From Erythrobacter oryzae (GTDB taxonomy: Bacteria; Pseudomonadota; Alphaproteobacteria; Sphingomonadales; Sphingomonadaceae), in NCBI RefSeq assembly GCF_030271515.1, contig NZ_JASCXI010000001.1, positions 434,001 to 498,000 of the forward strand: 64,000 nt of DNA, given 5' to 3'. Below the pieces are notes generated by a model. The model did no database searches. It was not told where the DNA came from and saw only the letters and a program-made list of their open reading frames with translations. Positions 1 through 64,000 of this stretch are shown piece by piece. The number at the start of each line of letters is the position of its first letter. The stretch's first letter is position 1. The position numbers and the translations under genes were made by a program.

Positions 1-111
1 ACCCGCGACAGCCGCGCCGGTTTCCAGTTCGAGCGGATCATCCGGCTCGACGATTTCGTCGCGATCATCGACCAGCTCCAGCCCAACCCGCGCCTGCGCC
101 GCCCGCGCTAG
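1..111 (+). CDS. C-terminal end of an unidentified protein (5' truncated by window)
   Basis: Frame 1 is open from the first base to a TAG, giving 36 residues. The tail is amphipathic and ends in a Pro/Arg-rich stretch (LQPNPRLRRPR). No catalytic or family-defining motif is visible. The pattern FxFERIIRLDDF resembles the end of some sphingomonad PilZ-type proteins, but that is only an impression. The codon use matches the downstream genes, so it is probably a genuine gene end. Confidence 0.5.
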   Translation, partial: TRDSRAGFQFERIIRLDDFVAIIDQLQPNPRLRRPR

Positions 112-172
112 CCCAAGCTAAAGTCGCGGGCGCACAAGTTTCGCCTGCTTGGCAGAGTCGCGAACGCCTGCC

Positions 173-1465
173 ATGGCGCGCGGCGTGACCGACGCTGTGA
201 CCGAACCTGCCTCCCCGCTTCAGATACCCGATTACCGGCGCTATTGGCTGGCGCGCTTCATGGGCGTGTTTGCCACCATGTCGATGGTGGTGCTGCTGGG
301 CTACCAGCTCTATGCCGTCGCGCGCGACGATTACGGGATGAGCGTGGCCGAGGCCTCGTTCCAGCTCGGCCTCCTGGGCCTCGCGCAATTCGTGCCGCTG
401 TTTCTGCTGACCCCGGTCGCAGGCCTCGCCGCCGACCGTTTCGACCGCCGCCATGTCGCGGCCTTCGCGAACGGGATCGACGGGCTCGTGGCCGTGGTGC
501 TGGCGCTCGCGACCTGGGCTGATGCCTTGAACCTGCCGATCCTCTTCACCCTCGCCGCCGCGCACGGCGCAGCGCGGGTGTTCCTCGGCCCCTCGATGAG
601 CGCCATTGCGCCCAACATCGTCCCCCCTGCCCTGCTGCCGCGCGCCATCGCGCTGTCCTCGATCGCCTGGCAGACCGCGAGCGTCGCCGGCCCGGCGGTG
701 GGCGGGCTGATCTTCGCGCGGGCCGAGTGGCTACCGCACGCGCTTTCCTCCGCGTTGCTCGGCTGCTCGATGCTGCTGATCCTCACCGTGCGCCCGGTGC
801 GCGCCAAGCAAGACGGGCCGCGCCTCAAACCCCTGAAGCAGATCACAGAGGGCATGATCTATGTTTGGCGCGAGCGCTTCCTGCTGGGATGCATCACGCT
901 CGATCTTTTCGCGGTGCTGCTGGCGGGGGCGACCGCGCTGCTGCCGGTGTTCGCGCGCGACATCCTGTTCGTCGGCCCCGAGGGGCTCGGGCTGATGCGC
1001 GCCGCCCCCGCATTCGGCGCGGCAAGCGTGGCGCTGTGGCTGTCCTTCCGCCCGCTCCAGCGCGAGGTCGGGGTCAAGATGCTGTGGGCGGTCGCGGCCT
1101 TCGGGGCGCTGACGATAGCCTTCGCCTTCTCGCGATACTTCGTCCTGTCGCTGGCGATTCTCGCGGCGATGGGCGCGGTCGACATGGTGTCGGTCTTCAT
1201 CCGCTCGTCGCTGGTCCAGCTCTTCACGCCCGATGAAAAGCGCGGGCGGGTTTCATCCATCTCCGGGCTTGCCATCTCTGCGTCGAACGAGCTGGGCGAA
1301 ATGCAGTCCGGCCTTGCCGCAGCCTTGCTGGGCGCGGTCGGCGCGGTTGTATTCGGCGGGGCGGGTGCGATAGTCGTGACATTGGTCTGGGCGTGGTACT
1401 TCCCCGAACTGCGCCGCGCCCGCAGCTTCGAGCCGCAGGAATTGAAGAGAGAGGTAGCATCATGA
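173..1465 (+). CDS. MFS transporter, EntS/DUF894-like exporter
   Basis: A hydrophobic protein of about 430 residues with roughly twelve membrane segments, in the inner membrane. The loop after the second segment carries the MFS motif A-like sequence [13 protein letters not shown], and the layout (short N-tail, central cytoplasmic loop near residue 200) matches the MFS_3/enterobactin-exporter branch. These are proton-driven efflux proteins; the substrate cannot be read from sequence. The start is uncertain: ATG at 173 was chosen, a TTG at 149 would add eight residues, and neither has a clear Shine-Dalgarno. Its TGA overlaps the cysK ATG in an ATGA, so the two are translationally coupled. Confidence 0.85.
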
Positions 1466-2382
1466 AGGCCGACAACATCCTCGCCACCATCGGCGGCACC
1501 CCGCATATCCGCCTCGCCCGGCTGTTCCCCGATCACGAGGTGTGGGTGAAGTCGGAACGCGCCAATCCCGGCGGCTCGATCAAGGACCGCATCGCGCTTG
1601 CCATGGTCGAGGATGCCGAGGCGCGCGGCGCGCTGAAACCGGGCGGGACGATTGTCGAGCCGACCTCGGGCAACACCGGGATCGGCCTCGCGATGGTCGC
1701 TGCCGTGAAGGGCTACCGTCTGGTGCTGGTCATGCCCGAATCGATGTCGGTCGAGCGCCGCCGGTTGATGCTCGCCTATGGCGCCAGCTTCGATCTCACC
1801 CCGCGCGAGAAGGGCATGAAGGGCGCGATCGAGCGGGCGATGGAGCTGGTCGCGCAGACGCCGGGCGCATGGATGCCGAGCCAGTTCGATAACGCCGCCA
1901 ACCCCGCAGTCCACGCCCGCACCACCGCGCAGGAAATCCTCGCCGACTTTGCCGATAGCCCGGTCGACGTCATGATCACCGGCGTCGGCACCGGCGGGCA
2001 CCTCACCGGCTGCGCCGAGGAATTGAAGAAGCACTGGCCCGCGATGAAGGCTTACGGCGTTGAACCCGCGCTTTCGCCGGTCATCAACGGCGGCCAGCCC
2101 GGCCCGCACCCGATTCAGGGAATCGGCGCAGGCTTCATACCGGGCAACCTCCACACCGCTGCCATTGACGGCGCGATTGCGGTCGATGCCGAGGAGGCCA
2201 AGGAAATGGCCCGCCGCGCGGCGCGCGAGGAAGGGATGCTGGTCGGCATCTCGAGCGGCGCGACGCTCGCCGCCATCGCCAGCAAGCTCGCCGATCTGCC
2301 GGCGGGTTCGCGGGTGCTCGGCTTCAACTACGATACCGGCGAGCGGTACCTCTCGGTGCCCGATTTTCTGCCGGTGGAGTAA
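1462..2382 (+). CDS. cysK: cysteine synthase A / O-acetylserine sulfhydrylase
   Basis: A PLP enzyme (306 aa, normal family length) that makes L-cysteine from O-acetylserine and sulfide in the cytoplasm. The PLP lysine is K41 in GGSIKDR; TSGNTG (residues 68-73) binds the substrate and [10 protein letters not shown] binds the PLP phosphate. The C-terminal GERYLS is also typical. The ATG at 1462 overlaps the exporter's stop by 4 bp. A longer frame opens at 1393 but lies inside the exporter gene. It could be a cystathionine beta-synthase-like paralogue, but the length and motifs favour CysK/CysM. Confidence 0.92.
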
Positions 2383-2384
2383 GG

Positions 2385-3086
2385 ATGCCCGAACGCATCG
2401 ACTATGCCGATGGCGAAACCGCGCTGACCGGATGGCTGGCGCGGCCTTCGGGCCCTCCACGCGCGGCCGTGGCGGTGTTCCCGACCTTCATGAACATCAC
2501 CCCGGGCGTCGCTGCCAAGGCCGAGGCGCTCGCCGAAGCGGGTTGCGTGGCGCTGGTCGGAGATTTCTACGGCCCCGATGCGCCGCATGATATCGAGAGC
2601 GCCTTTGCGGCGATGGAGCGGCTGCGCGCCGATCCTCACGTGATGCGGCGGCGCTTGCGGGCGACGCTCGACTGTCTCACCGGACTGGCGCCCGGCCTCC
2701 CGCAGATCGCGACCGGTTTCTGCCTTGGCGGGATGGCGGTGCTCGAACTGGCACGCGACGGCGCCGACCTCGTGCTGGCGGCAAGCTTCCATGGCCTGCT
2801 CGCCACCCCCCTGCCCGCCGTCGCCCCGATCAAGCCCCGGCTGCTGGTGTGTCACGGCGACGCGGATTCGCTTGTCCCCAGGTCCGACGTCATCGCCTTC
2901 TGGGAGGAGATGGACCGCGTGGGTGCGGACTGGCACTTCCTGTCTTTCGCGCGCGTCGAGCACGGCTTCACCAACCCCTTCACACCCACGGGCGAAGCCA
3001 ATCCGGCCTATGACCCGCTGGCCGACCGGCAATCGTGGAGCGCCCTGATGGGCCTGATCGACGCCGCCACCGGCAGGTCCGAATAA
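2385..3086 (+). CDS. dienelactone hydrolase family protein
   Basis: An alpha/beta hydrolase of 233 aa. The nucleophile is Cys113 in GFCLGG, as in dienelactone hydrolases (Cys rather than Ser), followed by Asp in CHGDAD and His in VEHGF, completing the Cys-Asp-His triad. The likely reaction is hydrolysis of a lactone or ester; the true substrate is unknown. It starts two bases after the cysK stop, with the end of cysK supplying the ribosome-binding context, so exporter-cysK-hydrolase form one transcription unit. No aromatic ring-cleavage genes are nearby, so a role in chloroaromatic degradation is not supported. Confidence 0.85.
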   Translation: MPERIDYADGETALTGWLARPSGPPRAAVAVFPTFMNITPGVAAKAEALAEAGCVALVGDFYGPDAPHDIESAFAAMERLRADPHVMRRRLRATLDCLTGLAPGLPQIATGFCLGGMAVLELARDGADLVLAASFHGLLATPLPAVAPIKPRLLVCHGDADSLVPRSDVIAFWEEMDRVGADWHFLSFARVEHGFTNPFTPTGEANPAYDPLADRQSWSALMGLIDAATGRSE

Positions 3087-3166
3087 CCCTTTTCTTAACC
3101 CTGTGCGCGTAAGCCTTTGGCCCGGTTGCCGGTGCAATCAAGTCTCTGCTCGGGAAATACGCGCCC

Positions 3167-3784
3167 ATGAAGTTCATCAAGCTCGAATCGCGCGGCGGGA
3201 ACTACCTCGTGGTGGCGTCGAACGTCGCGTGGCTGCGCACCGCCGAGAACGGGCAGACCAGCGTCGGCATCGTCGGCGGGCAGCCGCTGCTGGTGGTCGG
3301 CTCGATCGAGGAGGTGGCCGAGAAAATTCAGGCAGGCCTCGCGCAGGCATCCGCCGAAGCGCCTGCGCCCGCAGTGCCAGCCCCCGCTTCTGTGGCAGCA
3401 CCCGCACCCGTCCCCGCCCCCGCTCCGGTGGCGCCGCCGGTTGCCGCCCCGGTTCCTTCCGTGCCTGCGCCCGCGCCGCAGCCCGAAGCCGTCGCTCCGC
3501 AGCCCGAAGCCGTCGCACCGCCGCCGCCTCCGCCACCCGCCCCCGAGCCTGAGCCGGAACCCGAGCCCGAATCCGAAGACATCCTCCCCGCGCCCGAACC
3601 CGAGCCTGAACCGGCTCCGCGCGCTGCACCGCAGGTGGCACCCGCTGCCGCAGCCCCCGCCGCGGCGCGTCCCCGCGTTGCCTCCGCGCGTTCGGCAAGC
3701 CAGTGGGAGCGCCCCGCCTCGGCAGCGCCCAAAAGCCTCAAGATGAAAGTCAGCTCGCAGCGCATGATGGGGATGCTGGACTAG
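3167..3784 (+). CDS. hypothetical protein with FlbD-like head and Pro/Ala/Glu-rich region
   Basis: 205 aa. The first 55 residues form a compact beta-rich unit (KFIKLESRGGNYLVVASN, then GQTSVGIVGGQPLLVVGS) that looks like the small FlbD/DUF-type domains. Residues about 60-170 are low complexity: proline/alanine repeats, two identical QPEAVAP units and a run of glutamate-proline dipeptides. The basic C-terminus (SLKMKVSSQRMMGML) is compact again. No signal peptide or membrane segment is visible. The low-complexity part also opens long false frames on the opposite strand. Function unknown; a scaffold or linker role is a guess. Confidence 0.7.
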   Translation: MKFIKLESRGGNYLVVASNVAWLRTAENGQTSVGIVGGQPLLVVGSIEEVAEKIQAGLAQASAEAPAPAVPAPASVAAPAPVPAPAPVAPPVAAPVPSVPAPAPQPEAVAPQPEAVAPPPPPPPAPEPEPEPEPESEDILPAPEPEPEPAPRAAPQVAPAAAAPAAARPRVASARSASQWERPASAAPKSLKMKVSSQRMMGMLD

Positions 3785-3874
3785 CATCCGCTCCCTCGAC
3801 TGCCTGTCGCAAATTTCATTGCGATTGGAGCGCCGCCTGATACCTCTTCCCTCATCTACAGGGGAGATCAGCAC

Positions 3875-5380
3875 ATGAAGCGAGCTTGGACGGGATGGAC
3901 CTTGGCTGCGGTAATCGCGCTGGCGAGCGCGCCGCTGGCCGCCGAGACACCGCAGCGGGAAAAGATCGCAGCCACCGTCGCCGCGCGGCATGACGCCACT
4001 CTCGAAGCGCTCAAGGACTGGGTCGCGCTCCCCACCATTGCCGCCGAGAAGCGCGGCACGCCCGAGGGGGCGGAATACATGCTGAAGCTCGCGCTCGATG
4101 CCGGGTTCCAGCAGGCGAAGATCATCCCCACCGACGGCGTCCCCGCCGTCTTCGCGACGCTCGATGCGGGGGCCAAGACCACCGTCGGCATCTACTTCAT
4201 GTATGACGTCAAGCAGTTCGACCCGGCCGAGTGGAGCACCGCCCCGCTCGAGGCGACGCTGGTCGACCGCCCGGGCGAAGGCACCGCGATCGTCGGGCGC
4301 GGGGTGGTCAACCAGAAGGGCCCCGAAATGGCCTTCCTCGCCGCGATCAAGGCGATTCAGGCGAGCGGGCAGAAGCTCCCCGTCAATCTCGTGCTGGTGG
4401 CCGAGGGCGAGGAAGAGGTCGCCTCGACCCACTTCGATCAGGTCGTTGCCGTGCCCGAAGTGCAGGCCGCGCTGGCGAAGGCGATCGGCGTTTTCATCCC
4501 CTCGGCCAACCAGAACCGTGACGGCAGTGCGGGGATCACCCTCGGGGCCAAGGGCGCGGTCGAGTTCCAGCTGGTGGTGGGCGGCGAGACCTCGGACAAA
4601 TATCCCAAGACCGACATCCACTCCTCGAACTACGCCCGGATCGAGAACCCGGCGTGGCGTCTGGTCAAGGCGCTCGATACCCTCGTGGCCGATGACGGGC
4701 ACACCCCCGCGATCGATGGCTGGTTCGAGAATGTCCAGCCCCTCACCCCGCGCCAGCGCGAGCTGATCGCGCAAAGCATCAAGCCCGGCGCCGAAGCGGG
4801 TGAGAAGGCGCTGCTCGGCGTGGGGCGCTGGATCAATGACGAGGACTATCGCACCAGCCTCGAGCGGTTCTATTCGCAGCCGACCGTCAACATCCAGGGC
4901 CTCGTTTCGGGCTACACCGGCGAGGGCGGCAAGACCGTGCTGCCGGGCCGCGCCGAGGCGAAGCTCGAATTCCGGCTCGTCCCGAACATGACCAAGGCCG
5001 AGGCGGTGAGCAAGCTGCAGGCCCACCTCGCCCGCCGCGGATTCGACGATGTGCGGGTGACGGTCTCGGGCGGCTATGGCCCCAACGAGACCGCTGAGGA
5101 TTCGGCGCTGATCCGCGCGCAGAAGAAGCTCTTCGAGGCGCAGGGCATCCCCTACACCATCCGCCCGCGCAATGCCGGGAGCTGGCCGGGGGTGATCTTC
5201 AACGGCCCGCCGCTGAACCTCCCCGCCTCGCAATTCGGCCTCGGCCGCGGCGGCGGCGCGCATGCGCCCAACGAGTGGTTCCTGATCACAAGCACCGACC
5301 CCAAGGTCTACGGGCTCGACGAGGTCACGATGGCCTATGTCGACTACCTCTACGTCATTGCGGAAGAAGCGAAGAAGTAG
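3875..5380 (+). CDS. secreted M20 family metallopeptidase-like protein with altered metal ligands
   Basis: 501 aa with an N-terminal signal peptide (cleavage near residue 22, after APLAA), so periplasmic. Overall it matches M20 dipeptidase/acetylornithine-deacetylase-like hydrolases: catalytic EGEEEVAS (E177-E181), a dimerisation insert in the middle, and a C-terminal GGGAHAPNE that supplies the last His ligand. However, the usual HYDV motif reads MYDV (Met109, Asp111) and the usual bridging Asp in the DxKG block is Asn146 (VVNQKG). Either this clade binds metal differently or it has lost catalysis. The gene is preceded by GGGGAG 9 bp before ATG and followed by a shared terminator. Confidence 0.85.
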   Translation: MKRAWTGWTLAAVIALASAPLAAETPQREKIAATVAARHDATLEALKDWVALPTIAAEKRGTPEGAEYMLKLALDAGFQQAKIIPTDGVPAVFATLDAGAKTTVGIYFMYDVKQFDPAEWSTAPLEATLVDRPGEGTAIVGRGVVNQKGPEMAFLAAIKAIQASGQKLPVNLVLVAEGEEEVASTHFDQVVAVPEVQAALAKAIGVFIPSANQNRDGSAGITLGAKGAVEFQLVVGGETSDKYPKTDIHSSNYARIENPAWRLVKALDTLVADDGHTPAIDGWFENVQPLTPRQRELIAQSIKPGAEAGEKALLGVGRWINDEDYRTSLERFYSQPTVNIQGLVSGYTGEGGKTVLPGRAEAKLEFRLVPNMTKAEAVSKLQAHLARRGFDDVRVTVSGGYGPNETAEDSALIRAQKKLFEAQGIPYTIRPRNAGSWPGVIFNGPPLNLPASQFGLGRGGGAHAPNEWFLITSTDPKVYGLDEVTMAYVDYLYVIAEEAKK

Positions 5381-5393
5381 GCCGGACACAACA

Positions 5394-5430
5394 AAAAGGG
5401 CCGCCCTGCGCGATGCGGGGCGGCCCTTTT
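5394..5430. terminator. bidirectional Rho-independent terminator
   Basis: A perfect 13-bp inverted repeat: AAAAGGGCCGCCC at 5394-5406 and its complement at 5418-5430, with an 11-nt loop. It ends in T's on both strands. It lies between the convergent M20-like gene and acyl-CoA dehydrogenase gene and can stop both. Confidence 0.9.
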
Positions 5431-5452
5431 CCGTGTCCTTGGCAAAGGTGCC

Positions 5453-7258
5453 TTACGCGGCGGTCGCGAAGGCCTCGGCCGGCAGCTTCATCATGTATTC
5501 GCTGCCCGCCTCCAGCTTGCGGCGCAGCGCGCCCGCATCGGGGAGGAAGCGTTCGGCGTAGTAGTTTGCCGAGACCAGCTTAGCTTCATAGAAGGCCTTG
5601 TCGTCAGCGCCCTCGGCGAGCTTCGCCTGTGCAACCTTGGCCATCTTCAGCCAGAAGTGCCCGAGCGTCACGATGCCCATGATGTGCATGTAGTGGTGCG
5701 CGCCCGCGCCGAGGTGGTTGGGGTTTCCGAGCGCGTTCTGCATGAACCACATCGTCGCCGCCTTCTGCTCGCCCAGCGCCTTTTCGAGGCGTTCGGCGAT
5801 GCTCTTCAGCGCCTCGTCCTGCTTGGCGGCGGCGATTTCCTCGTCGATCATCGCGAAGAAGGCCTGGATCGCCTTGCCCCCGCCCGCGGCAAGCTTGCGG
5901 CCGCACAGGTCCATCGCCTGCACGCCGTTGGCGCCTTCGTAGATCATCGCGATGCGGCTATCGCGCACGAACTGCTCCATGCCCCACTCGCGCACATAGC
6001 CGTGGCCGCCGAACACCTGCTGCATGTTGTTGGCGATGTCATAGCCCTTGTCGGTGCCGTAGCCCTTGATCACCGGGGTCATAAGCCCGATCAGCAGGTC
6101 GGCAGCCTCGCGCTCTTCCGGGGTCTGCGCCTTGTGGGTGAGGTCGACCTGGAGCGCGCCCCACAGGCAAAGGGCGCGCATGGCCTCGGTGAAGACCTTG
6201 GCGTCCATCAACATCCGGCGCACGTCGGGGTGGACGAAGATCGGATCGGCCTTGGCTTCCGGCTCGGCCGGACCCGTCAGCGCGCGGCCCTGACGGCGGT
6301 CGAGCGCATAGGCAACGGCGTTCTGATAGGCGACCTCGGCCTGGGCATAGCCCTGAATCCCGACGCCAAGGCGCGCGGCGTTCATCATGATGAACATCGC
6401 GGCGAGCCCCTTGTTCTCCTCGCCAACGAGGTAGCCGGTCGCCCCATCGTAGTTGAGGAGGCACGTGGCGTTGCCGTGAATGCCCATCTTCTTCTCGATC
6501 GAACCGCAGGTGACGCCGTTGCGCATCCCCGGATTGCCGTTCTCGTCGAGCAGGAACTTGGGCACGATGAAGAGCGAGATGCCCTTGGTGCTGTCCGGCG
6601 CACCAGGGGTCTTGGCCAGCACCAGGTGGATGATGTTGCTGGTCAGGTCATGCTCGCCGGCCGAGATGAAGATCTTGGTGCCGGTGATCGCATAGGTGCC
6701 GTCGCCATTGGGCACGGCCTTGGTGCGGATCATGCCGAGATCGGTGCCGCAGTGCGGCTCGGTCAGGTTCATCGTGCCCGACCATTCGCCCGAGATCATC
6801 TTGGGCACGTAAGTCGCCTTCTGCTCGTCCGAACCCTTGGCGAGGATCGCCGAGACCGCGCCGTGGGTGAGGCCGGGATACATGGCGAAGGCCTGGTTGG
6901 CGGTGCCGGTATATTCCTCGAGCACGAAGCCGAGCACGTGCGGCAGGCCCTGCCCGCCGAACTCCTCGGGCTGTGCCAGCGTGCCCCAACCGCTCTCGAC
7001 ATAGGCCTGATAGGCCTCCTTGAAGCCCGGAGGGGTGGTGACGCTGCCGTCCTCGTGACGGGTGCAGCCATGCTCGTCCCCCGCCTGGTTGATCGGCGCG
7101 AGCACCTCGGCGCAGAACTTGCCGGCCTCGTTGACGACCGTCTCGATCATGTCGGGCGTCGCGTTCTCGAATCCCGGCAGGTTGCCGTAGCTGGCAAGGT
7201 CGAGCACCTCGTTGATGATGAAACGCGTGTCGCGGGTGGGCGCGGTGTAGGTCGGCAT
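5453..7258 (-). CDS. acyl-CoA dehydrogenase, long (DmdC/FadE-type with C-terminal extension)
   Basis: A flavoprotein of 601 aa. It holds the standard acyl-CoA dehydrogenase domains (N-terminal helical, beta-barrel with LTEPHCGTDLG, C-terminal helical with FGGHGYVREWGMEQ) and a C-terminal extension of about 120 residues typical of 3-methylmercaptopropionyl-CoA dehydrogenase-like enzymes. The IYEGANG motif carries the likely catalytic Glu. It oxidises an acyl-CoA to the 2-enoyl-CoA in the cytoplasm; chain length or a DMSP-related substrate cannot be decided here. The gene lies 53 bp downstream of a MerR-type regulator on the same strand, and the two are probably co-transcribed. Confidence 0.9.
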   Translation of the reverse strand: MPTYTAPTRDTRFIINEVLDLASYGNLPGFENATPDMIETVVNEAGKFCAEVLAPINQAGDEHGCTRHEDGSVTTPPGFKEAYQAYVESGWGTLAQPEEFGGQGLPHVLGFVLEEYTGTANQAFAMYPGLTHGAVSAILAKGSDEQKATYVPKMISGEWSGTMNLTEPHCGTDLGMIRTKAVPNGDGTYAITGTKIFISAGEHDLTSNIIHLVLAKTPGAPDSTKGISLFIVPKFLLDENGNPGMRNGVTCGSIEKKMGIHGNATCLLNYDGATGYLVGEENKGLAAMFIMMNAARLGVGIQGYAQAEVAYQNAVAYALDRRQGRALTGPAEPEAKADPIFVHPDVRRMLMDAKVFTEAMRALCLWGALQVDLTHKAQTPEEREAADLLIGLMTPVIKGYGTDKGYDIANNMQQVFGGHGYVREWGMEQFVRDSRIAMIYEGANGVQAMDLCGRKLAAGGGKAIQAFFAMIDEEIAAAKQDEALKSIAERLEKALGEQKAATMWFMQNALGNPNHLGAGAHHYMHIMGIVTLGHFWLKMAKVAQAKLAEGADDKAFYEAKLVSANYYAERFLPDAGALRRKLEAGSEYMMKLPAEAFATAA

Positions 7259-7311
7259 CGGTTGATCCCTCTGGTGTGCAGACGTGTTGAAGCGGGGTTG
7301 GCCCTAGCGCA

Positions 7312-7773
7312 TCAGCGCAGGTCGAGCTTTTCGATTTCGGCCACGAAGTCGGTCAGTTCCTTGATCGAGCTGTCGATGTCGTCGCGCTGCGCCTTCAATT
7401 TGGCGATATGCGTGCGGCACTTTTCGATCGTGACGCGGCGCTGTTCGACGCGGCCGTCGTCAAGATCGTAGAGGTCGATCATCTCGCGGATTTCGGTGAG
7501 CGAGAAGCCGACGTTCTTGGCGCGCATGATCCAGGCGAGCCGCGCGCGGTCGCGCTTCGAATAGACGCGGGTCAGCCCCACGCGCGCCGGGCTGATCAGC
7601 CCCTCGTCCTCGTAGAAGCGCAGCGCGCGGGCGGTGCAGCCGAATTCCGAGGTGAGGTCGGAAATGGTGAAATGTTCGCGCTCGTGGACATCCGGCCGAT
7701 CGAGATGCGCACCGTTGCGGCGCGGTTCGGCGGCGGGATCTGCGGCGGTGGTGGAAGCGGGAGCGGTAGCCAT
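7312..7773 (-). CDS. MerR family regulator, LiuR/fatty-acid-degradation type
   Basis: 153 aa. After a 33-residue disordered head comes the MerR winged HTH (FTISDLTSEFGCTARALRFYEDEGLISPAR), then a dimerising coiled coil to the end. There are no C-terminal metal-binding cysteines, so it is not a metal sensor. The short acyl-metabolism branch (LiuR and relatives) controls acyl-CoA catabolism, and the next gene downstream is an acyl-CoA dehydrogenase. A palindrome matching the LiuR operator lies between its own -35 and -10 (7780-7808), which suggests autoregulation. The ligand is unknown. Confidence 0.88.
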   Translation of the reverse strand: MATAPASTTAADPAAEPRRNGAHLDRPDVHEREHFTISDLTSEFGCTARALRFYEDEGLISPARVGLTRVYSKRDRARLAWIMRAKNVGFSLTEIREMIDLYDLDDGRVEQRRVTIEKCRTHIAKLKAQRDDIDSSIKELTDFVAEIEKLDLR

Positions 7774-7779
7774 GCCCGC

Positions 7780-7808
7780 GCTCTACCTTACGTTTACGTG
7801 AGCGTCAA
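7780..7808 (-). promoter_or_regulatory. MerR-type promoter with LiuR-like operator between -35 and -10
   Basis: Read on the minus strand: -35 TTGACG (7808-7803), a 17-bp spacer, -10 TAGAGC (7785-7780). The spacer holds the near-perfect palindrome CTCACGTAAACGTAAG (7802-7787), close to the known LiuR site TTTACGTAAACGTAAA. An operator between -35 and -10 is the classic MerR geometry. The predicted transcription start falls at or within a base or two of the regulator's ATG at 7773, so the mRNA may be leaderless. Confidence 0.7.
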
Positions 7809-8200
7809 GTATCGATCCACCGCAGCACCGCCCCGCCCTCTCCCGCGACGACCTCGCGGTAGAAGCACGAGCGCGCACCGGTGTGGCAGGTGGGGCCGGC
7901 GGGCGTGGCGCGAATCAGCAACGCGTCCTGATCGCAGTCGGTCAGCACCGATTCCACCGCGAGAAAATGCCCCGAAGTCTCGCCCTTCAGCCACAAGGCC
8001 CCGCGCGAACGCGACCAGAAGTGCACCTTGCCGGTCTCGAGCGTTCTCGCGAGCGCCTCGGCGTTCATGTGCGCCACGACCAGCACCGTGCCGTCGGCCG
8101 CATCGACCACAACCGCGGTCAAGAGCCCTGCGGAATCGAATTTGGGAGCAAAGACAAGGCCCTTCTCGCGCTTTTGCGAAGTGAGGACGGGATCGGTCAC
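7805..8200 (-). CDS. hisI: phosphoribosyl-AMP cyclohydrolase
   Basis: Third step of histidine biosynthesis: opens the adenine ring of PR-AMP; cytoplasmic and zinc-dependent. The family pattern is complete: [31 protein letters not shown], the metal-site DCDQDALL, and the paired cysteines in [13 protein letters not shown]. Only the cyclohydrolase half is present; there is no HisE pyrophosphohydrolase domain. The start chosen is GTG at 8200, which has GGAG nine bases upstream. A TTG at 8251 would add 17 residues but has no such site. Its stop overlaps the promoter of the MerR gene downstream. Confidence 0.92.
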
Positions 8201-8285
8201 GGGGGCAACTCCAGCAAAGTGAGTAGGCGGCTCATGCAGCGATTGTTGCAAGCAGACAACAGCACGTCACAAAAAATTGCACCCC

Positions 8286-8560
8286 GCGAGGTTTCATCTT
8301 CCGCGTTAGGCAACTCGGTGGAAGAAAGCCTCCGGAGCCTTCGCAAGGGGTTCTCCACCGAACAAGCGGCACCGCCCGGTGCCGGGTTCAGGGGGTGACC
8401 GGACCGCAGACTTGGCAGCGGGGTGCCAGCGCGACCGGTTGAACGATAGGGACTGGATCCCGGCAGCGAAGTTAGGGGGTCGCTGCCTTCGCCCGAGAGG
8501 GCGGATCCTCGCCGTTTCGTCACGTGGCGCCCGGGGTCGAAAGACCTCGGGCGTTATGTT
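8286..8560 (+). ncRNA. putative structured small RNA, family not recognised
   Basis: No gene on either strand covers this stretch, but it folds strongly on the plus strand. GCGAGG (8286-8291) can close with CCTCGC (8507-8512). Inside are CGGTGGA/TCCACCG around 8316-8359, a CCTT-CGC-AAGG hairpin, CGGCACC/GGTGCCG (8368-8384), TGGCA/TGCCA, GGCAGCGA/TCGCTGCC (8462-8487) and CGCCC/GGGCG (8490-8503). It ends in a GAAA-capped 11-bp terminator. It lies between hisI and comF, both on the minus strand, so it is no mRNA leader. I found no tmRNA tag, RNase P or SRP core motif; 6S RNA is the leading guess. Confidence 0.5.
8528..8560 (+). terminator. Rho-independent terminator with GAAA tetraloop
   Basis: CGCCCGGGGTC (8528-8538), loop GAAA, and GACCTCGGGCG (8543-8553): 11 pairs, one of them G-U. 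TTATGTTTTCT follows on the plus strand, whereas the other side is not T-rich. It therefore ends a plus-strand transcript, the putative RNA. Confidence 0.8.
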
Positions 8561-8579
8561 TTCTACGGGCCGACCCGGA

Positions 8580-9275
8580 TTACGGATGCGCGAGCTTGTG
8601 GTCTTCTTCGACCCGGGCGAAGCACGCGACCGCAATCGAGGATGGTCCCGCTGCCGCAATCGCGGCAAGGCAGGCACGGCTTGTCGCCCCGCTGGTGAGC
8701 ACGTCGTCGACCAGCACCACATCGCGCCCCTTGATCCGCGCCGCCGCCCCTGGTGCGAGGCGGATCGCCCCGGTCAGCACCCGCTCGCGCGCCTCGCGCC
8801 CCAGCCCGCCGAGGTTGGGCGTGCGCCTGAACCGCACCAGCGACGCTACCGCCGCCTCGCCCTTGCCCTGCTTCTGCAACTGCTGTGAGAGCAGCGCCGC
8901 CTGGTTGAACCCCCGGCTCCACAACCGCCAGCGGTGGAGCGGCACCGGTACCAGCAACGGCGGAGGGCGCCCAGGTTCGGGCTCGGGCATCCGGCCTGCG
9001 ATCAGCCGCGCCAGCAGGGCGGCGAGCGCGATCCGGCCGCCGTGCTTGTAGGCGAGGACCAGCTGGCGCGAGGTCTCGTTGTAATAGGTCGCCGCATAGA
9101 CCGGCACCGCTTGGCCTGGGACCTCGGGATGCTCGGGCACCTCGAGCGTGCTCCAGCAATCGGTGCAAAGCCCCGCCTGCGCCGCCACCGCCACCCCGCA
9201 CGAGGGGCAGCGCGGCGGATAGATCAAATCCACCACCGGAGCGAGATGCCGGGCAAACTGTCGGGCCACTGCCAT
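8580..9275 (-). CDS. ComF family phosphoribosyltransferase-like protein
   Basis: 231 aa. An N-terminal zinc ribbon (CPSCG...CTDC) is followed by a type I phosphoribosyltransferase fold with the PRPP loop DVVLVDDVLTSGAT near residues 180-195 and the ComF signature PVPLHRWRLWSRGFNQA. ComF proteins (GntX/ComFC) are linked to DNA uptake and use of external DNA; the enzymatic substrate is unsettled. The start is the ATG at 9275; frames extending to 9545 run into the divergent methyltransferase gene. It is divergent from that gene, with a 57-bp gap that must contain both promoters. Confidence 0.87.
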   Translation of the reverse strand: MAVARQFARHLAPVVDLIYPPRCPSCGVAVAAQAGLCTDCWSTLEVPEHPEVPGQAVPVYAATYYNETSRQLVLAYKHGGRIALAALLARLIAGRMPEPEPGRPPPLLVPVPLHRWRLWSRGFNQAALLSQQLQKQGKGEAAVASLVRFRRTPNLGGLGREARERVLTGAIRLAPGAAARIKGRDVVLVDDVLTSGATSRACLAAIAAAGPSSIAVACFARVEEDHKLAHP

Positions 9276-9332
9276 GCGCGCGAGTGTCGCATGGCTTGCG
9301 CTTCCGAGGCAAGCGCGGCAGGGCGTCGCGGC

Positions 9333-10100
9333 ATGAACGCCGCTGCCGTCCCCACCATCTTTGCCGAACATCGCCGCGTGGCGCGCGCCTTGCGATCGGT
9401 CGCAAGGCTGCGGTCCGGAGGTGATGCGGCGCGCTTCCTCATCGACGAGATGGCCGAGGACATGATCGAGCGCCTGAGCTTCGTGCGCCATGCCCCCGCC
9501 CACGCTCTGCTGATCGGCGGGGCACCGGCCATGCTTGAGGCCCATCTGCGAGAGGGTGGCGCCGAGCTTGCCGTCGACATCACCGCCAATCCGGCCGAGC
9601 CCCTCGCAGGCAGCCCCTTCGACTTCATCGGCGTGATCGGCCAGCTCGATGCCGTCAACGACCTACCCGGTGCGCTGATCCACCTGCGCAATGCCTTGAC
9701 CCCCGGCGGACTCGTGATCGCGAGTTTCATCGGCGGCCAGAGCCTCCCCGCCCTGCGTGCCGCAATGATGGCGGCCGAGCCCGATCGCCCGGCGGCACGG
9801 CTCCACCCCATGGTCGATGCCCGCGCGGCGCCCTCGCTCCTCCAGCGAGCCGGGTGGAAGGACCCGGTGGTCGACACCCACACGCTGGGCGTGCGCTATT
9901 CCTCGCTTGACCGTCTGGTGGGCGACCTGCGCGATCAGGGCCTCGGCAATGCCCTCGCCAAGCCCGCTGCCCCGCTCGGCAAGGCAGCCCTCGCCCGCGC
10001 CCGCGCCGCCTTCGCCGCGCGCGCCGAGGCGGACGGAAAGACCACCGAGACTTTCGAGATCGTCACCCTCACCGGGCGGCGATCCCTCGCCGGGACCTAG
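9333..10100 (+). CDS. SAM-dependent methyltransferase, BioC/NDUFAF5-like
   Basis: 255 aa. The class I methyltransferase fold is degenerate in its glycine loop (ALLIGGAP) but keeps the later strands (FDFIGVIGQLDAVNDLPGALIHLRNALTPGGLVIASFIGG), the region after the DxFD-like motif that is typical of BioC and NDUFAF5 relatives. The protein acceptor or substrate is not known. The gene starts at ATG 9333 with no strong Shine-Dalgarno. Its TAG lies within CTAG, which also contains the ppdK stop on the other strand, so the two genes converge with a 2-bp overlap. Confidence 0.75.
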   Translation: MNAAAVPTIFAEHRRVARALRSVARLRSGGDAARFLIDEMAEDMIERLSFVRHAPAHALLIGGAPAMLEAHLREGGAELAVDITANPAEPLAGSPFDFIGVIGQLDAVNDLPGALIHLRNALTPGGLVIASFIGGQSLPALRAAMMAAEPDRPAARLHPMVDARAAPSLLQRAGWKDPVVDTHTLGVRYSSLDRLVGDLRDQGLGNALAKPAAPLGKAALARARAAFAARAEADGKTTETFEIVTLTGRRSLAGT

Positions 10101-12769
10101 GCCTTCTTCAGCGCCGCCTGCGCCGCCGCGAGCCGCGCGATCGGCACGCGGTAGGGCGAGGCGCTGACGTAATCGAGGCCGACGCCCTCGCAGAATGCGA
10201 TGCTCGCCGGGTCGCCGCCATGCTCGCCGCAGATGCCGAGCTTGATGTCGGGCCGGGTCTTGCGCCCGCGCTCGGCCGCCAGCTCGACCAGCTGGCCGAC
10301 ACCCTCGATATCCAGGCTGACGAAGGGATCACGCGGGAAGATGCCCTTGTCGACATAGACGCTGAGGAACCGCGCTGCATCGTCGCGGCTGACGCCCAGC
10401 GTCGTCTGGGTGAGGTCATTGGTACCGAAGGAGAAGAACGCGCCTTCTTCCGCAATCTCGCCCGCCATAAGCGCGGCGCGCGGGAGTTCGATCATGGTGC
10501 CCACGAGGTAGTCGACCCGCGTGCCGGTCTCGGCGAACACGGCCTCGGCCTCCTTGTCGACCAGCGCCTTGAGGATCGCGAGTTCGCGCCTGGTCGCCAC
10601 CAGCGGGATCATGATCTCGGGCAGCGGCGCCTCGCCGCTGGCGGTCTTGACCGCGCACACCGCCTCGAAGATCGCGCGCGCCTGCATCGCGTAGATCTCG
10701 GGGAAGGTGATCCCGAGACGGCAACCGCGGTGGCCGAGCATCGGGTTGAATTCATGCAGCTCGCCCGCGCGGCGCTTGAGGTGATCCACGCCCAGCCCGG
10801 TCGCATCCGCCAGCTCGGCGAATTCCTCGTCGGCGTGGGGCAGGAACTCGTGCAGCGGCGGATCGAGCAGGCGGATCGTGCAGGGCAGCCCTGCCATCAC
10901 CTCGAAGATCGCGGTGAAATCGGCGCGCTGTTCGGGCAGCAGTTTTTCCAAAGCCCGCCGGCGCCCCGCCTCGTCCTCGGCGAGGATCATCTGGCGCACA
11001 AGGCTGATGCGCGAGGCTTCGAAGAACATGTGTTCGGTGCGGCAGAGGCCAATGCCCTCGGCCCCGAACTGGCGCGCCATGCGGCAGTCGTCGGGCGTCT
11101 CGGCATTGGTGCGCACCTTCATGCGCCGCAGCTTGTCGGCCCACACCATCAGCGTGCCGAAGTCGCCCGCCAGCTCGGGCTCGACTGTCGGCACGATGCC
11201 GAGCATCACCTGCCCCGTCGCCCCGTCGAGGGTGATGGCATCGCCCTCCTTCAGTTCGGTCGAACCGATGCGCAGGGTACGCGAGGCACGGTCGATCGAC
11301 ACCGCCCCCGCGCCCGAGACGCAGGGCCGCCCCATGCCGCGGGCGACCACCGCCGCGTGGCTGGTCATCCCGCCGCGCGCGGTGAGGATGCCCTGCGCCG
11401 CGTGCATGCCGTGGATGTCCTCCGGGGACGTCTCGACGCGAACGAGGATCACCTTCTCGCCGCGCCCCGCCCATTGCTCGGCGGTGTCGGCGTCGAGCAC
11501 GATCCGGCCCGCCGCAGCGCCCGGCGAGGCAGGGAGGCCCGTGGTCAGCACATGGCGCTCGGCCTTGGGATCGAGCGTCGGGTGGAGCAGCTGGTCCAGT
11601 GCCATCGGATCGACCCGCCGCACCGCCTCGCGCTCGTCGATCAGGCCCTCGGCCACCATGTCGACCGCCATCTTGAGCGCGGCCTTGGCGGTGCGCTTGC
11701 CCGAGCGGGTCTGGAGCATCCAGAGCTTGCCCCGCTCGACGGTGAACTCGATGTCCTGCATGTCCTTGTAGTGGAGCTCGAGCAGGTCGAACACGCGGGC
11801 GAGCTCGGCATAGGCCTCCGGCAGCGCCTCTTCCATCGAGAGCGGCTTGGCCCCCGCCGCTTCCCTCGCAGCCTTCGTCAGGTACTGCGGCGTGCGGATG
11901 CCCGCCACCACGTCCTCGCCCTGCGCGTTGATCAGATACTCGCCATAGTAGGCGCGCGCGCCGGTTGCGGGGTCGCGGGTGAAGGCAACCCCGGTGGCGC
12001 TGGTCTCGCCCATGTTGCCGAACACCATCGCCTGCACGTTGACCGCTGTGCCCCAGTCGCCCGGGATGTCATTGAGCCGCCGGTAGACCTTGGCGCGGTC
12101 ACTGTCCCAGCTGTCGAACACCGCGCGGATCGCGCCCCACAGCTGCTCGTGGACATCCTGCGGGAAGTCGCGGCCCAGTTCCTCGGCGACGATGCCCTTG
12201 TACTCGCCCACCAGCGCCTGCCAGTCTTCAGCCGCCATCTCGGTGTCGTTGTAAAAACCCTTGTCTTCCTTGGCGATCTCGAGAGCTTCCTCGAACAGCC
12301 CGTGATCGATCCCGAGCACCACGTCCGAGTACATCTGGATGAACCGCCGGTAGCTGTCCCAGGCAAAGCGCGCGTCCCCGCTCGAGGCCGCGAGACCCTC
12401 GACGGTCGCGTCGTTCAGGCCGAGGTTGAGCACCGTGTCCATCATCCCCGGCATCGACACCCGCGCGCCCGAGCGGACCGAGACCAGCAGCGGGTCCGCC
12501 GCATCGCCGAAGCGCTTGCCCACCGAGGCTTCGACATGGGCGAGCGCATCGGCGACCGCCGCCTTCAAGCCTTCCGAGAAGCCCGCGCCATCGCGCAGAT
12601 AGGCCACGCATTCCTCGGTGGTGATGGTGAAGCCCGGGGGCACCGGCAGGCCGATGCTCGCCATCTCTGCCAGGTTCGCGCCCTTCCCGCCCGCGACGGT
12701 CTTGTCCTTCTGGCGCGGATCGGAGTGATCGGCGGAGCCTCCGAAAACATAGACCGTCTGGAGTGTCAT
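10097..12769 (-). CDS. ppdK: pyruvate, phosphate dikinase
   Basis: 890 aa, full length. It interconverts pyruvate + ATP + Pi and PEP + AMP + PPi in the cytoplasm, so it feeds gluconeogenesis or allows PPi-based glycolysis. Order of domains: ATP-grasp (KGANLAEM near residue 30; RSGARVSMPGMMDTVLN), the swivelling phosphohistidine domain with catalytic His471 in GGMTSHAAVVARGMG, and the PEP/pyruvate barrel (GLCRTEHMFF; GTNDLTQTT; catalytic Cys in GICGEHGG). It lies downstream of glyQ-glyS on the same strand, separated by 117 bp that include its own likely promoter. Confidence 0.96.
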   Translation of the reverse strand: MTLQTVYVFGGSADHSDPRQKDKTVAGGKGANLAEMASIGLPVPPGFTITTEECVAYLRDGAGFSEGLKAAVADALAHVEASVGKRFGDAADPLLVSVRSGARVSMPGMMDTVLNLGLNDATVEGLAASSGDARFAWDSYRRFIQMYSDVVLGIDHGLFEEALEIAKEDKGFYNDTEMAAEDWQALVGEYKGIVAEELGRDFPQDVHEQLWGAIRAVFDSWDSDRAKVYRRLNDIPGDWGTAVNVQAMVFGNMGETSATGVAFTRDPATGARAYYGEYLINAQGEDVVAGIRTPQYLTKAAREAAGAKPLSMEEALPEAYAELARVFDLLELHYKDMQDIEFTVERGKLWMLQTRSGKRTAKAALKMAVDMVAEGLIDEREAVRRVDPMALDQLLHPTLDPKAERHVLTTGLPASPGAAAGRIVLDADTAEQWAGRGEKVILVRVETSPEDIHGMHAAQGILTARGGMTSHAAVVARGMGRPCVSGAGAVSIDRASRTLRIGSTELKEGDAITLDGATGQVMLGIVPTVEPELAGDFGTLMVWADKLRRMKVRTNAETPDDCRMARQFGAEGIGLCRTEHMFFEASRISLVRQMILAEDEAGRRRALEKLLPEQRADFTAIFEVMAGLPCTIRLLDPPLHEFLPHADEEFAELADATGLGVDHLKRRAGELHEFNPMLGHRGCRLGITFPEIYAMQARAIFEAVCAVKTASGEAPLPEIMIPLVATRRELAILKALVDKEAEAVFAETGTRVDYLVGTMIELPRAALMAGEIAEEGAFFSFGTNDLTQTTLGVSRDDAARFLSVYVDKGIFPRDPFVSLDIEGVGQLVELAAERGRKTRPDIKLGICGEHGGDPASIAFCEGVGLDYVSASPYRVPIARLAAAQAALKKA

Positions 12770-12886
12770 GCCGGTTCCTCGCTAGTTGACATAGTTCATA
12801 CGGTGCGGGTGCAGTCGGAAAATCAACTTACTGTAAATTCAATTACATAGTGGTGCTATTGCGTCTCAGGAACAGGGCTGTTTCAC

Positions 12887-15211
12887 CTATCCCTCGATCC
12901 GGCTGAAATCGGCGACCCGGTGCACCGCATCGCGGAACCGCGCAAGCAGGGCAAGGCGCGCGGCGCGCTTGTCCGCTTCCTCGGCGTTGACGGTCACCTC
13001 TTCAAAGAACCGGTCGATGGGCGCGCGCAAGGTGGCGAGCGCGGCCATGGCATCGGCGAACCGCTCTTCCCTCACCGCCTGCGCCGCGCGCGGGGCGGCA
13101 GAATCGAGCGCGTCGATCAGCGCCTGCTCGGCGGGCTCGGGCGTGTAGGAGAGCGATGGATTGTCGCGGGCTTCTGCCGCGAGGATGTCGCCCACGTCGG
13201 GATCGTCGACCATTGCGAGCGGGTCTTCCTCGCCAGTGTCGGGGATGGTGTCGTTGCCTTCCTTGAGGCTTGAGAGGACCTCGGGATCAGGCGTGCCGGC
13301 GGGGCCTTCGTAGCCCTCTTTCTTGAGGATATTCGCCGCGCGCTTGTAACCCGCGAGGAGGTTGGCGCCGTCCTCGGTGGTGACGAAGGCTTGCAGCGCA
13401 TGGACGCGGGCGAGCAGGCGGACGAGATCGTCGTCCTTTGTAACAACGGCGTCGATTAGATCATGGCGAACACCGGCGTCACGCTGTTGCACTTTAAGGC
13501 GGTCGAGAATGAACCAGTGCAGTCCTGCCGAACCTGACGCGATCTCGTTTAGCAAGAGCGCGTCGAGCTCGTCACGACGAGCCTGACCCTCATCGTCACG
13601 GCGCCCCATCGCAATCACGTCGGTCATGGTTTCAAAGGTCGCATCCACCGAGAAACGCAGGCCGTTTTCTAGAACAAGCCTGATGACTGCGAGCGCCGCA
13701 CGGCGAAGGGCAAACGGATCCTTTGACCCCGTGGGCTTCTCGTTGATGGCAAAGAAGCACATCAGCGTGTCCAGCTTGTCCGCCAGCGACACCGCCACCG
13801 TCACCGGCGCAGTCGGCACATCGTCCCCCTGCCCGACCGGCTTGTAGTGATCGCGGATCGCCTCGGCGACCTCCTGCGGCAGGCCTTCCTTCGCGGCGTA
13901 ATATCCGCCCATCAGGCCCTGCAATTCGGGGAACTCGCCGACCATCTCGGTGACGAGATCGGCCTTGCACAGGCGTGCGGCCTGTTCGGCCATATCCGCC
14001 AACTTTTCCTTCGTCATGCCAGCGGAAGCTGGCACCTTGGGCGTATGGTCACTGCCGCCCGAGGCCCCAGCTTTCGCTGGGGTGACGATATCGGACTCAA
14101 CCAACCACCGCGCCAGCTTTGCCACGCGTTCGACCTTGTCGGCCACGGTGCCGAGCTTCTCGTGGAAGGTGATGCGCGAGAGCTTTTCCGCATGGACCGC
14201 GAGCGGGGTCTTCTGGTCCTGCTCCCAGAAGAAACGCGCATCGGACAGGCGTGCCGCCAGCACCTTGCGGTTGCCGTCAACCACCACGGCGGGGTCGAGC
14301 GGCGCGATATTCGCGGTGCAGACGAAGGCGTTGGCGAGCTTGCCCTGCGAGTCTTCGCACACGAAATACTTCTGGTTCACCCGCGCCGTGAGCTGGATCA
14401 CTTCGGGGGGCACGTCGAGGAACGCCTCGTCGAAGCGGCCGAGCAGCGGGACAGGGTTTTCGGTGAGGCCTGCGTTCTCGATCACCAGGCCCTCGTCGGC
14501 GACCAGCTTGAGGCCAGCAGCCGCAGCGACCTCTTCTGCGCCCTGACGGATCAGCGCCTCGCGCTTGGTGTGCTTCACGATCACACGCGCGTTCAGCAAT
14601 TGCCCTTCGTAGGTATGCGCGCTCTCGATGGCGATGGAGCCGGAGTGATGGAAGCGGTGCCCCATCGTCTCGCGGCCCGAGCGGATGCCGCCGACCTCGA
14701 CGTCGAGCACCGCGCCATCGAGCAGCGCGACGATCCCCGAGAGCGGGCGCACCCAGCGAAGGCTGTCGGTGGTGATCGAGGCCGCGCCCCAGCGCATCGA
14801 CTTGGGCCAGCTGAAATCGCGGATGATTGCGGGGATTGCCGCCGCGAGCACCTCGGCCATCGGGCGGCCGGGGGTGGCGACGACCGCGAAGTAGGTCATG
14901 CGGCCCTTGACGTCGCGCAGCTCGAGCTGGTCGCGCGTCACGCCTGCCTTCTTGCAGAAGCCGTCGATGGCGGCGTCGGGGGCGCCTTCGGGCGGGCCCT
15001 TGGCTTCCTCGCTGACCGCCTCGGTGGCGGCGGGCAAGTCGTAGGCGATCAGCGCCAAGCGGCGCGGGGTCGACCAGATGCGCAGGTTGTCGTGCTTGAC
15101 CCCGGCGGCTTCCAGCTCGCGCCGGAACAGCTTTTCCAGTTCCGCACGCGCCCCCGCCTGCATTCGGGCAGGGATTTCCTCGCAGCGCAGTTCGAGCAGG
15201 AAGTCGGCCAT
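12887..15211 (-). CDS. glyS: glycine--tRNA ligase beta subunit, with in-frame repeat insertion
   Basis: 774 aa, longer than the usual ~690-720. It is the tRNA-binding half of the bacterial alpha2beta2 glycyl-tRNA synthetase: FLLELRCEEIPARM at the start, MRWG and RWVRPL in the middle, DKLDTL in the HD-like part, and an anticodon-binding C-terminus. Two regions explain the extra length. Residues about 376-400 are encoded by a palindromic repeat (14013-14086, reading ...TPAKAG...VPASAGMT), and a Glu/Asp-rich insert follows the anticodon-domain start. The ATG at 15211 overlaps the glyQ TGA by one base (TGATG), so translation is coupled. A longer frame to 15499 is only the glyQ shadow. Confidence 0.95.
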   Translation of the reverse strand: MADFLLELRCEEIPARMQAGARAELEKLFRRELEAAGVKHDNLRIWSTPRRLALIAYDLPAATEAVSEEAKGPPEGAPDAAIDGFCKKAGVTRDQLELRDVKGRMTYFAVVATPGRPMAEVLAAAIPAIIRDFSWPKSMRWGAASITTDSLRWVRPLSGIVALLDGAVLDVEVGGIRSGRETMGHRFHHSGSIAIESAHTYEGQLLNARVIVKHTKREALIRQGAEEVAAAAGLKLVADEGLVIENAGLTENPVPLLGRFDEAFLDVPPEVIQLTARVNQKYFVCEDSQGKLANAFVCTANIAPLDPAVVVDGNRKVLAARLSDARFFWEQDQKTPLAVHAEKLSRITFHEKLGTVADKVERVAKLARWLVESDIVTPAKAGASGGSDHTPKVPASAGMTKEKLADMAEQAARLCKADLVTEMVGEFPELQGLMGGYYAAKEGLPQEVAEAIRDHYKPVGQGDDVPTAPVTVAVSLADKLDTLMCFFAINEKPTGSKDPFALRRAALAVIRLVLENGLRFSVDATFETMTDVIAMGRRDDEGQARRDELDALLLNEIASGSAGLHWFILDRLKVQQRDAGVRHDLIDAVVTKDDDLVRLLARVHALQAFVTTEDGANLLAGYKRAANILKKEGYEGPAGTPDPEVLSSLKEGNDTIPDTGEEDPLAMVDDPDVGDILAAEARDNPSLSYTPEPAEQALIDALDSAAPRAAQAVREERFADAMAALATLRAPIDRFFEEVTVNAEEADKRAARLALLARFRDAVHRVADFSRIEG
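14013..14086. repeat. small palindromic element inserted in frame within glyS
   Basis: Two hairpins form an inverted composite: TGCCAG/CTGGCA (14017-14034) and CCCCAGC/GCTGGGG (14065-14082), closed by GTCA/TGAC at the outer ends. The translated PAKAG/PASAGM signature is the usual product of this alphaproteobacterial repeat family. About 74 bp; it adds about 25 residues without breaking the frame. Confidence 0.75.
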
Positions 15212-16143
15212 CAGACGAGACTCCACCCGGGGTATTTGGCCTGCCACTCGGGCGTCATCTTCTCGGCATATGCCTCGCAAGAGGATCGCGCGAGGTCGCG
15301 GACGCGGCCCATGTAGCTGGCGCGTTCCTGCACCGAGATCACGCCGCGCGCCTGCAGAAGGTTGAACACGTGGCTCGCCTCGACCGCCTGCTCGTAGGCG
15401 GCGATGGGCACATCGGCGGCGAGTGCGTTGCGGCACTCGGCCTCGGCCTTGGCGAAGAGGTCGAACAGCGCTTCGGTGTTGGCGACTTCGAAGTTCCACT
15501 TGGACATCTGGCGCTCGTTCTCGAGGAACACTTCGCCATACGAAACGCCCGCGGAGTTGAAGGCGAGGTCATAGACGTTGTCGACGCCCTGGATATACAT
15601 CGCGAGGCGTTCGAGCCCGTAGGTCAGCTCGCCCGCGACCGGCTTGCAGTCGAAGCCGCCCATCTGCTGGAAATAGGTGAACTGGGTGACTTCCATCCCG
15701 TCGCACCACACTTCCCACCCGAGGCCCCATGCGCCCAGCGTCGGCGATTCCCAGTCGTCCTCGACGAAGCGGATGTCGTGCGCCAGCGGGTCGATCCCGA
15801 TCGCGGCGAGGCTCTTGAGGTAAAGCTCCTGAATGTCGCTCGGCGATGGCTTCAGGATCACCTGATACTGGTAGTAATGCTGGAGCCGGTTGGGGTTCTC
15901 GCCATAGCGCCCGTCGGTGGGGCGGCGGCAGGGCTGGACGAAAGCGGCGTTCCACGGCTCGGGGCCCAGCGCGCGCAGGGTGGTCGCGGTGTGGAACGTC
16001 CCCGCGCCCATGCGCATGTCGTAGGGCTGGAGAATGATGCAGCCCGCGTGCGCGCTCCAGAAGTCGTGAAGCGTCAGGATCATGTCCTGAAACGAGCGCG
16101 CGGGATCGCGTGCGGGAGGCGTGAAGAGGGGCGTAGCGCTCAT
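15211..16143 (-). CDS. glyQ: glycine--tRNA ligase alpha subunit
   Basis: 310 aa. The catalytic class II subunit of the heterotetrameric glycyl-tRNA synthetase; it activates glycine with ATP. Hallmarks are FHDFW-like [30 protein letters not shown], the class II motif 2 region with [13 protein letters not shown], and [21 protein letters not shown] (motif 3). Its TGA overlaps the glyS ATG by one base. The start is ATG 16143 with no competing Shine-Dalgarno upstream. It is divergent from the XRE/membrane cluster across a 229-bp gap. Confidence 0.96.
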
Positions 16144-16281
16144 GGCGGCTCGCCATGGCCGAACGCCCTGCCAGCGTCAATGCCGCGCCGCAGCATGGGC
16201 GGGTGAAAGGCTGCGGGAGCGCGCGATTCCCCTCGGCAAATGCCCTTCCTGCCAATCGTGGCAGTCACGAAGATACGACAC

Positions 16282-16360
16282 AAAGTCAGGTCATCTTGAC
16301 ATGGTCAACGAATCGCGACATATAGTCAGCATTACCTGACACCAAGTCGGGTTGACCTGA
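16282..16360 (+). promoter_or_regulatory. promoter and repeated GTCA-type operators of the XRE cluster
   Basis: A sigma-70-like promoter: TTGACA (16296-16301), 17-bp spacer, CATATA (16319-16324). Three palindromes share the half-site GTCAGG/CCTGAC: one spanning -35 (GTCA-TCT-TGAC), one just after -10 (GTCAG-N6-CTGAC, 16325-16340) and one further down (TCGGGTTGACCTGA). The layout suggests that the XRE protein encoded downstream represses its own operon. Confidence 0.6.
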
Positions 16361-16372
16361 CGGAGACTGACC

Positions 16373-16492
16373 ATGGAATTTTTCGAAAAGAGCGTCTGTG
16401 TGAAGCAGTGGCTGTTCTTCGCGATGATCCTGCTGAGCGGCTATGCCACCGGCGCGATCGTCGCCAAGCTGGCCAATGCGCTCGGGATCTGA
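16373..16492 (+). CDS. 39-residue single-pass membrane peptide
   Basis: A short frame (MEFFEKSVCVKQW, then one hydrophobic segment of about 20 residues, then KLANALGI). Start supported by CGGAGA eight bases before the ATG, and it is the first gene after the repeated operators. It ends 3 bp before the XRE gene, so it looks like the lead gene of that operon. Too small to assign; a membrane-anchored peptide working with the two following genes is an inference. Confidence 0.6.
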   Translation: MEFFEKSVCVKQWLFFAMILLSGYATGAIVAKLANALGI

Positions 16493-16495
16493 ACG

Positions 16496-16690
16496 GTGAA
16501 AAACCGCCTCAAGGTGCTGCGCGCCGAGCGGGATTGGAGCCAGGCGGAGCTCGCCGGGCGGCTCGATGTCTCGCGCCAGGCCGTCAACGCCATCGAGACC
16601 GGCAAGCACGACCCCTCCCTCCCCCTCGCCTTCCGCATCGCGCGGCTGTTCGATCTGCCGATCGAGGAGATTTTTCATGACGAACATTGA
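16496..16690 (+). CDS. XRE-family transcriptional regulator (64 aa)
   Basis: A minimal Cro/CI-type DNA-binding protein: one five-helix HTH (KVLRAERDWSQAELAGRLDVSRQAVNAIETGKHDPS) and a short FDLPIEEIFHDEH tail characteristic of the YozG/Xre-like group. Start GTG at 16496. These regulators usually sit with a small membrane protein gene, as here. It is probably the repressor acting at the GTCA palindromes upstream. Its 3' end overlaps the next gene by 14 bp. Confidence 0.85.
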   Translation: MKNRLKVLRAERDWSQAELAGRLDVSRQAVNAIETGKHDPSLPLAFRIARLFDLPIEEIFHDEH

Positions 16691-17372
16691 TGAGCGCCGT
16701 GCCGAGGCCGGAATGACCGAAGGCCTGCCGATGTTCGGCCGCGTTGCCATCGGGGTCCTTGGCGGGCTTGTGCTGGTGTTCCTCGCAGGGACGGCCGCCG
16801 GCTATGTCGGCGCCATGATCGAGGAAGGCAGCGCCGCCCCGCGCGATGCAGCCATACTCGGCGCGGTTGCGCTGGGCTTCGCCGGGATCGGTTACGGGGT
16901 CTGGCGGTTTGCCCTGCGCGGCGCGCTGGCCGAGCCGGCTTCCGGCGGCCCGGGCGAACGTCGCACCCTCCAGCGCCAGCGCCGCCAGATGGGCTACATC
17001 GCGCTCGCCGGCGTGCTCGGCGGATTGATCGGCCTGATCACCGGCATCTTCGACCAGGGCGACGGCAGTCTGTTCGGCGGCGATTGGGAGAGCCTCAAGC
17101 TCCCCCCGATGCTGGCGCTCGGCCTCGTCGTGCTGCTGATCGGCGGCTTTGTGGTGCTGCCCTTGTGGGGGTTCCGCATGATCGACGATTACAAGCGCGA
17201 GCACAATTACATCGCCTTCACCGGCGGCTGCGTGTCGGTGCTCGGCGGCTATCCGATCTGGGCGGTGCTCTATGCCGGGGGCTTTACCCCGCCGCCCCAT
17301 GCCTTCGGGATCTTCGCGATCGCTTACGTCTCGATGATCGCCTCCTTCCTTTATGCCCGCTGGCGGCTCTGA
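16677..17372 (+). CDS. hypothetical multi-pass membrane protein next to XRE regulator
   Basis: 231 aa with about six hydrophobic segments, the first near residue 20 and the last at the C-terminus, and a polar Arg-rich loop (GERRTLQRQRRQ) in the middle. It belongs in the inner membrane. It resembles membrane proteins found beside small XRE regulators (DUF2178-like), without a known reaction. ATG at 16677, inside the regulator gene, indicates coupled translation. Confidence 0.7.
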   Translation: MTNIDERRAEAGMTEGLPMFGRVAIGVLGGLVLVFLAGTAAGYVGAMIEEGSAAPRDAAILGAVALGFAGIGYGVWRFALRGALAEPASGGPGERRTLQRQRRQMGYIALAGVLGGLIGLITGIFDQGDGSLFGGDWESLKLPPMLALGLVVLLIGGFVVLPLWGFRMIDDYKREHNYIAFTGGCVSVLGGYPIWAVLYAGGFTPPPHAFGIFAIAYVSMIASFLYARWRL

Positions 17373-17457
17373 CCCCGTCCCTGTCGTGCCAGCATCCTTG
17401 TTTACCTCAAGTAATTCGCTCAAACCCAACCACCTGAACCAAAAGGAATCACTGACA

Positions 17458-18468
17458 ATGAAACTCTCTGCCCTGCTCGCCCTGACCGCCGCGCCCTTCG
17501 CCCTGTTCGCGGCGAGCCCGGTGCTGGCCGACGACCACGCCGGTCACGCTGCCGGCGAAACCGCCGCTGCCAAGGGCCCGGCGCTGTGGAAGGTCGCCGA
17601 TGCCGACACCACCATCTACCTGTTCGGCACGGTCCACGTGTTGCCGCAGGGCCTCGACTGGTACGATGCCACCATCGCCAAGGCGCTCGACGGGTCGGAC
17701 ATCCTCGTCACCGAGATCCCGATGGACCCCGCGAGCGAGGCTGCGATGCAGCAGCTTGCCTTGCAGAAGGGCGCGCTGCCGGCCGGCACCACCCTGCGCT
17801 CGCTGCTGAACGACGAGCAGAAGACCCAGTACACCGCCGCCCTCACCCAGCTTGGCGGCAAGATCGAAGCCGCGCAGCTCGCCCAGGTCCCCGCCGAAGC
17901 CCGCGCCCAGTACGAGGACGCCAAGGCCAAGGGCCTCGTGCCGCCTCCGGGCGAGATGCTCGCGGGCCAGTTCGACGGGATGAAGCCGTGGATGGTGGGC
18001 CTCACCATGTCGATCCTGCCGCTCACCTTCGAGGGCTATGACCCCAACAGCGGTGTCGAGAAGGTGCTGCTCTCCAAGGTCCCTGGCAAGAAGACCGGCG
18101 CGCTGGAGACCGCCGAATTCCAGCTCGGCATCTTCGATGGCATGCCGCAGGAGGCGCAGATCGCCTTCCTGATGGAGGCCGCCAACAACCTCGACGAGAC
18201 CAAGCCGATGCTCGACCGCATGGTGGCCGAATGGTCGAAGGGCGATCCCGAGGCGCTGGCTGCGGTGATGAACGAGGGCATGAGCGATCCCAAGGTCGCC
18301 GACGCGCTGCTCTATGCCCGCAACCGCAACTGGGCCGAGTGGATCGACACCCGCCTCGACACCCCCGGCACCGTGTTCATCGCGGTTGGCGCGGGGCATC
18401 TTGCGGGCGCCAAGAGCGTGCAGGACTACCTTGCCCAGAAGGGCATCAAGGTGAGCCGCGTCAAGTAA
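17458..18468 (+). CDS. TraB/GumN family protein
   Basis: 336 aa with a signal peptide (cut after SPVLA near residue 23), hence periplasmic. The TraB/GumN fold is recognised by LWKVADADTTIYLFGTVHVLP near the start, with conserved His in GTVH, the Glu in VTEI, and the late GAGHLAG motif. Members resemble metal-dependent Tiki-type proteases; activity in this clade is unproven. The start is ATG 17458 with AAAAGGAATC upstream. The next gene is a diverged copy and overlaps by one base (TAATG). Confidence 0.85.
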   Translation: MKLSALLALTAAPFALFAASPVLADDHAGHAAGETAAAKGPALWKVADADTTIYLFGTVHVLPQGLDWYDATIAKALDGSDILVTEIPMDPASEAAMQQLALQKGALPAGTTLRSLLNDEQKTQYTAALTQLGGKIEAAQLAQVPAEARAQYEDAKAKGLVPPPGEMLAGQFDGMKPWMVGLTMSILPLTFEGYDPNSGVEKVLLSKVPGKKTGALETAEFQLGIFDGMPQEAQIAFLMEAANNLDETKPMLDRMVAEWSKGDPEALAAVMNEGMSDPKVADALLYARNRNWAEWIDTRLDTPGTVFIAVGAGHLAGAKSVQDYLAQKGIKVSRVK

Positions 18469-19385
18469 TGACGCAAGGCTTCGGGGCGATGGTCTTGCGG
18501 TGCGCCGCGGGGATCATCGCCCCCCTCCTCCTCCTTCTGGCTGCCGGGTGCAGCAATGCCCCCGGTGAGCCCGCAAGGGATGCGGCCCCGCCCGCCCCCC
18601 TGCTCTACGAAATCGCTTCGGCCGATGGGTCGGTGGAGGGCTGGATGGTCGGCACCATCCATGCCCTCCCCGCTTTTGCGCGCTGGCGCACGCCTGCCAT
18701 CGACACGGCCGCCAAGAGCGCCGACCTGCTGGTGGTCGAGATCGCAGCGCTCTATGACAGCACCGCCATCGCCCGCACCTTCGCCAGCCTTGCCAATTCC
18801 CCCGGCCTGCCGCCGCTCGACCAGCGCCTCCCCGCAGAGCTGCGCCCGCGCCTTGCCGCCCTCCTGCTGCGCGGCAATTTCGACGCGGAGGACTTTGCCG
18901 CGACCGAGACCTGGGCCGCCGCGCTGACGCTCGCGCGCGTCGATGCGGCGGGCGATCCGGCCAACGGGGTCGACCGCGCGCTGATAGCCGAGTTCAAGGA
19001 TCGCCGGGTGCGCGAGCTCGAGGGAGCGCCCGCACAGCTCGCCATCTTCGACCGCCTGCCCGAGGCGCAGCAGCGCGCCATGCTGGCCGCCGTGGTGAAG
19101 GATAGCGTGGCTGCCGCCAAGGACCCCGAACGCTTGCAGCGCGCCTGGCTTGCCGGCGATGCGAAAGCCATCGAGGCCGCGACCCGCGAGGGCGTGCTCG
19201 CCGATCCGGCGGTGCGCGAGGCGCTGCTGGTGGCGCGCAACCGCCGCTGGGCAGCCGCGCTCGGCCCGCTGTTGGCCGAGGCCCCCAAGCCGCTGATCGC
19301 GGTCGGCACCGCGCATCTGGTCGGGCCAGAGGGGCTCGCCGTCTTGCTGGAGGCGCAGGGCTACCGCGTGCGGCGTGTCTCCTAA
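18468..19385 (+). CDS. TraB/GumN family lipoprotein
   Basis: 305 aa. The leader ends in a lipobox (LLLAAGC, Cys near residue 25), so it is probably an outer- or inner-membrane lipoprotein. It carries the same signature pieces as the gene before it: GWMVGTIHALP, VVEI and VGTAHLVGPEGL. The two are tandem relatives, translated from overlapping codons, which suggests an old duplication with one soluble and one lipidated product. Confidence 0.85.
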   Translation: MTQGFGAMVLRCAAGIIAPLLLLLAAGCSNAPGEPARDAAPPAPLLYEIASADGSVEGWMVGTIHALPAFARWRTPAIDTAAKSADLLVVEIAALYDSTAIARTFASLANSPGLPPLDQRLPAELRPRLAALLLRGNFDAEDFAATETWAAALTLARVDAAGDPANGVDRALIAEFKDRRVRELEGAPAQLAIFDRLPEAQQRAMLAAVVKDSVAAAKDPERLQRAWLAGDAKAIEAATREGVLADPAVREALLVARNRRWAAALGPLLAEAPKPLIAVGTAHLVGPEGLAVLLEAQGYRVRRVS

Positions 19386-19505
19386 AGAGGTTGCCTTTCG
19401 GGGCATCTCTCTCTAAGGGCCCGCGCTTCGGCGCTTCCGGTCATCCCTGGAGGCGGTCGCGCCGTGTGACTGTATCAATCAAACACGCATTCGAAAGGCA
19501 TCCGT

Positions 19506-20117
19506 ATGAGCGAGACTCTTACCCTGCCGGCCGAAGCGCGCGAACGGGCTGGCAAGGGAGCCTCCCGAGCACTTCGCCGCGAAGGTCGGACCCCTGCTGT
19601 CATCTATGGCGGCAAGGAAGAACCCACCATGATCCACGTCGAGCAGAAGGAACTGGTGCGCCAGCTGGGCACCGGCCACTTCATGAACTCGATCGTCCTT
19701 ATCGAGATCGGTGGCAAGACCGTCCGCACGCTCCCCAAGGATGTCGCTTTCCACCCGGTGACCGACCGTCCGACCCATGTCGATTTCCTGCGCCTGACCG
19801 GTGACAGCAAGGTCGAGGTCTCGGTGCCGGTGGTGTTCGTCAACGAAGACGCCTCGCCCGGCCTCAAGAAGGGCGGCGTGCTCAACATCGTGCGTCACGA
19901 ACTCGACCTGCTGTGCCCCAACGCGGACATCCCGGAAGAGATCCAGATCGATGTCACCGGCCGCGAAATCGGCGATTCGATCCACATCAGCAGCGTGACC
20001 CTGCCCAAGGGCGTGACCAGCGTGATCACCGACCGCGACTTCACCATCGCGACCCTGATCGCCCCGTCGGGCCTCAAGAGCAGCGAAGGCGACACGACCC
20101 AGGCCGACGTGGCGTAA
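19506..20117 (+). CDS. rplY: 50S ribosomal protein L25 / general stress protein Ctc
   Basis: 203 aa, the long (Ctc/TL5) form: an N-terminal 5S-rRNA-binding L25 domain (residues 1-95, [18 protein letters not shown]) and a C-terminal beta domain ([20 protein letters not shown]). It binds 5S rRNA in the large subunit and stabilises ribosomes under stress. Start ATG with AAAGG seven bases upstream. A strong terminator follows, and pth comes next, an order conserved in many bacteria. Confidence 0.95.
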
Positions 20118-20141
20118 GCCACGCGCCGGCAACGGAACGAC

Positions 20142-20185
20142 AACGCCGGGCTTCCTTCGCGGGAAGTCCGGCGTTTCGTTTTTTG
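20142..20185 (+). terminator. Rho-independent terminator after rplY
   Basis: Stem AACGCCGG-GCTTCC (from 20142) pairs with GGAAGT-CCGGCGTT (to 20175) around a TTCGCG loop; the run TCGTTTTTTG follows. It precedes pth by about 35 bp, so pth is either read through or has its own promoter. Confidence 0.85.
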
Positions 20186-20208
20186 CGAGAGGGCTTTAGG
20201 GGAACGTA

Positions 20209-20778
20209 ATGCAGATCTGGGTCGGCCTCGGAAATCCCGGACCGCGCTATGCGCTCCACCGGCACAATGTCGGCTTCATGGCCGTGGACGTGATCGCCGA
20301 CATGCATGACTTCGGCCCGGTGCAGAAGAAGTTTGCAGGCTGGGCGCAGGAGGGGCGGATCGGCTCGCAGAAGGTGCTGCTGCTGAAGCCCGCGACCTTC
20401 ATGAACGAGAGCGGCCGCGCGGTGGGCGAGGCGCTGCGCTTCTACAAGCTGGGCACCGATGCCCTCACCGTGTTCCACGACGAGCTCGACCTGGCCCCCT
20501 TCAAGGTCAAGGTGAAGCAGGGCGGCGGGCACGCGGGGCACAATGGCCTTCGCTCGATCGACCAGTATCTTGGGCCCGATTTCCGCCGCATCCGCCTCGG
20601 CATCGGGCATCCGGGGCACAAGGACCGGGTCAACGGCTACGTCCTCGGGAATTTCGCCAAGGCCGAGGAGGACGACCTCGCCGCCATGCTCGGCGCGATC
20701 GGCGCGGAGGCGGAGTGGCTCGCCAAGGGTGATGACGTGCGCTTCATGAACGACGTGGCGCTGAGGATGCAGGGCTGA
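20209..20778 (+). CDS. pth: peptidyl-tRNA hydrolase
   Basis: 189 aa. It releases peptides from peptidyl-tRNA that has dropped off the ribosome and is essential in most bacteria. Conserved elements: GLGNPGPRY at the N-terminus, catalytic His19 in RHNVGF, KPATFMNESG, the Asp of FHDELDL, and GGGHAGHNGLRS for tRNA binding. Start ATG 20209 with GGGGAAC upstream. Two short genes follow closely. Confidence 0.95.
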   Translation: MQIWVGLGNPGPRYALHRHNVGFMAVDVIADMHDFGPVQKKFAGWAQEGRIGSQKVLLLKPATFMNESGRAVGEALRFYKLGTDALTVFHDELDLAPFKVKVKQGGGHAGHNGLRSIDQYLGPDFRRIRLGIGHPGHKDRVNGYVLGNFAKAEEDDLAAMLGAIGAEAEWLAKGDDVRFMNDVALRMQG

Positions 20779-20781
20779 GGC

Positions 20782-21288
20782 GTGGGCCACGCCGCCACCA
20801 TCATCAGGATGCGCTGGTGGGGGCATCTGCTGCTGCTTGTCTGCCTGCCGGTCTTCACCGGGCTTGCAGCGGCGATGGGTTTCGCCGGCCTCGACCTTCT
20901 GAACGAGGCGGGCGGGTGGTGGAAGGGCCCCTTAATGCTCGCCAGCGCGGGTTTGATGCTGTTTGTCGTGATGCTGCTGCTCAACGGCCTCCTCACCTAC
21001 CGGCTCGAGGTCGATCCGTCGGGTCTGCGGTTGATCGGCAATTTCTGGACTATTTCCCTGCGCTGGTCGGAGATCACCGCGATCAGACGGCGTATCAACC
21101 TCAGGGGCATCGGCTACCACGTCCATATCGAGGTCGACGGCTCCAACCTTCCGCGCCGCCACTGGAGCGGACTGTGGTCGCTCGGCTACATGATCCCCAC
21201 CGCGATGGAAAAGGGCCCGCGCGAACTCGCCGCCTATCTCAAGCGCAAGCGCAGCGAGGCGCTGAAGCGCGAAGGGTCGCCGGCATGA
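20782..21288 (+). CDS. hypothetical membrane protein with C-terminal PH-like domain
   Basis: 168 aa. Two hydrophobic segments (about 13-35 and 50-72) are followed by a beta-rich soluble part (YRLEVDPSGLRLIGNFWTIS, then WSEITAIRR) that resembles bacterial PH-like (bPH) domains. Start GTG at 20782, four bases after pth; ATG at 20812 is an alternative. It overlaps the next gene by 4 bp. Function unknown. Confidence 0.65.
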   Translation: MGHAATIIRMRWWGHLLLLVCLPVFTGLAAAMGFAGLDLLNEAGGWWKGPLMLASAGLMLFVVMLLLNGLLTYRLEVDPSGLRLIGNFWTISLRWSEITAIRRRINLRGIGYHVHIEVDGSNLPRRHWSGLWSLGYMIPTAMEKGPRELAAYLKRKRSEALKREGSPA

Positions 21289-21797
21289 ACCGCGTCCTCA
21301 TCATCGGCCCCTGCGGTTCGGGCAAGAGCACCCTCGCCCGCGAACTCGCGCCGTGCATGGGCCTGCCGCTCGTCCACATGGACCAGCTCGGCTGGCAGGC
21401 GGGCTGGGTCGAGACCGGGAAGGCCGAACTCAACGCCCGCCTTGCCGAGGTCGTTGCGGGCGATCGCTGGTTGATCGAGGGCAATTACGGCAGCACCCTC
21501 GCCCCCCGCCTCGCGCGCGCCGACACGGTGATCTACCTCGATTTCCCGATCCGCCTATGCCTGTGGCGGCTGGCAAAGCGCATCATCACCCACCGCGGCC
21601 GCTCGCGCCCCGACATGCCCGAGGGCTGCCCCGAACGCTTCGATGCGGCCTTCTTCTGGTATGTGATGACGTGGAACGCGGGCCCCCGCCCCCGCACCGA
21701 GGCGAAGCTCGCGGGTTACACCGGCACGCTGGTGCGCCTGCGCAATCCCGCCGCTCTGGCCGCATGGCTGCGCGCGCAGGGCCTTGCCGCTCAGTAA
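21285..21797 (+). CDS. P-loop kinase-like ATPase (FlaR / adenylate kinase-like)
   Basis: 170 aa. Walker A is GPCGSGKST at residues 8-16. The layout (LPLVHMDQLGW after strand 2, a lid-like RPDMPEGCPERFD, LVRLRNP near the end) is that of the DNA topology modulation FlaR/adenylate-kinase-related group. The natural substrate is unknown. Translation is coupled to the gene upstream (ATGA). It converges on the serine hydrolase gene with a 7-bp overlap. Confidence 0.8.
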   Translation: MNRVLIIGPCGSGKSTLARELAPCMGLPLVHMDQLGWQAGWVETGKAELNARLAEVVAGDRWLIEGNYGSTLAPRLARADTVIYLDFPIRLCLWRLAKRIITHRGRSRPDMPEGCPERFDAAFFWYVMTWNAGPRPRTEAKLAGYTGTLVRLRNPAALAAWLRAQGLAAQ

Positions 21798-22951
21798 TCG
21801 GCCTCGGGATATTCCCAGCGCCACGGCATTCCGGTCCCTCCCAGCAGCGCGTCGATGAGCTTCGGAAAGCGCCGTTCGGCCCGCACGTCGTTGGAGAGCA
21901 CCACCACGCAGCGCTGCCCCATCTCGAGGCACACCATCATGTTCGCGGTCGAATCATTGTGGCCCCCCTTGAACCACCCCGGCCCCTGTGGCCCGTCAAA
22001 GGTGACCACGCCGAGCCCTGCGCGGATCGGAAAGCGTTCGGCCTCGGGAGCCTCGTCCTGGAGGCTCGGAAACTGCGAGCGGGTGGTGATCGCCATGCCG
22101 GGGTGCGCGAATTGGGCACGCATCGCGGGCGAAAGGCCGAAACCGCGCACCATCGCCGCCGCCAGCGCTGCCATCGCTTCAGGCGAGACGTCCATCGAGC
22201 CCGCCATCCGCACTCGGCTGCGCTCGTCATGCGGCTCGATTTCGCCGCTCTCGGTCCACCCGTCGGCAAGGTTGGCGGCGAATTCGGGTCGCCACATCAG
22301 GCCGAGGTCCTTGAGGCCCAACGGCGCGAACAGATCGGCGGCGACACCCTCGCCCACACGCGCTCCGCCATCGGCCTCGAAGGCGAATTGCAGCAGCATG
22401 ATCCCTTCGCCCGAATAGCCGTATCTGCTGCCCGGATCGAAGTGAAAGCGCAGCCTTCCGTCCGGCTCGAGGAACGAGAAATTGGCGAACCCGGTCGCGT
22501 GGTTCAGCACATGGCGAGGCGTGATCACGCGCCAGCGCTCGTCGCCCGCAAGGTCGCCCCAATTGCCGTAAGCGTCGAGATTGCCGTATTCCGGCAAGGG
22601 CTTGGCAAGCCGCGCAGCCAGCGGCGCGTCGAGATCGATCCGGCCCCGGTCGGCCTGCATCGCGGTCCAATACCCGAACACCGCCTTGGTGAGAGAGGCG
22701 CCGTACATGATGGTTTGCGGCGTCAGCGGCTCGCCATTGGCATTGCGAAGGCCGAATGCCTGCACCGAGCGCACTTCGCCACCGTCGATCATCGCGATGG
22801 CGAGGCCCTTGGCCCCTGTCGCCTCCATCGTCTCGCGGGCGAGCGCGGCGACGGTATCGGGGTCAGGCACGCGGGCCTCTTCCGCGCAGGCGGAACGGGC
22901 AGCGAGCGCGCCCAAGATTGCTCCTGCGACAATCCAGCGATGCCTGCCCAT
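21791..22951 (-). CDS. secreted serine hydrolase, beta-lactamase class C / PBP4*-like
   Basis: 386 aa with a signal peptide (cut near residue 23, after RSACA), so periplasmic. The serine-penicilloyl fold shows Ser86-x-x-Lys89 (SLTK), the Tyr element YSGEG in place of YxN, and the third box as GGHND rather than KTG, as in the esterase/peptidase branch. It most likely hydrolyses a peptide or ester; true beta-lactamase activity is doubtful. Minus strand, convergent with the kinase-like gene. Confidence 0.85.
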   Translation of the reverse strand: MGRHRWIVAGAILGALAARSACAEEARVPDPDTVAALARETMEATGAKGLAIAMIDGGEVRSVQAFGLRNANGEPLTPQTIMYGASLTKAVFGYWTAMQADRGRIDLDAPLAARLAKPLPEYGNLDAYGNWGDLAGDERWRVITPRHVLNHATGFANFSFLEPDGRLRFHFDPGSRYGYSGEGIMLLQFAFEADGGARVGEGVAADLFAPLGLKDLGLMWRPEFAANLADGWTESGEIEPHDERSRVRMAGSMDVSPEAMAALAAAMVRGFGLSPAMRAQFAHPGMAITTRSQFPSLQDEAPEAERFPIRAGLGVVTFDGPQGPGWFKGGHNDSTANMMVCLEMGQRCVVVLSNDVRAERRFPKLIDALLGGTGMPWRWEYPEADY

Positions 22952-23074
22952 TCCCGTCTCCCATCCCTGCCCAAGCTATCCCGACAGCCCATGCAAGTCC
23001 ATCGCGCGCCTCTAGCCATAGGCCCCCCTCCCCGCTAAGGGCGGCGCTTTCCAGCTAGCCAAGGCACTTTCATC

Positions 23075-24175
23075 ATGGGTTTCCGTTGCGGGATCGTCGG
23101 CCTGCCCAACGTGGGCAAGTCCACTCTGTTCAATGCGCTGACCGAGACGCAGGCGGCGCAGGCGGCGAACTATCCCTTCTGCACAATCGAGCCCAATGTC
23201 GGCCAGGTCGCCGTCCCGGATGAACGCCTGCAAAAGATCGCCGCCATCGCCAAGAGCGCCAAGATCATCGAAACCCAGCTCGGTTTCGTCGACATCGCCG
23301 GGCTCGTGAAGGGCGCGAGCAAGGGCGAGGGCCTCGGCAACCAGTTCCTCGGCAATATCCGCGAGGTTGACGCGATCGTCCACGTCCTCAGGTGCTTCGA
23401 GGATGACGACATCCAGCACGTCGCCAACAAGGTCGATCCCATCGCCGACGCCGAAGTGGTCGAGACCGAGCTGATGCTCTCCGACCTCGAAAGCCTCGAA
23501 AAGCGCGTGCCCGCCGCCGCCAAGCGCGGCGCGGCGGGCGACAAGGAGGCCAAGGCGATGGCGAGCGTGCTCGGCCAGGCATTGGAGCTCCTCAGGGAAG
23601 GCAAGCCCGCCCGCCTCACCGTCCCCAATGACGACGAGGAAGCGCGCCTGTTCAAGCAGGCCCAGCTGCTCACCGCAAAGCCGGTCCTGTATGTCTGCAA
23701 CGTCGCCGAAGAGGACGCCGCGACCGGCAATGCCCTCTCCGAGAAGGTCTTTGCCAAGGCCGCCGCGGAAGGGGCGCAGGCCGTGGTCGTCTCTGCCGCC
23801 ATCGAAGCCGAACTCGTCGCCATGCCCGAGGAAGACCGGGGCGAGTTCCTCGAAGCCCTCGGCCTTACCGAAAGCGGTCTCGCCCGGGTGATCCGCGCCG
23901 GATACAAGCTCCTCGGCCTCAAGACCTTCTTCACCGCCGGCCCCAAGGAAGCGCGCGCCTGGACCTTCCCCGACGGCGCCAAGGCACCCCAAGCTGCGGG
24001 CGAGATCCACTCGGACTTCGAACGCGGCTTCATCCGGGCTGAGACCATCGCCTACGAGGACTACGTCACGCTCGGCGGCGAGGCGGGCGCGAAGGAAGCG
24101 GGCAAGCTGCGGCAGGAAGGCAAGGAATATGTGGTGCAGGACGGCGACGTGCTGCTGTTCAAATTCAACGTGTGA
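23075..24175 (+). CDS. ychF: ribosome-associated ATPase YchF (Obg family)
   Basis: 366 aa. The nucleotide site is GLPNVGKST (residues 9-17); the G4 element reads NVAEED rather than NKxD, the known reason YchF prefers ATP to GTP. The C-terminal TGS domain (LKTFFTAGPKEARAWTF...GDVLLFKFNV) is intact. YchF binds ribosomes and influences translation and the oxidative stress response. Standalone here, although pth is only 2.3 kb upstream; in many genomes the two are adjacent. Confidence 0.95.
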   Translation: MGFRCGIVGLPNVGKSTLFNALTETQAAQAANYPFCTIEPNVGQVAVPDERLQKIAAIAKSAKIIETQLGFVDIAGLVKGASKGEGLGNQFLGNIREVDAIVHVLRCFEDDDIQHVANKVDPIADAEVVETELMLSDLESLEKRVPAAAKRGAAGDKEAKAMASVLGQALELLREGKPARLTVPNDDEEARLFKQAQLLTAKPVLYVCNVAEEDAATGNALSEKVFAKAAAEGAQAVVVSAAIEAELVAMPEEDRGEFLEALGLTESGLARVIRAGYKLLGLKTFFTAGPKEARAWTFPDGAKAPQAAGEIHSDFERGFIRAETIAYEDYVTLGGEAGAKEAGKLRQEGKEYVVQDGDVLLFKFNV

Positions 24176-24222
24176 GCACGCGGCGTCTCGCATTTGTCGC
24201 GAGGTGTGATTAGGGGCGCGCC

Positions 24223-25428
24223 ATGCGCACGCTCCTTGTCCTGATCGCCCTCCTGTTCCTCCCCGCCGGCCTCGCCGCCAAGGAGGCCCCCCGCCCCGTG
24301 ACCGTCCTCGTCGGCATCGACGGCTTCCGCGCCGATTATCTCGAACGCGGCCACACCCCGCGCCTCGCCGCGCTTGCCAAGGCGGGGGCGGCCGGCCCGA
24401 TGCGCCCGAGCTTTCCCACCAAGACATTCCCCAATCACTATGCGCTGGTCACCGGCTACCGGCCCGACCGCAACGGGATCGTCGGCAATTCGATGATCGA
24501 CCCGCGCCGCCCGGGGGTGATGTTCAGCCTCGGCAATGCCGCCCAAGCCCTCGACCCCTTCTGGTGGGACGAGGCCGAGCCGGTCTGGATCACCGCCGAA
24601 AAGGCGGGCCTGCGCGCGGCGACGATGTTCTGGCCGGGCAGCGAGGTCGCCATTCAAGGCCGCCGCCCGTCGGACTGGATGCGCTTCGACCAGAACGTCA
24701 CCAATGTGCAGCGCGTCAACACCCTCATCGACTGGCTGCGCCGCCCCGCCGCGATCCGCCCCGCCTTCGCCACGGTCTATTTCGACACTGTCGACACCGC
24801 CGGACACCGCTTCGGCCCCGACAGCGCCGAAGTGAACGCGGCGCTCGCCGAAGTCGATGCGCGTGTGGGCGAGATGGTCGACGGCGCGAAGGCCTTGGGC
24901 GTGCCGGTCAACTGGGTGATCGTCGCCGACCACGGCATGCGCGCGACCGACGAGGGCCGCGTGATCCAGCTCGACGATCTGATTGACCGGGCGAGCATCG
25001 TCGCGGTCGAGACCGGGCCCTATGCCGCGATCGAGCCTGCCCTCGGCACCGACAACCGCGTCGCCGAGGCGCTGCTGAGGCCCCACGACCACATGACCTG
25101 CGCGAAGAAGGAAGACCTCCCCGAGCGGCTCCACTACGGCCGCAACCCGCGCGTCGCGGCGATCATCTGCATTGCCGAACCGGGCTGGACGATCCTCTCG
25201 GGCCCGCCCGCCTACCCGGTGACCGGCGGCGCGCACGGCTACGACAATGCCGATCCCGAGATGCTTGCGCTGTTCATCGCGCACGGCCCCGCCTTCGCGA
25301 GGGGCGCGAGCCTGCCGGTGTTCGACAATGTCGCGGTCGCCGCCCTGCTGCGCGCGGTGCTGGGGCTGCCCGAGGACGCGAATGCCGACGGGAAGCTGGC
25401 GGACGTAAAGGCGGCGCTGCGGCGCTAG
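24223..25428 (+). CDS. nucleotide pyrophosphatase/phosphodiesterase-like (alkaline phosphatase superfamily)
   Basis: 401 aa with a signal peptide (cut near residue 19). The metal site runs VGIDGFRADYLE, the nucleophile Thr lies in PTKTFPNHYALVTG, and later ligands are in DTVDTAGH and ADHGM. This is the NPP-type phosphodiesterase pattern, a periplasmic two-zinc enzyme that hydrolyses nucleotide or phospholipid phosphodiesters; the substrate is unresolved. It follows ychF by 47 bp and overlaps the 3' end of the convergent DUF2167 gene by 4 bp. Confidence 0.88.
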   Translation: MRTLLVLIALLFLPAGLAAKEAPRPVTVLVGIDGFRADYLERGHTPRLAALAKAGAAGPMRPSFPTKTFPNHYALVTGYRPDRNGIVGNSMIDPRRPGVMFSLGNAAQALDPFWWDEAEPVWITAEKAGLRAATMFWPGSEVAIQGRRPSDWMRFDQNVTNVQRVNTLIDWLRRPAAIRPAFATVYFDTVDTAGHRFGPDSAEVNAALAEVDARVGEMVDGAKALGVPVNWVIVADHGMRATDEGRVIQLDDLIDRASIVAVETGPYAAIEPALGTDNRVAEALLRPHDHMTCAKKEDLPERLHYGRNPRVAAIICIAEPGWTILSGPPAYPVTGGAHGYDNADPEMLALFIAHGPAFARGASLPVFDNVAVAALLRAVLGLPEDANADGKLADVKAALRR

Positions 25429-26477
25429 CCCGCTGCGTTCTGCCCGCCGCCTTCGTCCTCCGACTTCGCAAGACTGAACCCGCCCTGCCCCGTATCGGCC
25501 TGCTCTTGCGCGCCAGCCTCGGGCCCGGTGTCCTCGTAAGCCTGGTCTTCGTAGGCCGGCTCTTCCTCCTTGCGGCCGAAGACGCGGCCCTTGAGGGCCT
25601 GCCACAGCCCGCCGAACAGCAGTGCCGCGCCGACGAGGATCGGCTTCAGGAACTTGAGGATGAACACCCCGATCGTGCCGAACAGGCCGAGCTTCTTGGC
25701 CACCGCCACGCCCGCGCCGGCCGCGATCAGCCCGCCGATGCCATATTCGGCCGCCTTGTCGGTCGCCGGGTCGAAATCGGCATAGCGCGCGCCGGTATCG
25801 AAGCTGGCGTGCTGCGCGAACTGCTTGGCCGCCCCGCGGATCTCGCCGAGCTTGTCCATGCTCGAGATGAAGTTGAGGCTCAGCACGCCGTAGCGCCCCA
25901 ATGTGCGCACGTCGTAGTTGAGGCCGTTGGTGTTGCTGTCGCTGAAGCGCAGGTTCTGCGCCCAGACCACCGAATGGGTCGCCTTGTCATAGGCCGGACG
26001 CTCGGCCCAGCCCACCAGCGTGATCGCCGGATAGCCCGCCTCGGTGCGCGCGGTGTTGGCCTCGTTGGTGCCCTCCTGCATCTGGGTGAGGAGGTCGTCA
26101 TAGTCAGTGGTGGCGGCGTCCTCGTCGGAGATGTAGCCCGTGTCCTCGAAGGTCACGACCGCGCCCCAGGAATCGCTCGCAGGCGTGCTGCCCTTGGGCA
26201 TCACCAGCCCGAGCACGCCCTCGGCCGCCTGCGGCGGATTGCCCCACAGGTCGACGAGGATCTTGGCGGCGTCCTCCTTGCCGTAGAAGATGTATTCCTC
26301 GCCCAGATCGAGGCTCGCGCGGGCTTCGGGCAGGCCGACCTTGCCGCTGACCGGCTTCAGGCTGTCGAGCAGCTTGACGATCTCGGGCGGCATGTCGCCC
26401 TTGTCCGGCGCTTGTGCCAGAGCGGGCACGACGACAAACGCGGCCAGCACCGCGAGCACAGCTGCAACGAAACGCAT
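25425..26477 (-). CDS. DUF2167 domain membrane protein
   Basis: 350 aa with a signal peptide (cut after PALAQA). The large N-terminal part (to about 255) is the periplasmic DUF2167 domain (VGWAERPAYDKATHSVVWAQNLRF; LGRYGVLSLNF). Two adjacent membrane segments follow (GIGGLIAAGAGVAVAKKLG; IGVFILKFLKPILVGAALLFGG), then an acidic cytoplasmic-type tail. The family is widespread in Proteobacteria but uncharacterised. Confidence 0.85.
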   Translation of the reverse strand: MRFVAAVLAVLAAFVVVPALAQAPDKGDMPPEIVKLLDSLKPVSGKVGLPEARASLDLGEEYIFYGKEDAAKILVDLWGNPPQAAEGVLGLVMPKGSTPASDSWGAVVTFEDTGYISDEDAATTDYDDLLTQMQEGTNEANTARTEAGYPAITLVGWAERPAYDKATHSVVWAQNLRFSDSNTNGLNYDVRTLGRYGVLSLNFISSMDKLGEIRGAAKQFAQHASFDTGARYADFDPATDKAAEYGIGGLIAAGAGVAVAKKLGLFGTIGVFILKFLKPILVGAALLFGGLWQALKGRVFGRKEEEPAYEDQAYEDTGPEAGAQEQADTGQGGFSLAKSEDEGGGQNAAG

Positions 26478-26563
26478 GATCGACCCCCTGATTGATCCCC
26501 GAGGAGCAGCTTAATCGGGGGAGCGCAATTGCCAAGCGGTTTCTGGGACTTCTGCCCGCGTGA

Positions 26564-29690
<3,127 letters not shown>

Positions 29691-29719
29691 CGCGCGCGGC
29701 CAGGAAAGGTCTCTAAGCC

Positions 29720-30661
29720 ATGGCGCCCCCCTCTTCGCGCCGGACGGGCTTCTCGAAGAAAGCGCAGCTCTCGGCGTTCACCGGCTACCTGCTGGCGGGT
29801 GCGGGAGCCGTGGTGGGCGCAGGCCTGCTGGTGCTGTCGCTGTGGCAGCCCGATGCCTTCGCGCCCTTGCGCGGGCTGGCGGGCGATGTCGTCACCCCCG
29901 CGGGCACCGGCACGGCGGCCGCGCGGTCCACCTCGCAGGGGTTCTTCGCTGGCATCGCGGGCTATTTCAACGCCGGCAGCCAGAACGCCGAGCTGCGCCG
30001 CGAGAACGAACTCGCCCGCATCCGCTTGGCCGAGGCCGAGGCGGTCAAGGCCGAGAACCAGCGCCTCAAGGGCCTGCTGGGCCTGCGCGATGGCGAGAGC
30101 AAGCCGGTCGCCACCGCGCGCCTTGTCGGCTCCACGGCCACCAGCGGGCGGCGCCATGCATATCTGGGCGCGGGATCGTCGAGCGGCGTGAAGCCCGGGA
30201 TGCCGGTGCTGTCCGAACGCGGGGTGATCGGCCGCGTGCTGGAGACCGGGCGCTACTCGTCGCGGGTGCTGCTGCTGACCGACAGCGAAAGCGTGCTGCC
30301 GGTGCGCCGCGCCAAGGACAATGTCATCGCCTTCGCCGAAGGGCGTGGCGACGGCCTCCTCCGCATCCGCCTCGTCAATCTCGGGGTCAATCCGCTCAAG
30401 GTCGGCGACATGATGGTGACGAGCGGTGCGGGCGGATACTACCGCCCCGGCGTCGCGGTCGCGATCATCGCCAAGATCACGCCCGACGGCGGCATCGGGC
30501 GGCTGGTGGCAGAGCCCTCGGCGACCAATTTCGTGTCGGTCGTGCCGATCCATGAGGCCGCGGCGGTGGCCGAACTGGAAGGCCCCGCAAGCGCCGCAGC
30601 GCCCTCGCCCTCCCCGTCGCCCACCTCCGCCCCGACCGGCGGCGCGGCTGCGGAGGAGTGA
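29720..30661 (+). CDS. mreC: rod shape-determining protein MreC
   Basis: 313 aa, single-pass inner-membrane protein with a large periplasmic part. The membrane segment is at about residues 20-45, followed by a coiled coil (AELRRENELARIRLAEAEAVKAENQRLKGLL is the heptad region, about 92-122) and the two beta domains (HAYLGAGSSSGVKPGMPV; YYRPGVAVAIIAKI). It links MreB to PBP2 in side-wall growth. The C-terminal tail is Pro/Ser/Ala rich. Its stop overlaps mreD (TGATG). Confidence 0.94.
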   Translation: MAPPSSRRTGFSKKAQLSAFTGYLLAGAGAVVGAGLLVLSLWQPDAFAPLRGLAGDVVTPAGTGTAAARSTSQGFFAGIAGYFNAGSQNAELRRENELARIRLAEAEAVKAENQRLKGLLGLRDGESKPVATARLVGSTATSGRRHAYLGAGSSSGVKPGMPVLSERGVIGRVLETGRYSSRVLLLTDSESVLPVRRAKDNVIAFAEGRGDGLLRIRLVNLGVNPLKVGDMMVTSGAGGYYRPGVAVAIIAKITPDGGIGRLVAEPSATNFVSVVPIHEAAAVAELEGPASAAAPSPSPSPTSAPTGGAAAEE

Positions 30662-31215
30662 TGGAGCGGCTCGACCCCCGCGCCCGCTCGGACATCTACG
30701 GGTTGCGGATCAACCGCGCGCCCGATCCGTGGCGCGTGCGGATCGTGCCCTATGGCTCGATCATGCTCGCCTCGGCCCTGCCGGTGCTGCTGATCGCCGA
30801 CACCATGCCCTTGCTGCCTTCCTTCGGGCTGCTGCTGCTGCTCGCCTGGCGCATGGTGCGCCCCGGCCTGCTGCCGCTGTGGGCGGGCGCGCCGCTCGGG
30901 GCGTTCGACGACCTGTTCAGCGGCCAGCCTTTCGGCAGCGCCATCCTGCTGTGGTCGCTCGCCATGATCGCGATCGAAGTAATCGAGACGCGCTTTCCCT
31001 GGCGCGGTTTCTGGCAGGACTGGTTCACCGCCGGGGTGATTGCGGTGATCTACTGGCTGGCGAGCCTCGTCGTCTCGGGCGCGAGCGTGACGCCCGAAAT
31101 GCTGATGGTGGCCGCCCCGCAGGCGCTCGCCAGCGTGCTGCTCTATCCGATGATCGCGCGGATGGTGGCCGGGCTCGACCGCTTCCGCCTGTCGCGTTCG
31201 CTGAAGATCGACTGA
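30661..31215 (+). CDS. mreD: rod shape-determining protein MreD
   Basis: 184 aa with about five membrane segments, one of the three conserved elongasome membrane factors. MreD is poorly conserved in sequence; size, hydrophobic pattern, and position between mreC and the PBP2 gene make the call. ATG 30661 was preferred to GTG 30658 because of GGAGGA just upstream and the TGATG overlap with mreC. Confidence 0.88.
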   Translation: MERLDPRARSDIYGLRINRAPDPWRVRIVPYGSIMLASALPVLLIADTMPLLPSFGLLLLLAWRMVRPGLLPLWAGAPLGAFDDLFSGQPFGSAILLWSLAMIAIEVIETRFPWRGFWQDWFTAGVIAVIYWLASLVVSGASVTPEMLMVAAPQALASVLLYPMIARMVAGLDRFRLSRSLKID

Positions 31216-33350
31216 TGAAGATCCCCTTCCTCCAGCGCGGGCCCGGCAAGCCAGCGAAGATGATCAACGCCTCGCTGCTGCGCGCCTCCTTCGAGCGGCG
31301 GGCGGTGCTGATCGGCGCGGTGCAAGGCGGCGTGGGCGTGTTGCTGGCGCTGCGGCTGGGCTATCTCTCGGTCGCGGAAAACGAGAAATATCGGCTCGAA
31401 TCCGAGAGTAACCGCGTCAACCTCACACTCATTCCGCCGCGCCGGGGATGGATCCTCGACCGCGACGGCGCACCGCTCGCGTCCAACCGCGCCGATTTCC
31501 GCGTCGACCTGATCCCCGAACGCCTGGTCGATGCCGACGCGACGATCGACCGGCTGGGCGAACTCCTCAGCCTCGAGCCGGCGCGGATCGCGGACATCAA
31601 GGACAAGGTGAACACGTCGCGCGGGTTCCAGCCCGTCGAGGTCGCGAGCGGCCTTGCCTACGAGGACTTCGCCGCGCTGAGCGTCCGCCTGCCCGAATTT
31701 CCCGGCGTCGTCCCCCAGCGCGGCTTCTCGCGGCTTTACCCGACCGCTTCGAGCGTCGGCCACCTGATCGGCTATGTCGGCCCGGCCTCGGCCGAGGAAT
31801 ACGAGAAGGACCCCAACCCGCTGCTCATCACACCCGGCTACAAGATCGGCAAGGACGGGCTTGAAAAGCAGTTCGAAAAGGAGCTGCGCGGTGTCCCCGG
31901 TGCGCGCCGGGTCGAGGTGACCGCGGGCGGCCGCATCGTGCGCGATCTCGAGACCCGCGAGGACGTGCAGGGCGCGCCGATCAAGCTCACCATCGACGGG
32001 CCCTTGCAGGACTACGCGGCGCGCCGCATCGGGCTCGAAAGCGGCTCGGTGGTGGTGATGGACTGTCGCACGGGCGACCTGCTGTGCATGGCCTCGATGC
32101 CGAGCTTCGATCCCAATTCCTTCTCCGACGGGATCGGCGGGGTCGAATATGCGATGCTGCGCGACGACGAGCGCGTGCCGCTGCGCAACAAGGTGCTGAA
32201 GGGGCTCTATCCCCCCGGCTCCACCGTCAAGCCGATGGTCTCGATGGCGCTGATGCAGGCCGGGATCGACCCCGAGGAGACGGTCAATTGCGGCGGCGGC
32301 CTCAGGGTCGGCAACCGCGTGTTCGGCTGCTGGAACCGCCGCGGCCACGGCGCGACCAACATGGCGAAGGCCATCTACCAGAGCTGCGACGTCTATTTCT
32401 ACTCGATGGCCCAGCGCATCGGCATGCAGCCGATCGCCGACATGGCGCGGCGCTGCGGGATGGGGCAGGAATTCCCCCTCCCCGTCACCAGCCAGTTCTT
32501 CGGCACCGTGCCCGACCCGGCGTGGAAAATGAAGAAGTGGGGCCGCGAGTGGCAGACCTTCGACACGGTCAACGCCACCATCGGCCAGGGCTACATGCTG
32601 TCGAGCCCCTTGCAGCTGGCGGTGATGGCCTCGCGCCTTGCGACCGGCAAGCACGTCATGCCGCGCCTGACGCTCGACACCAGGCCGCAGGGCTTCGACA
32701 AAGCCGATTTCTCGACCGAGCAGGTCAGCTATGTCCGCAAGGCGATGAGCGACGTCGTCAACGGCCCCGGCACCGCCGGCCGCGCGCGGCTGCCGATCGA
32801 GAACACGCTGATGGCGGGCAAGACCGGGACGGCGCAGGTCGTCTCGCTGTCGATTTCGAACGGCAAGTCGGGGCCGTGGAAATACCGCGACCACGGGCTG
32901 TTCATCTTCTTCGCCCCCTATGACAACCCGCGCTACGCCGGGGCCGTGGTGATCGAGCACGGCGGTGGTTCGGGCGCGGCTTACCCGATCGCGCGCGACG
33001 TGATGACCTTCCTGTTCGACCCGGCCAAGGGGCTCGAGGCCCTCGCTGCACTCGAGGCCGGGTGGGGCGGCACCGCGCAGCAGCGGCTCGAGGCGCGCTA
33101 CGCCGCCTATGCCGCCGAGCGCGGCGCGAGCGTCAGCCGCCCGCCGCGCCGCGACGAGGAAATCCTCGACCGGGTCGACGCCGAGGCGCGCCGCGCCGCC
33201 ACCCAAACCGACGCCATCGCCGGCGAAGTGATCGCCCCGCGCCCCGAGGCCAACCCCTCGGGCACCCCGCCGGGCGCTCCTGCCGCGCCTGCCGCCAGCC
33301 CCTCGCCCGCTCCCGCTTCCCCCGCCCCTCCCGCCGAGACCGCCCGATGA
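31215..33350 (+). CDS. mrdA: penicillin-binding protein 2, elongasome transpeptidase
   Basis: 711 aa. One N-terminal membrane anchor (about 30-50), a dimerisation/pedestal domain (PPRRGWILDRDGAPLASN), and the transpeptidase domain: nucleophile Ser336 in STVK, Ser390-Cys-Asp in the second box, and KTGTAQ at K536. It cross-links new peptidoglycan with RodA in side-wall synthesis. Longer than most PBP2 because of a disordered Pro/Ala tail of about 50 residues. ATG overlaps the mreD stop by one base, and its stop overlaps rodA by four. Confidence 0.95.
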   Translation: MKIPFLQRGPGKPAKMINASLLRASFERRAVLIGAVQGGVGVLLALRLGYLSVAENEKYRLESESNRVNLTLIPPRRGWILDRDGAPLASNRADFRVDLIPERLVDADATIDRLGELLSLEPARIADIKDKVNTSRGFQPVEVASGLAYEDFAALSVRLPEFPGVVPQRGFSRLYPTASSVGHLIGYVGPASAEEYEKDPNPLLITPGYKIGKDGLEKQFEKELRGVPGARRVEVTAGGRIVRDLETREDVQGAPIKLTIDGPLQDYAARRIGLESGSVVVMDCRTGDLLCMASMPSFDPNSFSDGIGGVEYAMLRDDERVPLRNKVLKGLYPPGSTVKPMVSMALMQAGIDPEETVNCGGGLRVGNRVFGCWNRRGHGATNMAKAIYQSCDVYFYSMAQRIGMQPIADMARRCGMGQEFPLPVTSQFFGTVPDPAWKMKKWGREWQTFDTVNATIGQGYMLSSPLQLAVMASRLATGKHVMPRLTLDTRPQGFDKADFSTEQVSYVRKAMSDVVNGPGTAGRARLPIENTLMAGKTGTAQVVSLSISNGKSGPWKYRDHGLFIFFAPYDNPRYAGAVVIEHGGGSGAAYPIARDVMTFLFDPAKGLEALAALEAGWGGTAQQRLEARYAAYAAERGASVSRPPRRDEEILDRVDAEARRAATQTDAIAGEVIAPRPEANPSGTPPGAPAAPAASPSPAPASPAPPAETAR

Positions 33351-34483
33351 GCACGCTCACCCAGCGCACCGGGATCATCCCCGAGCCGATCGCCCGCCAG
33401 CCCTGGGAAATGCTGATCCCGCTGGTGCTGCTCACCTCATTCGGCGGGCTGGTGCTCTATTCGGCCGGCGGCGGGGCGATGGAGCCCTTCGCGCTCTCGC
33501 ATTTCATCCGCTTTGCCGTGTTTGCTGTGATGACCGCGATCATCGCCTCGCTCCCGCGCGATGCGGTCGACCTCCTGACCTATCCCGCCTATCTCGTCGT
33601 CCTGCTGCTGCTGCTCGCGGTCGAAATCGTCGGTCAGGTCGGCGGGGGGAGCCAGCGCTGGCTCGAGTTCGGACCGATCCGCATCCAGCCTTCCGAGCTG
33701 ATGAAGCCCGCCGTGGTGCTGGCGATGGCGCGCTTCTATTCCTCGCTGCCTTCGGGGATGATCGGATCGTGGCGTTCGGTGCTGCCCTCGGGGATGCTGA
33801 TCGTGCTGCCGATCGGGCTGGTGCTGCTGCAACCCGACCTCGGCACCTCGGTCGCGATCGCCTTCGGGGGCGTGGTGGTGATGTTCCTCGCCGGGCTGCC
33901 CCTGTGGTGGTTCCTGACCGCGGGCGGCCTCGGGATTGCCGCGATGCCGCTGATCTATTTCTTCGCGCTTCACGATTACCAGCGCGCGCGGGTGACCACC
34001 TTCCTCGATCCCGAGAGCGACCCGCTGGGCGCGGGCTACCACATCGCGCAGTCAAAGATTGCAATCGGTTCGGGCGGCATCTTCGGAAAAGGCTTCAACA
34101 ACGGCACCCAGAGCCACCTCGACTACCTGCCCGAGCCCCATACCGATTTCGTCTTCGCCACCATGGCCGAAGAATGGGGGTTGATGGGCGGGCTGTTCGT
34201 GCTCGCCATGTATGCGCTGATCCTCAAATGGGGCTGGAAGGTCGCGGCCGAGGCGCAGGACCGCTTCAGCGCCCTGCTCGCCGCCGGGGCGACCGCGACG
34301 ATCTTCTTCTACATCGCCATCAACCTGCTGATGGTGATGGGCATGGCCCCGGCCAAGGGCATTCCGCTGCCGTGGATGAGCCACGGGGGCTCCTCAATGA
34401 TGACCAACATGATCTGCATTGGCCTGCTCATGATGGTCAATCGCTGGAACCGCATGGCCCCGCGCCGGGGTCTCGCGGCCTGA
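33347..34483 (+). CDS. rodA: rod shape-determining SEDS glycosyltransferase RodA
   Basis: 378 aa with about ten membrane segments. SEDS signatures: GGGSQRWLEFGPIRIQPSELMKP in the large loop, GFNNGTQSHLDYLPEPHTDFVFATMAEEWG, and PWMSHGGSS near the end. RodA polymerises lipid II for lateral wall growth and pairs with the PBP2 encoded just before it. ATG 33347 overlaps the mrdA stop (ATGA). Last gene of the elongasome operon; no clear terminator is seen before the tRNA. Confidence 0.96.
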   Translation: MSTLTQRTGIIPEPIARQPWEMLIPLVLLTSFGGLVLYSAGGGAMEPFALSHFIRFAVFAVMTAIIASLPRDAVDLLTYPAYLVVLLLLLAVEIVGQVGGGSQRWLEFGPIRIQPSELMKPAVVLAMARFYSSLPSGMIGSWRSVLPSGMLIVLPIGLVLLQPDLGTSVAIAFGGVVVMFLAGLPLWWFLTAGGLGIAAMPLIYFFALHDYQRARVTTFLDPESDPLGAGYHIAQSKIAIGSGGIFGKGFNNGTQSHLDYLPEPHTDFVFATMAEEWGLMGGLFVLAMYALILKWGWKVAAEAQDRFSALLAAGATATIFFYIAINLLMVMGMAPAKGIPLPWMSHGGSSMMTNMICIGLLMMVNRWNRMAPRRGLAA

Positions 34484-34603
34484 TTTCCCGCAGGTGCGAA
34501 AAGCCTCTTGCCATCAGGGCGAGACCCGCTAAATGCAGCGCCTCACGCGAATCGGGACACGGCCTTGCCGCCCCTCTCGCGGGATTTCCGAAGACTTCGG
34601 AAT

Positions 34604-34679
<76 letters not shown>

Positions 34680-34752
34680 AAACTTCCCAATAAATTCAAT
34701 TAGATAGTGGGGCGACGACGGCCAAGTCGTGCTCTTTGGAGCCTAATTTTCA

Positions 34753-34776
34753 CTATAGGCTCCATATAGGCTCCAC
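34753..34776 (+). repeat. arm-type repeat, left copy (two ATAGGCTCC units)
   Basis: A 24-bp sequence found again, same orientation, at 56841-56864. It holds two tandem TATAGGCTCCA-like units, and an inverted unit GGAGCCTA lies 17 bp to the left (34738-34745). Position near both att sites fits integrase or excisionase arm binding. The rest of 34680-34928 shows no gene. Confidence 0.65.
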
Positions 34777-34928
34777 CCCCTCTGCTGGCGCGATTCGCAT
34801 CACGCTATCCACAGATGTTGGTCGATAACCGCCAGTAAGAACCGTGGAGGCATTAATGGAGGGCGCTGAAGCGCCCAGGTCCCCTACCCCACGTTGTCCT
34901 CGCGGTCCCAAATTGCTACGATTGGTCA

Positions 34929-35981
34929 ATGGGAAAGCCGCGCTCCAGCAAATCTGCTGAGACTGACTTTGATGAGTATGTGACCCGGCGCATCAGCGAA
35001 TTGGGGCTGGCGACCACAGTCACCGAAATCCGGAATGCGGCGACCCAGTTCGAGACGGTAATTGAGTACCTCGAGGGTCAGGCGATTGCCCTGCTGTGGA
35101 TCGCCGCAATATGCTTCGGCTTCATTCTCTACACGATCGCCAGCACTCCCGAGTTTTCTGCTGGACAAGCGTCATCCATTGCCCTTTTCGGAGCACTCGG
35201 TTTTATCTGTTTCCTTGCGGGGATGCGACCGAAGACATGGAAGTACAGCCTTCCCTGGTGGGGTTGGCCACGTGCTGTGAAGTGCCGCCAGCAGAGCAAC
35301 ATTGATGCCGTGCTCCATGAGGTGAACGCAGGCAACCATTCGATCATGCGCCTGGCGACCTCTGGAGTGGGTGCGTTCGCCAGCCCTGTGAGCAACAAGC
35401 CGGTCGACCTCATCCTGAGCCAGAATGTGCTTTCTGATCCGTGGATCGCGGCCACATTGTTTGGCACCAAGAACCCGGATCAGCGCTTCATCGTCGTCAC
35501 GCCAGAACCCACCGGCGATTGGTTCAATTTCTACCTTTGGCATCCTCCCGTAGCACAGGAGCTGCTGCACCTTTTCGACAAGACGCCCGACATCTACCCC
35601 GATGAACGGATCAAGCGGCTGAAGGTGAGGATCGCGTTGCAGGTCATCATCGACGTGGTGACCGGTAATGTGGAGGCCCCGTCCAAGGAAAACCTGGTTG
35701 AGGGGAAAGTGGTCAAGAAGTTCGAGAACACCCTGAAGATGGAAGCCGCACGCCTTCTGCGTGCTGGCGAGATCAACGACCTTGAGGAACGGCAGCTGTG
35801 CAGGGTCAACATATCTGGCGAAGCCCCCTCAATCGATCCAGCTGAAGACGGCAAGAAACATGACAAGAAGCCGCACAGTTGGTTTGCTGAGCTGAAGGGC
35901 GGCCGGTACGTGGCGGTGATCGGCCCCTTGTCCAACACCGTTCAGGCTGAGCTGAGTTTGTCGCCACGCTTCATCGCATAG
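34929..35981 (+). CDS. hypothetical protein with two membrane segments, first cargo gene
   Basis: 350 aa, not recognised. A charged head of about 50 residues precedes two hydrophobic segments (ALLWIAAICFGFILYTIA and IALFGALGFICFLAG); the remaining 240 residues are soluble, with an alternating region (PVDLILSQNVLSDPWIAATLFG) and a basic linker (GKKHDKKPHS) before a compact end. Codon use is less GC-biased than in the flanking core genes. Monocistronic, immediately inside attL. A membrane-linked defence or surface role is possible but unsupported. Confidence 0.7.
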   Translation: MGKPRSSKSAETDFDEYVTRRISELGLATTVTEIRNAATQFETVIEYLEGQAIALLWIAAICFGFILYTIASTPEFSAGQASSIALFGALGFICFLAGMRPKTWKYSLPWWGWPRAVKCRQQSNIDAVLHEVNAGNHSIMRLATSGVGAFASPVSNKPVDLILSQNVLSDPWIAATLFGTKNPDQRFIVVTPEPTGDWFNFYLWHPPVAQELLHLFDKTPDIYPDERIKRLKVRIALQVIIDVVTGNVEAPSKENLVEGKVVKKFENTLKMEAARLLRAGEINDLEERQLCRVNISGEAPSIDPAEDGKKHDKKPHSWFAELKGGRYVAVIGPLSNTVQAELSLSPRFIA

Positions 35982-36063
35982 ATTTTCTCGCCAATTGGTG
36001 ACCAACGCAGCGACCGGCAGCTCGCGATATGCATGATGAGGGACCTCTTCAACGGAGGTTCCC

Positions 36064-36318
36064 ATGCGTGAAACGACAATTACTCTCCTCAATATGCGGC
36101 AGCTCCAGGCTGCCCTCAACATCCGCTCGCGTTCGACCATCTATAAAATGGTGGCACGCAATGCCCTGCCCCCGCCCTGCATAATAAACCGGCGTGGTTT
36201 GCGTTGGCGCGAAAGTGATATCAGCAACTGGATCGCTGGCCTTCCTGCTGCCGGGGGTGCACAATCGTTGGAGCGCGCCAGCGAAGGTGCCGAACGCTCT
36301 CAAGGCAAGCCGTCATGA
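36064..36318 (+). CDS. AlpA-like HTH regulator / excisionase-type protein
   Basis: 84 aa. A winged HTH of the AlpA/MerR-like phage type: LNMRQLQAALNIRSRSTIYKMVARNALPPPCIINRRGLRWRESDI is the recognition core. Such proteins activate integrase or act as excisionases in P4-like elements; this element has a P4-like integrase. Good start: GGAGG seven bases before the ATG. The gene begins a chain of overlapping frames (ATGA) towards the mobilization genes. Confidence 0.8.
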   Translation: MRETTITLLNMRQLQAALNIRSRSTIYKMVARNALPPPCIINRRGLRWRESDISNWIAGLPAAGGAQSLERASEGAERSQGKPS

Positions 36319-36590
36319 GCAGCGAGCCTCTGAATCGCCCCCGCGCCATCGCCGAGCTTGCGCCCGGCTTTGAACGGATTGCGGGCCACGCGGTCGCCAT
36401 CGAATTGCTGAACTGGCCAGTCGGCGGTCCGCAGGGGACCTGCTGCGGCGGCTACCTCACGGTCGGCACCACCCGCCTGTGGCTCAATGCCGAGCACGCC
36501 AGCAACCTCGCGGACCGTGTCCGCTCGGCCATCGACGAGGCCGTGATCAGCGCCTCGCCTCATCCCCATTCCAGTCGGAGATTATCATGA
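36315..36590 (+). CDS. hypothetical protein, 91 aa
   Basis: Not recognised. A small mixed alpha/beta protein (FERIAGHAVAIELLNWPVGG; CCGGYLTVGTTRLWLNAEHA) with no membrane segment. It overlaps the AlpA-like gene and the next gene by four bases each, so it is expressed with them; probably part of the element's maintenance or transfer set. Confidence 0.6.
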   Translation: MSSEPLNRPRAIAELAPGFERIAGHAVAIELLNWPVGGPQGTCCGGYLTVGTTRLWLNAEHASNLADRVRSAIDEAVISASPHPHSSRRLS

Positions 36591-37087
36591 CCTATCGCCG
36601 CGACCTATTTTACGAGATCGTCGCCTCCGCTGATTTTCAGGCCGCAATGGTCGGCCCGATGATCGATGATTTTGTTCAGAAGATGAAGCGGCCTGGGGCC
36701 GATGGCGCGACCTATCGCGGCTTCATCGAGGACTGGCTCTATCTTCAGCGACCGCTCTTCGACCGCTTCAAGGGGGTGCGCTACAACGTCCAGTTCGAAG
36801 GCCCGCCGTTGATCATCGACCAGCGCGAATACCCCCTTGGCGGGTACATCGAGCGGCAGCTCGAATGGGCTAAGCTCGATCCCCTCGACGCCCGCGAATT
36901 GCGCCAGCGCCTGCGCGGAGCCGTCGACGGCATCGTGGACGATTGGATCGGCGGACGACCGATGCAGTACCTGCCTTCGATTGCCCAGAAGCCTTTCAAG
37001 GATCGTGCTGCCGTGGACGCAGCGGATCACGCAGTGATCCGCGACTTCGTCGCCTCCCGGAATTCCAGAACAGGAGACGATCAATGA
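36587..37087 (+). CDS. hypothetical protein, 166 aa
   Basis: Not recognised. Mostly helical and soluble, with acidic and aromatic residues (MIDDFVQKMKRP; FIEDWLYLQRPLFDRFKG). Start ATG 36587 inside the previous stop. It lies directly before the candidate oriT region and might be a transfer accessory protein, but nothing in the sequence proves that. Confidence 0.6.
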   Translation: MTYRRDLFYEIVASADFQAAMVGPMIDDFVQKMKRPGADGATYRGFIEDWLYLQRPLFDRFKGVRYNVQFEGPPLIIDQREYPLGGYIERQLEWAKLDPLDARELRQRLRGAVDGIVDDWIGGRPMQYLPSIAQKPFKDRAAVDAADHAVIRDFVASRNSRTGDDQ

Positions 37088-37140
37088 GCAAAGCAGGGTT
37101 CAAGCAGGAACCGGAGAAAGGCTGCGATGCTACGCATCGA

Positions 37141-37298
37141 GCCAAGTCTTCTAGATCACACCGCACGCGCCCTCGCAGGGCAGGATTCCGCCATTTTCTT
37201 GGGGGGCGATGCGCGCGCTCTTTCGGCGGCGCGGTCAGAACCCACGGATTTCCGCCATTTCGGGAGCGCGCGCATCGCGCGCTCCGGGAGGCACAGCC
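37141..37298. other. candidate oriT region before the mobilization operon
   Basis: A 211-bp gap (37088-37298) before the RHH/TrwB/TrwC-like genes, the place oriT takes in R388-type plasmids. It contains two 11-bp direct repeats TTCCGCCATTT (37186-37196 and 37250-37260), a perfect 10-bp hairpin GGAGCGCGCG/CGCGCGCTCC with a 3-nt loop (37263-37285), and a distal GCGCGCGCTC (37211-37220) complementary to 37264-37273. The nic site cannot be assigned by eye. A 72-codon frame also crosses it (37084-37302). Confidence 0.5.
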
Positions 37299-37679
37299 AT
37301 GAACCGGGTCAAGCTCTCCGTCCGCGTGCCGATGGGGCAGGAAGTGATGATCCGGCGCTATGCCGAGGCGCGCGGATTGACCCGCTATCAGGCCCTGTCG
37401 CGGGTGATCGAGGCCGGTCTTGGCGCGGTTGCCGATGCGCCAATGGCAGGCGGCAGCAACGCTGGCGATGACGTCATGGCGGCATTCGATGCGCGGCTTG
37501 GCGTGATCGAAGCCCTGCTCGATCGCAGCTTGTTCACCGCCAGTGCGGCCTATGCCTATGCCCGCCGCGCGGCCCTGCGCGGTGATGGCGATGCCGACCG
37601 CACCGACAGCATGATCGGCGAAGCGGCGCACTCGGCCTATCGCCGCCAGCGCGCTCTGGCAGCGGAGGCGCTGTCATGA
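37299..37679 (+). CDS. RHH-type transfer accessory protein (TrwA-like position)
   Basis: 126 aa. The N-terminus has the ribbon-helix-helix shape: strand VKLSVRVP, helix EVMIRRYAEARG, turn LTRYQALS, helix RVIEAGL. The rest is helical and Ala-rich. In R388-like mobilization regions an RHH protein (TrwA) binds oriT and precedes the coupling protein and relaxase; this gene holds that place, and its stop overlaps the coupling-protein start (ATGA). Sequence similarity to TrwA itself is not visible. Start ATG 37299 after GGGAGGC. Confidence 0.7.
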   Translation: MNRVKLSVRVPMGQEVMIRRYAEARGLTRYQALSRVIEAGLGAVADAPMAGGSNAGDDVMAAFDARLGVIEALLDRSLFTASAAYAYARRAALRGDGDADRTDSMIGEAAHSAYRRQRALAAEALS

Positions 37680-39508
37680 GCCGCGACCGCGACAATCTTC
37701 TGAGGGGCCAAGGCCTCTTGAAGCAGACCATCGCCGGGCTCGCCGCGCGCTGGCGCGGCTATGCCTGGACCGTTGCGGGCAGCGCCGGGCTCGGAGCCTT
37801 TTTGCTGTCGTCCCGTAACACCCCGTCCGAACAATGGACCTGTGCCTATCAGCACTGGCAGGGTGTGGCGGTCAGCTGGTTTGCCAGCGGGCGCAGCGAT
37901 CCTGCGATCACGGTTCACCTTCACGACCGGACCGCGCGGGTGCCGGCCAGCGTGCTGGCCAATGACCGGATATGGCTTTGGTGCTGGGATGATCTTTTCG
38001 GCAGGGCGCTGCTCGGCGGCACATTGGGCGCGCTGGTCGGCATGCTGCTGTGCTTTGGCTTTGCTATCTGGATACGCAGCGAGGGCAAGGAATCCACCCG
38101 CGATCGTTTCATTACTGGCACGCAGATCGTCGCCGAACGCGTCTTGGCCAGGAAGACGCGCAAGGCCAGCAATGCACGGTCGATCCGCATTGCTTCGGTC
38201 GGCATTCCGGCATGGCTGGAGTGCCGCCATTTTGCCCTGCTCGGCACGACCGGCGCGGGCAAGACCACCGTCATGCGCCAGATGCTCGACCAGGTCGAAG
38301 CGCGCGGCGAACCGGCTTTGGTCTACGACACCTCGGGCGAGTTCATCACCCATTACTACCGGCCCGAGCGCGGCGACATCATCCTCAATCCCTTTGACGA
38401 GCGCTCGGCCTTTTGGTCGCCTTTCTCCGAGATTGCCCATCCGGCAGACGCCGACCGCATCGCCCGCCAGCTGGTGTCCGAGACCGGAGAAAGGGATGAC
38501 GATGTCTGGCTGGAAACGTCTCGCATACTTGTCGCCAACGTCCTGCGGGTGCTTAGCGCCGAGGGGCGCACCACGCTTCCCGACTTGCTCGATGCGCTTC
38601 AGGTCAAGGGCAAGGAGGAAATGAAGGTCTGGCTGGCGGGCACCTCATCGGCGCGCACCTTTGCCGATGATGCTGACCGGGCGACAGGCAGCGTGCTCTT
38701 CATGCTCGCCAAGGCTGCCACCCTGCTGCAGTTCCTGTGGCGCGAGCCGGGAGATCGCGGCAGCTTTGCCTTCCGCGAGTTCATTGCCGGGCTCGACGCA
38801 CATCAGGGGCCCAAGCCCTGGCTCTTCGTCCCGCGCAAGGAAGACTATTTCGAGGCGATGAAGCCGCTCTTGGCCTGCTGGCTGGAATGCGCAGCCAGCG
38901 CCATGCTGGGGCTTCCGCCGTCCGACAGGCGCCGCATGTGGTTCTTCCTGGACGAGCTGGCCGACCTGCCCCGCGTCGACAATCTCACCCGGTTGCTCCC
39001 AGAGGGCCGCAAGTTCGGGGCGAGCGTGGTGCTGACCTTTCAGGCCATCGGCCAGATGCACCGCCGCTATGGCCGTGACAGCGCCGAGGCGCTGCTCGGC
39101 TGCTGCAATTCGAAATTGTATCTGCAGCTGATCGACCGCGACACGCGGGAATGGGCATCGCGGAATATCGGCGATGTCGAGGTGGAAGTGCGCAGCGCCT
39201 CCGACAGCTTCGAGACCGGGCCGCATAGCGGGCGCACATCGGTGGGCAGCACCCGCGTGGTCCGGCCTGCCGTAATCGAGAGCGATCTTCGTTTGCAGCC
39301 CCATCACGGCTTCCTGCAATTGCCCGATGCCTTGCCGGTTGGGCGGATCAAGCTGACACGGGCGCACATCGATGCGCGGGGTCCTGCCCGCCATCCGGCC
39401 TTTGTCCCGGCCCATATCAGCCAGATGCTGTGGAACCGTATGCCGAAGAAGGCCGACAGCAGTGCTGGCAAGGATGATCCCGCGACCACTCTGAAAGGGC
39501 CGGTCTGA
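37676..39508 (+). CDS. type IV coupling protein, TrwB/TraD family
   Basis: 610 aa. Two N-terminal membrane segments (about 23-42 and 105-130) anchor a hexameric DNA-pumping ATPase: Walker A GTTGAGKTT (K196), the family block YDTSGEFITHYYRPERGDIILNPFD, and Walker B WFFLDELADLPRVD. It couples the relaxase-DNA complex to a type IV secretion channel. No channel genes are on this element, so the partner channel must come from elsewhere. The TGA overlaps the relaxase ATG by one base. Confidence 0.92.
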   Translation: MSRDRDNLLRGQGLLKQTIAGLAARWRGYAWTVAGSAGLGAFLLSSRNTPSEQWTCAYQHWQGVAVSWFASGRSDPAITVHLHDRTARVPASVLANDRIWLWCWDDLFGRALLGGTLGALVGMLLCFGFAIWIRSEGKESTRDRFITGTQIVAERVLARKTRKASNARSIRIASVGIPAWLECRHFALLGTTGAGKTTVMRQMLDQVEARGEPALVYDTSGEFITHYYRPERGDIILNPFDERSAFWSPFSEIAHPADADRIARQLVSETGERDDDVWLETSRILVANVLRVLSAEGRTTLPDLLDALQVKGKEEMKVWLAGTSSARTFADDADRATGSVLFMLAKAATLLQFLWREPGDRGSFAFREFIAGLDAHQGPKPWLFVPRKEDYFEAMKPLLACWLECAASAMLGLPPSDRRRMWFFLDELADLPRVDNLTRLLPEGRKFGASVVLTFQAIGQMHRRYGRDSAEALLGCCNSKLYLQLIDRDTREWASRNIGDVEVEVRSASDSFETGPHSGRTSVGSTRVVRPAVIESDLRLQPHHGFLQLPDALPVGRIKLTRAHIDARGPARHPAFVPAHISQMLWNRMPKKADSSAGKDDPATTLKGPV

Positions 39509-42258
39509 TGGTTGCCACCATCGGCGCAATCGGCAGTTCGGCAGCCGCCTCAAGCTACTATGAGGCCGACGACTACTACGCCGATGGTGACATCTCGCCC
39601 AGCGAATGGCATGGCGAAGGTGCCAAGGCGCTTGGTTTGACAGGCGAAGTGAATCGCGAGACCTTCCGCGCCATCCTTGATGGCACGCTGCCCCATGGCC
39701 AGCAGCTTGGCACCATACGCGAGGGCAAGCTCCAGCACCGGCCCGGTTGGGACGTCACCATGAGCGCGCCCAAGTCGGTCTCGATCATGGCCGAGGTGGC
39801 CGGTGACCGGCGGTTGGTGGTGGCGCATAACAATGCCGTGAAGGCCGCGCTCGCCTATGTCGAGCGCCATACCGCTGCCACTCGTATCCGCGCCGACGGC
39901 GGGGTTGAGCAGCGACAGACCACAGACAATCTCGTGATCGCGAGCTTTCGCCATGATACGAGCCGGGCTCAGGACCCACAGCTTCACACCCACAATGTCA
40001 TCATGAACATGACGCAGGACGCCGAGGGCAACTGGCGCAGTCTTGAGCCGCGCGCGCTGTACCAGCTGCAGAAGGCGATCGGCGCGGTGTACCGGCAGGA
40101 GCTGGCCGTGGGCGTGCGCGCGCTCGGCTACGGCATCGAGCAGGGGAAGGATTCCCTGTTCGAGATCAAGGGTGTCCCCGCCGCCGTCATCCGCGCCTTC
40201 AGCGAGCGCGCCGCTCAGGTTGAAGCCCGGCTCGCCGAGCGCGGCCAGACCCGCGCGACCGCATCCGCCGAAGAAAAGCAGATTGCCGCGCTCGACACCC
40301 GCGAGGCGAAGCAGAGCCTGGAGCGGGGCGAGTTGGTAGCGAACTGGCGCGCGGAGGCGGATGCGGCAGGGTTCGGGAAGGACGTAAGGGAAGCTTTGGT
40401 CGCGGCCAGCAAGGAGGTGGCGGCCAGTTTGGAGCATGGCAGCGCACTTACCGCGCAGGGGCAGATCGCGGCGCATCAGGCCGTTGCGCTTGCCGCCGCC
40501 AATCTTGGTGAGCGCCAGTCGGTGTTCGCCGCTGCCGAGCTGGAGAAGGAGGCCGGGCGCTACGGTTTGGGCCGGGTGACTGCCGCCCAGATCGGCGCAG
40601 CCGTCGCGCGAGCACAAGGTCACGGCGCGCTCGTGCCGCGCACCTTCCTCGACAAGCGCGGCGCGGAATTTGCCGGGTTTACAACTGCCGAGAACATTGC
40701 CCAGGAGCGGCAGTTGCTGCGTCTGGAGGCCGAAGGGCGCGGGGCTGCTGCTCCGATCCTATCCGCCAAGCAAGCGGCGAGCGCGGTGGCCCGCGCCGAG
40801 CTGCGCTCCGATCACCCCTGGAACGAGGGCCAGCGCGCGGCCACCCGCGCACTGCTTACCAGCCCGCACCGCGTGACCGGCCTTCAAGGCTATGCCGGGA
40901 CCGCCAAGACCACCACCGTGCTGGCGACCTTTGCCCGCGAAGCGCAAGCGCGCGGGGTTCCCGTGACCGCGCTTGCGCCGACCGCGTCCGCTGCGCAGAC
41001 ATTGGGCGATGCCCTCGGCCAGCGCGGCGAGACCGTCGCCCGTCAGCTTGCGCGCAATGGCGCTGCGCTGTCGGGCGGCGTGTGGATTGTTGATGAAGCA
41101 TCGCTGCTCTCGGCCCGAGACATGGCGGCGCTGCTTGGCCTTGCCGCTGACAGCAAGGCCCGCGTGGTGCTGGTCGGCGATGTGAAGCAATTGGGCTCCG
41201 TTGGCGCAGGCGCGGCCTTTACCCAGCTGCAATCCGCCGGCATGGCCACCGCACGGCTCGATAGTGTGGTGCGCCAGACCAACACCGCCACCCGCGAAGC
41301 CGTGCAGGCATCCATCGAAGGTGATGCCCGCAGGGCGCTCGACGCGCTAGATCGCGGTGGTGGGAAGATCATTGCTCATGGCAGTCAGGGTGAGCGATTC
41401 GCTGTCATGGCCAAGGCCTATGCCGCACTCGATGCCAGTGAGCGGGGGCGCACCTTGGTGATTGAGCCATCGCGAGAGGGGCGAGATGCGCTTACCGCCG
41501 ATGTCCGCCGCGAGCTTGCAGCTGCTGGAGTCCTATCCGGCCCCGCCGTCACCATGGAGAGTCTGGTCGCCAAAAACCTGTCGCGCATCGAGGCCCGCGA
41601 TCCGGCCAGCTATGCGCCGGGCGATACTGTCCGCTTCTTGCGCGACTATGCCGACAAGGGCGTGACGCGCGGCGCTGCCTACCTGGTCGAGCGTATCGAT
41701 GGGGAGAAGGCTGCAATATCGCTCAAATCCGCAGACGGCTCATCCATCGACTGGCGCCTGCGCCAGTGGGGCGCAGGTAAGGTCGAGGTGTTCGAGCCGA
41801 AGGCGATGGAGTTGCAGGCGGGCGACCGTGTGCAGTTCACCCGCAACGACCGTGAGGCCGGGCGCATCAACGGGCTACGCGGCACGGTGACCGGCATTGA
41901 TCCCGAGCGGCAGCAGGCGAGCATCGCGTTGGCCAATGGCCGCGAGCAGCGGCTCGATCTTGCCGACCCCCGCGACGCCCATTTGCGTCATGCCTATGTC
42001 CAGACCGCACACGCTGCGCAGGGCCAGACCGCCGAGCGGGTGCTGATCCACGCCGACAGTCGCTCTGCCAATCTGGTCGATCAGAAGATGCTCTATGTCG
42101 CGCTCTCGCGCGCGAAGTCCGAAGCCATTGTCGTCACCGACGACAAGGCGCGGCTGATCAGCGCCATCCATGAACGCGCGGGCGAGAAGCAGACCGCTAT
42201 GGAGGTCAGTGCGCCCGAGGCCGCCAAGACGAAATCTCTGGGGGCTGGTCTCGGCTGA
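39508..42258 (+). CDS. MobF-family relaxase-helicase (TrwC/TraI-like)
   Basis: 916 aa. The N-terminal HUH relaxase has paired tyrosines at 17/18 and 23/24 (SYYEADDYY) and the metal-binding His triad H149...H160-x-H162 in HDTSRAQDPQLHTH, almost the spacing of TrwC. The C-terminal SF1 helicase has Walker A GYAGTAKTTT and the DEAS box in WIVDEAS. It nicks oriT, stays on the 5' end and unwinds the strand for transfer. Last gene of the coupled mobilization operon. Confidence 0.95.
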   Translation: MVATIGAIGSSAAASSYYEADDYYADGDISPSEWHGEGAKALGLTGEVNRETFRAILDGTLPHGQQLGTIREGKLQHRPGWDVTMSAPKSVSIMAEVAGDRRLVVAHNNAVKAALAYVERHTAATRIRADGGVEQRQTTDNLVIASFRHDTSRAQDPQLHTHNVIMNMTQDAEGNWRSLEPRALYQLQKAIGAVYRQELAVGVRALGYGIEQGKDSLFEIKGVPAAVIRAFSERAAQVEARLAERGQTRATASAEEKQIAALDTREAKQSLERGELVANWRAEADAAGFGKDVREALVAASKEVAASLEHGSALTAQGQIAAHQAVALAAANLGERQSVFAAAELEKEAGRYGLGRVTAAQIGAAVARAQGHGALVPRTFLDKRGAEFAGFTTAENIAQERQLLRLEAEGRGAAAPILSAKQAASAVARAELRSDHPWNEGQRAATRALLTSPHRVTGLQGYAGTAKTTTVLATFAREAQARGVPVTALAPTASAAQTLGDALGQRGETVARQLARNGAALSGGVWIVDEASLLSARDMAALLGLAADSKARVVLVGDVKQLGSVGAGAAFTQLQSAGMATARLDSVVRQTNTATREAVQASIEGDARRALDALDRGGGKIIAHGSQGERFAVMAKAYAALDASERGRTLVIEPSREGRDALTADVRRELAAAGVLSGPAVTMESLVAKNLSRIEARDPASYAPGDTVRFLRDYADKGVTRGAAYLVERIDGEKAAISLKSADGSSIDWRLRQWGAGKVEVFEPKAMELQAGDRVQFTRNDREAGRINGLRGTVTGIDPERQQASIALANGREQRLDLADPRDAHLRHAYVQTAHAAQGQTAERVLIHADSRSANLVDQKMLYVALSRAKSEAIVVTDDKARLISAIHERAGEKQTAMEVSAPEAAKTKSLGAGLG

Positions 42259-42477
42259 TCGTGTGATGCGTGAATGCCGGGCCATGGCATCCTTCGCCCT
42301 GCCATTGGAATGAACTGCTCCCTGAGTGACGGCCCGTGCCGGGCGGGATCAACAGCCTGCCCGCTCCATTCGGGCCTTGCCCTCCCGTGTTGGCTGTTCC
42401 GCGTACCGCTGACCCGCCCGGCCATCCGGCCCGTCCCTTCATCCGCGTTCCCAACGACAGGACGAAGGATTACTCCC

Positions 42478-43356
42478 ATGGCCAGCACCGCAACCGCCAG
42501 CATCTACGACACCATCACCAACCAGATTATCGCCGCGCTCGACCGCGGCACCGGCGACTACACCCTTCCCTGGCATCGCAGCAGTGCCCCGCTGACCCGG
42601 CCCATCAATGCGGTCACCCGCAAGGCCTATCGCGGGGTCAATGTCCTCGCCCTCTGGGCCAGCGCCGAGGCGCAGGACTTCGGGCATGGTCTCTGGGCAA
42701 CCTATCGGCAGTGGCAGTCGCTGGGTGCACAGGTCCGCAAGGGCGAGAAGGCCTCGCCGATCGTGTTCTACAAGGTGCTGGACAAGGCAGACGCCAGTGA
42801 CGACGAGGCGCGCGAGAGCGCAGGCCGGATCTTCGCGCAGGGCTCGCATGTGTTCAACATCGCCCAGGTCGAGGGCTACGCCTTGCCCGAGGTGCCGGAA
42901 GCCGCGGCCTTTGATCCCGTCCCTGATGTCGAGGCCTTCATCGCCGCCACCGGCGCTGCCATCCGCATCCAGGGCGACAGCGCCCACTACACCCTTTCCA
43001 TCGACACGATCACCATGCCTGATCGCGAGCGGTTCTTTACCACCGACACCGCCAGCGCGGCGCAGAACTGGTATGCCATTCTGCTCCACGAGCTGGTCCA
43101 CTGGACAGGGGCCGATCATCGGCTCGCCCGCACCTTCGGCAAGCGCTTCGGCGACGAGGCCTATGCCATGGAAGAGCTGGTCGCCGAACTTGGCTCAGCC
43201 TTCCTGTGCGGTGACCTCGGCCTGTCGGTGACCCCGCGTCCCGACCATGCCTGCTACCTCGCCAGCTGGCTGAAGGTACTCAAAGGCGACAACCGGGCGA
43301 TCTTCACTGCCGCCAGCGCGGCGACGAAGGCGGCGGAGTGGTTGGGGGAGGCATAG
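42478..43356 (+). CDS. ArdC-like antirestriction protein (zincin)
   Basis: 292 aa. An N-terminal ssDNA-binding ArdC domain (ITNQIIAALDRGTGDYTLPWHR; YRGVNVLALW; GAQVRKGEKASPIVFYK) and a C-terminal zincin-like domain with HELVHW (H204, E205, H208). ArdC shields incoming element DNA from host restriction, which fits a mobilizable element. Start ATG 42478 with GAAGGA upstream; the 219-bp gap before it holds only weak hairpins. Confidence 0.88.
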   Translation: MASTATASIYDTITNQIIAALDRGTGDYTLPWHRSSAPLTRPINAVTRKAYRGVNVLALWASAEAQDFGHGLWATYRQWQSLGAQVRKGEKASPIVFYKVLDKADASDDEARESAGRIFAQGSHVFNIAQVEGYALPEVPEAAAFDPVPDVEAFIAATGAAIRIQGDSAHYTLSIDTITMPDRERFFTTDTASAAQNWYAILLHELVHWTGADHRLARTFGKRFGDEAYAMEELVAELGSAFLCGDLGLSVTPRPDHACYLASWLKVLKGDNRAIFTAASAATKAAEWLGEA

Positions 43357-43444
43357 GCGGTTCATGGCGTAAACTCCCCAAACCACTGAAAACGAACAAA
43401 GGAGGCAACTTGCAAAGACATCCGAATGGCTTAAGGCCGATCTC

Positions 43445-43537
43445 GCAAGAGCAATTTGTCGCTCTGTGTTTGCGGCTTGAGGGGTGACCAACCTTGAACG
43501 CTTCAGGTAAAAGGCCGCGACAAATTGCGACTCTTGC
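43445..43537. repeat. long interrupted inverted repeat upstream of hsdR
   Basis: GCAAGAG-CAATTTGTCGC (43445-43462) pairs with GCGACAAATTG-CGA-CTCTTGC (43517-43537): 18 pairs with a 3-nt bulge, 54-nt loop. It lies in the 325-bp non-coding gap 43357-43681 before the restriction operon, with no gene visible. It could be an attenuator, an operator, or a scar of a past insertion. Confidence 0.55.
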
Positions 43538-43681
43538 ACCAGTATCGTGACGTGTTTCCCCTTCGCTTATAGGCTGAACTGCCTTTGAGCGATCAAGCGG
43601 GCTGACATATCGAAAGACGTTAAGCCGTGTACTGTCTCCGAATAGAAAGTCGCACGTGAACGAGTATCTCGGATTGGACCG

Positions 43682-46678
43682 ATGACGACAGCCGAAAGCA
43701 CCATTGAACGGGAACTGATTTCCAAGCTTGAAGAGCTCAAATACGAATATCGCCCAGATATCCGTGACCGAGCAGCGCTGGAGCAAAACTTTCGCCAGAA
43801 GTTCGAAGCCCTCAACCGCGTCCGCCTCACCGATACCGAATTTCAGCGTCTGCTGGAAAGCATCACCACACCCGACGTGTTCGCCGCCGCCAACATCCTG
43901 CGCGGGTACAGCAGCTTTGAGCGCGATGATGGCACGCCGCTCAACTACACCTTGGTCAACATCAAGGATTGGTGCAAAAACACGTTCGAGGTGGTCAACC
44001 AGCTCCGCATCAACACGGATAACAGTCACCATCGCTATGACGTGATCTTGCTCATCAACGGCGTCCCAGCCGTGCAGATCGAGCTGAAGACGATGGCCGT
44101 CAGCCCCCGCCGCGCCATGCAGCAGATCGTCGATTACAAGACCGATCCGGGCAATGGATATGGCAAAACCCTGCTTTGCTTCATCCAGATTTTCGTCGTC
44201 AGCAACCGCACCGACACCTGGTATTTCGCCAACAACAACGCGCGCCAGTTCAGCTTCAATGCCGATGAGCGGTTCCTGCCGATCTATCAGTTCGCCAGCG
44301 AGGATAACAAGAAGGTCACGCATCTCGACAGCTTTGCCGAGAAATTCCTGGCGAAGTGCACGCTTGGCCAGATGGTCAGCCGCTACATGGTGCTGGTCGC
44401 CAGCGAGCAGAAGCTGATGATGATGCGGCCCTACCAAATCTATGCCGTAAAGGCGATTGTGGAGTGTATCCACCAGAACTGCGGTAACGGCTATGTCTGG
44501 CACACCACCGGCAGCGGGAAGACGCTGACATCCTTCAAGGCCTCTACCTTGCTCAAGGATAACGATGACATCGCCAAATGCCTGTTCGTCGTAGACCGGA
44601 AGGACCTTGACCGGCAGACGCGGGAGGAATTCAACCGCTTTCAGGAAGGCTGCGTTGAGGAAAACACGAACACCGAAACTTTGGTGCGCCGCCTGTTATC
44701 GGACGACCGGGCCGACAAGGTCATTGTCACCACCATCCAGAAGCTGGGCTTGGCGCTCGACGATACCAATCGCCGCCAGTTCAATAAGACCCAGACCTAC
44801 AAGGAACGGTTGGAGCCGCTGCGTGACGAGCGCATCGCGATCATTTTCGACGAATGCCACCGCTCGCAGTTCGGGGACAATCACAAGGCCATCAAGGAGT
44901 TCTTCCCCAAAGCCCAGCTTTTCGGGTTCACCGGCACGCCCATTTTTGAGCAGAACGCCAGCTATCAGCAGGTTGAGGGCGAACAGGGCAGCTATCGGAC
45001 CACGGACGACCTGTTCCAGCGCAGCCTGCACCAATACACGATTACCCACGCCATTGAGGACCGCAACGTCCTGCGGTTCCACATCGACTACTATAAGCCT
45101 GAAGGGGAAAAGCTGCCCAAGCCCGGCGAGGCGTTGAAAAAAGAGAAGGTCATCGAAACGATCCTGGCCAAGCACAACGCTGCCACCGCCAGCCGCAAGT
45201 TCAATGCCGTGCTGGCGACCAGCTCAATCAACGATGCCATCGATTACTATGAAAAGTTCGCGAAGATTCAGGCGCAGCGCCAAGCTGCCGATCCCGAGTT
45301 TCAGCCCCTGAAAATTGCCTGCGTCTTTTCACCGCCCGCCGAAGGCAACAAGGACGTGCAGCAGATTCAGGAAGATCTGCCGCAGGAAAAGGCTGACAAC
45401 GCGCAGGACCCGGAAGCCAAGAAGGCCGCGCTGAAGGCGATCATCAGCGATTACAACGACCATTACGGCACCAACCACAAGATTGGCGAGTTCGACCTGT
45501 ATTATCAGGACGTGCAAAAGCGCATCAAGGATCAGCAGTTCCCCAATGCCGATTTGCCACATAAGGGCGCGGAGAAGATCGACATCGTCATTGTGGTGGA
45601 CATGTTGCTCACAGGCTTCGATTCAAAGTTCCTGAACACGCTCTACGTGGACAAGAACCTGAAGCACCACGGGCTGATTCAGGCATTTTCGCGCACCAAC
45701 CGCGTGCTGAATGACACCAAGCCTTATGGCAACATTCTCGATTTCCGGCAGCAGCAGGCAGCGGTTGAAGAGGCGATTGCCCTCTTTTCCGGCGAGAAGA
45801 TCGATAATCCCAAGCAAATCTGGTTGGTCGATCCCGCACCGAAGGTGATCGAAAATTTGCAAAACGCAATGCAGACGCTGGGCGCGTTCATGGAATCGCA
45901 GGGGCTATCCAACGCGCCCGAAGACGTGCCCAACCTGAAGGGTGATGCCGCGCGCGGGCAGTTCATTACCCTGTTCAAGGAGGTGCAGCGCCTGAAGACC
46001 CAGCTCGATCAATACACCGATCTGAGCGAAGAGCAGGCGGAAGCGATTGGCCAGGCCGTGCCGACCGATGCCTTGCAGGGTTTCCGCAGCATGTATCTGG
46101 AGACCGCAAAGCGGCTGAAGGAAAAGCAGGACAAGCCCGGCGGTGCCGACGATCCGGTAGTGGACCAGCTCGACTTTGAGTTTGTGCTCTTCCACTCAGC
46201 CGTGATCGATTATGATTACATCATGGGGCTGATTGCCCGCTACACGCAGAACCTGCCCGGCAAGCTGAAAATGAGCCGCGAGCAGCTGATTGGCCTAATC
46301 CAGTCCGATGCCAAGTTCATCGACGAGCGCGAGGATATTGCCGAGTATATTCGCGGCCTGTCCACCGATCAGCCGCTGGACGAAAAGGAAATCCGCGCCG
46401 GTTACGAACGGTTCAAGTCCGCGAAGAAGGTGCAGGCGCTGACCGCGATAGCCGACAAGCACCGGGTGGACGCGGCTGTGCTGCAAACCTTTGTCGATGT
46501 CGTGCTGCGCCGCCGGATTTTCGATGGCGACGGCCTCAGCGACCTGATGGCTCCGCTGGAACTGGGATGGAAGGCGCGCACGGAAGCCGAACTGGCGTTG
46601 ATGGAAGACCTTGCCCCATTACTCCACAAGCTGGCCCAGGGCCGCGAGATTTCGGGGCTGAGCGCATATGAGCAGTAA
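43682..46678 (+). CDS. hsdR: type I restriction enzyme R subunit
   Basis: 998 aa. N-terminal PD-(D/E)xK nuclease (Asp120, then Glu134-Leu-Lys136 in QIELK) cleaves DNA; the SF2 translocase has Walker A TTGSGKT (K280), the DECHRS box and GFTGTPIF; the C-terminal helical part binds the methylase core. It restricts unmethylated DNA after ATP-driven translocation. AT-richer and with different codon use from the host genes. First gene of an overlapping hsdR-hsdS-X-hsdM operon. Confidence 0.95.
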   Translation: MTTAESTIERELISKLEELKYEYRPDIRDRAALEQNFRQKFEALNRVRLTDTEFQRLLESITTPDVFAAANILRGYSSFERDDGTPLNYTLVNIKDWCKNTFEVVNQLRINTDNSHHRYDVILLINGVPAVQIELKTMAVSPRRAMQQIVDYKTDPGNGYGKTLLCFIQIFVVSNRTDTWYFANNNARQFSFNADERFLPIYQFASEDNKKVTHLDSFAEKFLAKCTLGQMVSRYMVLVASEQKLMMMRPYQIYAVKAIVECIHQNCGNGYVWHTTGSGKTLTSFKASTLLKDNDDIAKCLFVVDRKDLDRQTREEFNRFQEGCVEENTNTETLVRRLLSDDRADKVIVTTIQKLGLALDDTNRRQFNKTQTYKERLEPLRDERIAIIFDECHRSQFGDNHKAIKEFFPKAQLFGFTGTPIFEQNASYQQVEGEQGSYRTTDDLFQRSLHQYTITHAIEDRNVLRFHIDYYKPEGEKLPKPGEALKKEKVIETILAKHNAATASRKFNAVLATSSINDAIDYYEKFAKIQAQRQAADPEFQPLKIACVFSPPAEGNKDVQQIQEDLPQEKADNAQDPEAKKAALKAIISDYNDHYGTNHKIGEFDLYYQDVQKRIKDQQFPNADLPHKGAEKIDIVIVVDMLLTGFDSKFLNTLYVDKNLKHHGLIQAFSRTNRVLNDTKPYGNILDFRQQQAAVEEAIALFSGEKIDNPKQIWLVDPAPKVIENLQNAMQTLGAFMESQGLSNAPEDVPNLKGDAARGQFITLFKEVQRLKTQLDQYTDLSEEQAEAIGQAVPTDALQGFRSMYLETAKRLKEKQDKPGGADDPVVDQLDFEFVLFHSAVIDYDYIMGLIARYTQNLPGKLKMSREQLIGLIQSDAKFIDEREDIAEYIRGLSTDQPLDEKEIRAGYERFKSAKKVQALTAIADKHRVDAAVLQTFVDVVLRRRIFDGDGLSDLMAPLELGWKARTEAELALMEDLAPLLHKLAQGREISGLSAYEQ

Positions 46679-47996
46679 GGCTACGAGCGCTGTCGCGGGC
46701 GGGCAGGATCAGATGGGCGGGCTTATGCCGAAGTTGCGTTTTCCGGACTTTCGGGAAGCCGAGGGATGGAATCCTGTGCCTTTGAGCCAGACATGTCGAC
46801 CGATAAACGAGAAAGTGGGTGGCGTGAATCTCACGCCCGTGAGCATTACCGCTGGGCTTGGTTTTGTTTCGCAAGCATCAAAATTCGGGCGGGACATTTC
46901 AGGCGATCAATACAAAAACTACACTTACCTGCGCTTTGGCGATTTCGCGTACAATAAAGGAAATTCAAAGAAGTACCCACAGGGCTATGTGTGCCAACTC
47001 AAGGAGTTCGAGGAGGCTGCTGCATCGAGTGCATTTATTTGTTTCCGATTAAATCCGGAGCACGAACCGGCATTTTTTCAGGCTGCCTTTGATCAGAATC
47101 TGCATGGCAGACAGTTGTCGAAGTACATTACCAGCGGCGCGAGAAGCGACGGCCTGCTGAATATCCGCCCAGACGCCTTTTACAGCGTCAACATCCCAAT
47201 TCCGCCGACCCCCGGTGAGCAGCAGAAAATCGCCGATTGCCTGTTGTCCATCGATACGCTGATTGCCGCCGAGGCGGAGAAGCTGGAGGCGCTGAAGGAC
47301 CACAAAAAGGGCCTGATGCAACAGCTTTTCCCCGCCCCCGGCGAAACCACCCCCCGCCTCCGCTTTCCGGAGTTTGGGGGGGCGAGAGATTGGGACGCCA
47401 AGAGGCTTGGCTCAAGTGCGAAAAAAGTGGGCAGCGGCATAACCCCAAAAGGTGGGAATTCCGCATACTCACTTTCTGGCCGTCCATTCATGCGAAGTCA
47501 GAACGTCGGCTGGGGTGAATTGCTCCTTGAGAACGTGGCTTTCATAGCCGAAGAGTTGCATGCGACTTTTCCCGCAACTGAGATTCATGCGGGCGATGTT
47601 CTGTTGAACATAACAGGGGCATCAATAGGCCGAAGCGCAATTGCTGACGGCCGAATATCCGGCGGCAACGTCAACCAGCATGTTTGCATCATTCGCTTAA
47701 AAGAACACGAAATGATTCCGAGCTATCTCAATCAATTCCTTCTTTCTCCATTCGGGCAATCACAAATCGACAGTTTTCAAGCGGGTGGGAACAGGCAGGG
47801 TCTGAATTTCGAACAGATTCGCTCTTTCGAAGTGCCATGCCCTCCGGCCTTGCGCGAACAAGAACGCATCGCCGATTGCCTTTCGTCTATCGACGTACTT
47901 ATCGCGGCGAAGGGGAGCAAAATTGACGCGCTCAAGGCCCACAAGCAGGGCCTGATACAGCAGCTTTTCCCGGTGGCAGATCAGGTGCAGGCATGA
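46668..47996 (+). CDS. hsdS: type I restriction specificity subunit
   Basis: 442 aa. Two target-recognition domains, each ended by a matching helical spacer: IADCLLSIDTLIAAEAEKLEALKDHKKGL and the later IADCLSSIDVLIAAKGSKIDALKAHKQGL differ at few positions (both about 30 residues). This repeat makes the pseudo-twofold HsdS that reads a bipartite DNA site. The two TRDs differ, so the site is asymmetric; its sequence cannot be predicted here. Start overlaps hsdR by 11 bp. Confidence 0.93.
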   Translation: MSSKATSAVAGGQDQMGGLMPKLRFPDFREAEGWNPVPLSQTCRPINEKVGGVNLTPVSITAGLGFVSQASKFGRDISGDQYKNYTYLRFGDFAYNKGNSKKYPQGYVCQLKEFEEAAASSAFICFRLNPEHEPAFFQAAFDQNLHGRQLSKYITSGARSDGLLNIRPDAFYSVNIPIPPTPGEQQKIADCLLSIDTLIAAEAEKLEALKDHKKGLMQQLFPAPGETTPRLRFPEFGGARDWDAKRLGSSAKKVGSGITPKGGNSAYSLSGRPFMRSQNVGWGELLLENVAFIAEELHATFPATEIHAGDVLLNITGASIGRSAIADGRISGGNVNQHVCIIRLKEHEMIPSYLNQFLLSPFGQSQIDSFQAGGNRQGLNFEQIRSFEVPCPPALREQERIADCLSSIDVLIAAKGSKIDALKAHKQGLIQQLFPVADQVQA

Positions 47997-49096
47997 GCGC
48001 AAGTCAGGTTTTCGCCGACCTGCCGACACTCGCTGCACACATTCGCGGCGTGTTGGCGGACAAGAAATTCGTCCTGCTCTATGCCTATAATGGGACTGGT
48101 AAGACTCGGCTTTCCATGGAGTTCAAGGACATCGGCAAGCAGGCAGGTGGCCGCGATACCCTCTATTACAATGCCTTCACCGAAGACCTGTTTTCGTGGG
48201 ACAATGACCTTGAAGGCGACACTGACCGCAAGCTGAAAATCAATTCCGCATCCCATTTTTTCGACGGCCTCGCGGAGCTGGAAATGGACAACCGCATCCG
48301 TCCGTTATTGCGGCGCTACGTCGATTTCGATTTCCGCATCGACACGGACGATTGGTTCGTCCGTTTTTTCCGTGACGACGATCCCGATCAGAACATCAAG
48401 GTTTCGCGCGGGGAGGAAAACATCTTTATCTGGTGTTTCTTCCTCGCCATCGTCCAATTGGCGATGGACGGAGCCGAAGCCTATCAGTGGGTCAAGTTCA
48501 TCTACATCGACGATCCGATATCCTCGCTCGACGAGCATAACGCCATTACCGTCGGCAACCACCTCGCCAGATTTCTGGAGCGGAAAGATCACGCGATCAG
48601 AACGGTGATTTCATCGCACCACTCGCTTTTCTACAATGTGATGTGGAATGAGATCAAACGGATCGACCGCAAGTTCGTGCCGTGCCTGCTTTCCAAGTCA
48701 CGGCAGACGGGCGAGTTCCAGTTGGCCTACACCGGCGACACGCCTTTCTTTCACCACCTGGCCCTGTTGCAAGATCTTCACCACGCGAAGGAAACCGGTC
48801 AGGTCTTCACGCACCATTTCCATTCGCTGCGCAGCCTGCTCGAAAAATCCTCGATTTTTCACGGCTACAAGGATTTTGCCACCTGCATTAAGCAGGAAGA
48901 GGATGACCCGGACAGCACGTTGTATGGCCGACTGGTCAACTTCCTGAGCCATGGAAATTACTCATTCTATGATCCGGTCGCGATGCTCCCTGAAAACCGG
49001 GAGCACTTCGAGAAAATACTTGCAGATTTTCTGGCATTTTACCCCTTCAATTCCGCACTTCTCCCCCAAGCGCCCGCCCAGGCAGAGGCCCAATGA
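47993..49096 (+). CDS. PrrC-like ATPase with predicted anticodon-nuclease centre
   Basis: 367 aa, close to the size of EcoPrrC (396). An ABC-type ATPase: Walker A YNGTGKT (K37), signature-like VSRGEEN, Walker B YIDDPISSLD (D173, D174) and a switch His in ISSHHS. The C-terminal third has R280-x3-E284 (LRSLLE) and H320 (NFLSHGNY), matching the R320-x3-E324...H356 triad of PrrC. Known PrrC is held inactive by a type Ic restriction complex and cleaves tRNA-Lys when a phage blocks it. Here the gene overlaps hsdS and hsdM by 4 bp each. The activity is inferred. Confidence 0.75.
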   Translation: MSASQVFADLPTLAAHIRGVLADKKFVLLYAYNGTGKTRLSMEFKDIGKQAGGRDTLYYNAFTEDLFSWDNDLEGDTDRKLKINSASHFFDGLAELEMDNRIRPLLRRYVDFDFRIDTDDWFVRFFRDDDPDQNIKVSRGEENIFIWCFFLAIVQLAMDGAEAYQWVKFIYIDDPISSLDEHNAITVGNHLARFLERKDHAIRTVISSHHSLFYNVMWNEIKRIDRKFVPCLLSKSRQTGEFQLAYTGDTPFFHHLALLQDLHHAKETGQVFTHHFHSLRSLLEKSSIFHGYKDFATCIKQEEDDPDSTLYGRLVNFLSHGNYSFYDPVAMLPENREHFEKILADFLAFYPFNSALLPQAPAQAEAQ

Positions 49097-50700
49097 CCGA
49101 CCACGACCAAAAGCAACTAGGCAAGACCCTATGGGCCATCGCCGACACTTTGCGCGGCGCAATGAACGCGGACGACTTCCGCGATTACATGCTGGCATTC
49201 CTGTTTCTGCGCTATCTGTCGGACAACTACGAAGCGGCTGCCGCCAAGGAGTTGGGGTCGGACTATCCCAAGCTGAAGCTTGAGGACAAGCGTGCGCCGT
49301 TGTCAGTCTGGTACGCGGAAAATCCCGAGGACACCGGAGCCTTTGAAAAGCAGATGCGCCGCAAGGTGCACTACGTTATCCGCCCGGAATATCTTTGGAC
49401 CAGCATCGCGGAGCTGGCGCGCAAGCAGGACGTTGAGCTGCTCGACACCCTTCAGAAGGGCCTAGAGTATATCGAGACAGAATCGTTCGCCAGCACGTTC
49501 CGCGGCCTGTTTTCGGAAATCAATCTGGCGTCTGACAAGCTCGGCAAAGTCTATGCCGAGCGCAATGCCACCCTTTGCAAGATCATCTCCGAGATCGCCA
49601 AGGGATTGAGGGAGTTCTCAACCGACAGCGATACGCTTGGCGATGCCTATGAATATTTGATCGGCCAGTTTGCCGCAGGGTCCGGCAAGAAGGCGGGGGA
49701 ATTCTACACCCCGCAGTTCGTGTCTGACATCCTCTCGCAGATCGTCACTCTAGACGGGCAGGAGCCAGCCACCGGCCCACGCATCCACATGGACAGCCTG
49801 ATGGATTTCGCCTGCGGCTCCGGGTCGCTGTTGCTCAACGTGCGTCACCGCATGGGTACGCACGGGATCGGCAAGATTTTCGGGCAGGAAAAGAACATTA
49901 CCACCTACAACCTGGCACGCATGAACATGCTGCTGCACGGGGTGAAGGATACCGAGTTCGAGATATTTCACGGCGACACGCTGACCAACGACTGGGACAT
50001 TCTGCGCGAAACGAACCCGGCCAAAATGCCGCGTTTTGACGCCGTGGTCGCCAACCCGCCGTTCAGCTATCGCTGGGAGCCTACGGACGCGCTGGGTGAG
50101 GACGTGCGTTTCAAGAACCACGGCCTTGCGCCAAAGTCCGCCGCCGACTTCGCTTTTCTGTTGCATGGCTTCCACTACCTCAAGGACGATGGGGTGATGG
50201 CCATCATCCTGCCGCACGGTGTGCTGTTCCGAGGCGGTAAGGAAGCTGAAATCCGCAGGAAACTGCTCAAGGACGGCCATATCGACACCGTCATCGGCCT
50301 GCCCGCCAACCTGTTCTATTCCACCGGCATCCCTGTGTGCATCCTGGTGCTGAAGAAGTGCAAGAAGCCTGATGACGTGCTGTTCATCAACGCGGCGGAG
50401 CATTTCGAGAAGGGCAAACGGCAGAACAATCTGACCGACGAGCATATCGAGAAAATTGTCTCGACCTATCAATTCCGCACAGAGGAAACGCGGTATTCCC
50501 GCTGCGTGCCGATGGAAGAGATTGAAGGGAACGATTTCAATCTCAACATTTCCCGCTACATAAGCACGGCGACAGCGGATGAGGAAATCGACTTGGGCGC
50601 GGTCCATGACAGGCTGACAAAGGCGGAGAGAAAAATTGCCTCAGCCACCAGCGATCACAACGTATTCCTTAAAGAATTGGGGTTGCCCTTGTTGCCCTAA
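49093..50700 (+). CDS. hsdM: type I restriction enzyme M subunit (adenine methyltransferase)
   Basis: 535 aa. The N-terminal helical domain (LWAIADTLRGAMNADDFRDYMLAFLFLRYLSDNYE) holds HsdS; the methylase domain has the SAM-binding DFACGSGSLLL and catalytic NPPF (N321-F324). It methylates an adenine in each half of the HsdS site and protects the host. Very close to the EcoR124-type (Ic) group. Last gene of the operon; a weak ATCCA/TGGAT hairpin with a T-run follows. Confidence 0.95.
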   Translation: MTDHDQKQLGKTLWAIADTLRGAMNADDFRDYMLAFLFLRYLSDNYEAAAAKELGSDYPKLKLEDKRAPLSVWYAENPEDTGAFEKQMRRKVHYVIRPEYLWTSIAELARKQDVELLDTLQKGLEYIETESFASTFRGLFSEINLASDKLGKVYAERNATLCKIISEIAKGLREFSTDSDTLGDAYEYLIGQFAAGSGKKAGEFYTPQFVSDILSQIVTLDGQEPATGPRIHMDSLMDFACGSGSLLLNVRHRMGTHGIGKIFGQEKNITTYNLARMNMLLHGVKDTEFEIFHGDTLTNDWDILRETNPAKMPRFDAVVANPPFSYRWEPTDALGEDVRFKNHGLAPKSAADFAFLLHGFHYLKDDGVMAIILPHGVLFRGGKEAEIRRKLLKDGHIDTVIGLPANLFYSTGIPVCILVLKKCKKPDDVLFINAAEHFEKGKRQNNLTDEHIEKIVSTYQFRTEETRYSRCVPMEEIEGNDFNLNISRYISTATADEEIDLGAVHDRLTKAERKIASATSDHNVFLKELGLPLLP

Positions 50701-51269
50701 ACGAATCCAATTTATCTGGATCGGCGCTTTTTTTGCCGGCCGTTTCGATAAAGTGCGTTAATTCTGAATTTGCTCGTCTGATGCGCTACCCTGCCGGGCA
50801 ACCTGCTCTATCCGCTGGCGCGGACCGGGCCTGTAGTCCCGGCCCATCCGGGTGACGATCAGGAGCGGGTGCAAGCGGAGCGGGAGGTTCTGGCGGACGC
50901 GCTCTGTCCCGCATGGCCCTCGGCCATGCTCCTGAGGGCGCGGTGTTCCTGAGCTGACCCGCAGGCGCTCTTGCCTCTCTCATTGCCGGACGCCCGCTGG
51001 CCCACTTGGCCCGCGCGCAGGGCGTCCGGCGGCTTCGCGCCGTGCAAGGGCGCCGTTGTTGGTGGGATCGTGTTCGATCCCTATAGGGGAACGCCAAGGG
51101 CTTTGCCCTCTCGTTCCCAAACCCCAATCGTCACCCCCGTGTGGCGGGCTTTGCCCGCTGGCCCGCACCAGGGCATCGATTGAGGTTTTCCCTCCCCCTC
51201 CCATCCTCGCCGGAAGGCAGAGCCGCATGCCGCGTGACGGATGCGGCTTTGCCGGATGGAGAATTGGCC
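50701..51269. other. non-coding stretch with a cluster of strong hairpins
   Basis: No credible gene in 569 bp. At least seven inverted repeats: CCGGG/CCCGG (50825-50842); GCATGGCC/GGCCATGC (50911-50929); an 11-bp perfect pair GCCGGACGCCC/GGGCGTCCGGC (50985-50995 with 51020-51030); GGGATCG/CGATCCC (51064-51081); GGGAACG/CGTTCCC holding AGGGC/GCCCT (51087-51118); GCGGGC/GCCCGC (51144-51158); and AGCCGCAT/ATGCGGCT (51221-51248). It may hold an origin, a packed RNA, or nested repeat insertions. Confidence 0.7.
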
Positions 51270-51458
51270 ATGGGTGATCTGATCTTGAATTACCGTGCAT
51301 GCGGGGCCGAGTGCCGGGAGGACTGGCTGCGCATGCTGGCGCATGACAATGGCTTGCCGCTGGTGGCGGTGCAGCAGCTGGCGGACGAGCTGGGCGAGCG
51401 CGAGGATTTTGGCGAGCTGGTCCGCCTGTGCGAGTGCGGCGGGAGCACCGTGTCATGA
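51270..51458 (+). CDS. hypothetical protein, 62 aa, element-associated
   Basis: Small acidic helical protein with five cysteines; CGAEC and CECGG are two of the clusters. The start (ATG 51270) follows GGATGGAGAA. It overlaps the DUF3768 gene by four bases. Tiny frames of this kind sit next to DUF3768 genes on sphingomonad mobile elements; function unknown. Confidence 0.6.
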   Translation: MGDLILNYRACGAECREDWLRMLAHDNGLPLVAVQQLADELGEREDFGELVRLCECGGSTVS

Positions 51459-51838
51459 CCGGCGCAGTGCTGACGCGGGCCGAACGGATTGCGCGGCTCA
51501 ATGATCTGGCGCGCCGCGCCATGGGCATTGCTGGTGTCGTGGTGGCAACCGAGGGCATTCGTGCTTTGTCCGAGGCCGACCAGTCGCAGTTGCGCGAGTT
51601 GGTCGAGACCTTCGATGCCTTCACGTCGGACAATGATCCCTATGGCGAGCGCGATTTCGGGGCGATCTTTCAGGGGGTGGACGGTGTCTGGTCGACCTCG
51701 CGGCCCCTTGATGTTGCTGTCACCGCGTTCTGGAAGATCGATGCCTATGACCGCGCGTTGCGCTTTGGCAGCGAGGACCCCGCCGATCCCGCCGTGACCC
51801 GGCGGGTGCTGACCATCATGTTGGCGAGCGAGTATTGA
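51455..51838 (+). CDS. DUF3768 domain protein
   Basis: 127 aa. It has the DUF3768 pattern: RIARLNDLARRAM near the N-terminus, NDPYGERDFGAI in the middle, WKIDAYD and VTRRVLTIMLASEY at the end. The family is common on alphaproteobacterial plasmids and integrative elements, with no assigned function. Translation coupled to the gene upstream (ATGA). Confidence 0.82.
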   Translation: MTGAVLTRAERIARLNDLARRAMGIAGVVVATEGIRALSEADQSQLRELVETFDAFTSDNDPYGERDFGAIFQGVDGVWSTSRPLDVAVTAFWKIDAYDRALRFGSEDPADPAVTRRVLTIMLASEY

Positions 51839-51839
51839 T

Positions 51840-52247
51840 ATGGCGGCCCGCTCCCACACGGTGGAACCGTCACGCCTTGCTTTCGGCGCGTGGTGCCACG
51901 CCAGCGAAAAGCAAATCGGCGAAGGCGATATCCGCGCCAGCTACAGTGCTGACCACATCGGCATGGGTCAGCCCATCCGCAAGCCGTTCCGACATGGCGG
52001 AGAGCTTTGGGTCTGTGTTGGCGCAGGTCCTGCGGGAGCTGAGGCCTACCGGCTCGTCCATCCATCGCTGTATGGCGGCGTGGCGCGCAACTATCATGAT
52101 CGGTGCCGCGATGGCGATCGTGCGCGCGGTGATCAGGCGGGCTTCTATGACGGCATTATCGTGCGTTATGCCGGACGGGAACTTGTGATGGCCGGTCCGC
52201 CCGTTACCTTCGTGGCGGGCGAGGAGGCGCAGCTGTCGCTGTTCTGA
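51840..52247 (+). CDS. hypothetical protein, 135 aa, element-associated
   Basis: Not recognised. A soluble protein with a central Gly/aromatic-rich part (GELWVCVGAGPAGAEAYRLV; GGVARNYHDRC) and a C-terminal beta segment (VTFVAGEEAQLSLF). It starts two bases after the DUF3768 stop, so the three small genes form one unit. They resemble the conserved accessory genes of sphingomonad mobile elements. Confidence 0.65.
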   Translation: MAARSHTVEPSRLAFGAWCHASEKQIGEGDIRASYSADHIGMGQPIRKPFRHGGELWVCVGAGPAGAEAYRLVHPSLYGGVARNYHDRCRDGDRARGDQAGFYDGIIVRYAGRELVMAGPPVTFVAGEEAQLSLF

Positions 52248-52268
52248 AGCTGCGGTATTGTTGCCGGG

Positions 52269-52784
52269 CTAACCCTTCGCGGCGCTGGCTTCGAGCGATG
52301 CGGCAATGTCGAGAATCGAGCGCGCGAGAACCATCGGATCGTCTTTCGATGGCAAGAACCCGCGCCGCTTCCAGAATTGCGCGGCCTCCTCATCGACCGC
52401 GTTGACGATCAGCGCCCGGCCACCGATCAGCGCTGCGCCTTCGACGCAGCGCTGCAAAGCATGTTTGAGCAGGCCGGTGCCGATGCCTTTGCCCCGCCAT
52501 TGCGCATCGGTCGCCAGTTGGCCAAGCAGCAGGCAGGGCAGAGGATCTGGCGATTGACCGGTGCGGATCGCACGCGGCAGGCTGACGGGGACAACGGCGG
52601 TTGGCGCGAGGCCATAGAAGCCGATCACCTTCCCCGCGTCATGGACCACCATGACCGCGGTGAAACCCTTCTTCTGGTTCGAGAGCGCACGGGTGCGCAG
52701 CCAGTTGTCGAGCGACGGCTTCTCGCACGAGAATGACGCAAGATCATGCGCTTCGCTGAGCGGCTCGGGTGCGGAAATTGGCAC
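52269..52784 (-). CDS. GNAT acetyltransferase toxin (TacT/AtaT-like)
   Basis: 171 aa GNAT fold: acetyl-CoA loop LATDAQWRGKGIGTGLL, and the toxin-type ending VDEEAAQFWKRRGF with the catalytic-region Tyr replaced by Trp-Lys. Such toxins acetylate the amino acid on charged tRNAs and stop translation. It lies 9 bp downstream of a DUF1778-like antitoxin gene, the normal TacAT order. The start is GTG 52784. Opposite strand to the small genes on its left. Confidence 0.87.
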   Translation of the reverse strand: MPISAPEPLSEAHDLASFSCEKPSLDNWLRTRALSNQKKGFTAVMVVHDAGKVIGFYGLAPTAVVPVSLPRAIRTGQSPDPLPCLLLGQLATDAQWRGKGIGTGLLKHALQRCVEGAALIGGRALIVNAVDEEAAQFWKRRGFLPSKDDPMVLARSILDIAASLEASAAKG

Positions 52785-52793
52785 GGCGGCGGC

Positions 52794-53090
52794 CTATTCG
52801 GCAGCAGGCTTTGATTCCCAGGGAGCAGGCCGCTTCAGCAACTCGACCATTTCCGGCACGGGCTTGGCTGGACGGTCGAGCATGTCGACGAAGGCGGCGA
52901 AACCTTCGGGCGACAAGCGAATGAGCGTGTTCTCCATGATCACCTCTTCTGCCGTCCGCACCGCCGCATCGCGCATGAATTCCGTGCGTGACCGCCCGCG
53001 CAGGCTCGCCGCGCGGTCGATGATCGCAATGTCGGCATCGGCAAGCCGCATCGAAAGCGGATGATCCTTGCGCTGTGTCGCGTGAGCCAT
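52794..53090 (-). CDS. DUF1778-type antitoxin (TacA-like)
   Basis: 98 aa. N-terminal ribbon-helix-helix DNA-binding part (HPLSMRLADADIAIIDRAASLRGRSRTEFMRDAAV) and a C-terminal tail that would wrap the toxin (FAAFVDMLDRP). ATG 53090 is chosen over a frame start at 53177, which would cover the operator. It represses its own promoter, probably at the palindrome 53123-53141. Confidence 0.87.
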   Translation of the reverse strand: MAHATQRKDHPLSMRLADADIAIIDRAASLRGRSRTEFMRDAAVRTAEEVIMENTLIRLSPEGFAAFVDMLDRPAKPVPEMVELLKRPAPWESKPAAE

Positions 53091-53122
53091 GGTCAATCTC
53101 CTTGAAGCTGATTTAGCGCAAT

Positions 53123-53141
53123 GTATCGCATTTTGCAATAC
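53123..53141 (-). promoter_or_regulatory. operator palindrome of the toxin-antitoxin pair
   Basis: The 19-bp near-palindrome GTATTGCAAAATGCGATAC (minus strand) lies 33 bp upstream of the antitoxin ATG. It overlaps a possible -35 TTGCAA, 17-bp spacer and TAAATC -10. RHH antitoxins usually bind such sites with their toxin. Confidence 0.6.
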
Positions 53142-53364
53142 GGAGTTGATGCTTATAGCAGGGCTGAGAGGCGGCAATGCCCCACCCTTCCCTTCGGTGT
53201 GGCGGCTTCGTTTTGAGCACCCGGACTGGCCGCACGCGGGCGAGGGTCAATGTCCGGCCCGCGCCGGTTCCTTGCAGTCACCCGTGTTGGACATGACCCC
53301 GCGCCCTTTGCTGCGCGGCCTTTCTGTCTGGTGCAACGAGCCACCAACACGAAAGGAACATCTC

Positions 53365-53607
53365 ATGGCCCGCACGTCCCAAGCCCCCGCACCCGCCACC
53401 GCGCCCGAGCCCAAGGCCCCTGATTTAATCGCCTGGCATGTCAGCAATCGCGGCGACAAAGCCTTCTGGACCAAGGTCGGAGCCGCATGGTTTCACCGCG
53501 ACCACAAGGGCCTGTCGCTCCAGCTCGAGGTCGTGCCGATCAATGGCCGGATCGTGCTGCGGACGCCGCTCGATGATGAGACCAAGGAAGTGCAGCCGGG
53601 CGCTTAG
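53365..53607 (+). CDS. hypothetical protein, 80 aa, element-associated
   Basis: Ala/Pro-rich head of about 18 residues, then a compact beta-rich unit (IAWHVSNRGDKAFWTKVGAAWFHRDHKGL; VVPINGRIVLRTP). Small proteins with this ending are common on sphingomonad plasmids and integrative elements. Start ATG 53365 with GAAAGGAAC upstream. A 9-bp GC hairpin spans its stop codon (53595-53615) without a T-run. Confidence 0.65.
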   Translation: MARTSQAPAPATAPEPKAPDLIAWHVSNRGDKAFWTKVGAAWFHRDHKGLSLQLEVVPINGRIVLRTPLDDETKEVQPGA

Positions 53608-53663
53608 CGCCCGGCGATGCCGCGTAACCGCGGCGAACGACTCATCCAGAACAGCATTCGAGA

Positions 53664-54746
53664 TCAATTCACGAGCTTGAGACTACCGCGTCTTGTCGAT
53701 TGGATGGCCTTGCTGTCCGAAGGAATGCCAACAGTGACCAGCCCCCAGACCAACTTCTGCAACTCGTCATAGGGAATTCCAATTTCATCCGAGACGGATT
53801 GCAAGGTTTGACCACTAGCCCTCAGGGATTCCGTGATTTTCTGCCATACCTTTGAGGTCTCGTGGGGATAATCATTGGGTTCGGACGTGCGGTAGCCTCG
53901 TTGGCTGATTTCAATACAAATCGACCTGTAGGTCCATTCGCTAATCATCCCGGTATCTTTAAGGCGCCGGGTAAGAGCGCCTGGTGAAACCATCCACCGT
54001 TCTTTCAGCCGCAGCACGGCATCAAGCGACTCGATGCTAAATCCAATCGCCTTGATGGTGTCGGACGGCATCAGAAATGCCGACGCAAACTGATCAGCCT
54101 CTTTCTCAGCCACAGGACCGGATGGTGCCCCATGCCGGTGGAGGACAAGATGCCCCAACTCATGGGCGATATCGAACCTGCGATGGGCCGATGATTTGAG
54201 GCGGTTGCTGAAAATAAAAGGGGTGTTGCCATTCCAAACCGAAAAAGCATCGACCTCTTTGGCGTTCTCGAAAAGCGAATAGACCCGGACTCCGTTAGCC
54301 TCGACCAAATGGATCATATTGCTGATCGACAACTTGCCGATCCCCCACTCGTCCCGAACGATACGAGCGGCGTTGCTTGGGGACTCACCGTGAAGGTTCG
54401 GCACATTGGGTAAGGGAAGCGAAAAGCGCTGGTCGATCCACTTGTTGATCTCATAAGCAAAAGAGCCTGCCGCCAACGCGGCATGCTTTTGGCTAGCGGT
54501 CATACGCTTCAACGATCTAAAGCTAACACCGTGCTCGTCCAGCTCCTCCAGAGACTCCCCATAGAAGAAAGATGCTGGAAACCCGAGTGCCTGTGCAAGT
54601 AGCTGTTCAGTCGCCTCACTCGGCGTATATTCGCCATTCTCGAAAGCATTAAGGGCGCGGGTAGTGATACCTGCCTTTTGCGCTAATGCTACTTTCGTGA
54701 GTCCTACTCGGCGACGCGCAAGCGCCAGTTTTTCTCCATTGAACAT
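53664..54746 (-). CDS. XRE-ImmA/IrrE fusion metalloprotease
   Basis: 360 aa. An N-terminal XRE HTH (LARRRVGLTKVALAQKAGITTRALNAFENG, residues 8-37), then an ImmA/IrrE zinc protease with HELGH (H195, E196, H199) and the third-ligand region EKEADQFASAFLMPS, then a C-terminal helical part of about 110 residues that may be a second HTH-like sensor (QTLQSVSDEIGIPYDEL). Such proteins cleave a repressor or antitoxin when triggered, and serve in element induction or phage defence. It follows an unknown 251-aa gene by 8 bp. Confidence 0.88.
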   Translation of the reverse strand: MFNGEKLALARRRVGLTKVALAQKAGITTRALNAFENGEYTPSEATEQLLAQALGFPASFFYGESLEELDEHGVSFRSLKRMTASQKHAALAAGSFAYEINKWIDQRFSLPLPNVPNLHGESPSNAARIVRDEWGIGKLSISNMIHLVEANGVRVYSLFENAKEVDAFSVWNGNTPFIFSNRLKSSAHRRFDIAHELGHLVLHRHGAPSGPVAEKEADQFASAFLMPSDTIKAIGFSIESLDAVLRLKERWMVSPGALTRRLKDTGMISEWTYRSICIEISQRGYRTSEPNDYPHETSKVWQKITESLRASGQTLQSVSDEIGIPYDELQKLVWGLVTVGIPSDSKAIQSTRRGSLKLVN

Positions 54747-54754
54747 AGGTAAAC

Positions 54755-55510
54755 CTATGCGATGCGCTGAACGGGGATATCGAATTCGCCTGTAAAGCCA
54801 TCGCGCGGACCACGAGTGCCAACGATTGGGCTGTCGTCCAGATCAATGACCGGGAGGATGTTCCTCTCGCTCCACGACGTGATCTTGCCTCGTTGAATTT
54901 CCGACGGAGACGAAAGCTCCGAAAAAATTCGCCGTCCCTCAATATTCAGCAGGAACCAGAAGGCAGTGTAGCCACCGACGCCTCCTGCAACTGCGGCATC
55001 TTCGGGTACAGCTTCAGGCCAGAGTTCACCTTGACGTTTGACTGCAATTTCAGTCCGCTGACCCTTCGGCGTTTTCGTGGTCGGAGTCCGACCAATCAGC
55101 TTTCCCGACGCCTCATCGCCAGTGGCGCAAACGATGTAAATCTTGAGCGCGTCGTTGATCGTCATGGAGAAATTGCCGGGATCGGCGAACCGCCAGCCCG
55201 CAGGAATATACTGACTACGAAGCCCGTGAACGCAGGCTGCCCAAGCCGAGGTTCCGGGAAAAGTCGGAGGATGGAGTGGTGAACAACCCACTCGCGCCCT
55301 GTACCCAGCTCGGGAAACCGACTGCATCCCTTCGAGGTCCAGCCCGAGTTCACGGAGGCGCTGAGAAACCTCCCATTCCTTTGCCCTGAGAACTAGCACC
55401 TTCGACCTCACTTCCGGTTTTCGATCCTCATATGTGGAAGAAAAACCGGAAGCTGTCAAGCGCTCTCTAACTTCGATCAAGCCAAGCAGCCGACGAAGCA
55501 AAAGCGGCAT
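54755..55510 (-). CDS. unrecognised 251-aa protein coupled to the ImmA-type protease
   Basis: Not recognised. A helical, basic head (about residues 1-60; LLRRLLGLIEVRERLTASGF) is followed by a mixed region with a Cys/His-containing patch (CSPLHPPTFPGTSAWAACVHGL) and a beta-rich tail ending DIPVQRIA. No membrane segment. The gene sits between the integrase (18 bp) and the HTH-ImmA gene (8 bp), all on one strand, with AGGAT just before its ATG. It may be the substrate or effector of the protease; this is inference. Confidence 0.65.
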   Translation of the reverse strand: MPLLLRRLLGLIEVRERLTASGFSSTYEDRKPEVRSKVLVLRAKEWEVSQRLRELGLDLEGMQSVSRAGYRARVGCSPLHPPTFPGTSAWAACVHGLRSQYIPAGWRFADPGNFSMTINDALKIYIVCATGDEASGKLIGRTPTTKTPKGQRTEIAVKRQGELWPEAVPEDAAVAGGVGGYTAFWFLLNIEGRRIFSELSSPSEIQRGKITSWSERNILPVIDLDDSPIVGTRGPRDGFTGEFDIPVQRIA

Positions 55511-55528
55511 ATCCTATTGGAGGCGGCA

Positions 55529-56818
55529 TCAACCAGCCCTCGCCGCCGCCTCACGTTCAATCATTGCGGCCCAGTCGTGCATCACCTGCTTGCGCCGGTC
55601 GAACAGCTCGGACTTGTTGTAAACCCGCATGATCTTTGAGGTCGTGGCGGTGGCAACATGGTTCAGGACGCGATCCACCACTGCAATGTCCGCGCCGAGA
55701 ACCTCACATGCCAATGTGCTGAATGTGGTACGAAGATCATGGATGGTCCAGTGCTCCATGTCGACCGGCTCCCGCCCAGCCTTCTTTGCAGCCGCAATCC
55801 GCCTTTCGCGGATGATCCGGTCAAGCCGCCGCTTGGCCTTTGCATATCCGGACACCGAGGTGTCGCCGGTCATGCTGAAAACGAACGGGCTGTTCTTCGG
55901 ACGATCTGACGCGGCCAGCGCATCCTTGATCAGCGACACGGCAAGCGGCGATAGCGGGACCCGAAGTGAGTTCCCGCTCTTTGTTCTGTGACCCGGCAAG
56001 GTCCAGACGGCGTTATCGGGATTACCATCGGCCGCGAGATCAAGTTCGGTAACAGGCATCGCGGCCACTTCCTCGCGGCGCATGGGTACCACGATCAGCA
56101 AGCGATACAGCTGGCCAAAGGGATATCCGAGCTCTCCCATGGCATCCCAGATTTCCATCAGCTCATCGAGCGAATGGAAACGGTCGCGGGTGCGCTCCTT
56201 GGCGGGCTTCTTGATATTCGCCGCCGGATTGGCCTCCACAATTTCCTGATCGACACACCAGTTCATGAAGGCCTTTACGTATGCCAGGTTGCGGTTCGCA
56301 GCCATGGGGGCCTTCTCCGCATGTTTGCGCACGGCATCGACGATGTCAGACCGTGTGATCGATGTGATGTCTTTCGAACTGAATTGCTTCAGCACCCCGG
56401 ACTTTCCGTCGAGGGCGCGGCGGCATTGCGACCCCCGCCGCAGTTGCGAGAGCTTCATGCGTTCGTAATCGTCAAGCACATCAGAGAGTTTGCGCTGCAT
56501 TCGCGCCGCCCGGATCGCTTCGCGCTTTGCCTCTCGCTTCTCCTCATTGGGATCAACGCCTTCGACAACTTCAATGTGCTTGACCCGTGCTGCCTCTCGC
56601 GCATCCGACAGGCCCATGCCCGGCCAGGCTCCCAATTTGATCCGGGTGCGCTTTCCGTTGCGCAGCCGCGTACAAAGGAGCCATGTGGCCGAACGCTCAC
56701 CGGCCCGGATGCGCAACCCGGCAACGCGGTCATCAGCGAGCTCCAACTGCTTGCCCTTGACCGTTCGAGCCCGTGTGATCAGTGTCTCGATTGCCTGCCT
56801 GTTGAGCGGTTTCACCAT
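55529..56818 (-). CDS. tyrosine-type site-specific integrase (P4-like)
   Basis: 429 aa. N-terminal arm-binding domain of the P4/DUF4102 kind (VAGLRIRAG; RIKLGAWPGMGLSDAREAA), core-binding helices, and a catalytic domain with Arg in PMRREEV, HDLRTTF (His-x-x-Arg), the later His in VLNHVA and nucleophile Tyr in MRVYNKSE. It integrates the element into the tRNA-Lys 3' end and excises it with a helper. ATG 56818 is chosen over a TTG at 56830. It is transcribed away from attR, past the right arm repeat. Confidence 0.94.
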   Translation of the reverse strand: MVKPLNRQAIETLITRARTVKGKQLELADDRVAGLRIRAGERSATWLLCTRLRNGKRTRIKLGAWPGMGLSDAREAARVKHIEVVEGVDPNEEKREAKREAIRAARMQRKLSDVLDDYERMKLSQLRRGSQCRRALDGKSGVLKQFSSKDITSITRSDIVDAVRKHAEKAPMAANRNLAYVKAFMNWCVDQEIVEANPAANIKKPAKERTRDRFHSLDELMEIWDAMGELGYPFGQLYRLLIVVPMRREEVAAMPVTELDLAADGNPDNAVWTLPGHRTKSGNSLRVPLSPLAVSLIKDALAASDRPKNSPFVFSMTGDTSVSGYAKAKRRLDRIIRERRIAAAKKAGREPVDMEHWTIHDLRTTFSTLACEVLGADIAVVDRVLNHVATATTSKIMRVYNKSELFDRRKQVMHDWAAMIEREAAARAG

Positions 56819-56840
56819 AATTCGCGCCAATGCCTTTTCG

Positions 56841-56864
56841 CTATAGGCTCCATATAGGCTCCAC
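56841..56864 (+). repeat. arm-type repeat, right copy
   Basis: Exact 24-bp copy of 34753-34776, same orientation, 23 bp upstream of the integrase ATG. It overlaps the expected integrase promoter region, so integrase or excisionase bound here could also control int. Confidence 0.65.
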
Positions 56865-56927
56865 TTTGCGGAAGGACAACGCTCGTCAAGATCGCACCCC
56901 GGCGAACAAAATTTGACAGGACGCGAT

Positions 56928-56960
56928 GACTAATATCAATATTATATCATCATATTAGTC
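56928..56960. other. AT-rich inverted repeat between int and attR
   Basis: GACTAATAT (56928-56936) and ATATTAGTC (56952-56960) flank a 15-bp AT-rich centre that contains a perfect TATAAT on the minus strand (56946-56941). In an otherwise GC-rich sequence this is the most AT-rich spot of the right end; an IHF-like bend or int promoter is possible. The remainder of 56865-57030 shows no gene. Confidence 0.5.
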
Positions 56961-57030
56961 GGCATATCTCCGAACGTTTCTAGACAAATTTGAACAGCTC
57001 TGAACATCCCAAAAATGGCCCCCTGATCAA

Positions 57031-57076
57031 ACTCTTAATCAGCGGGTCCTAGGTTCGAGCCCTAGTGCGTCCACCA
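57031..57076 (+). repeat. attR: 46-bp direct repeat of the tRNA-Lys 3' end
   Basis: Exact copy of 34634-34679. It lacks the acceptor 5' half and D-arm, so it is not a tRNA gene. It marks the right border of the integrated element; core genes resume with ribB about 110 bp later. Confidence 0.93.
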
Positions 57077-57188
57077 TCCTCCCCTTCAATGAACTTTTTG
57101 ACACGCTGCGGTTGCGTGCTCCTTGCTCCTCGCCTGTCGATTTGGCGCTCACGGGATAGAGTCTTGCTATCACATCGTGGTGTGATAT

Positions 57189-58445
57189 GTGTTCGACATG
57201 AGCACATCGACCATCACACGCGTTCGCGATCTAGTCACATCGGGCACCATGACCCGCGCCGGCCTCGCCCGCGCGGCGGGGCTTCATGCCAACACCTTGC
57301 GCGAATGCGGCGAGGACACGTGGAACCCCACTGCCGAAACCCTCGCCAAGCTTGAAGCCTTCCTTGACGCGAACGCCGACCGCCCTGTGCTCGCCACGAT
57401 CGAGGAAATCATCGACGAGGCGCGCAACGGCCGGATGTATATCCTCGTCGATGACGAAGACCGCGAGAACGAGGGCGATCTCATCATCCCCGCGCAGATG
57501 GCGACCCCGCAGGCGATCAACTTCATGGCCACCCACGGCCGCGGGCTGATCTGCCTCGCGCTCACCAAGGACCGCGTCGACCACCTCGGCCTCACCCCGA
57601 TGAGCCGCAACAACAAGGAATCGATGCAGACCGCCTTCACCATCTCGATCGAGGCGAAGGAAGGCGTCACCACCGGCATTTCGGCGGCGGACCGGGCGCG
57701 GACCATCTCGGTTGCGATCGATGCAGCCAAGGGCGCGGACGATCTCGTCACCCCGGGACACGTCTTCCCGCTGATGGCGCGCGACGGCGGCACACTCGTG
57801 CGCGCCGGGCACACCGAGGCGGCGGTCGACATCTCGCGGCTCGCAGGCCTCAACCCCTCCGGCGTGATCTGCGAGATCATGAACGAGGACGGGACCATGG
57901 CCCGGCTCGACGACCTCATCACCTTTGCGAGGCGGCACGATCTCAAGATCGGCACGATCCGCGACCTCATCGCCTACCGGATGCGCAACGACCATCTGGT
58001 CGAGCGCCTCTCCGAGCGCGCCTTCACCTCGGATTACGGCGGCCAGTGGCGGATGATCACCTACCGTGACCGCGTGGCGGGCTCGGAGGCCTATGTGCTC
58101 CAGAAGGGCCACGTCATCCCCGGCGAGCCCACCCTTGCCCGCGTCCACCCGATTTCGGTGTTCGACGACGTTCTGGGCCAGCCCGGCCCGCGCAAGCGCA
58201 CGCTCCAGCGCGCGATGCAGGCGGTGGGCGCGCATGGTTCGGGCGTGATCGTGATCCTCACGGGGCGCGTGGGCACCGGCGAATGGCAACCGGGCGAAGA
58301 GCAGCGCAATATCGGCATCGGCTCGCAGATCCTCGCCGACCTCGGCGTGACGGACATGGTGCTGCTGTCGAACAGCCGTCCTGACCTTGTCGCGCTCGAA
58401 GGCTATGGCCTGACCATCACCGACTTCCATCCCATTCCGGAGTAA
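57189..58445 (+). CDS. ribB: 3,4-dihydroxy-2-butanone 4-phosphate synthase with HTH head and RibX-type tail
   Basis: 418 aa in three parts. Residues 1-57 look like a small HTH ([21 protein letters not shown]). Residues about 65-260 are the RibB enzyme ([51 protein letters not shown]), which turns ribulose 5-phosphate into the butanone for riboflavin. The tail resembles GTP cyclohydrolase II but lacks the zinc-binding cysteines, so it is a degenerate RibA-like (RibX) domain. ATG 57198 is an alternative start. It leads ribH by 6 bp. Confidence 0.9.
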
Positions 58446-58451
58446 ACACCC

Positions 58452-58871
58452 ATGGCCGACATCCTCATCGTCGAAGCGCGCTTCTACGGCCACTTGAACG
58501 ACATGCTGATCGCCGGTGCCCGCGCCGCTCTCGAGGCCAAGGGCCACAAGGTCGAGGTGCTGACCGTGCCCGGCGCTCTCGAGATCCCCGGCGCCATCGC
58601 GCTCGCGGCCGAGGCCGATCGCTATGACGCCTTCGTTGCCATCGGCGTGGTGATCCGCGGCGAGACCTACCATTTCGAGATCGTGGCGGGCGAAAGCGCG
58701 CGCGCGATCATGGCGCTGACGATGGACGGCATCGCCATCGGCAACGGCATCCTCACGGTCGAGAACGAGGCGCAGGCGCTGGTCCGCGCCGACCCCGCGC
58801 AGAAGGACAAGGGCGGCGAAGCAGCCAAGGCGGCGCTGGCGCTGCTCGCCCTTCAGGACCGCTTCGGTTGA
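58452..58871 (+). CDS. ribH: 6,7-dimethyl-8-ribityllumazine synthase
   Basis: 139 aa. Condenses the RibB product with the pyrimidinedione to lumazine, the last step before riboflavin. Pattern: [57 protein letters not shown] (catalytic His in TYHFE). Its place right after ribB supports a ribB-ribH operon. A short spacer with no obvious terminator follows. Confidence 0.95.
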
Positions 58872-59038
58872 CGATTGCGCCCGCGCCCGTCCCGCTCTGG
58901 TGCGGGGCTCCCGCTACGTAGTTTCCCTCTGTAGATTTCCATAGGGCATTAACGCGATACCGGACCCGCCGCCGGGGCCGCGCACTTCATGTGCAGGCTC
59001 AAGCGGCAGCAGGGTTCGCGCTTGCTTGGGATCTGACC

Positions 59039-59203
59039 GTGGAAAACCTCACTCCGACCGCGCCGGGCGATGCCCGCGTGCCTGCCGTGATCGCTGCGCT
59101 TGAGCGGGAACTGGCCATTCTCGATCAAATCGGTGCACACATCGCGGGGGCCTATCTCGATGCGGCGATCGATCAGCTCCGGCGCGAGCAGGCGCGCCGC
59201 TGA
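59039..59203 (+). CDS. small helical protein, 54 aa
   Basis: After a short Thr/Pro head come two helices (VPAVIAALERELAILDQIGAHIAGAYLDAAIDQLRREQ). Short proteins of this shape are common and uncharacterised in sphingomonads. Start GTG 59039 (GGGA eight bases before it) is preferred; a GTG at 58991 would add 16 residues. Moderate evidence only. Confidence 0.5.
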   Translation: MENLTPTAPGDARVPAVIAALERELAILDQIGAHIAGAYLDAAIDQLRREQARR

Positions 59204-59346
59204 GGCCTGCGCAAGCGATCGATTTTCCTAGGGAAAATAACCGACTGCGTATTCGCCCTTAAAGCCAACCAGAACGGATGTTCTTACATCGGGATCCATA
59301 GGCATTCTGCTGCGGACGCTGGTCCGGGGCTTCGGAAGGCGGATGG

Positions 59347-59880
59347 ATGGGCGAGATGCGGCACGACACCGGCCAGATTATCGCGAATGCGGGCGTGGGC
59401 CACGGCATAGGGCACGGCGATGCCGCCCTGCTGTTCCACCCGCTCGCCGACGAGCTGATGGCGATCGCGGTGCGTCTCCGCGAAGCGGCGGAAGGGAGCG
59501 CCGGGGGTGAGCTTGCCGAAGCGCCCTCCCCCCGCCCCGCCCGCCCGGCGCGCGGCCACCTCGCCCTCGCCCGCAAGACCTATGCCCTGAGGCGCAAGCG
59601 CGCGGCCATCTTCGGCAATCCCGACCTGTTCGGAGAGCCCGCGTGGGACATCCTCCTCGATCTCTACATCGCGGCCGGAGAGGGCAAGCCCGTCTCGGTC
59701 TCGAGCGCCTGCATCGGCTCGGCCGCGCCCGCGACCACGGGGCTGCGCTGGCTCGGGGTGCTGGCGGACGAGGGCCTCGTGGTGCGCGAGGCCGACGCGG
59801 AGGATCACCGCCGCGTGCTCGTCAGGCTGACGCCTTCGGGGCAGGCGGCGATGGATCGTTTCTTCGACGCGGTCGATTAG
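59347..59880 (+). CDS. winged-helix (MarR-like) regulator
   Basis: 177 aa. The C-terminal half is a winged helix of MarR type: EPAWDILLDLYIAAGEGKPVSVSSACIGSAAPATTGLRWLGVLADEGLV then a wing with READAEDHRRVLVRLTPSGQAAM. The N-terminal half is variable and Pro/Arg-rich. Effector and targets unknown. It converges on eno with an 8-bp gap. Confidence 0.75.
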   Translation: MGEMRHDTGQIIANAGVGHGIGHGDAALLFHPLADELMAIAVRLREAAEGSAGGELAEAPSPRPARPARGHLALARKTYALRRKRAAIFGNPDLFGEPAWDILLDLYIAAGEGKPVSVSSACIGSAAPATTGLRWLGVLADEGLVVREADAEDHRRVLVRLTPSGQAAMDRFFDAVD

Positions 59881-59888
59881 GCGAACCG

Positions 59889-61199
<1,311 letters not shown>

Positions 61200-61378
61200 T
61201 TAGGGTGTTAAGACACTCGGCCCCTATGGTATTGGGCGAGACGATGGACTGGGCATGATTCTGGCTTGGTGCGGCCCTGCAAGGGGCCGCGCGCGTGACG
61301 TCCCTATGCGCGAGGCTGGCCTTGCGCAAGCGGCGGAACGAAGGCTCAAGGATCGCCCCGAAGCAATGGAGACCTGCG

Positions 61379-62026
61379 ATGGCTGATACCACCCCGAACG
61401 ACACCGCTGCGGCGAAGAAGACCCCCGCCAAGCCTGCCAAGGGCGGAGCCGCCAAGTCCGGTGGCCCCACCAAGGCTGCCTCGCGCAAGACCGCTGCGAC
61501 CGCCAAGGCCCCCGATGCCGCTCCCGCCGAGGCTGCTCCTGCCTCGACCCAGGTGATCGAGGCCAAGAGCCGCTTCAACGCCGCTCTGGAAGAAGCCAAG
61601 GCGGGCGCCGCCGCACTGCGCGCCGAGGCAGAGAACCGTCTCACCGCGGTCGGCGGGCAGGCCAAGGGCAAGGGCACCGACCTCGTCGCCGAGGCCAAGA
61701 CCTATGCCGAAACCGCCAAGGGCAAGGCGGGCGAACTCGCGGTCGAAGGCAAGCAGGTGGCGAGCGACGCCATCGCCTCGCTCGGCAAGGTGGTCGGCGA
61801 TACCGCCCCGCAGATCGACGAGAAGCTCGGCGAGCAATATGGCGACTATGCCCGCAAGGCTTCGCGCACGTTGCAGGAAACCTCGGCCAAGCTCGATTCC
61901 AAGAGCGTCGAGGAACTGGGCGAGGATGCCCGCGAGATGGTGCGCAAGAGCCCCGGCGTCGCGGTTGGCGTGGCGGCGGTGTTCGGCTTCTTCCTTGCGC
62001 GGCTGCTGGGCGGCCGGAAGCGCTGA
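61379..62026 (+). CDS. DUF883/YqjD-like Ala/Lys-rich membrane-anchored protein
   Basis: 215 aa. A disordered Lys/Ala/Pro head of about 55 residues, a long amphipathic helical region (residues about 60-185, phasin-like), and one C-terminal membrane segment GVAVGVAAVFGFFLARLLGG. This is the YqjD/ElaB layout: proteins that anchor ribosomes at the membrane in stationary phase in E. coli. The same role here is inferred. First of four same-strand genes. Confidence 0.75.
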   Translation: MADTTPNDTAAAKKTPAKPAKGGAAKSGGPTKAASRKTAATAKAPDAAPAEAAPASTQVIEAKSRFNAALEEAKAGAAALRAEAENRLTAVGGQAKGKGTDLVAEAKTYAETAKGKAGELAVEGKQVASDAIASLGKVVGDTAPQIDEKLGEQYGDYARKASRTLQETSAKLDSKSVEELGEDAREMVRKSPGVAVGVAAVFGFFLARLLGGRKR

Positions 62027-62050
62027 GGCCGCCTGCGGGAAGGCACTTTC

Positions 62051-62473
62051 ATGGCTGACATCGATCCCGGCCTGACGCCGCCGCCGGAGGGCGCTCCGGC
62101 GGAATCGGCCGCTGCGCCCGAAGCGCCCGACACCACCCTGTCGGGCCTGCGCGAGGATGTGACCGCGCTGGTCGAGGACGCGCGCAACTATGCCGAGGCC
62201 GAACTCGCCTTCCAGAAGACCCGCGCCGCGCTCGCCGGCAAGCATGGCGCGCGGGCGCTGGTGCTGCTGGTGCTGGCGCTAGTGTTGCTCAACCTCGCGC
62301 TGATCGCGCTGGCGGTGGGCGCGGTGATCGCGCTCGCCCCGCTGGTGACGATCTGGGGCGCGATCGCGATCGTCGTCGGCGTGCTGCTGTTCGGCGTCGC
62401 GCTGCTGGTGATGGGCGCGGTCAAGGACGGCAAGATGATCGGGGCGATGTTCGGCGGGGACGAGGCACCATGA
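62051..62473 (+). CDS. phage-holin-superfamily membrane protein (YqjE-like)
   Basis: 140 aa. After an acidic Pro/Ala head and a helix (LREDVTALVEDARNYAEAELAF), two long hydrophobic segments follow (ALVLLVLALVLLNLALIALAVG; IWGAIAIVVGVLLFGVALLVMG). It matches the holin-X/YqjE family; in E. coli yqjE follows yqjD, as here. No phage genes are nearby, so true holin function is unlikely. Confidence 0.8.
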   Translation: MADIDPGLTPPPEGAPAESAAAPEAPDTTLSGLREDVTALVEDARNYAEAELAFQKTRAALAGKHGARALVLLVLALVLLNLALIALAVGAVIALAPLVTIWGAIAIVVGVLLFGVALLVMGAVKDGKMIGAMFGGDEAP

Positions 62474-62853
62474 CCCGCCTGCCCGACCGCTTCATCGAGG
62501 ATCGCACCTTGCGCGATGCGGCGCGCGCGGTGCTGACCGAGGACATCGACCGGCTGCGCGGGAGCCTGGCCGAACAGGGCATTGCAAGCCGCGTGTCGAC
62601 CGGCGTCTCCTCGACCATCTCCGAGCGCATCCGCTCGGGCGCGCGTGACGTTCTGGCCGAAGTCCGCGCGCAGGCGGGCGAGCGCAAGGGCCTGATTGCC
62701 GGGATCATCGCGGCCATCGTGCTGTTCCTCGCGCGCGGGCCGATCCTCGACTGGATCGAGGAACTGCTCGAAAGCGATTTCCAAGACGACGACGAAGCCA
62801 TCACGGATGCACCCGCCGACCCCGAGGCGGCATCCGCAGGAGAGACCCAATGA
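62470..62853 (+). CDS. hypothetical membrane protein, 127 aa
   Basis: Not recognised. A helical head of about 75 residues (RFIEDRTLRDAARAVLTEDIDRLRG), one hydrophobic segment (GLIAGIIAAIVLFLARGPIL) and an acidic tail (ESDFQDDDEAITD). It overlaps its neighbours by 4 bp on both sides, so it belongs to the yqjDE-like unit and could take the place of YqjK. Confidence 0.7.
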   Translation: MTRLPDRFIEDRTLRDAARAVLTEDIDRLRGSLAEQGIASRVSTGVSSTISERIRSGARDVLAEVRAQAGERKGLIAGIIAAIVLFLARGPILDWIEELLESDFQDDDEAITDAPADPEAASAGETQ

Positions 62854-63419
62854 CCACTACCCCCGCGAATGATCAACGCGACGCGCTGCGTGCCCGCATC
62901 GAAGCGGCCGAGCGCCGCAATGCCGAGAAGAGCCTCGCCGACCAGGCCCGCGCCGCCGCCGATGCCGCGATCGACTACACCCGCGCCAACCCGCTGACCG
63001 TGATCGGCGGCGCGGTCGCCTTCGGGCTGGTGATCGGCCTTCTCACCCGCCCGGGCCGCCGGGTCGCGGGCCGCGCGCTCCATTCGGCGGGCGACGCGAT
63101 CTCGGGCGCGGCTTCGAGCGCAACTTCGGGCGTCAAGAGCATCACTTCGCGCAGCGGATCGCGGCTCGGCGCCATGATCGGCGAGGCGGCGATGGCCTAT
63201 GCCATGACCGTGATCGACGACCTGCTCGACGCCGCGCGCGAGGGCAAGGAGCGCGCCGGGGATCTCGGCGAGGCGGCCGGTACGCAGGCGAAGAAGCTGA
63301 CGGCGAGCGCTTCGGACGCAGCCGGTTCGGCGGCGGACAGCACCCGCACCCTTGCGCGCAAGACCCGCGATGCGGCGCTTGGCGTGGTGCGCGATATCCG
63401 GCGTCAGACCAAAGACTGA
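62850..63419 (+). CDS. DUF883/YqjD-like protein, second copy
   Basis: 189 aa. Helical head, one membrane segment near residues 45-63 (PLTVIGGAVAFGLVIGLLT), then Ser/Ala-rich helices with repeated amphipathic units (SASDAAGSAADSTRTLARKTRDAAL). It resembles the first gene of the cluster but with the membrane segment in the middle. Last gene of the unit. Confidence 0.7.
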   Translation: MTTTPANDQRDALRARIEAAERRNAEKSLADQARAAADAAIDYTRANPLTVIGGAVAFGLVIGLLTRPGRRVAGRALHSAGDAISGAASSATSGVKSITSRSGSRLGAMIGEAAMAYAMTVIDDLLDAAREGKERAGDLGEAAGTQAKKLTASASDAAGSAADSTRTLARKTRDAALGVVRDIRRQTKD

Positions 63420-63502
63420 CCCGCCCCGCACGGGAGGAGGCTTGCCCTTGGCGAGAAGCGCGCTAAGGGGCGCGCATCCTTCCTCCCCAAGGGCGCATAA
63501 CA

Positions 63503-63733
63503 ATGGCAGAAACCACCCCCACCCAGCGGCTCCACCTCGTGATGGGCGGCCGCGTCAAGGACCCGCGCGGGCTTGAATTCCAGGACCCGGAGAGCATCCA
63601 TGTCGTCGGCGTCTACAGCTCGTATGATGCCGCAGTCGACGCATGGCGCGCGCAGGCACAGCGCACGGTCGACGATGCGGAGATGAAATATGTCGTCGTT
63701 CATATCCACAAGCTGCTGACGCCCGAGGACTGA
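63503..63733 (+). CDS. DUF4170 domain protein
   Basis: 76 aa. Pattern RLHLVMGGRVKDP, VVGVYSSYDAAVDAWRAQAQRTVDDA and YVVVHIHKLL is that of DUF4170, a short alphaproteobacterial family of unknown function. Start ATG 63503 after GGGCGCATAACA. Free-standing, with no sign of a partner gene. Confidence 0.85.
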   Translation: MAETTPTQRLHLVMGGRVKDPRGLEFQDPESIHVVGVYSSYDAAVDAWRAQAQRTVDDAEMKYVVVHIHKLLTPED

Positions 63734-63756
63734 GGCCCCAAGGGCCCGGCTGCCGG

Positions 63757-64000
63757 ATGGACTACGCCACCCGCCCTGCCCGGCCCGAAGACGGCCCCGC
63801 GCTGACCGCCATCACGCTCGCCGCGATCCGCGAAACGGCGCGCGCTGCCTACAGCCCCGAGCAGGTCGAGGCGTGGTCGGCGCGGGTGGCACAATCCGCG
63901 CGGATCGCGGGGGCGTTTGCTGGCGATTTCGTCCGGGTTGCGGTCGATCAGGCGGATAGCCCTGTCGCCTATTTCGTGCTCGAGGCGGACGGGCATCTCG
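63757..64000 (+). CDS. GNAT family N-acetyltransferase, 5' part (cut by window end)
   Basis: The first 81 residues are visible: MDYATRPARPEDGPALTAI, the usual GNAT start, then helices and VDQADSPVAYFVLEADGHL, the beta4 strand before the acetyl-CoA loop. The loop and the stop lie beyond the window. The substrate cannot be assigned. Confidence 0.75.
   Translation, partial: MDYATRPARPEDGPALTAITLAAIRETARAAYSPEQVEAWSARVAQSARIAGAFAGDFVRVAVDQADSPVAYFVLEADGHL

Follow-up and report, generated by a model that had tools for sequence, protein, structure and literature searches.

In the prototype EcoprrI locus, the gene for the anticodon nuclease EcoPrrC lies between hsdS and hsdR of a type I restriction-modification (R-M) system, and the activity of EcoPrrC depends on R320, E324 and H356 (PMC3014915). 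A second protein, PrrC170 from an isolate of K. quasipneumoniae, is reported to share 35% identity with EcoPrrC; the cloned system comprises HsdR, HsdS, PrrC and HsdM in that order and is active against phages T1 and T7. Overexpression of PrrC170 arrests growth, and tRNA sequencing points to tRNA-Lys, infection being restored by phage tRNA-Lys but only weakly by E. coli tRNA-Lys (PMC11555353). The PrrC family has been delimited as proteins of 341–416 aa without a zinc-hook insert, whose orthologues were described in 2008 as ‘invariably linked to a type Ic R-M system’ (PMC2610378), and the nuclease domain has been placed in HEPN via profile comparison (PMC3710099). We analysed a stretch of 64,000 nucleotides from Erythrobacter oryzae (hereafter the window), in which an hsdR-hsdS-prrC-hsdM operon is carried on an integrative element (Table 1). 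By analogy with the systems above, the product of its third gene is very probably a PrrC-type anticodon nuclease that acts as guard of the surrounding type I R-M enzyme.

Table 1. Features of the window that bear on the prrC operon and the element carrying it.
Feature	Coordinates	Strand	Remarks
tRNA-Lys (CTT)	34604..34679	+	integration target; sole full-length match found in this genome
att repeat, tRNA end	34634..34679	+	46 bp, anticodon loop to CCA
type IV coupling protein	37676..39508	+	TrwB_AAD_bind
TrwC/MobF-type relaxase-helicase	39508..42258	+	
ArdC-type antirestriction protein	42274..43356	+	ArdcN and MPTase-PolyVal; immediately precedes hsdR; translation may start further inside the ORF
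hsdR	43682..46678	+	998 aa; PD-ExK-like stretch (...IELK), Walker A (GSGKT) and DECH motifs
hsdS	46668..47996	+	442 aa; specificity subunit, with overlaps to hsdR on one side and prrC on the other
prrC	47993..49096	+	367 aa; ABC ATPase and predicted C-terminal anticodon-nuclease domain, triad R280/E284/H320
hsdM	49093..50700	+	535 aa with NPPF motif; 4-nt overlap with prrC
GNAT acetyltransferase with TacA-like antitoxin	52269..53177	-	
tyrosine integrase	55529..56830	-	Arm-DNA-bind_3, Phage_integrase
att repeat, distal end	57031..57076	+	exact 46-bp copy

Identity and operon context of the window PrrC

The four-gene operon is intact and all of its junctions overlap, by 4 nt on each side of prrC, and PADLOC calls its four products REase_I, Specificity_I, PrrC and MTase_I. 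A first-pass annotation of this DNA had read the third gene as a PrrC-like anticodon nuclease in a type I R-M operon, flanked by hsdS and hsdM, and both readings stand. The prrC reading frame is uninterrupted and its product matches PADLOC PrrC (PDLC02360) at an E-value of 6.7e-135 with residues 5–355 covered, and Pfam AAA_13 at 7e-14. As expected of the PrrC family, prrC directly follows hsdS inside a type I hsd operon, the protein contains the ABC-ATPase N-domain features of the family (Walker A, signature, Walker B and His switch), and its length falls within the family range without a zinc-hook insert. The accompanying remark that this is where PrrC sits in known loci agrees with the published PrrC170 operon but not with EcoprrI.

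With EcoPrrC represented by the sequence from a public plasmid record of E. coli that bears the annotation ‘anticodon nuclease’, an alignment of 89 homologues pairs K37 of the window protein with EcoPrrC K46, D173/D174 with D215/D216, R280 with R320, E284 with E324 and H320 with H356, so that the ATPase and nuclease residues named beforehand are the correct counterparts. K37, D173/D174 and H209 show no variation in any of the 89 homologues. Among 105 aligned homologues, K37, D173/D174, R280, E284 and H320 are invariant in 87 of 87 proteins of the clade that includes the window protein (clade B, below), in 17 of 17 of the EcoPrrC clade and in a single outlier (from genome G132), as are H255 and H275 of the window protein; conservation of R280/E284/H320 had been set beforehand as a test, and it is seen in all 105.

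An AlphaFold2 model of the protein (51-row alignment, mean pLDDT 80.8) has an N-domain (residues 6–253) that matches the Rad50 head with a best Z of 13.7 and an rmsd of 3.0 Å over 218 residues. The modelled C-domain consists of helices only; R280 and E284 lie on helix 273–290 and H320 just past helix 310–319. When predicted alone, the domain attains a pLDDT of 80.4. For the earlier expectation of a HEPN-like C-domain this is partial agreement at most: the model is all-helical with R280 and E284 on one helix, but a search of the isolated domain against PDB folds gave no significant match, HEPN toxins and Csm6/Csx1 entries appearing only at E-values of 4.4–8.8, an outcome that neither upholds the HEPN assignment nor counts against it. 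PDB sequence searches with the window PrrC and EcoPrrC as queries returned no clear relative, and a search of phage genomes with the window PrrC gave no match at an E-value of 0.01.

PrrC clades, gene orders and the position before hsdM

A maximum-likelihood tree of 105 PrrC proteins separates an EcoPrrC clade of 17 rows (support 100/100) from clade B, which comprises 87 rows including the window protein (98/83); the G132 protein is an outlier on a long branch whose placement the tree program flags as unsure. The sample is skewed towards clade B because the window protein served as query. Gene order follows the same division: hsdR lies upstream and hsdM downstream of prrC in all 76 clade-B loci that hold both flanks (nine others hold only hsdM and two only hsdR), whereas the reverse, hsdM before and hsdR after prrC, holds for 17 of 17 loci of the EcoPrrC clade (order hsdM-hsdS-prrC-hsdR). 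Locus L081 shows the EcoprrI arrangement directly, with prrC between hsdS and hsdR. By an automated estimate of ORF ends, prrC has 4-nt overlaps upstream at 44 and downstream at 56 of 83 clade-B loci.

The restriction enzymes also differ. The window and EcoprrI share 36% identity in HsdM and 33% in HsdR, against 80% and 77% between EcoprrI and its Zymomonas relative, which places the window enzyme outside type IC by sequence; in a comparison that took in types IC and IA, its HsdM is 24% identical to that of EcoKI (type IA). Judged in this way, the 2008 description of an invariable link to type Ic (PMC2610378) fails for clade B. PrrC identity tracks HsdM identity with an r of 0.86 over 4945 pairs, uncorrected for shared ancestry, and HsdS may differ widely between operons whose PrrC, HsdM and HsdR are near-identical. 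In two resistance-plasmid operons (L082 and L253), hsdR and hsdS are separated by genes for a TrlF-annotated ATPase and a protein of Schlafen-AlbA type, and eight other loci have ORFs at that position that match these in cluster and size.

The gene preceding hsdM is variable in this R-M family. Twelve HsdM relatives, 75–82% identical, were found in 11 of 200 genomes, and as one was cut by a contig end, 11 informative loci remained in the family of G1214 (the Acidovorax genome of locus L011). Only four of these contain PrrC (L242, L243, L246 and L247), a count on which the idea that this R-M family always includes PrrC was rejected; a RhuM-like protein is present in six (L244, L245, L247, L248, L249 and L252) and a YhcG-like protein in two (L241 and L250). 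The RhuM-like six include one shared with PrrC, one that is frameshifted and one fragment, and L249 and L252 come from one genome. One protein of each kind was matched to Pfam (RhuM, 9e-106; YhcG, 1e-55) and the remainder were assigned by visible likeness. In nine of nine cases examined the ORF before hsdM overlaps hsdM by 4 nt. From these gene contents, the slot before hsdM in the R-M family of the window can be filled by PrrC or by a protein resembling RhuM or YhcG. RhuM-like and Fic/Doc-like genes have been noted alongside PrrC/RloC in R-M operons (PMC3710099), and a surface-level search of the literature on RhuM/type I restriction and on DUF1016/hsdM found no description of an interchangeable slot. 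A broader proposal would make the hsdS-hsdM position of this non-IC R-M family a modular guard slot, with a single restriction core in control of exchangeable effectors, whose occupant (PrrC, RhuM or a YhcG PD-DExK nuclease) is translationally coupled to hsdM and freed upon inhibition of the R-M enzyme by a phage; we put this forward only tentatively and lean against it at present. Operons that are otherwise alike but hold PrrC, RhuM-like or YhcG-like proteins amount to exchange experiments made by nature, through which one can ask what is really under the control of the restriction enzyme.

At a threshold of ≥70% HsdM identity, a search of 397 same-family genomes gave matches in four, all with PrrC, and PrrC also accompanies HsdM in 38 of 43 plasmid records, a set with many near-identical entries. 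The other five plasmid records, from Arsenophonus, gave no PrrC match at an E-value of 1e-30, and the one that was read has the order R-S-M. For the other clade, EcoprrI-like HsdM occurs in 1086 plasmid records and EcoPrrC-like PrrC in at least 15 among the matches listed (52% to 99.7% identity), so that EcoPrrC-like PrrC seems far rarer on plasmids than EcoprrI-like HsdM.

The integrative element carrying the operon

The claim that the operon belongs to an element residing in a tRNA-Lys gene proved correct. An exact copy of the 3′ part of tRNA-Lys(CTT) recurs at the distal end, and the element accordingly spans about 34634–57076 (22.4 kb). In addition to the products in Table 1 it encodes an HTH/IrrE-like protein, and its GNAT and TacA-like genes are probably a toxin-antitoxin pair. 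No conjugation-pore component is present among the element proteins scanned, and the element is therefore read from its gene content as probably mobilizable rather than self-transmissible. A further PrrC guard is thus placed on a probable mobilizable element.

The ArdC-type antirestriction gene adjoins an R-M system whose guard antirestriction may trigger. ArdC was considered as a regular partner of prrC and rejected, as besides the window it was found only in G132 and G447 (86 loci and 20 regions), against one of 40 control islands. The G132 genome, from another genus, contains a shorter relative of the window element with DNA 90–95% identical in the long shared parts. Its HsdR is 99% and its PrrC 32% identical to those of the window, and comparison of G132:C1:1834910-1874909 (L099, L100) with window positions 46750–49059 indicates that hsdS and prrC have been replaced as a block. 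The hsdM of the G132 element matches that of the window only to residue 433, and another hsdM piece lies elsewhere in the genome.

Proposed mechanism, target and comparison with known systems

By analogy with EcoPrrC (PMC3014915) and PrrC170 (PMC11555353), translation of the window PrrC would be coupled to that of HsdS and HsdM, and the protein would associate with HsdRMS and be kept inactive within the Hsd complex. A phage antirestriction factor that disturbs this complex would lead the ABC ATPase of PrrC to free the C-terminal nuclease, which would then cut the anticodon loop of tRNA-Lys via R280/E284/H320; translation would stop and the infection would be aborted. Cleavage of tRNA-Lys on the 5′ side of the wobble base is the activity characteristic of the PrrC family. 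With an HsdM only distantly similar to that of EcoprrI, silencing through EcoprrI-like contacts cannot be assumed. The expectation of tRNA-Lys as target is founded mainly on PrrC170, which has been tested, and on the motif GDTPFFHH, which the window protein shares with Klebsiella plasmid PrrC at the site of the EcoPrrC tRNA-contact region. The window PrrC is 61% identical to the K. quasipneumoniae plasmid copy and 62.6% identical to a K. pneumoniae plasmid copy (pNDM-KN), and the Klebsiella copies are 32–33% identical to EcoPrrC. PrrC170 itself would belong to clade B, as deduced from its gene order, its host and its identity to EcoPrrC (PMC11555353).

The specificity of the nuclease may nonetheless vary, as the window and Klebsiella proteins are two residues shorter in the segment matching the EcoPrrC tRNA-contact peptide (284–294), and the position of EcoPrrC Asp287, for which a contact with the modified wobble base is reported (PMC3014915), is Asp in 57 of 87 clade-B and 15 of 17 EcoPrrC-clade proteins. 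A PrrC-family guard whose main host target is another tRNA, or which cuts both lysine isoacceptors unequally, would agree with this altered segment and with the 30 clade-B proteins that lack Asp there, and the host has both tRNA-Lys(CTT) and tRNA-Lys(TTT), whereas the specificity of EcoPrrC was worked out on a UUU anticodon (PMC3014915). The window protein, however, retains Asp at this position (D249) together with the GDTPFFHH of the Klebsiella copies, and the PrrC170 data point to tRNA-Lys (PMC11555353), which makes a different main target unlikely. That the protein is an AAA_13-group ABC ATPase devoid of RNase activity, serving the R-M operon solely as a sensor or DNA-binding partner, might be argued from an N-domain resembling Rad50/SMC heads and a C-domain without a significant PDB match; yet the full triad along with H255 and H275 is invariant in 105 homologues, a conservation that would be needless in a non-catalytic domain, and we give this reading hardly any weight.

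The first-pass annotation had also asked whether residence in a tRNA-Lys gene and a nuclease for tRNA-Lys are linked. One form of such a link would be that the 3′ part of the tRNA cut by the nuclease, with its anticodon, is itself provided by the element. Att repeats were sought in 88 prrC loci (flanks up to 10 kb, many shorter), in 20 regions of up to 40 kb (where G298 is L055 again) and, with up to 20 kb added on one side or both, in 34 loci. Eight islands with att repeats were obtained, two of them at tRNA-Lys (CTT in the window, TTT at L055) and six at tRNA-Thr (L030, G548), tRNA-Gly (G019), tRNA-Val (G213) and tRNA-Pro (L011, L012), and a link as a rule was rejected on this distribution. 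The count leaves out G132, where the element is related to that of the window and also lies at Lys att halves, and G1206, where three complete tRNA-Val genes in tandem make up the repeats; tRNAs found near prrC without a repeat in the same loci, likewise left out, include no Lys. L055, from a Sphingomonadaceae genome, is a second PrrC island at a lysine tRNA, with tRNA-Lys(TTT) at -4.5 kb from prrC, a 45-bp repeat and a different integrase. In favour of a functional link, the window and L055 elements occupy different lysine tRNA genes with PrrC proteins 56% and integrases 28% identical, and a control of 40 integrase regions, chosen in same-family genomes by the strongest arm-domain matches that had a long open frame, shows a tRNA no more than 500 bp from the integrase match in 35, only one of which is Lys. 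The resulting difference of 2/8 against 1/35 gives a Fisher p of 0.08 with a control unmatched for integrase type, and as the control scores a nearby tRNA rather than an att repeat (a repeat is found in only one of the 40 regions), the comparison is not like for like. Elements that integrate into tRNA genes generally rebuild the 3′ part of their target, which further weighs against the link, as do the six islands at other tRNAs and the lack of Lys among the repeat-less ones. A functional connection is therefore very unlikely; there may be a weak tRNA-Lys excess among PrrC islands, and the location of the window element looks like coincidence rather than rule.

A PrrC-type anticodon nuclease guarding its R-M enzyme thus remains the preferred reading, and its relation to the described systems may be specified as follows. 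RloC has ABC ATPase motifs and an R-x3-E...H triad in common with the window protein, but spans 658–897 aa with a zinc-hook/coiled-coil insert (PMC2610378), and the short, insert-free window protein is not an RloC. With EcoPrrC/EcoprrI the window shares the ABC ATPase and R-E-H triad, the position of prrC directly after hsdS and the connection to a type I R-M system (PMC3014915), whereas its PrrC is 33.7% identical to EcoPrrC, the tRNA recognition segment differs, and the order hsdM-hsdS-prrC-hsdR contrasts with R-S-prrC-M. The window operon has the same order as that of PrrC170, HsdR, HsdS, PrrC, HsdM (PMC11555353), although it resides on an integrative element of Erythrobacter oryzae rather than in K. 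quasipneumoniae, and nothing lies between its hsdR and hsdS, where two Klebsiella plasmid copies have a TrlF-type ATPase and an AlbA-type protein. If PrrC170 shares the clade of the window protein, as appears to be the case, target and trigger become directly testable. The window prrC is a further example of the known PrrC kind, in the PrrC170-type arrangement rather than that of EcoprrI, and PrrC is hence documented with two different type I R-M families of opposite gene orders.
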